From Branchiostoma floridae (taxonomy: Eukaryota; Chordata; Leptocardii; Amphioxiformes; Branchiostomatidae), in the NCBI RefSeq assembly GCF_000003815.2, contig NC_049984.1:16938495-17002494 (forward strand): DNA of 64,000 nucleotides. Direction: 5' to 3'. Shown piece by piece: positions 1 through 64,000 of this stretch (within the stretch, counting starts at the first letter, position 1; the number at the start of each line of letters is the position of its first letter). The notes under the pieces were generated by a model. That model searched no databases. It was not told the DNA's origin and worked only from the letters and a program-made list of their open reading frames with translations. Made by a program: the position numbers and the translations under genes.

Positions 1-1220
1 GTCCAGTTTTTACTTGCATGCAAGTATTCCCCGGATTAAAAAAAAAGGAGAGACCATTGCAGAGCATTAGATATACCAAGTTGGTAACGCTAACAAATAT
101 ATATACAGTATAACACCATTTAAGCATAATCTTTATAGCAATAAGAGTGGGGGATGTGAAGAAACATACCACAAGCGTACAAATAAATTGAAAGTCATGC
201 AAATTAAATGTACGTTTATTGTTAAAAAAGAATATCACTGCTTTCTTGACATTAATTTTCAACTATAAAGATGATAAAGATAACTTGTAGAACGTGTTAG
301 ATATGGGCTAACTACAAAAAAATTGGAAAGGAGAAAAACAATAAATCCACTAACTTAACATACTTGGAAGGCTGCACAACTTGGAAACGTGAGGTTTTCC
401 AAGATACAGTAGAAGCCAGTTAATTGCACACTGCTAGCTGTTAACTGCACGGAATCCCAAACCGGTGCGGTCCAGCTAGATAACTTCGCATTATTGCACC
501 AGTCGGATAATCACGAAATTCACTGGCAAATAGATCGTGGAATTAAGCGGCTTCTACTGTAGTTGTTTTAGTGTTGAAAACAGCGGTAAAGTTAAGGGAT
601 CTACCGTGTTGATGTTTAGGAAATAGAAAGAGTGCTTTCATGGTCTGTAACGTTAGGTTTCAGATTCTAAGATGGTAGACACAAAAGAAAGGATGACTCT
701 CACTTTAAATTTGAAGTACAGGAAGTGTACAAGTCATCGTCTTCTTCAATCAGTGCAAAGTGAATGAGGAGATTGGATTTCAGTAATTTTCCATCCGATT
801 TTTTGTTCCAAAAGAAATCAGTTCTACTCGTGAGTCACGGTAAAAATGTACCATAGTCTGATCGTGATTCAATGAGTAGACACACGCCCAGAGTCACTCA
901 TTTCAATCACCAATCATGTTTATCAAGTCAAATCACGCATAACATTCCGCGTGACGTGTCACCTGTGTTTTTGGCGGACTTTTGGCAAAGAACCAAATCT
1001 AAGTTAGCGCTCATATTTTTTGACGACGTCACAGCAGAAAATGCCTGCTTTTACTGGGAAATTCTATCTTTTTTCCTTCCATGGATGAAGAGTGATTTAA
1101 TGAGCAGTAAATCTTCTCAGTTATTCTTAGCAAAAGCATTAAAGACGTAGTTTATAAGGTTACTTAATTGTTCCTGCGCGTTACTAAGGCGAAAGCTATG
1201 ACGCAATCACAAGCAGTGAC
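1..1220. other. Upstream intergenic region of PHAF1
   Basis: AT-rich DNA with no convincing coding exon. It contains one pogo/Tigger-like MITE (407-559) and, near 950-1035, two CRE-half-site-like motifs (GTGACGTG and GACGTCAC). An open frame at 872-1150 has no recognisable domain and no coding-like composition, so I do not call it a gene. The last few hundred bases are probably promoter-proximal sequence of the PHAF1 gene. Confidence 0.6.
407..559. mobile_element. pogo/Tigger-like MITE, copy 1
   Basis: Terminal inverted repeats begin CAGTAGAAGCCAGTTAATTG on the left and end with the complementary GCGGCTTCTACTG on the right. The element is bounded on both sides by TA (405-406 and 560-561), the target duplication of Tc1/mariner/pogo elements. 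It is 153 bp with no coding capacity, so non-autonomous. A second member with the same ends lies at 5081-5254. Confidence 0.8.
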
Positions 1221-1320
1221 CCGGAAGTGAAAGTGTCGCCCTGTGACCTCTTTATTTACAAATACCTTAGCGCATGCGCGTTTGAGGAAAACATCCAAAA
1301 TGGCGGTTTTGGCGACCTAA
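1221..1320 (+). promoter_or_regulatory. PHAF1: PHAF1 core promoter (ETS, NRF-1, YY1 motifs)
   Basis: Three motifs typical of TATA-less housekeeping promoters lie in order on the + strand: an ETS/GABP site CCGGAAGTG (1221-1229), a palindromic NRF-1 site GCGCATGCGC (1270-1279) and a YY1 site CCAAAATGGCGG (1295-1306). YY1 sites of this type commonly sit at or just downstream of the start site, so transcription probably begins near 1280-1310. No TATA box is seen. The motifs are seen directly; the start site is inferred. Confidence 0.7.
1300..1320 (+). other. Possible 6-codon upstream ORF in the PHAF1 leader
   Basis: The ATG inside the YY1 motif opens a short frame encoding MAVLAT and then TAA, 88 nt before the main ATG at 1409. 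It would be a uORF only if transcription starts upstream of 1300, which the sequence cannot settle. Confidence 0.3.
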
Positions 1321-1402
1321 CGAAAGTGGAAGGCGAAAATAAGTCCCTAAATCCCACGATATTGACCTATAACTTGCTTATTAGTACAAAGGATACAAAT
1401 AA

Positions 1403-39201
<37,799 letters not shown>

Positions 39202-40277
39202 CCTCACCACGGACCAAACAACAGGAACATCCCCAGACATACATGTACATGTATCTATATCTATGGAATTAACCATCTTCCTGCTTAGGCAGCCTTTTAG
39301 CACCAAATTGGAATTGGTTATATGATTAGTCAGCAGGAGAAGGTTAACACTTAGTATAATCTTGCTGAACTGGACAGAAAGGCAGAGAGTCCAAATTTTC
39401 CCCAAACAAGCGCATGTAAACAGATTTAAATATAAGAAATGACAGTTGTAGTGCCATTGCAAACTTTATCTCTCTTCAAATAATAAGCCTTTTTCTTACA
39501 CATTAGAATTGGATGTACAGTACTTGTATTATGACCCAGTATGTGGTTATGTGTGTCAGTTGAAGAAATTTTTAAAAGCATTAAGACTTTATGCCTGAAC
39601 TTAGTAGTGTTACAAAGAAATGTTGCATGCACATGTGGATGAAGTGTACAAAAGAAATTATGTTGATCTGTCAAATGTATGTATAACATGTTACATGTAG
39701 CTATGAAATCTTCTGATATACAACTTCTGATATAAAGTGTGAGTTGTCCTTTCCCCATCACTATACTGTGTCTGGTGAATGGAGTAGTGACATGTGGTCT
39801 AGATATATGTTAGAATATGTAGGATTGATCCTGAAACTTCTTATTGTGGTATTGAAATTAAAGGAAGGGGAGAGTTAGTGACCATCCTTATCATTACTGT
39901 AGTGCGGTTAATTGATTGATGTTCGAAAGATATGCTAAGTTATGCAGTTACACAGTCATTTTGAGAATTACACCCATTCTTTTACCTGATGTCTGACAAT
40001 GATTTGAACTGTGGCATTTTCTAGGTCTGAAGTTGTCAACTCTACAACACTTGGTGGAATGAATGGCAATTCAACTGAAAGTTGTTAGTTTTTTCTCACA
40101 GTACTGGGAAAAGCTTTGTATAATTTGTCTTAGATGGACTTGAAGAAGATGAATTGTCTAAACTGTATACTGATGACAGAGACCAATATTCTATGATGAA
40201 GGATTTATTGCTCAGTTGTTGGAGATCTTACTCGGATTGCTGAATTTGAATTTTATATCAATGCAAATCTCAACTAG

Positions 40278-40366
40278 CCTGAATACCACCCTAGTTAGTT
40301 TCCATGGCTCCTATATAATCTGGAAAGTATAGGAGCTGCAGAAAACTAACTAGGGTGGCACTCAGG
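40278..40366. mobile_element. 89-bp hairpin MITE-like element
   Basis: CCTGAATACCACCCTAGTTA plus GTTT on the left is complementary, with few mismatches, to AAACTAACTAGGGTGGCACT plus CAGG on the right. The inner arms CTCCTATA and TATAGGAG also pair, so almost the whole element folds back. Confidence 0.65.
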
Positions 40367-40465
40367 ATAAAACTCAACCGCAAGTTAACATGAAATATGT
40401 TGTCATTGATGAACTTTGTGTGAAATTATCTAGGAATTGTCCATTGCTACTCCTGATACATGTAC

Positions 40466-40555
40466 CCTTGGAGCAGGGTCTCCCAGTTACCAACAGTTAC
40501 CAACCAGAAGCTCAATTGTGAGGCTGGTACCAGTTGAGCTACAGGGACATCCCAG
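40466..40555 (-). repeat. tRNA-derived SINE-like sequence
   Basis: On the - strand TGTAGCTCAACTGGTACCAG is a strong A-box match, and CCTCACAATTGAGC resembles an anticodon arm. The B-box region (GTTGGTAACTG, duplicated) is degenerate. Typical of tRNA-derived SINE heads; not a functional tRNA. Confidence 0.5.
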
Positions 40556-40901
40556 CGGTTACATGTTACTCTTGACTTATGATTGCTTTCTATGATGAAG
40601 CTACATGGGAGATGCAATGTACATACCAATAACGCATGTACATGAATAATTCTGTAACTGTTACAATAGATGTGATAGAAGAGGAAATATATTGTTCTGG
40701 GGCAATGGACGACCTTTTTGTTAGTCTGGTACATGTTGGTATCCAAGAAAGACTCACTGTGTGCAGTTTGTCATGTGATTTCAAAACACTATCAAAAACA
40801 AACATTTTTTGATGTGTTAATGCTTGTGTTCATACCTGAAAAAAACCAATGTACATGGATAAATAGTTTCTGTTGACTGAGGAGGAAGGACTTGAGCCAT
40901 T

Positions 40902-40907
40902 AATAAA
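40902..40907 (+). terminator. PHAF1: Candidate PHAF1 polyadenylation signal
   Basis: A canonical AATAAA with a GT-rich downstream element about 45 nt later. It would give a 3'UTR of about 1.7 kb. Confidence 0.45.
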
Positions 40908-41859
40908 GTGATTTTATGTCGAAAGAAGTTAAATATGCCATACCATGATTATCTGTTGTGTGTTGTGGGTGAGGGCGGAGGTTGATTGCTGGTCAATCTT
41001 CTACATTTGCTGCTACTACATGTTACCTGTCAATCAGGAACCTTTAGAACTATGTACACCTTATTACATTCATCTGTGAGCCCATACGATGTACAATGTA
41101 TGTTGTGTTATACATGTAAGACTGGTCTAGTAACTATATCCAAAGTACTTGCAATGGAAAATGGTGAACAATAGTTGGGATAAAAGGGTTAAAAATATAC
41201 TATACCAGTCATATACAAATGCATCTTATGCAAGATTAACAGTTACAGTTACAGCAACTAGATAGAGATATATTGATGTGTTGCTTGAGTAACTGTTGTC
41301 TTGTGTACCTGGATGTCTAACCTTCATTGACTTGTTGTGTATCTGCTTGTAGTATGGTGGGCAGGTTGACTTTTCCAGTGTCATTCAGGTACTTTGTCAT
41401 ATTCCAAAGCGAGTTGTAGTTTTTGTTGTGGAAAGAAAGTTGTAACAATCTTGTTCTCCATTGTGTTAGGTGGAAGTGGAAGGGTTTTTTTTATAGCTGA
41501 CTACCAGCAAATTATACCAGACAGAATAAATTCTTGAGATATCATTTGGTTATACCTTTGGTGTGGATGGTACATAGGCTGGTGTCAATACATGGAATGA
41601 ACATGAAGATTGTTACTGGTAATTTCGTAGGTGTATATGAGTGCTGTGTTCTTTGTAGTAGTTTGTATGTGATACCTTGTGCTGTATGTTCGAAGTAGGA
41701 TCAGCATGAAGACTAAATAATATGGTATACGGACACTATTCTTGAGAAACATGAATGTGTTTTAGTTCGCTTTGAAGTCATTGTCATTGGACCAAGTGAT
41801 TAGACAAATTTTTATCTCAACTGTCACGAATAGCAGATTTTAATGTAGCTTGTAAGTTG

Positions 41860-41865
41860 TTTATT
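41860..41865 (-). terminator. Candidate poly(A) signal of the GT31 gene
   Basis: TTTATT on the + strand reads AATAAA on the - strand, about 620 bp past the GT31 stop. It is the first canonical signal I find downstream. Use of it would overlap the distal PHAF1 3'UTR. Confidence 0.3.
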
Positions 41866-42145
41866 GGTACTTACTTCAGAGTGAATGGATACTTAATACT
41901 TATAGCATGCAAGTCTATTGTTATGACTGATTGTTGGAAGTTTTGTTTAAAAGTTAGGGAAAGTCACCCTGAATTGATTAATTTGTAAGTTAGACTAGTA
42001 TTCATTGTTTTATGTTGATGTCTCAGAATGGACAGTAGAGTAAGAGATTTCAAGATATGTTATGTTTTCTTGGAGGGAAGTTACTTGCCAGGAATATGAA
42101 CCTCCTAATATGCCAAAGGCAGATTTTGATTTTTCCTTTTCGAAG

Positions 42146-42151
42146 AATAAA
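42146..42151 (+). terminator. PHAF1: Alternative distal PHAF1 polyadenylation signal
   Basis: AATAAA 330 bp from the end of the convergent GT31 coding sequence. A further AATAAA lies at 42372-42377. Confidence 0.35.
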
Positions 42152-42481
42152 AATGATTTCATTCCTTCAAGTTGGAGTCATTTCTGTAATTCTACAGTCA
42201 GCATTTAGTTTCATTGTTTAACTTTGACATTGTCTAGTTGTAGTTCTCTGGTTGCATGTACTGTACAATCAAGGAGGTTGAAAAAAAAGCCTCCTTGGTA
42301 CAATGTTTTCCGTTTCTAATGGAGGTGACTGCAGAGAAGCGCTGATGAAAAAGAATTTTTTTTACAAGTGCAATAAAACGACTCATTGATCCAATATATT
42401 CTCCTAATTCCAAGCAACATTTCATCACCTTTTAACGGTATTAAGAGCTACAAGAAGGGAACAAAAACATTGGCTGTCCGG

Positions 42482-43468
42482 CTAGTAGCATTTCGATGTA
42501 AGAGCTTTCCAATACTTTGTCATTTTCTCCGGATTCCCAGCCCCGCGTGAAACCACCAACCACTCAAACCCACAGGAGTTAATGTTCACGTCATAATGAC
42601 AGAAGCCGCTGTGATGGCGGGGAGCGATACCCAGCTTCTCCAGACAGATCCCCAGGTAAATGTCTGCCATGAATAAGTACTTTGTGGTCAGAGACGTCTC
42701 GTACAGAAGCCACGGCATGTCGTTGGACATGACGTAGGCGAAGCCCCAGACATACGGTGGAAACGTGTCGCCGGGAAACACGTCGTTCGGTACGTACCAA
42801 TATTTCCACGGACCGTTTGGGTCGCGAGTAGGCTTTTTGTCAGTGATGACCCAACCGAGCATTAATTCGCTCGCTTCAGATTCAGGCAACCCTTTCAAGT
42901 ATGTGACCAGGCTGAAGATGTTCACAAAGGTGTCTGGTGACGTTTTCATGACGTATTTGGCATTGGGACAAAACTGGAAGGCCCATTTCAAACACATGAC
43001 TGTCTTAAGGGTGCCATTGCGAGGTGCGTCTGTGAAGCTTTCCTGAATGATATCTCTGAACATCTCGTTCTCGTCTTGAAGAGTTTGCTGGATCCCTGCA
43101 TCATCGCTCACGCCGAATGCGAAGATGGTTCTGATGGCGCCGATTCCCGGGATGTTAATCTCGTCCCCCCAGGTGTTCCGGATAGCCTGTCTCTGCGCCT
43201 TGCTCTCGGGTGGCGTGGTGACAATGATGAGAAGGAAAACATCCTCTCCTTTACATTTACCGGGGTTATTTAAGGTGAAAGTGAAGGGATGCGGGTTCGG
43301 TACCCGTCTGAGGTACTCTGGTCGATCCTGATGTGGGTCTCTGCCCTGTAGCGGCCATTCCACTGACGTGACGTCTTGGTGCAATGGGGGAAATACGTAA
43401 AGTAGACCAACGAGAACACAGACGGCAACCACAGCCTGAGGGGCCTTGCTGGCACAAAATCTCCCCAT
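42482..43468 (-). CDS. Beta-1,3-galactosyltransferase-like protein (GT31 family), possibly altered active site
   Basis: A 328-aa, single-exon frame with type II Golgi topology: a short cytosolic tail, then a signal anchor at about residues 11-29 (AVVAVCVLVGLLYVF). GT31 landmarks follow: DVFLLIIVTT (76-85), RQAIRNTWG (93-101), an N-glycosylation site NGT (151-153), KTSPDTFVN (175-183), PPYVWGFAYVMS (237-248) and ADIYLGICLEKLGI (268-281). GT31 enzymes transfer Gal, GlcNAc or GalNAc in beta-1,3 linkage to glycans. Here the usual metal-binding KTDDD reads KTSPD, and the Glu of the usual EDV(Y)xG is Ala. Both changes are at key positions, so it may be inactive or use an altered mechanism. The sequence is intact, with no frameshift. 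The start is the ATG just before the anchor. Donor, acceptor and orthologue cannot be named. Confidence 0.9.
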   Translation of the reverse strand: MGRFCASKAPQAVVAVCVLVGLLYVFPPLHQDVTSVEWPLQGRDPHQDRPEYLRRVPNPHPFTFTLNNPGKCKGEDVFLLIIVTTPPESKAQRQAIRNTWGDEINIPGIGAIRTIFAFGVSDDAGIQQTLQDENEMFRDIIQESFTDAPRNGTLKTVMCLKWAFQFCPNAKYVMKTSPDTFVNIFSLVTYLKGLPESEASELMLGWVITDKKPTRDPNGPWKYWYVPNDVFPGDTFPPYVWGFAYVMSNDMPWLLYETSLTTKYLFMADIYLGICLEKLGIAPRHHSGFCHYDVNINSCGFEWLVVSRGAGNPEKMTKYWKALTSKCY

Positions 43469-43504
43469 TTCTGTTATCTAGTCTTCGAATTCTTCTGTAG
43501 GATT

Positions 43505-44297
43505 CTGAAATACAGAAAATGCAGTCGTAAACGTTTCGTGCATATGATCAATGCCATTACGAGGTTAGACATTAGGAAATTCAATCAGTGATACGTTTAC
43601 AAAGGGTTGGAATCCAGGTAAATAATATTCGAGTCCTCCCTTTCGGTTTAAGGTGAGGTTGTATACGTAGTTCCGCTCTGAGATGGCCTCCCTGGCATCC
43701 AGTGGTGTATACCTGCTGGGACCAGGAAAGACTGTGAATGAAAAAGTGTCCCAAACTGGAAACTAGAACTCCTACCTGGCCGAAGAACTCTTCTGTAGCT
43801 CTGATTGAGTCCTTTTGTTTTTCGTGAGGGCAAAGGGCACAGACGGCGGAGTCCAAGAAGAGTTGAGCCTCGGCGACAATTGGTGAAGGTTTGTCTATCA
43901 AAAGTAATGAAATGGCAGAGACAACGTAGACCAAATTGGGTTGGGGATGGCGGAAGTGTGAGCGGATACAGCTTTTCGTGCTCCGGTTCGAACTGAAGAC
44001 TGTAGTTAGAATCTTTAGGTAGTTGCCCCCTCCCCTTGAGCACAAATGGACTACCTCCAGTCAGTCCGGACCATGAAAATATGGGGCAGGTGAGGCAATT
44101 ACCATGACAAGGACTACGTTGTCTAACTAGTATTGCAGGTGTTTCGTACAAGACGAGTGTGATATCGCGCAGTGATTTTTTTCAATACAAGTAATGAGTA
44201 TGTCAACAAAAGCTAGGTTTTTGAGAAAATCTCAACTTGAATGTTTGCGAGATGATATCTTCAGTGCGCTTGCGACCTAACGAATGAAAAGACTTAC
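43505..44297 (-). other. Probable 5'UTR intron of the GT31 gene
   Basis: On the - strand a strong acceptor TTTTCTGTATTTCAG lies 36 nt upstream of the GT31 ATG. A matching donor AGT|GTAAGTC occurs at 44297, and an alternative donor GGCCAG|GTAGGA at 43775. Open frames in this stretch (43581-44151) resemble no known family and are not called. The splice model is an inference. Confidence 0.45.
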
Positions 44298-45560
44298 ACT
44301 GTCATACATTCAGGACCTTCTCCTGGGAGCTTCGGAGCAGTCTGACCAGTTTTAGACCACGCCCATCTTTCACGACGACCATATCACAACCTTTTCATAA
44401 CAGCAAACGATCCGAAGTACAGATAATATAGTGGTGATTTGTGAAATATTACGAGCGGACGACATGCAAAAGAAACGTTAAGACCTTACTTGACTGTCAC
44501 ATGACAAGTCACGTAGATATATGATACAACTCTATCTATCCCAATATATACTATGCCGTAATATTGACAGTCCCAAACATACAAATATTTTGTCGTCGGA
44601 GGTTACCCTCCGCCTCAAAGTAATAAAGATTTTGACTTCAGCGAGCCCTTGCCTCAGCGTTTAGTCAAGAAATTAAAGTGCTTACGAAAATGGTAAAAAA
44701 TCGGCAAAAATACTTGCTACTGCTGAATACTACATCTTTCTGGATGTATCAGATGTAAATCATAACCCCCAAGAGAGCCTAATTTGGCGAGTTAAAAAAA
44801 GAACTGAGAAAAAAGCCCCGTATCTCGCTATAAACGGAGCGACTTTCACTCGCGAACAAGGAAGGCTCGCAATGGGTTTAAAGATGCTATTTTTTTATAA
44901 TGGATATACTGGGTTTAATCGTGCCCATTCGAGTCAGAAATGGGTGTATTTTTGTTTGGATAGTCACTGAAAATGTAACAACACTAGAAACATCACTCTG
45001 CAATCTTCATGGACGAAAAGCGAATACTTTTTCTGAGATCAAATTTAGCCCGTTTTCTCTTTCTGTTCACTTCAAGCAACTTAAAAGAATCATGGATAGT
45101 AGCCTCCTTCACCGGCGACGCTAGGGTCCCGGACAAACGCGGTGAAGCCTTGAGTGAAATTACATGGTCAGGCTGGAACAGAGAGGGTGTAAATCATGTG
45201 TGTGTGTATGCTGTATGGGAGAGGTGGGCCACTTTGGTACTCGTGCTTGAATTTTTTGTGCCGTGCTGATGTTTAGAAGATTCTTTTCCAAGAACGACCT
45301 TTAGCCTACTGTAGATCCCATTTGTTACCAATGTGACATTTGTGGATAAGGACGCTTCAAGGTGATAGATTAGACGTTAAGGATATAGTTCATGGCATTA
45401 AGAACTGCGTTTTCATCTTTTGTTTTAAATGTGGATTTGTCTTTTTGCCCTAACACCTCTCACGTTTGTTGGAATAGCCTTGGTTTTAGTTTATTTCAGC
45501 CTGCCACACTTCACACTTGGATGTCACCTCAGTTTTGGAACAAAAACTACATCATAAAGT

Positions 45561-45660
45561 NNNNNNNNNNNNNNNNNNNNNNNNNNNNNNNNNNNNNNNN
45601 NNNNNNNNNNNNNNNNNNNNNNNNNNNNNNNNNNNNNNNNNNNNNNNNNNNNNNNNNNNN
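45561..45660. other. Assembly gap (100 N)
   Basis: Exactly 100 N, the usual placeholder for a gap of unknown size. The open frames running through it are meaningless. Confidence 0.99.
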
Positions 45661-46020
45661 TCAATTATATTAAAGATCTTGCCACATATCGCCCTTGGAT
45701 CATTTGAATTCACATGATCAATTAGAAGGGAATGCTTTTCACACGAGTGCTGCACTTTCTTCATCAGTCACTAGTCGGCGTTTCTTTTCACGCAACCAAA
45801 CTCGTATTTTTCCCGAACTTCAGTCAGGGTTTGTACGATACTTATATATTACTTAGGAAACCTTTTCATGCAGCTGAATGTTGATACATATCCCAATAAC
45901 GTCATATTGCCGGTTGTGTACATGTAATGATGATGCCACGATTCATGTGTACACAGGAAAGGAACTGTCACCATGCGTTCACGGGACGTGCGTAACGTTA
46001 CATACATTGCTGGAATGTCT

Positions 46021-46041
46021 TTCAGCACCAAGGACAATGCC
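46021..46041 (+). promoter_or_regulatory. RE1/NRSE-like motif 1
   Basis: TTCAGCACCAAGGACA followed by ATGCC. Both RE1 half-sites (TTCAGCACC and GGACA) are present at canonical spacing; the last position of GGACAG differs. Confidence 0.5.
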
Positions 46042-46187
46042 GGTGCTGTTACGGCGATTCGATGCCAACACACAACATAGCTACATGTTTGTATCTGCTT
46101 ACGACTTCTCCATGATCAAACACGTCCATACAAACTCGACGTTACAGATGACCTCGCCTGGAAACCCCAATCTTACCTTCACCCAAA

Positions 46188-46208
46188 TTCAGCACCAAGG
46201 ACAGCAGC
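46188..46208 (+). promoter_or_regulatory. RE1/NRSE-like motif 2
   Basis: TTCAGCACCAAGGACAGC followed by AGC. Full left half-site and full right half-site GGACAGC; the best match of the three to the vertebrate RE1 consensus. Confidence 0.6.
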
Positions 46209-46315
46209 TGCACTCAAAAGCAATGCTAGCTTGCTGGTTACTTCTCCATTCAATCCACACATTCCATACAAACCTGACTTTTGATTTGGATGCCTCTATC
46301 TTACCTGTACCTTAC

Positions 46316-46336
46316 TTCAGCACCAAGGACAGGGTG
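46316..46336 (+). promoter_or_regulatory. RE1/NRSE-like motif 3
   Basis: TTCAGCACCAAGGACAGGG followed by TG. Same orientation as the other two and identical to motif 2 over its first 17 bases. Confidence 0.55.
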
Positions 46337-46718
46337 CATAATTTAGCTTTAAAAGTTCGCTTCACCCAGTGTTCTTCCGCAAAAAAAAAATTGTGAGGAA
46401 AAGAACTACAACTACATAAGCTAATCCAAGTGGATCTCTGGATATTCATACATTCCACACTCACACACACGATGTGGACTGGTGATTTTTGTCCTTTCAG
46501 AATGAACCTATTTGTAGGTAGCGGTATTTGCCATTTTTAAAAGTCTATGGAGCTCTTTTAAAAAAAAGAATAAAACGACGATGGATGGAACTGTGCTATT
46601 TTAAGAAGACAGTTGTGATATAGAATCTAATGCCTGGTGTCCCCCATTTTCATCAAAGTGTAAAGAAAGACTCAACAAAAAACAACACACATTCTTCTTC
46701 ACTTACAAAACTGTTTTG

Positions 46719-46724
46719 TTTAAT
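46719..46724 (-). terminator. MTSS1: Candidate MTSS polyadenylation signal
   Basis: ATTAAA on the - strand; about 30 nt downstream lies GTGTGTTGTTTTTTGTTG, a good GU-rich downstream element. Confidence 0.4.
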
Positions 46725-47468
46725 ATGATACATAGAACACTCCAATAGGAGGACATCAACTCGTGTTCCAGATATTCACAGAAAAAACTTGAAGGTAGTA
46801 TCCGAAGATACAAGAATCTCGCTGTAGAGACAATTACACAGTGTAAGTCCACCTATGTGCTAGGTGTTACACAGGGAGGTACTGTTTGGTGCATTCAGGT
46901 ATGGTCTGAGGCTCTTATTGACCATTCTCCAGGTTGCTGGCAAAAAACAGGTATTTAAAAAAAAGATATTACATAGCATAAAGGTTTAGTGCCAGGGTTT
47001 TCAGAAGTATTCACTGTGATAAGAAGTAGTAGTGTAAGTCTGTCAGTAAGTGTATGAGCTGATACATGTATATGCAAGAACAATGTTGCAAAACCCTGAG
47101 AGTGAGATACCTGAACTGATGTGTGGCACGCAGTTGTTATGTACATCTAGAGATCTGGCTTGGATTGCTGAGAAGTATGACTATGGGACAAGGCAGAGAA
47201 CAGTTTGTGTACATAAATGTTTCACAATAAAGCTTTGCAAAATAAGGGAAGGTTGGATGGAAACAACACTAGTTACTTTTAATTTTGAAAGACACTGTGC
47301 ATCTAGAAAATATTCCCTGCTTAAATCCTTATCTTTAACCACTTGCTGAATGTACATAAGATATCTATCAGTAACTCAATTATATCTTCAAAAATGACAA
47401 TGTCCTTCCAAATTTAAGTAACCAGTGATTGACTGCAAATAATCAACTGCATTTTTACAGCTTTTTCT

Positions 47469-47670
47469 TAGTCTCTACCAGACTCCGAATCGCTGGAAAA
47501 TCGTAGAAATGGAACAAATAGAGAGGAATATAACCGGGCAGGGAACAGCACGCGATTCCAGGACGATCGCGTGCTGTTCCCTGGCCGGTTATATTCCTCT
47601 GGCCGGCTTACTCCTCTGATTTGTTACATTTCTACGATTTTTCCAGCGATCCGGAGTCTGGTAGAGACTA
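47469..47670. mobile_element. Mutator-like (MULE) hairpin MITE with 9-bp target duplication
   Basis: Ends TAGTCTCTACCAGACTCCG and its complement continue pairing almost to the centre (spacer about TCCAGGACG), so the 202-bp element is nearly one hairpin. The right arm has a small extra segment (AGTAAGCCGGCC region). It is flanked by perfect 9-bp direct repeats GCTTTTTCT (47460-47468 and 47671-47679), the hallmark of Mutator-superfamily insertion. No coding capacity. Confidence 0.88.
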
Positions 47671-48544
47671 GCTTTTTCTCCTAAGACTGGTGAAAAGTAG
47701 CCTTTATACAAGGCATTTTGACATTTCCTGTGACATTTCTAAATGGGTAGAACGAATGCATTCAGTGGGGTGGGTTAGGGTTTTAGTTTAGCCAGGTGCA
47801 AACATGGAAACCCCGACCAGCAACCTCCTTACACAACCCTTCCAGCACTACAAATGTGCATGTCTTTCAACCCTCAATAAAGCACAGATATCCTCTCAAC
47901 AGCAACATTGTCTGGACAAATAAAGTGTCTCTTTACAGGAAAGTGTACAGATCCAGAAACACTGGACATATTACAAGAGACCAATACACCATGGTTTCTA
48001 GAATCATGATCCTTTATAAAAACCTGTTCCAAGCTACCTGAACATTGAGCACCTCTACGTTACACAGCAGTCTCTTCTGGCACTAGTACTATAGATATAG
48101 GGCTGCAACATATGAGTACACAGCACAGAAAACTCTTACAGACACCCCAGAAAGACACATTATGGGCCTGGTACATACTTATCTACAGTTCATTCATTCT
48201 TGTATGTTCACAGTCTGCCTTGGCCATTCCTAGTGCAACTAACACTACAGCTCTGTGTACAGATTTGTTTTGCACATGTCTATCATATTACCTGGCTACA
48301 ACCTCTGTACACTAGTCCGTTACATCTCTGTATTTAGGACTACTTGCACAAACAGGCATCCTAGTCTAGCTCTAGTTTGCTCCGACAATAGCTTCCACAC
48401 AGAACAGTCTGCCATGCCCCTACTTACATCTTTGGTCCTTACTTCTTGTTTTACAGGAATCAAACATCTTTTAGAATATGAGAAATCTGGATCGCACATC
48501 CAAATGCCAGCTCAAACTCCATTATGATGACATTACGAGGACCA

Positions 48545-48700
48545 TTTAACTCAGAGCCAATCAAAACTTTTGCCTATATTTTAGGCCATCATTCAAATTC
48601 CAACTGTTTCTCTATTGACGGATGTCAGACTATACAGCAGGGAAGCGATTGTAGGAGGGAACAGAACTAGAATGGGATGGACAACAGGCTAGAGCTCACC
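48545..48700. repeat. Diverged relative of the inverted-repeat element at 56344
   Basis: GAGCCAATCAAAACTTTTGC and ACTAGAATGGGATGGACAAC correspond in order to segments of the right half of the element at 56344-56660, at roughly two-thirds identity by eye. The left end was not found. Confidence 0.45.
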
Positions 48701-49449
48701 AGGATTGCACAGATTTTATGAATGAGCATACTGGCCCAAAAGGTCTGGATCATTCCTAGTTTAACTACCAGTAAGCGTCCTCATTTCAGATATTAGTCAT
48801 CTACTGTCTTTCTGTGCCACAAACAGTTCAGAACAATTTGTGCAATACAGCGAACAAAATATTGCCCTTAGGACAATATGACAGGTATCAGACCTTACTT
48901 GATATTCTGCCCTCTGCTTTGCAAGAGGCAGCATCCAGGACTGTATGTGTCATATGACCCTAAGGATACCAGCTTTCTCAATACAACCTTCTGTATATGT
49001 GTGTCTTGCCATGCCTGCTACAGTCTGATTTCTGTGTACATGAATACCCTACTGACAACTGGTGCTCCTGAAAGCAGCTACACGTATGTAATTTCACTGT
49101 GCAGACATTTATATATACATGTACATTAGCATGTAATCAGCGGAAACAAGAAAATACTGACAAACCGTTTGAGTGTAATTATTTTCTTTCACTCTCTTAG
49201 CTACTACTGTACGACATAAAATAATATCATATTAAAAAGAGATCTTGTCTTTCACTGAGACTAGTGGACAACAGAAGGGAGACTTTTGCAGTGATACACA
49301 GGTCATTACCCAGTGCTGTACATGCTATTACAGGAACTGGCTGACTTCAATACAATGTTTTAAACATCTTTGTAAGAAGTAAACATACTTTCATACTACA
49401 TCAGCAACATTTCTGAGCGCTGAAAGAACCACATCAAATGGCACTGTCT

Positions 49450-49631
49450 AAAATCAAAAGCTCTGGTTGGTTGACACAATTCAGAGATCAATGATACAGT
49501 ATAAAATCAAAAACTCTGATTGGTTGACACAACTCTGGGACCAATGATACAGTATAAAATCAAGAGCTCTGATTGGTTGACACAATTTGGGGATCAGTTT
49601 AAAATGAAGACCTCTAGTTGGTTGACACATT
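49450..49631. repeat. 53-bp tandem repeat, about 4 copies
   Basis: Units start AAAATCAAAAGCTCTGGTTG at 49450, 49503, 49556 and, shortened, 49601. Each carries ATTGGTTGACACA or a close variant, which contains a CCAAT box on the - strand. It lies in the probable MTSS 3'UTR. Confidence 0.8.
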
Positions 49632-50388
49632 TTTATATCCTATTCCATTGTTCTCAGATTGAGAAGAATAACAGACTTATGTAATTTGACAATATACAAA
49701 TACATAGTGGGATTTAAGAGTGATTTTTCAGCTCTTCGGTTATGTACTAGAGTATGTTACAAAAGACTTTGGAATCCAACAGGGTACTGTAAAAATGGGA
49801 AGCAACAGCACAAGTTCACTGTGTCTGAATCCTGCGTCTCCCTAAAGTTACCACTGACAATTCTTCATCTGTTGACAAGGAAATACATACAGCACCAGTA
49901 TTTTACATCTCATAGACACAGGTGGGCACTATTGGCCCACCAGTTTGCACAGAACAATCATAATATATATGGTTCACTTTTTACCTTTCTACATTAGAAA
50001 TAAAAGTTATTACCATTGCTGTAGTTGATACTTAATGCAAGACAGCATGTTTGACTACAACATGCTTCAAAAGCATCCATCCATACATACAGCTATATAA
50101 AGCAAGTATCTACCTTTAAAACTCTGTACTTACATACATAACATCACAAGTTTACAGCATTAGAAATATCATGAAAACTAATACCGACAAGGAAAAAAAA
50201 AGAAATACAAAGAAAAAAGAACCAAACCTCAGACCACAACAGTTCAATTCTACACTTTCACTATCCCTACTTTCACTACGCTAGTGCAATACATTATGTA
50301 GGTACTCTGTTCTATGTTCGCTTTCCTCATGTCATTATTACATTGCCCAGCAATACAGTATCTATACATCAGTGCCTTAGCTGTGCCA

Positions 50389-50981
50389 CTAGGTGACCTT
50401 CGGAGCTGATCTGTCGTTGACGGCGGACACAGGTCTCAACTTGACCCCCCTCTTAATGGCTTCTAGGAGGGAGTCGCGTATGTCGGGAACAGTCATGGCG
50501 GCCCCCGTGTCGGGAGGACTCGCGGACGTCAGCGAGGCTGTTCTGTGTAGCGCCGGTCTGGTCGGGGTGGAGGTTGCAGATGAGGAGGGTGTCGTGTCTC
50601 GTACGGGGTCACCGCCGCCGACTTCTTTGATTGGCTCCTGGGCCAATCCCCCTTCCATCGCGGGGTGCGGCGGCAGGGGGAACTGGGCCTGGGCTGCAGC
50701 CAATCGGTTGAGAAGTGCCGCGCTGGGGGTGGAGCAGCTCCGTCGCACCGGGGGTGGGGGCCGCGGGCCACACATGCTGCTGGAGCGCCGCGCCACCCCC
50801 CCGGGGGTCACCTGCACCTGGCCCGCCGGCACTACCATAGGGATTCCGGCGGTGGAGGCAGGTCGCTTGGGTGTGGAGGTCGGCCGGTACGCACAGCTGA
50901 AATCCCCGCTGCGAGGGATCGTAGAGGACTTGTCAAAATCTCCTTCTACATCCTCACCCCCTATAGAGGAGTAATCAGACT
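50389..50981 (-). CDS. MTSS1: MTSS last coding exon (WH2 and stop)
   Basis: Acceptor TTTGCAG|AGTCTG; stop TAG at 50389-50391. It encodes SDYSSIGGEDVEG, the conserved FDKSSTIPRSGDFS and KRPASTAGIP, a Pro/Ser/Thr linker and the WH2 helix with LLEAIKRGVKLRPV. The exon is much more GC-rich than its surroundings, which creates long open frames on the opposite strand. Confidence 0.95.
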
Positions 50982-53900
50982 CTGCAAACACAGAAGAGAG
51001 AGGTGCTACAGTGACCACCCAGCAAACATAAAGACAGAGTGCAAGACAGATACCTCCAAATCAGTAGTCAGTGGGACAGCAGAACAGAAAGTCACAGACA
51101 AGTGTGCTCAACCAATAAAGAGAGTTATTTACACCTTTAATCAATGCACAGAGAAAGGAAAGCTTGCAATACTAAGTGCAACAAAGCAACATACATAGCT
51201 ACAGGTACAGAGAACTAAAATAAGAGAACTGCAATTCAGCACAGAGCTTGTAGATTAGAGTCAAGCATAGAGACTGTCCATATCTCCCAGGAATATGAGG
51301 TTTTAGAGGGAGTGTTGTACCTACCTTGTGTAGAGATAGTGTCCTCGGAGCAGGATGGGGTTGTTGTCTGTGTGTTGTACCCACTGGAGCCCAGACTGGA
51401 GCGGCTCTGGTGAGAGCTGAGGGTACGTGACAGGGCCAGCGCCAGCGAGCCGTCACCGTCCGACCCTCCACTCGACGATGACGTGGTTGTCGGAGACTGG
51501 CTCCCCGCCGTGGTGGTCACGATGGAGTTGCGGTTTCTCTGGGCGGCTGCGATGCAACCCAGGTCATTGACGTTCACATATACTGGCTGGGGAATAACTG
51601 ATGGGAGAGAAAACAGGGATAGCTATGTTAAGCTATGTTGATTGTTTATCAGGGCAGCAAAAGAGCCGGTTATCTTTATTTTGAACTTCAACAAAGCACT
51701 TTTCTGCTTAGTCTGGAGAAGGAAAACTTTGATTTTTATTTATTATAGTCCGGCTTCACACTTTGATTTCTTAAAACAGTTTTCCATCTTATTACTAGTT
51801 GTTGTACTCCTTCGAAAGATTTGCAGTGTGACAGTCAGTGTGTAAACCTACCTTGTTCTGGAGCTGGTGCATTGAAATCAGGCACCAACGAGCTGACAAA
51901 TCCTGAGTCGGACTTCTGTGCCTTGACTGTCACCATGGGCTTCTCAGGAAGGGGGGGCTTGTTCACCGGAGCCAGGGGGAGGCTACCCGTGGCATGTCCC
52001 CCCCACATGCTCGTCGCAGGGGGGGTCAACCCAGGGGAGGATGGCAGGGAGTTGCTCCAGCCAGCGAGAGGGGGGTTGAGTCCGGGCGAGGAGGGGGGTG
52101 GCGTCCATGTGTTGGCAAGAGGAGGGGGTAGAGGAGAGGTAGGGGAGGGGGAGGTTGTTGACGAGGGGGTGTGTTCGCTGGAGGAGTGTATGTGTCCGAG
52201 AACAGGAGGTGGAGGCGGCGGCGGCTCATTTTCCTCAATTGCAACAGTCATCTGGAATACAAGAAAACAGTTATATGAAAACTGTCACAGCAATCAGTAA
52301 AAATTCAGCAAAGCTGTTATTACAATCAAAGCGACAGTTATCTACATGTACCATAAATGGAGAAGGAAAGATCAAAGCACTGCAGAATTTACTTAACTCC
52401 CACCAGAGCACAGTCTGTATAAGCAGAGCACATACTTGTACAGTTAAGTGCTGTGCAGAAGTGTTGATGATTTGTATGTTAGTAAGCATTGAATTTTGAA
52501 GACAATGGCAAAGGTAAATTCTGATAGCCTGTTGTTGTATTACAGTGAAGTTCCACTGTAAAAGTTTCACATGTCCAATCTTGACTTGGTTTGGCTATAT
52601 TGTGTACAAATGTATGTCTTTTATATATTGTTAGAGGTCTCAGTAATTTTACAGCACTAGTTTTGACACTTCTGTCATGTCTGAAGGGAGCACAGTGCAG
52701 AGAAAGAGAAAGCCTGAGAGTTCTACCTGTGAGAGGACTGCCTCAAGGTACTTTACTGGATTTTCTGACATCTATAGGAGGAGAGGAAGAGAGAAGAAGA
52801 GAGTGTGTACATGTGCACACAGGTAGACTCATGCTCGTTGGCCACATTAGGTTTCCAACCTGGATTCTTGTTGAAAGAGCTGGATTTAATTTGCCAACTT
52901 TCTGAGTCTATACCAGCAAGTTTGGGCAACTGCTAAATCCAGATATTCAAAATTTCTCTCAGCATTATATGTGAGAGAATGAGTTAGAGATTGCTCTACA
53001 GCAGAAAACCAAGGAAGAAGACTAATGTGGCCCTCTACTGAAGAAGAGAAGTATTGCAGGTATCTATTGCCTTATCTTTATCAACAGTGTTACATGTACA
53101 TCAAGATTGATTAGATAGTGAACCAATCAATGTACACCTCAACTTGTGTTGCATCCTTATAGGGGGGCTGGACATTACAACAAGCCCCCCTAGCCCTATG
53201 TAACATGATTTAATTGGGAGAGTCACATTAGAGAGTGCATGAAAATTACAACAAAATCTCACAAATGATTGATGAGTGATTAACTCAGTGGAAATCAATC
53301 AACATGATGTTGTTAGTTACCATGGAAACCAGGGATGTGCGTGTGTGATAGGATAGCATTACGTTATGTTCACGAGCTTCGACTAATTTCCCCTTGCCAC
53401 CCAAACTGTGCTTGAAGCTATAGGGACGTTCCGTCCGCTAAACGAACCTCGCTCACACCAGCGAACACCCCCGACAGAGGTTTTCTTCTCCTTTCCACTG
53501 TGGACCCCATTGACCCATGCCCCCACGTGTTCCATGTGTTCCTTCTCTGCAGAGTGGCAGCCTGGATTAGGGGTTACGAGGGAGGGGGTGATTCTATATA
53601 GAGCGTATTCACCTGATGTTATTGGTGGGTCTGCTGCAATATTGGTGTCCCATTTTGCATTTCATTGAATAAGGTCAAGTTGATTTGATTACTAGTATAC
53701 ATAGATGACATCTGCACATGCATTTCCATCCGTTTCCAGAATAAAAACATTTCCAACCGTACTGTAAGTCGCAAAAAGCAGCTGCAAAATGAGCGTAATA
53801 GACTGCAAGAATATAAAAAAACAGCTACAATGTACTTAAGTCATAGAATGCCAAAGTCAATGCCAAACTTTTTTCTAAATCGCAAATTTGCAGAAGTTTT

Positions 53901-56900
53901 GGGGTCCCATCCATTTAATCAAATTAACATGGCCAAACTGAAATGATTTACATCTCAAAATATCTGGAGCTCTATATGCCCAGAAATGCAATTTATTGAA
54001 GTGTACATGAGGACATCAATATTGCCAACAGTATTTAGGTCTTTGACACCCTCTTCATTGCAACAAAAATCCTTTCGATAGATATGGAAATCAACATCAC
54101 GTAGGTAAAATACGCTCTATATACTAGAATAGCATCAAGGTTAGACAACATTCACAATGGAAATGATACAAAACAAAGTGATAAGTTTATGATCAACAGA
54201 AAAGGGTGGTTACAGTAGGATGATCTTTAATATCAAAAACTGTGAATAAAATGAAAAAGAAAAGTATTGAATGGATGGAGACACAAAATGTATCCATGCA
54301 CAACTTACTTACCATTTATTTCAAAACGATTCAGCATGCCAAAGAAGGGTTAAATAAGTAGTATATCAGGGTGAGCCTTTATTAAAGCATTATGCACACA
54401 TGTACATTAGGAGGTTACACGACTATAGTTGATGTTGGGATATTAGTAGAGACTGTTGGTTTGGAGGCTGCCAGGTTCTGTAGATGAAACCTTGCTTACT
54501 GTCACAGATTCTGAAATTCTGTTTTGAGTTTTCTAATAGTCTGAGTCTCCCTACCACCATTTTTAACCCCTTTTGAACTTGATGTGTACTTCACCTACAG
54601 ATGCCAGGGTTCAAACATTCAATAGAACAAAATCAACCGAAGTAAAATGTTACATTCAGGAAAGTTCAGTCCACATGATATAACTGAATTGAAAACACCC
54701 CATCACACATGGGTACGGTCCCAATGGGAGATAAACTTTACAATTATTGATTCTCGTTGACTGATTAGAATTCTGCCTTGAATTGATTTCTCCGATTGAA
54801 ATCACTCATCAATCACATGTGACAAAAAATCACAATATCTAAGCTCAGTACAGTATCCTCAGGTGTCCCATTACCGTTTGGACTGAAAAGCTTTCTCCCA
54901 TCAATATGGTTTCCTGTATCTAGAAGGTTACTGAAGAAACAGTGGGGATATGATACTGAAAAAGGAGAAATGTTTGCGGTGGTTTTAAGGTTGCGTTTTT
55001 CAGTGACCCCTTAACCACAAACCACAGTGAACATTCCTCTTTACAGTAAAACCCTGCAGTTTGAACGTGACAACTCCAATTTCTCGCCACTGCAAATTAA
55101 ATCCTTGCAAATATTTCCCCCTTTACAGTAAGCTGACATTTGCTGGCAAGCGCAGGATATTCTTTCTCCCGAATTTGTGTATTCTTCTTGACCACCACAT
55201 CTATGTTCAGTTACCCACAGTAGCCCCTACATTACTGAGTCTCTAAAAACCAAAAGGTAATCTGAAACTGATCATCATTTGGTCCCAAAACTAAATGGAT
55301 GAAGAAACTTCACCTAAAACTTCGTTCTCCAACTCACTGGACAGAAAGCTTACCTGGTTGGCACTAGAGTCGCTGAAGTTCGAAGGTGACGGCGGTCTTA
55401 GGAACAACGTGTCCTGCGACATGAACCCAGAATCGTGTGACGAAACGCTCGACAACCTCATTGGGGGCGGCGGCGGCTGTGACAGACTGCGGTAGCGGAA
55501 GTGCGCCGATGGAGACCCAGACGACCGCGAATCCGAGCTGTTAATACTGCTCAGGCTGCACATGGACGACTTGCGGGATCCGATAGAGCTGGGGGAGCTG
55601 GGCGGGGTGTGGAACTGCCCCCACGGCGTGCTCTCCCCGCTCATCAAGTCCGTTATGACCTGCTCGCTGGCGGGCGGCAGCTGGTACGGCTGGGCAGACA
55701 TCTTGACCATGTCGTCCAGCACAGACTGCAGGTGTGTGATCTCCTCCAGCATGCCCAGCTCCTCCTCCACCACGGGCTGCATGCACGACACAAACACGCA
55801 GAAACGGCTTCTCTCCGTGATCAGCGCGTTCCGAACAGCGTTCTTCTCGGCTTCCTCTAACGCCTGGTACAGTTCATTGACCCCCTGTAGGGCAGTGTCT
55901 AGCTGCGTTTGCACATCCGCTTTACCTGCAACCAAACAATAAGAGATACACATTCTAATGTACATCTGTAGATGTAACATGAAGAAACAAGTCTTACAGC
56001 ACTCAAAGACAAGAAAAGCAAGGAAAACTTGGCCAACCAAAGTTATACCGGAGTTATACCAAACACAGCATAGCTTTAAGTGGATGTTTCATCAAAACAA
56101 CACATAGCAACTGACTTTTGTACATATCGATCAATGACCATAGATCAACATCAAATTTTTTGCTCTTTTTTCAAGGCCAGGGCCTGCTTTTTATGTACGC
56201 GAAGGAATGAAAAAAAAGCAAGAAATAAAACAAGGAGATTCAAACAAAGTTCAGCTTAACCATGAAGTATTGGAAATAAAAACAATTCCAGTAAATTATT
56301 AATCCAACACCACAAGACGTGCAAGAAGCAAGGGAAAAGAGGTGGCCTGGTATCCATTCTCTTCTAGCTCCGATTCACCCATTTGATCACCTCCTTGCAA
56401 AACAGTCTAGCACCAGTTCCTTTTTAAACATCTTGCCCTTTAAAATGTTCAGACATGGAAAATTTCTTGGTAACAGTGCAACTGAGATCGAACTTCAAAA
56501 TGCTTGTTCAATCCCGTTAGCATGCTGCTACTAAGAACTATAGGACTCCAAGCCAATAAGAGCTCTTGCTTATAATTTAGGTGAGTATTCAACCAGGCTA
56601 TTAGGCAGGGACAGCGATCAGAAAAGCGTACTGGAGCTAGAATAGGATGGATACCAGGCCAGGAGAGGAGTGCAGCGATGCAGTGAAATGTGGGATAGGT
56701 GGATCGCACAGGCAAGCAGTCAACTTTGATTGACTTACCAAGGAATACCACAGATGCAAGAACATGAAAGAAACAGAAACAGGACATATTACTTCCATCT
56801 GTCAAATGGCATGACCATTAAAATTCCTCATGCAAACAACACACGGAAAATGTGCAGTGACATGGATGCTGACTGGGGCAAAGGTGCAGTACCACTGACT

Positions 56901-59900
56901 TCTGACAGGAGGCACACATTCTGGATAAACCAACTTACCCAACAAGCAAGCTTGGTTGAAGTGCATGTTATGTGCTAGGTATGAGAATTAAACAAAGGAG
57001 AAACAAGTTTTACTTGGCAGTTTTAAAAAAGAGAAAATTTCAGAAAGTGCAAATGCTCTGTAGGCATACAGCATTAAGGTTGAAAAGTTGTGCATGTTAA
57101 ATGTTCATGTACAAAAAGTGGACAGCAAAGCCAATGAATGCATGAGAGTCATGCAGAAGAAAACTAAATGTTGTGTAATGCAACAAGTATTGCTGTATCC
57201 TATATAGCAACATTTAGACATTTATCAAAGGGATAATCTTCTACTTGTTTGAATATTCATCCAAACATAACCGATATCTTTCAACCAAGAAACAATCATT
57301 ATTTTCTTGAAAAAGATTAGCAAAGTCCCGATACCCTGCCATCACTTTGTTTTCTCCGTGATGTTTCAATACAACAGTGTTTTGATTGTACAGAAAAATC
57401 CAGACTAAAGCTTTGGTGAGGTCATAGCTAGAAGCATGGTCTTCATTAAGTGCATGTCTTTGGGTTGATGTCAGAGGACTTGCAGACAGATCACAGTTCA
57501 AGGGATTTGGAAACAATCAGTTGTAAAAGCGTGAAGCATGCAAAACATCAAAGTCTGTTGTTGTAAATCAGGAAGACATGAATGTGTTTGTTACAATGTG
57601 TAAGTACCAATTCAAGCACACATACGTCAATGTCTATATACACATAGTGTAAAAAAAAGCACGCATAAATTATAAGATTTATAAACATTCCACTGAACTT
57701 CTTGACCCTACAACCACCTCCATTTGTCATCTCTGTGAAATATGACTTCTATTTTCGAGTGTTGTATCTCCATGCCAAGTGAACTCATTTGTAAACAAAG
57801 GCAGAACAAACTTTAAACAAAAGGTAGCTGGAAACAGTCATGACAGGAGTGAACAGCAAGGTTGCACAAGGACAGCACACTCTTTGTAAGACAAGTTCCA
57901 CCAGCTAAGGCCAAGGCATTTAGTGTTTTTATACATCTTCTGCATCTATGAAACAGACAGGTGCTGACTGCCATAGTGCCATATTGGTGTCCCTATTTGC
58001 ATTTCCCTAGCCCAAGCGTCCATAGCATTTTTGTGTTTTTAAGTATTCTTGTGGTATTTTCTTCTTCGAGTTGTAGACCTATAATCAGTTGGGGAGCGTC
58101 TACAAAAAAGTTCTATTGAAATGTTGGACAACAGAGCATCTGGTGGAACATGTCTTTGAAAGAGGTAAGACACAGCGGTACAAGTGAAGCAGGTACAGAA
58201 GTAGGAAGCATTGTGTGATGGTTGTGAAAAGAGTACAAAGGAAAACCTGTCTAGTTCCCAATACTACAAATGTATAGTAGAGTTTGGACGTGTTCTTCTT
58301 TTATTCAAATTATTGGACCATTTACATGTATGTCTATTTTAAGTCGCAACACAGACTATACTTTGGTGGCAAAATGGCACCTCCTGAAATGAAATCTTTT
58401 TTGGATTCAAAATAGAGAAGACAAAAATTTCAAACAAACAAAAGACAATAGAAACATTAGCATCAATCTAACACCAAACATGCTTCTTGAGGATTCATAA
58501 AGAGCTATCAAGGAATGCAATAGTAAATTGTGTTAATATAATGAAAATGGTACAGAGAAATCAGAGCTCTTCCACAAAAATTTTCTTTACCTTTCTTGGC
58601 CTTCTTCTGCAATCTTAAAGTGTCAGCAGATTTCTTCTTGATGTCTTGTCTGGCTTTCTTGTACTCTATTATAAAAAAAATCATTAACAAGTTACAAAAG
58701 GACAACAACATATTTTGATATATATATTCCAGCTTTTACATCTATACCTGTAATGCACTATCTCTTAGTCTTTACATACGAAAGATGTACTTTTTTAAAT
58801 GAAATTTCATGATTCTTGGAGTGCCATAATACTTATTTCTTTGCCTGCATTACCCCATTGCGTAGCAGTAAGTCTGCCCTTATTCATGGGACACCACAGC
58901 CTGGTCCACTCCTCCAGATTACAGCCCCAGCCACCCCTGCCCTTCCCATTTCCTCCTGCTGAAGCGGTGGTGACCGTAATTTGTCGGATCCACCTTTACA
59001 GATGGATCCATCACATTCTCAACCCCATGCACTACAGGGTTGAACTACTAGTCTGGAGACCCAGACAGAATTATGGGAGGCAAACCAAGGGGGGCTTCCG
59101 CAAAAGATAATCTAATATCAGTTTCAAAGTATGAAATTCAAACACCCTTGGAAGGATTTTAATTTTTTTCCAGCCTATGTTTTATCCTCCTTCCATTCTA
59201 AGAGAAATTCATTACCTTTGCCAAGAAGGTTATGTTTTTGGTACCGTTTGTCTGTGCGCATGTCTGTCTATCGCAAGTATAACTTGAGAAGTTATCAATG
59301 CATGATCCATATGATATTTAGTATGTGGGTAGAGTTTGGGAAAAGAAAGGTCAAGTTTGATAATGGACCTCCTAGCGCCTTTTTTTTATTCCCTTCTTAG
59401 GGTTTACTGTCAACTTGGAAGGTATCCTACTGTCCAGTCTATATTCAACTTGGAAGCCATCAAACGTGAGATGGAATAGCACATGTATCGCAGGGATTTT
59501 CTCTGTGCCATCCAATTGCACGGCCCCATCAGGCGCAGTCAGAGACAGATGGGCCCATTCCGCCCCTGGCTTGCCCTCTCCGCACAGCATCCTAAAGAGC
59601 CATCGGGGACGGAGGTTGTTGCAAGGGCATGGAGGGAAGTTCCAGCTATAATTGCAGTAACTTTTGATTTATGTATGTATTCTCTTAACTGCCCTTGCGG
59701 GAGACATTGAAGACTTAACAGAGCCAACAGGACTGAGAGAAAAGTTCACAGCCAACAGCTGGGTGCACCTGTGTCTTGTTCAAGTTGCTTTCTTTGTAAC
59801 ATGAATATGACCAACGGTTTAATGGTTTAATCTTTTAGTTTAATCTTTAGCATTTTGTATATCTGTAATTCAAACCAACAAAACTTTGGAGCATGCTTAT

Positions 59901-61834
59901 GATATTCTAAAGATTAAAGAATATCGGTGTTGATTTTTTAAAAGATTTTTGGAGCCACCATCTAGAGCATGTCTTTCAGACGTGAAAGTCTAGTGGCCCT
60001 TTGGGAAATGTTCAACAATAACAAATACACCAGAGACTGATCTGTGAACAAACAATGGCACCTGCTGGCACACCAACAATAGACTACTGGCCTAGCTATG
60101 CTGATGATTTCGAATCATCTGACCAAGCAGGATCCTAGATCTAAAAACTGTATTCAGGATCATTCTTGACTCGAAATAAAAAAAAAGTAATGCGAAAGAA
60201 AGTTCTCCCATCCTTTTTCAATATGTATGTTGAATGGCCTCAACTTTGTGCCTCAACTGACTGACTACACCAGCTACAAATGACCAACTTCAGGGGTAAG
60301 GAGATTATGTACATGTACAAAATGTAGTTAAATCTAGCAGAGGTCATAACAGGGCCTGGTTCAACAATCAGACCAGCAATTAGAGATCTTAATAGGTAAC
60401 CAGGGAAAATAGGAACATCCATGGGCGTAAATGTGCTTTTTGAAACAAATCCTTTAATTGAGAAATTATGCAGTAGGAAGTTATCAACCTAGTCATTTTG
60501 CAAAGGGAAGGGGGAGTTTTTGACCCATGTTATTGCAGACATGACCATTCAGGTACATCTACTTGGGCCAGACGAATGTGATACTGTGGATAACATCAAA
60601 TACAAATAGATTTTTGCAACTTAAAAAAAAATTGTTCCAAATAAAACAAACTTCTTGTACATCATCTTGAATCGAATATTCCCATGATATGAATAGTAAT
60701 ACAGACAAAACATAGAATATTATTATCATTAGAAAGAAATTGACAACTGATAGCCAACTTTTATATTTTTCCAAATCCAGTATTTTTCAAAATCGTTTCA
60801 ACCACCAGAAAAAAGACTTTAATGGTTGTAATACAGTGTTCTATCAGTTTGATTCTCCTACATTAGCCTTGGGGATCTCCAGACAATGTCATCCTAGAAT
60901 CAAATTTGTGAGGCCAAACTGCCTGAGTGGAAGGGACAGGAAAGTTACAAGAGGCCAGGGAGGGAATTGACAAGGTCATACCAAGGACAAGCAGGCTATG
61001 TTAGTGGTAATTGGATTACCTTGAAGGCTTACGTGATGGAAGGGAGCATGTAAAGGGCAGGATTATGCAGATGGCCTGTGGATTAAGTGTTAGGGCTTCA
61101 ATCTGTATTCATTGTTGTTGAAGGTCTTGTTTTGTCATGCTATAACCTGACTGGACAATGCTTGGAAACATTTTTCACTAGCTGTAGACTGAATGATATA
61201 TGTTGTTGTATAGCTGTTTCTGTTTCTTGAATACAACATTGAATTGATGAAGCTCCTTTTTCTTGTCAAGCTATAATTGGACTAGACAATGTTTGGAAAC
61301 ATTTTAAACAGCATGTGGACTCCGTACAGCTGTAGTCCTTATGTGTTTCCTTAAAAAGATCTTGATTGCAACAGGTGACACAATTTGTCTTCATAATTGT
61401 TGAAGGTCCTTTTTTGTAAGGCTTTAATCTCATTTGACATTGTCAGATAACATTCTCAATTGTTGATACAGCTGTAACCTTCATACATCTTAATTTCTTC
61501 ACATGGGACCTGTACTGTAGCAGGGCATAGTTTGCAACTTCCGATTCTTTTTGTTCAAAGATCGCTCACTTCAGAACAGGAAGACGGTTGGATTTTTAGC
61601 AATCTTACTACCATTGCCAGTATCTATCTATACACATAAATGTTAAGTTTTGATGGAACTTTAAAACATACCTGGAGTTCAACTTGGAGGCATTTGCTTC
61701 ATATATACATCATTGACAAAAGATTCTAGAGGTTCAACTCACCTTTAGCATGGTCCTTGTCCAGCTGGGTAGCATCCTTCTTCCAGTCCTCCATTCTGTC
61801 CTGGAGAGGTGTCACCAGCTTCTCTAGTATGGCA
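50389..61834 (-). CDS. MTSS1: MTSS1/MTSS2 (missing-in-metastasis) orthologue, 3' six coding exons; 5' end outside the window
   Basis: I-BAR/WH2 scaffold that bends membrane and binds actin at the cell cortex. The six visible exons join in frame to 667 residues plus stop. Order: C-terminal part of the IMD/I-BAR domain (WKKDATQLDKDHAK, then YKKARQDIKKKSADTLRLQKK, then QLDTALQGVNELYQALEE through EEITHLQSVLDDM), a Ser-rich stretch (PPSSPSSIGSRKSS, INSSDSRSSGSPSAH, RLSSVSSHDSGFMSQD), a Pro-rich exon, the conserved GYNTQTTTPSCSEDTI and KSSTIPRSGDF blocks, and a C-terminal WH2 motif SLLEAIKRGVKLRPV before NDRSAPKVT. Vertebrates have MTSS1 and MTSS2; a single pre-duplication gene is likely here. The first half of the IMD is not between 61835 and 64000, so the gene is partial. 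Confidence 0.96.
51325..51597 (-). CDS. MTSS1: MTSS coding exon with SSLGSSGYNTQTTTP block
   Basis: Acceptor CCCATCAG|TT and donor CAAG|GTAGGT. It encodes IPQPVYVNVNDLGCIAAAQ, a Ser/Thr-rich run, LALALSRTLSSHQSRSSLG and GYNTQTTTPSCSEDTISTQ, the last matching vertebrate GYSTQTTTPCCSEDTI. Confidence 0.94.
51852..52251 (-). CDS. MTSS1: MTSS Pro-rich coding exon
   Basis: Acceptor GTATTCCAG|ATG and donor CAAG|GTAGGT. It encodes MTVAIEENEPPPPPPVLGH and a Pro/Ser-rich linker with two related SSPGL.PP segments (SSPGLNPPLAGWSN and SSPGLTPPATSMW), then PPLPEKPMVTVKAQKSDSGF. Poly-Pro stretches suggest SH3, EVH1 or profilin ligands. The ATG is internal; phase 0 joins it to the previous exon. Confidence 0.9.
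52252..55353 (-). other. MTSS1: MTSS intron
   Basis: AT-rich, no coding exon recognised in 3.1 kb. A short GC-richer segment lies at 53400-53560. Vertebrate MTSS genes have alternative exons in this part of the protein; none could be identified by eye. Confidence 0.55.
55354..55925 (-). CDS. MTSS1: MTSS large coding exon (end of IMD and Ser-rich region)
   Basis: Acceptor GGTTGCAG|GT and donor CAACCAG|GTAAGC. The 572-nt exon encodes KADVQTQLDTALQGVNELYQ, the final IMD helix region with NALITERSRFCVFVSCM, VVEEELGMLEEITHLQ, then QLPPASEQVITDL, TPPSSPSSIGSRKSSMCS and RLSSVSSHDSGFMSQDTL. Vertebrate MTSS proteins carry the same order of motifs. Confidence 0.96.
55926..58590 (-). other. MTSS1: MTSS intron
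   Basis: Contains an inverted-repeat element (56344-56660). I see no coding exon; the open frames lack any domain. Confidence 0.6.
56344..56660. mobile_element. 317-bp inverted-repeat element
   Basis: GGCCTGGTATCCATTCTCTT plus CTAGCTCC on the left is matched by the complement of GGAGCTAGAATAGGATGGAT plus ACCAGGCC on the right. No clear target duplication was seen. A diverged relative lies near 48545-48700. Confidence 0.65.
58591..58665 (-). CDS. MTSS1: MTSS IMD coding exon
   Basis: A 75-nt exon; acceptor TTATAATAG|AG and donor AAAG|GTAAAG. It encodes YKKARQDIKKKSADTLRLQK and KAKK, a highly conserved basic segment of the I-BAR helix that binds phosphoinositides and actin. Confidence 0.95.
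58666..61742 (-). other. MTSS1: MTSS intron
   Basis: Contains a more GC-rich segment (59460-59650) with no identifiable protein, and a three-unit diverged repeat (61115-61510). No coding exon recognised. Confidence 0.6.
61115..61510. repeat. Three diverged tandem units of about 130-150 bp
   Basis: Units start near 61115 (TTGTTGAAGGTCTTG), 61244 (TTGATGAAGCTCCTT) and 61397 (TTGTTGAAGGTCCTT). Each contains variants of GCTATAA, GACAATG, TTGGAAACATTTT and ACAGCTGT in the same order. Confidence 0.6.
61743..61834 (-). CDS. MTSS1: MTSS IMD coding exon (first visible)
   Basis: Acceptor CCACTGTTCCAG|T and donor AAAG|GTGAGT. It encodes AILEKLVTPLQDRMEDWKKD and ATQLDKDHAK, matching the vertebrate NPLQ.QMEEWKK..NQLDKDHAK helix. 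A 36-bp tandem array begins 6 bp from the acceptor. Confidence 0.95.
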
Positions 61835-61840
61835 CTGGAA

Positions 61841-62066
61841 CAGTGGTACAACCATGGAACGTTTAGACCACTGTATCAGTGGTACAACATGGTACAACCA
61901 AGTCACTTTTAGACCACTGTAACATTGGCACAACCACGGAACGTTTAGACCACTGTAACAGCAGTACAACCATGGAACGTTCAAACCATTGTAACAGTGG
62001 TACAATCATCGAACATTAAGATCACTATAAGTTGTACAACCACAGAACGTTTAGGTATAGACCACT
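61841..62066. repeat. 36-bp tandem repeat, 6 copies
   Basis: Units resemble CAGTGGTACAACCATGGAAC plus GTTTAGACCACTGTAA and start at 61841, 61877 (46 bp, internally expanded), 61923, 61959, 61995 and 62031. The array begins 6 bp from the splice acceptor of the adjacent IMD exon. Confidence 0.9.
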
Positions 62067-62509
62067 CATACACATGTAAAATGTTTATGAGTACGAAGGA
62101 CCATTGGGTCAAAACGTATTTTAGCGAAGGAGCTGTGAGCTCACAGCTAAGGGGCTGTGTGCTCGGCGAACGAGCTGTGTGCTCACAGCGAAAGGGCTGT
62201 GTGCTCGGCGAAGGAGCTCCGCAGTGTGCTCAGGCCTCACAGCGAAGGGGCTGTAACACCAGGCTGAAGCTGGCCGCCAATTGGTAGCCGCCGATCCAGT
62301 CGCCGATTCGTCATTACACAAAATATAGCATCCCATTCAAAATTCCTAATTTCCTTTAAAAGCTTAAATGGACATCAAGAACTCTATTACCACCCAATTA
62401 TTATACTATGTATAAACATAGATAATAACAGAAAGTATTATATCAACGATTAAGCACAAATAATAGACCCAATTGGGCGGCCAACTTCAGCCTGGTCTAA
62501 AATCAGGCT

Positions 62510-62830
62510 TACGGCTTGTAGAGCAATCTGCTACTTATCGTGGCCCGTGGCGTGGATGTTAAGACGAATTTAGATAGCGCATACCCTAACGTATTCAAAA
62601 CAAATATCAAATCTTACGGGCCGAATTTAATTAATGAACTAGAGGGGAATTAACTAATAAACAAAGGGGACGCTAAAATACGCTGCCATACGGCTTGAAG
62701 AGCAATTTGCTACTATATAAACGTGGTCCGTGAACTTTCAAGACGAATTTAGATAGCTTATACCCCAACGTTTTCAATACAAGTATCAAATCTTACGGGC
62801 CGGATTTAATTGATGAACTAGAAGGGAGCT
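62510..62830. repeat. Internal direct repeat of the fold-back element (about 180-bp period)
   Basis: ACGGCTTGTAGAGCAATCTG through ATTAATGAACTAGAGGGGAA (62513-62650) recurs as ACGGCTTGAAGAGCAATTTG through TGATGAACTAGAAGGGAGCT (62694-62830). Inverted copies occur in the right arm near 62926-63165. Confidence 0.75.
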
Positions 62831-63457
62831 AATTGAGTTGAATCAGTTTGGTCTATAAGAAATCGGCACTGAGCTCTAGTTCATTTAGTATATAAGGTTT
62901 AAGTGCCTCTTAAATGTTAACGGGTCACGTTTAGATACGTAGTAGATTGCCCTACAAGCCGTTTGCATTTGGCAGCCGATTTTAACCCCCCTTTGCTTGG
63001 GTATTTCCTATTAGTTAATTCCCCTCTAGTTCATTAATTAAATCCGACCCGTAAGATTTGATACCCTTTTTTGAATACGTTAGGGTTTGCTAAAATCTAA
63101 ATTCGTCTCAAATTCACGGGCCACGTTTAGATAAGTAGCAGATTGCTCTACAAGCCGTATGGCAGCCGATTTTAGACCAGGCTGAAGTTGGCCGCCGATT
63201 GGGCCTATTATTTGTCCTTAATCGTTGATATAATACTTTTTGTTATCATTTATGTTTATACATACATATATTGGGTGGTAATAGACAATATCCAGCAGTT
63301 CTTGATGTCCATTTAAGCTTTTAAAGGATATTAGGAATTTTTAGTTTCTTCGGATGGGCGTCTGAATGATGCTATGTTTTGTCTAATGACGAATCGGCGG
63401 CTGGATCGGCGGCTACCAATCAGCGGCAAACTTCAGCCTGGTGCACAACCTCCTTCG

Positions 63458-63745
63458 CCGAGCATGCAGCCCCTTTGCTGTGAGCAGCACACAGCTCTTT
63501 CGCCGAGCACGCAGCCCCTTTGCTGTGAGCGCAGAGCTCCTTCGCCGAGCACGCAGCCCCTTTGCTGTGAGCGCACAGCTCTTTCGCTGTGAGCACACAT
63601 GTACTTTGCCGAGCACACAGCCCTTTTGCTGTGAGCACACAGCTAGTTCGCCGAGCACGCAGCCCATTCGCTGTGAGCACACAGCTCGTTCGCCGAGCAC
63701 GCAGCCCCTTAGCTGTGAGCACACAGCCCCTTAGCTGTGAGCACA
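63458..63745. repeat. About 41-bp GC-rich tandem units in the right arm
   Basis: Roughly seven units of the type TTCGCCGAGCACGCAGCCCC plus TTTGCTGTGAGCACACAGCTC. The left arm (62115-62250) has only about three inverted equivalents, so the arms differ in copy number. Confidence 0.85.
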
Positions 63746-64000
63746 CAGCTCCTTCGCTAAACACGTTTTGACCCAATGGTCCTTCGTATATGAGGGAATT
63801 AAAGATTTCATACCAAGGTCAATGTTAGCTTTCCTCCCAATACTGTTTCTTAATTTCTTTTGTTCAAGAGATACACAGAAATAGTACTGACAACAAAATC
63901 TATATTTGCCTACTGCAATATTGACTACCGCCTGGTCCAAAACACTGTAAGTACAGTAATGCCCTAAGAGATATTGATCATCGATACCCTTCCAGGCCAT

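Follow-up and report, generated by a model that had tools for sequence, protein, structure and literature searches.

Does a short cluster of RE1/NRSE-like words in a lancelet consist of genuine elements for a REST-like protein, or does it resemble them for another reason? The question is raised by an intergenic stretch of Branchiostoma floridae (contig NC_049984.1), which was studied within a window of 64,000 nucleotides, i.e. the whole stretch of DNA that was analysed. A scan of the window found the 16-mer TTCAGCACCAAGGACA exactly and on the + strand at 46021-46036, 46188-46203 and 46316-46331, with spacings of 167 and 128 and all three within 311 bp, which confirmed the three same-strand occurrences reported in the preliminary description. 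In every copy the left and right half-sites stand in one orientation and are separated by a 2-base spacer, which is AA in 3/3. Compared with the 17-bp RE1 consensus, copies 2 and 3 gave 0 mismatches and copy 1 gave one. Position 21 is C in copies 1 and 2 and G in copy 3.

Table 1. Coordinates of the RE1-like sites, the spacers between them and the neighbouring genes in the window.
Feature	Position	Strand	Remarks
RE1-like copy 1 TTCAGCACCAAGGACAATGCC	46021..46041	+	exact 16-mer; 22.7 bits, window rank 3; A not G at position 17
RE1-like copy 2 TTCAGCACCAAGGACAGCAGC	46188..46208	+	full 17-bp consensus; 27.4 bits, window rank 1
RE1-like copy 3 TTCAGCACCAAGGACAGGGTG	46316..46336	+	full 17-bp consensus; 25.7 bits, window rank 2
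Weaker fourth RE1-like site TTCAGCACCAAGGGGAGCACC	34318..34338	-	19.8 bits, window rank 4; 1 consensus mismatch
Spacer S (151 bp), between copies 1 and 2	46037..46187	+	from ~46095 onward homologous to S'
Spacer S' (112 bp), between copies 2 and 3	46204..46315	+	diverged tandem duplicate of S
GT31 beta-1,3-galactosyltransferase-like gene, single exon	42485..43477	-	PF01762 E 3.6e-38; B3GALT5 structure E 1.7e-40; start codon ~43468
MTSS (missing-in-metastasis) gene, 3' half	50392..56088	-	IMD PF08397 E 2.4e-20; MTSS1 structure E 3.3e-29

The copies were scored with a matrix of 14 distinct human NRSE sites from Table 1 in the accessible part of PMC1794552, under which these 14 sites themselves gave leave-one-out scores of 9.2 to 33.4. 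Scoring with a REST-type matrix, as the preliminary description had proposed, placed the trio at ranks 1-3 in the window, and 0 of 19,960,000 positions simulated from the window dinucleotides reached the lowest score of the trio (22.7 bits). When up to 3 mismatches were allowed in TTCAGCACCAAGGACA, 5 matches were found in the window, whereas 100 shuffled sequences averaged 0.75 and none of them had 5. Viewed in the window only, the word ACCAAGGACA occurred 7 times against 0.21 expected, with AA as the spacer in 7/7. This enrichment first hinted at a non-REST cause, an objection that was weakened by the genome count per spacer given below. TACATGTA-type words were also over-represented and dispersed across the window, and in its first 61.5 kb just one further complex 10-mer of comparable expectation, TGGACAACAG/CTGTTGTCCA, had 4 or more additional separated loci.

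The cluster is located between GT31 and MTSS. The GT31 start codon, upstream of which it lies, is about 2.6 kb away, and the MTSS stop codon, beyond which it lies, is about 4.1 kb away. The coding exons of MTSS were recognised in part, and a WH2 match (E 0.002) was below its cut-off. A plus-strand frame of 172 aa (45878-46393) covers the cluster, but a coding origin was rejected since the cores sit in three different frames, as each spacing, 167 and 128, exceeds a multiple of three by 2. Pfam gave no match to this frame at E up to 0.01, and Rfam gave 0 matches to RNA genes at gathering scores over the whole window. A reading of TTCAG/CACC as a splice acceptor was set aside as well, because the match runs on through both half-sites.

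Genome-wide counts covered 513,431,437 bases in 431 contigs, with the reversed pattern as control. Exact TTCAGCACCAAGGACA was present in 4,974 copies (2,259 + 2,715) and its reversed control in 0. With any 2-base spacer allowed, TTCAGCACCNNGGACA was present in 8,392 copies compared with 1 in the control, while the degenerate RE1 consensus reached 11,350 (5,489 + 5,861) compared with 65, or about 22 sites per Mb. The preliminary description had considered it extremely unlikely that a 16-mer recurs three times in 300 bp by chance; its sense of rarity needs correcting, as the word is not rare in the genome. A chance match or an assembly artefact next to the 100-N gap at 45561-45660, which ends 361 bp ahead of copy 1, is a highly improbable origin of the trio, and is refuted by the divergence of the spacers and by thousands of genome copies versus 0-1 in the controls.

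The same counts describe how the two half-sites are joined. A spacer other than AA was present in 3,418 of the 8,392 copies, and among the 100 matches listed the non-AA spacers were AG, AT, AC, GC, GA, GT, TT, CA and TG. AA nevertheless makes up 59%, which points to shared descent of many copies. The right half was found at spacings 3-16 (14 spacings together) in 190 places, with 3 in the control, so the canonical 2-base spacing is strongly preferred (8,392 versus 190), the two patterns differing by one base as the final G was included in the 190 and left out of the 8,392. Of 100 altered-spacing matches listed, 77 have a right half at the canonical spacing as well; the remaining 23 are scattered with small peaks at spacings 3, 7 and 8. 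In 262,010 fetched bases all 17 half-site pairs had spacing 2, where 20 of the 21 stretches had been picked around canonical sites. No expanded-spacing class stands out in the lancelet, compared with altered spacing in 5% of the sites in mouse ChIP, as given in the available part of PMC2573930.

An abundant word may simply be carried by repeated DNA. By this account, the trio represents the core of an old and diverse minisatellite or repeat population which resembles RE1 by accident and was multiplied by tandem duplication and transposon hitch-hiking, with no regulatory role. The high number of exact copies and the predominance of the AA spacer agree with it. The flanks of isolated copies were examined in stretches fetched from the matches listed on contig C1, mostly chosen for looking isolated and 20 of them for a non-AA spacer. 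Altogether 95 copies were scored, including the three of the window; 38 of them were isolated, having no other exact core within 400 bp, and a flank counted as shared if at least 60 bp of it matched a copy from a different fetched stretch with E no higher than 1e-6. Two pairs of stretches had long common flanks carrying the exact core (L011/L012, 552 bp at 84%; L014/L024, 340 bp at 98%), indicating that some copies spread with repeated DNA, and L010 and L042 had 60-65 bp in common with an array or with other copies. By contrast, 33 of the 38 isolated copies had no flank in common with any other fetched copy, which argues against a mere repeat core. The preliminary description had named hundreds of genome copies inside a transposon as a sign of such an origin: the number is indeed exceeded, but the kind mostly differs, as these 33 copies show. 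Nor were mismatch forms of the whole 16-mer enriched in the window past 2 mismatches. We therefore regard a meaningless repeat core as an unlikely source of the trio.

Bases outside the search word also argue against it. Base preferences were compared across 31 of the 38 isolated copies. Their selection had relied on 14 core bases alone, and about 60 flanking columns were examined; L010, L011, L012, L024 and L042 were left out for their shared flanks and two copies of L045 for lying in an array, while L017 was kept though its flank resembles a 43-bp unit. As 12 of the 31 had been picked with an AA spacer and 19 without, the spacer columns are not evidence. At position 17, G is found in 23/31 copies (p 1.2e-10); at position 21, C is found in 16/31 (p 8.8e-5 among about 60 columns), a base that 10 of 14 human sites in the accessible part of PMC1794552 also have there. 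Position 18 is G in 14/31 (p 1.3e-3), where human sites mostly have C, and positions 19 and 20 showed no preference in these 31 copies (p 0.46 and 0.31). Hence the C/G, G, C tendency of human sites at 18-20 was not seen in the isolated copies. According to the accessible part of PMC1794552, the core of human RE1 comprises positions 2-9 and 12-17, and 18-20 lie outside it. Eleven bases ahead of the core, position -11 is A in 19/31 copies (p 3.0e-4 before column correction), and we know of no RE1 feature at this position.

RE1 sites would be expected near neuronal genes, and the genes beside such copies were sampled by a Pfam scan of 10 open frames, a small set from seven loci (L031, L034, L037, L044, L045, L046 and L047). 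It yielded one C2 domain, one DRC7 MORN, one weak formin and one weak HipA_C match, and 6 frames were without a match.

How the trio itself arose can be read in part from its spacers. CCATACAAAC is present upstream of copies 2 and 3 at 46126 and 46264, just as the preliminary description had noticed, with one more occurrence at 30142. Even with the core excluded, the sequences ahead of copies 2 and 3 are homologous (local score 53 compared with a best shuffle of 25, n=1000). When gaps were free to fall anywhere, S and S' aligned with identical bases in 84 of the 107 columns that had no gap (global score 70.5 compared with a best shuffle of 46.0, n=2000). Thus at least copies 2 and 3 are local duplicates. 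The 5' flank of copy 1 was at most marginally similar to either of the others (score 18 each, equalled by 50 and 53 of 1000 shuffles), and the sequences flanking copy 1 and copy 3 on the outside were not clearly related to the spacers (117, 140, 286 and 16 of 500 shuffles did as well). The old duplication with a kept core suggested in the preliminary description can accordingly be upheld for copies 2 and 3, copy 1 being either older than or separate from them. Over the first ~58 bases of S the homology to S' was not significant, 173/2000 shuffles being equally good, and unequal crossing-over between two ancestral cores is for this reason not claimed. Since S and S' are still identical at 84/107, the identity of the cores is by itself weak evidence for selection. 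Apart from short words of 13-17 bp at the core and a few 13-mers, the region had no match elsewhere in the window.

Duplication around the core is also found elsewhere in the genome. Among the 100 exact copies listed, all on contig C1, 37 had another copy within 100 bp, 50 had one within 600 bp, many of these in 43-bp arrays, and the remaining 50 were isolated at that distance. Arrays of 43-bp units at four loci have the core in common plus a weak common spacer, and this recurrence of one weak consensus suits a repeat core. Conservation of core and spacer was 0.96/0.92 in L008, 0.91/0.86 in L027, 0.96/0.89 in L028 and 0.97/0.87 in L020 (L018, with 3 units, was left out), and between array consensuses 99/102 core positions agreed versus 92/156 spacer positions. 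Because the arrays were found by the core, its higher conservation is biased and is no proof. Among the matches listed there were also units near 40 bp at C1:416900-417531, and at C1:1537035-1537101 on the minus strand four consensus matches TCAGAACCACRGACAG follow each other at exact 17-bp steps, with head-to-tail cores and no spacer. Such different periods (43, ~40 and 17 bp) around one core speak against a single repeat.

The window trio is not of the 43-bp minisatellite type, in which GATRGTG precedes the core, as its spacings are 167 and 128 and its preceding bases differ. A second trio (L060) has spacings of 164 and 158, intact cores and mutually homologous spacers (46 compared with a best shuffle of 34, n=300). 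Compared with the window spacers, its own showed no homology (scores of 14-27, where the best shuffles reached 27-38), and neither were the window spacers significantly like those of L061; both results again weigh against a common repeat. Taken together, the differences in flanks, in array periods and in L060 indicate that the core recurs in unrelated settings. It is conceivable, if on balance doubtful, that a lancelet RE1 code predating vertebrates became the repeated seed of tandem arrays with periods of about 17, 40, 43 and 130-170 bp and was thereby amplified to tens per Mb. If so, the genome would hold thousands of clustered REST-type docking sites, which might silence in a graded manner, act as a sink for protein or nucleate heterochromatin.

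Local tandem duplication is not new to lancelets. The accessible parts of PMC3087553 and PMC3902484 describe 'mirage' minisatellite duplications in the Adh3 and globin genes, whose units measure about 10-160 bp, and PGBD5 has duplications like them. The present cluster is alike in its local tandem duplication and unlike in its position, for mirages cross intron/exon boundaries whereas here an intergenic RE1-like core is concerned. Clusters are also known for vertebrate RE1s: NSF has four sites packed into less than 100 bp and NPAS4 has three spread across 3 kb (PMC1794552, accessible part), and there are tandem RE1s near Snap25 and Celsr3 (PMC2573930, accessible part). Here too several sites are close together; unlike those, the window has identical 16-bp cores and two spacers that are partly recognisable duplicates. 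Half of the 100 exact lancelet copies listed have a neighbour within 600 bp, which sets them apart from vertebrate RE1/NRSE.

A protein that might read these sites was sought with human REST fingers. Fingers 1-8 gave 606 matches at E up to 0.001, with a best E of 1.6e-39 at 43% identity among the 148 of 3,733 candidates scored. With fingers 2-4 there were 154 matches (E up to 0.01), the best of them at 40% identity among the 150 of 5,701 candidates scored. Six loci examined behind such matches (L049, L050, L051, L053, L055 and L059) contain finger arrays of the CGECGYRT/CDQCDYSA type, a generic family and not REST. The zinc-finger matches were concentrated on contigs C158, C10, C16, C200 and C323, and CGECGYRT and CDQCDYSA fingers alternate in the loci examined.

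Such a wealth of zinc-finger matches, with no REST orthologue recognised among the loci examined, brings up a different zinc-finger protein, for instance one from the large family in this genome, that gained RE1-like specificity independently. Instead of repressing neuronal genes, it would serve to silence repeats, to insulate or in recombination. A repeat-binding factor of this kind would suit the abundance of the sites and their tie to tandem repeats, and would also fit the departure of positions 18-20 from human sites. Convergence would, however, have to account for the half-sites, the 2-base spacing, the freedom of the spacer and the bases at 17 and 21, which are all vertebrate-like, and this is much to ask. 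An unrelated zinc-finger protein is therefore quite improbable as the reader of the trio.

The likeness to vertebrate RE1/NRSE extends to the left half TTCAGCACC, the right half GGACAG, the variable 2-base spacer and the preferred G17 and C21; unlike vertebrate sites, those of the lancelet favour G at 18 and are without preference at 19-20. The lancelet genome is also far denser in sites, with 11,350 in 513 Mb compared with the 1,892 human sites given in the accessible part of PMC1794552, bearing in mind that the consensus used there may differ from ours; of these human sites, 41% were estimated there to be due to chance. For a dedicated silencer, a density of about 22 consensus sites per Mb is high, and many copies sit in minisatellites, which counts against an RE1 reading, as do the REST orthologue missing from the loci examined and the deviation at 18-20. 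In favour of the RE1/NRSE identity proposed in the preliminary description are both half-sites at canonical spacing, the top three matrix ranks, the genome excess over reversed controls, the variable spacer, the preference at 17 and 21, the rarity of altered spacing and the duplications with intact cores. As far as sequence can tell, the trio thus probably consists of genuine RE1/NRSE-type elements for a REST-like protein, duplicated in place. This is the best explanation, followed by the meaningless repeat core and then by the unrelated zinc-finger protein.

For REST-type elements, we infer the following course of events. A lancelet multi-zinc-finger protein of REST type would read the bipartite site, i.e. 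TTCAGCACC, a free 2-base spacer and GGACAG. Local tandem duplication contributed to the three sites, whose cores kept their identity as the sequence between them changed. If vertebrate REST is a guide, the protein would recruit corepressors once bound and keep a nearby promoter down outside neurons; of MTSS and GT31, which the preliminary description had suggested as possible targets, GT31 would be the nearer candidate, judged by the distance of its start codon.

REST is described as vertebrate-conserved in the accessible part of PMC5573535. RE1 sites in lancelets were not reported in the accessible parts of the openly licensed literature searched, including PMC3902484, PMC3145563, PMC2206037 and PMC3087553, and the main text of PMC6292497 has 0 whole-word occurrences of REST, NRSF or RE1. 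Papers on invertebrates or worms do use the wording 'REST ortholog(ue)' in their accessible parts (PMC7728442, PMC8869312), so the factor may have been discussed outside vertebrates. The occurrence of the two-part words in thousands in the lancelet genome suggests, short of proof, that REST-type silencing uses a code which arose before the vertebrates. If a chordate outside the vertebrates does have RE1-type sites in such numbers, the DNA code would date from before the vertebrate radiation, and ancestral RE1 targets would become directly testable. The arrays, in which the number of RE1 copies ranges from one to dozens, would offer a natural series for relating site number to silencing.

Two further structures of the window should be mentioned. 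About 1.1 kb from the RE1 cluster there is a palindromic stretch at 47469-47670, with arms 47469-47500/47639-47670 and 47522-47556/47566-47600 and 97% complementarity. Nested inverted repeats extend over 62092-63788, where the outer arms (62092-62121/63759-63788, 30 nt) are 97% complementary and enclose internal 42-bp tandem units; this stretch of ~1.7 kb looks like a foldback or MITE-type element.
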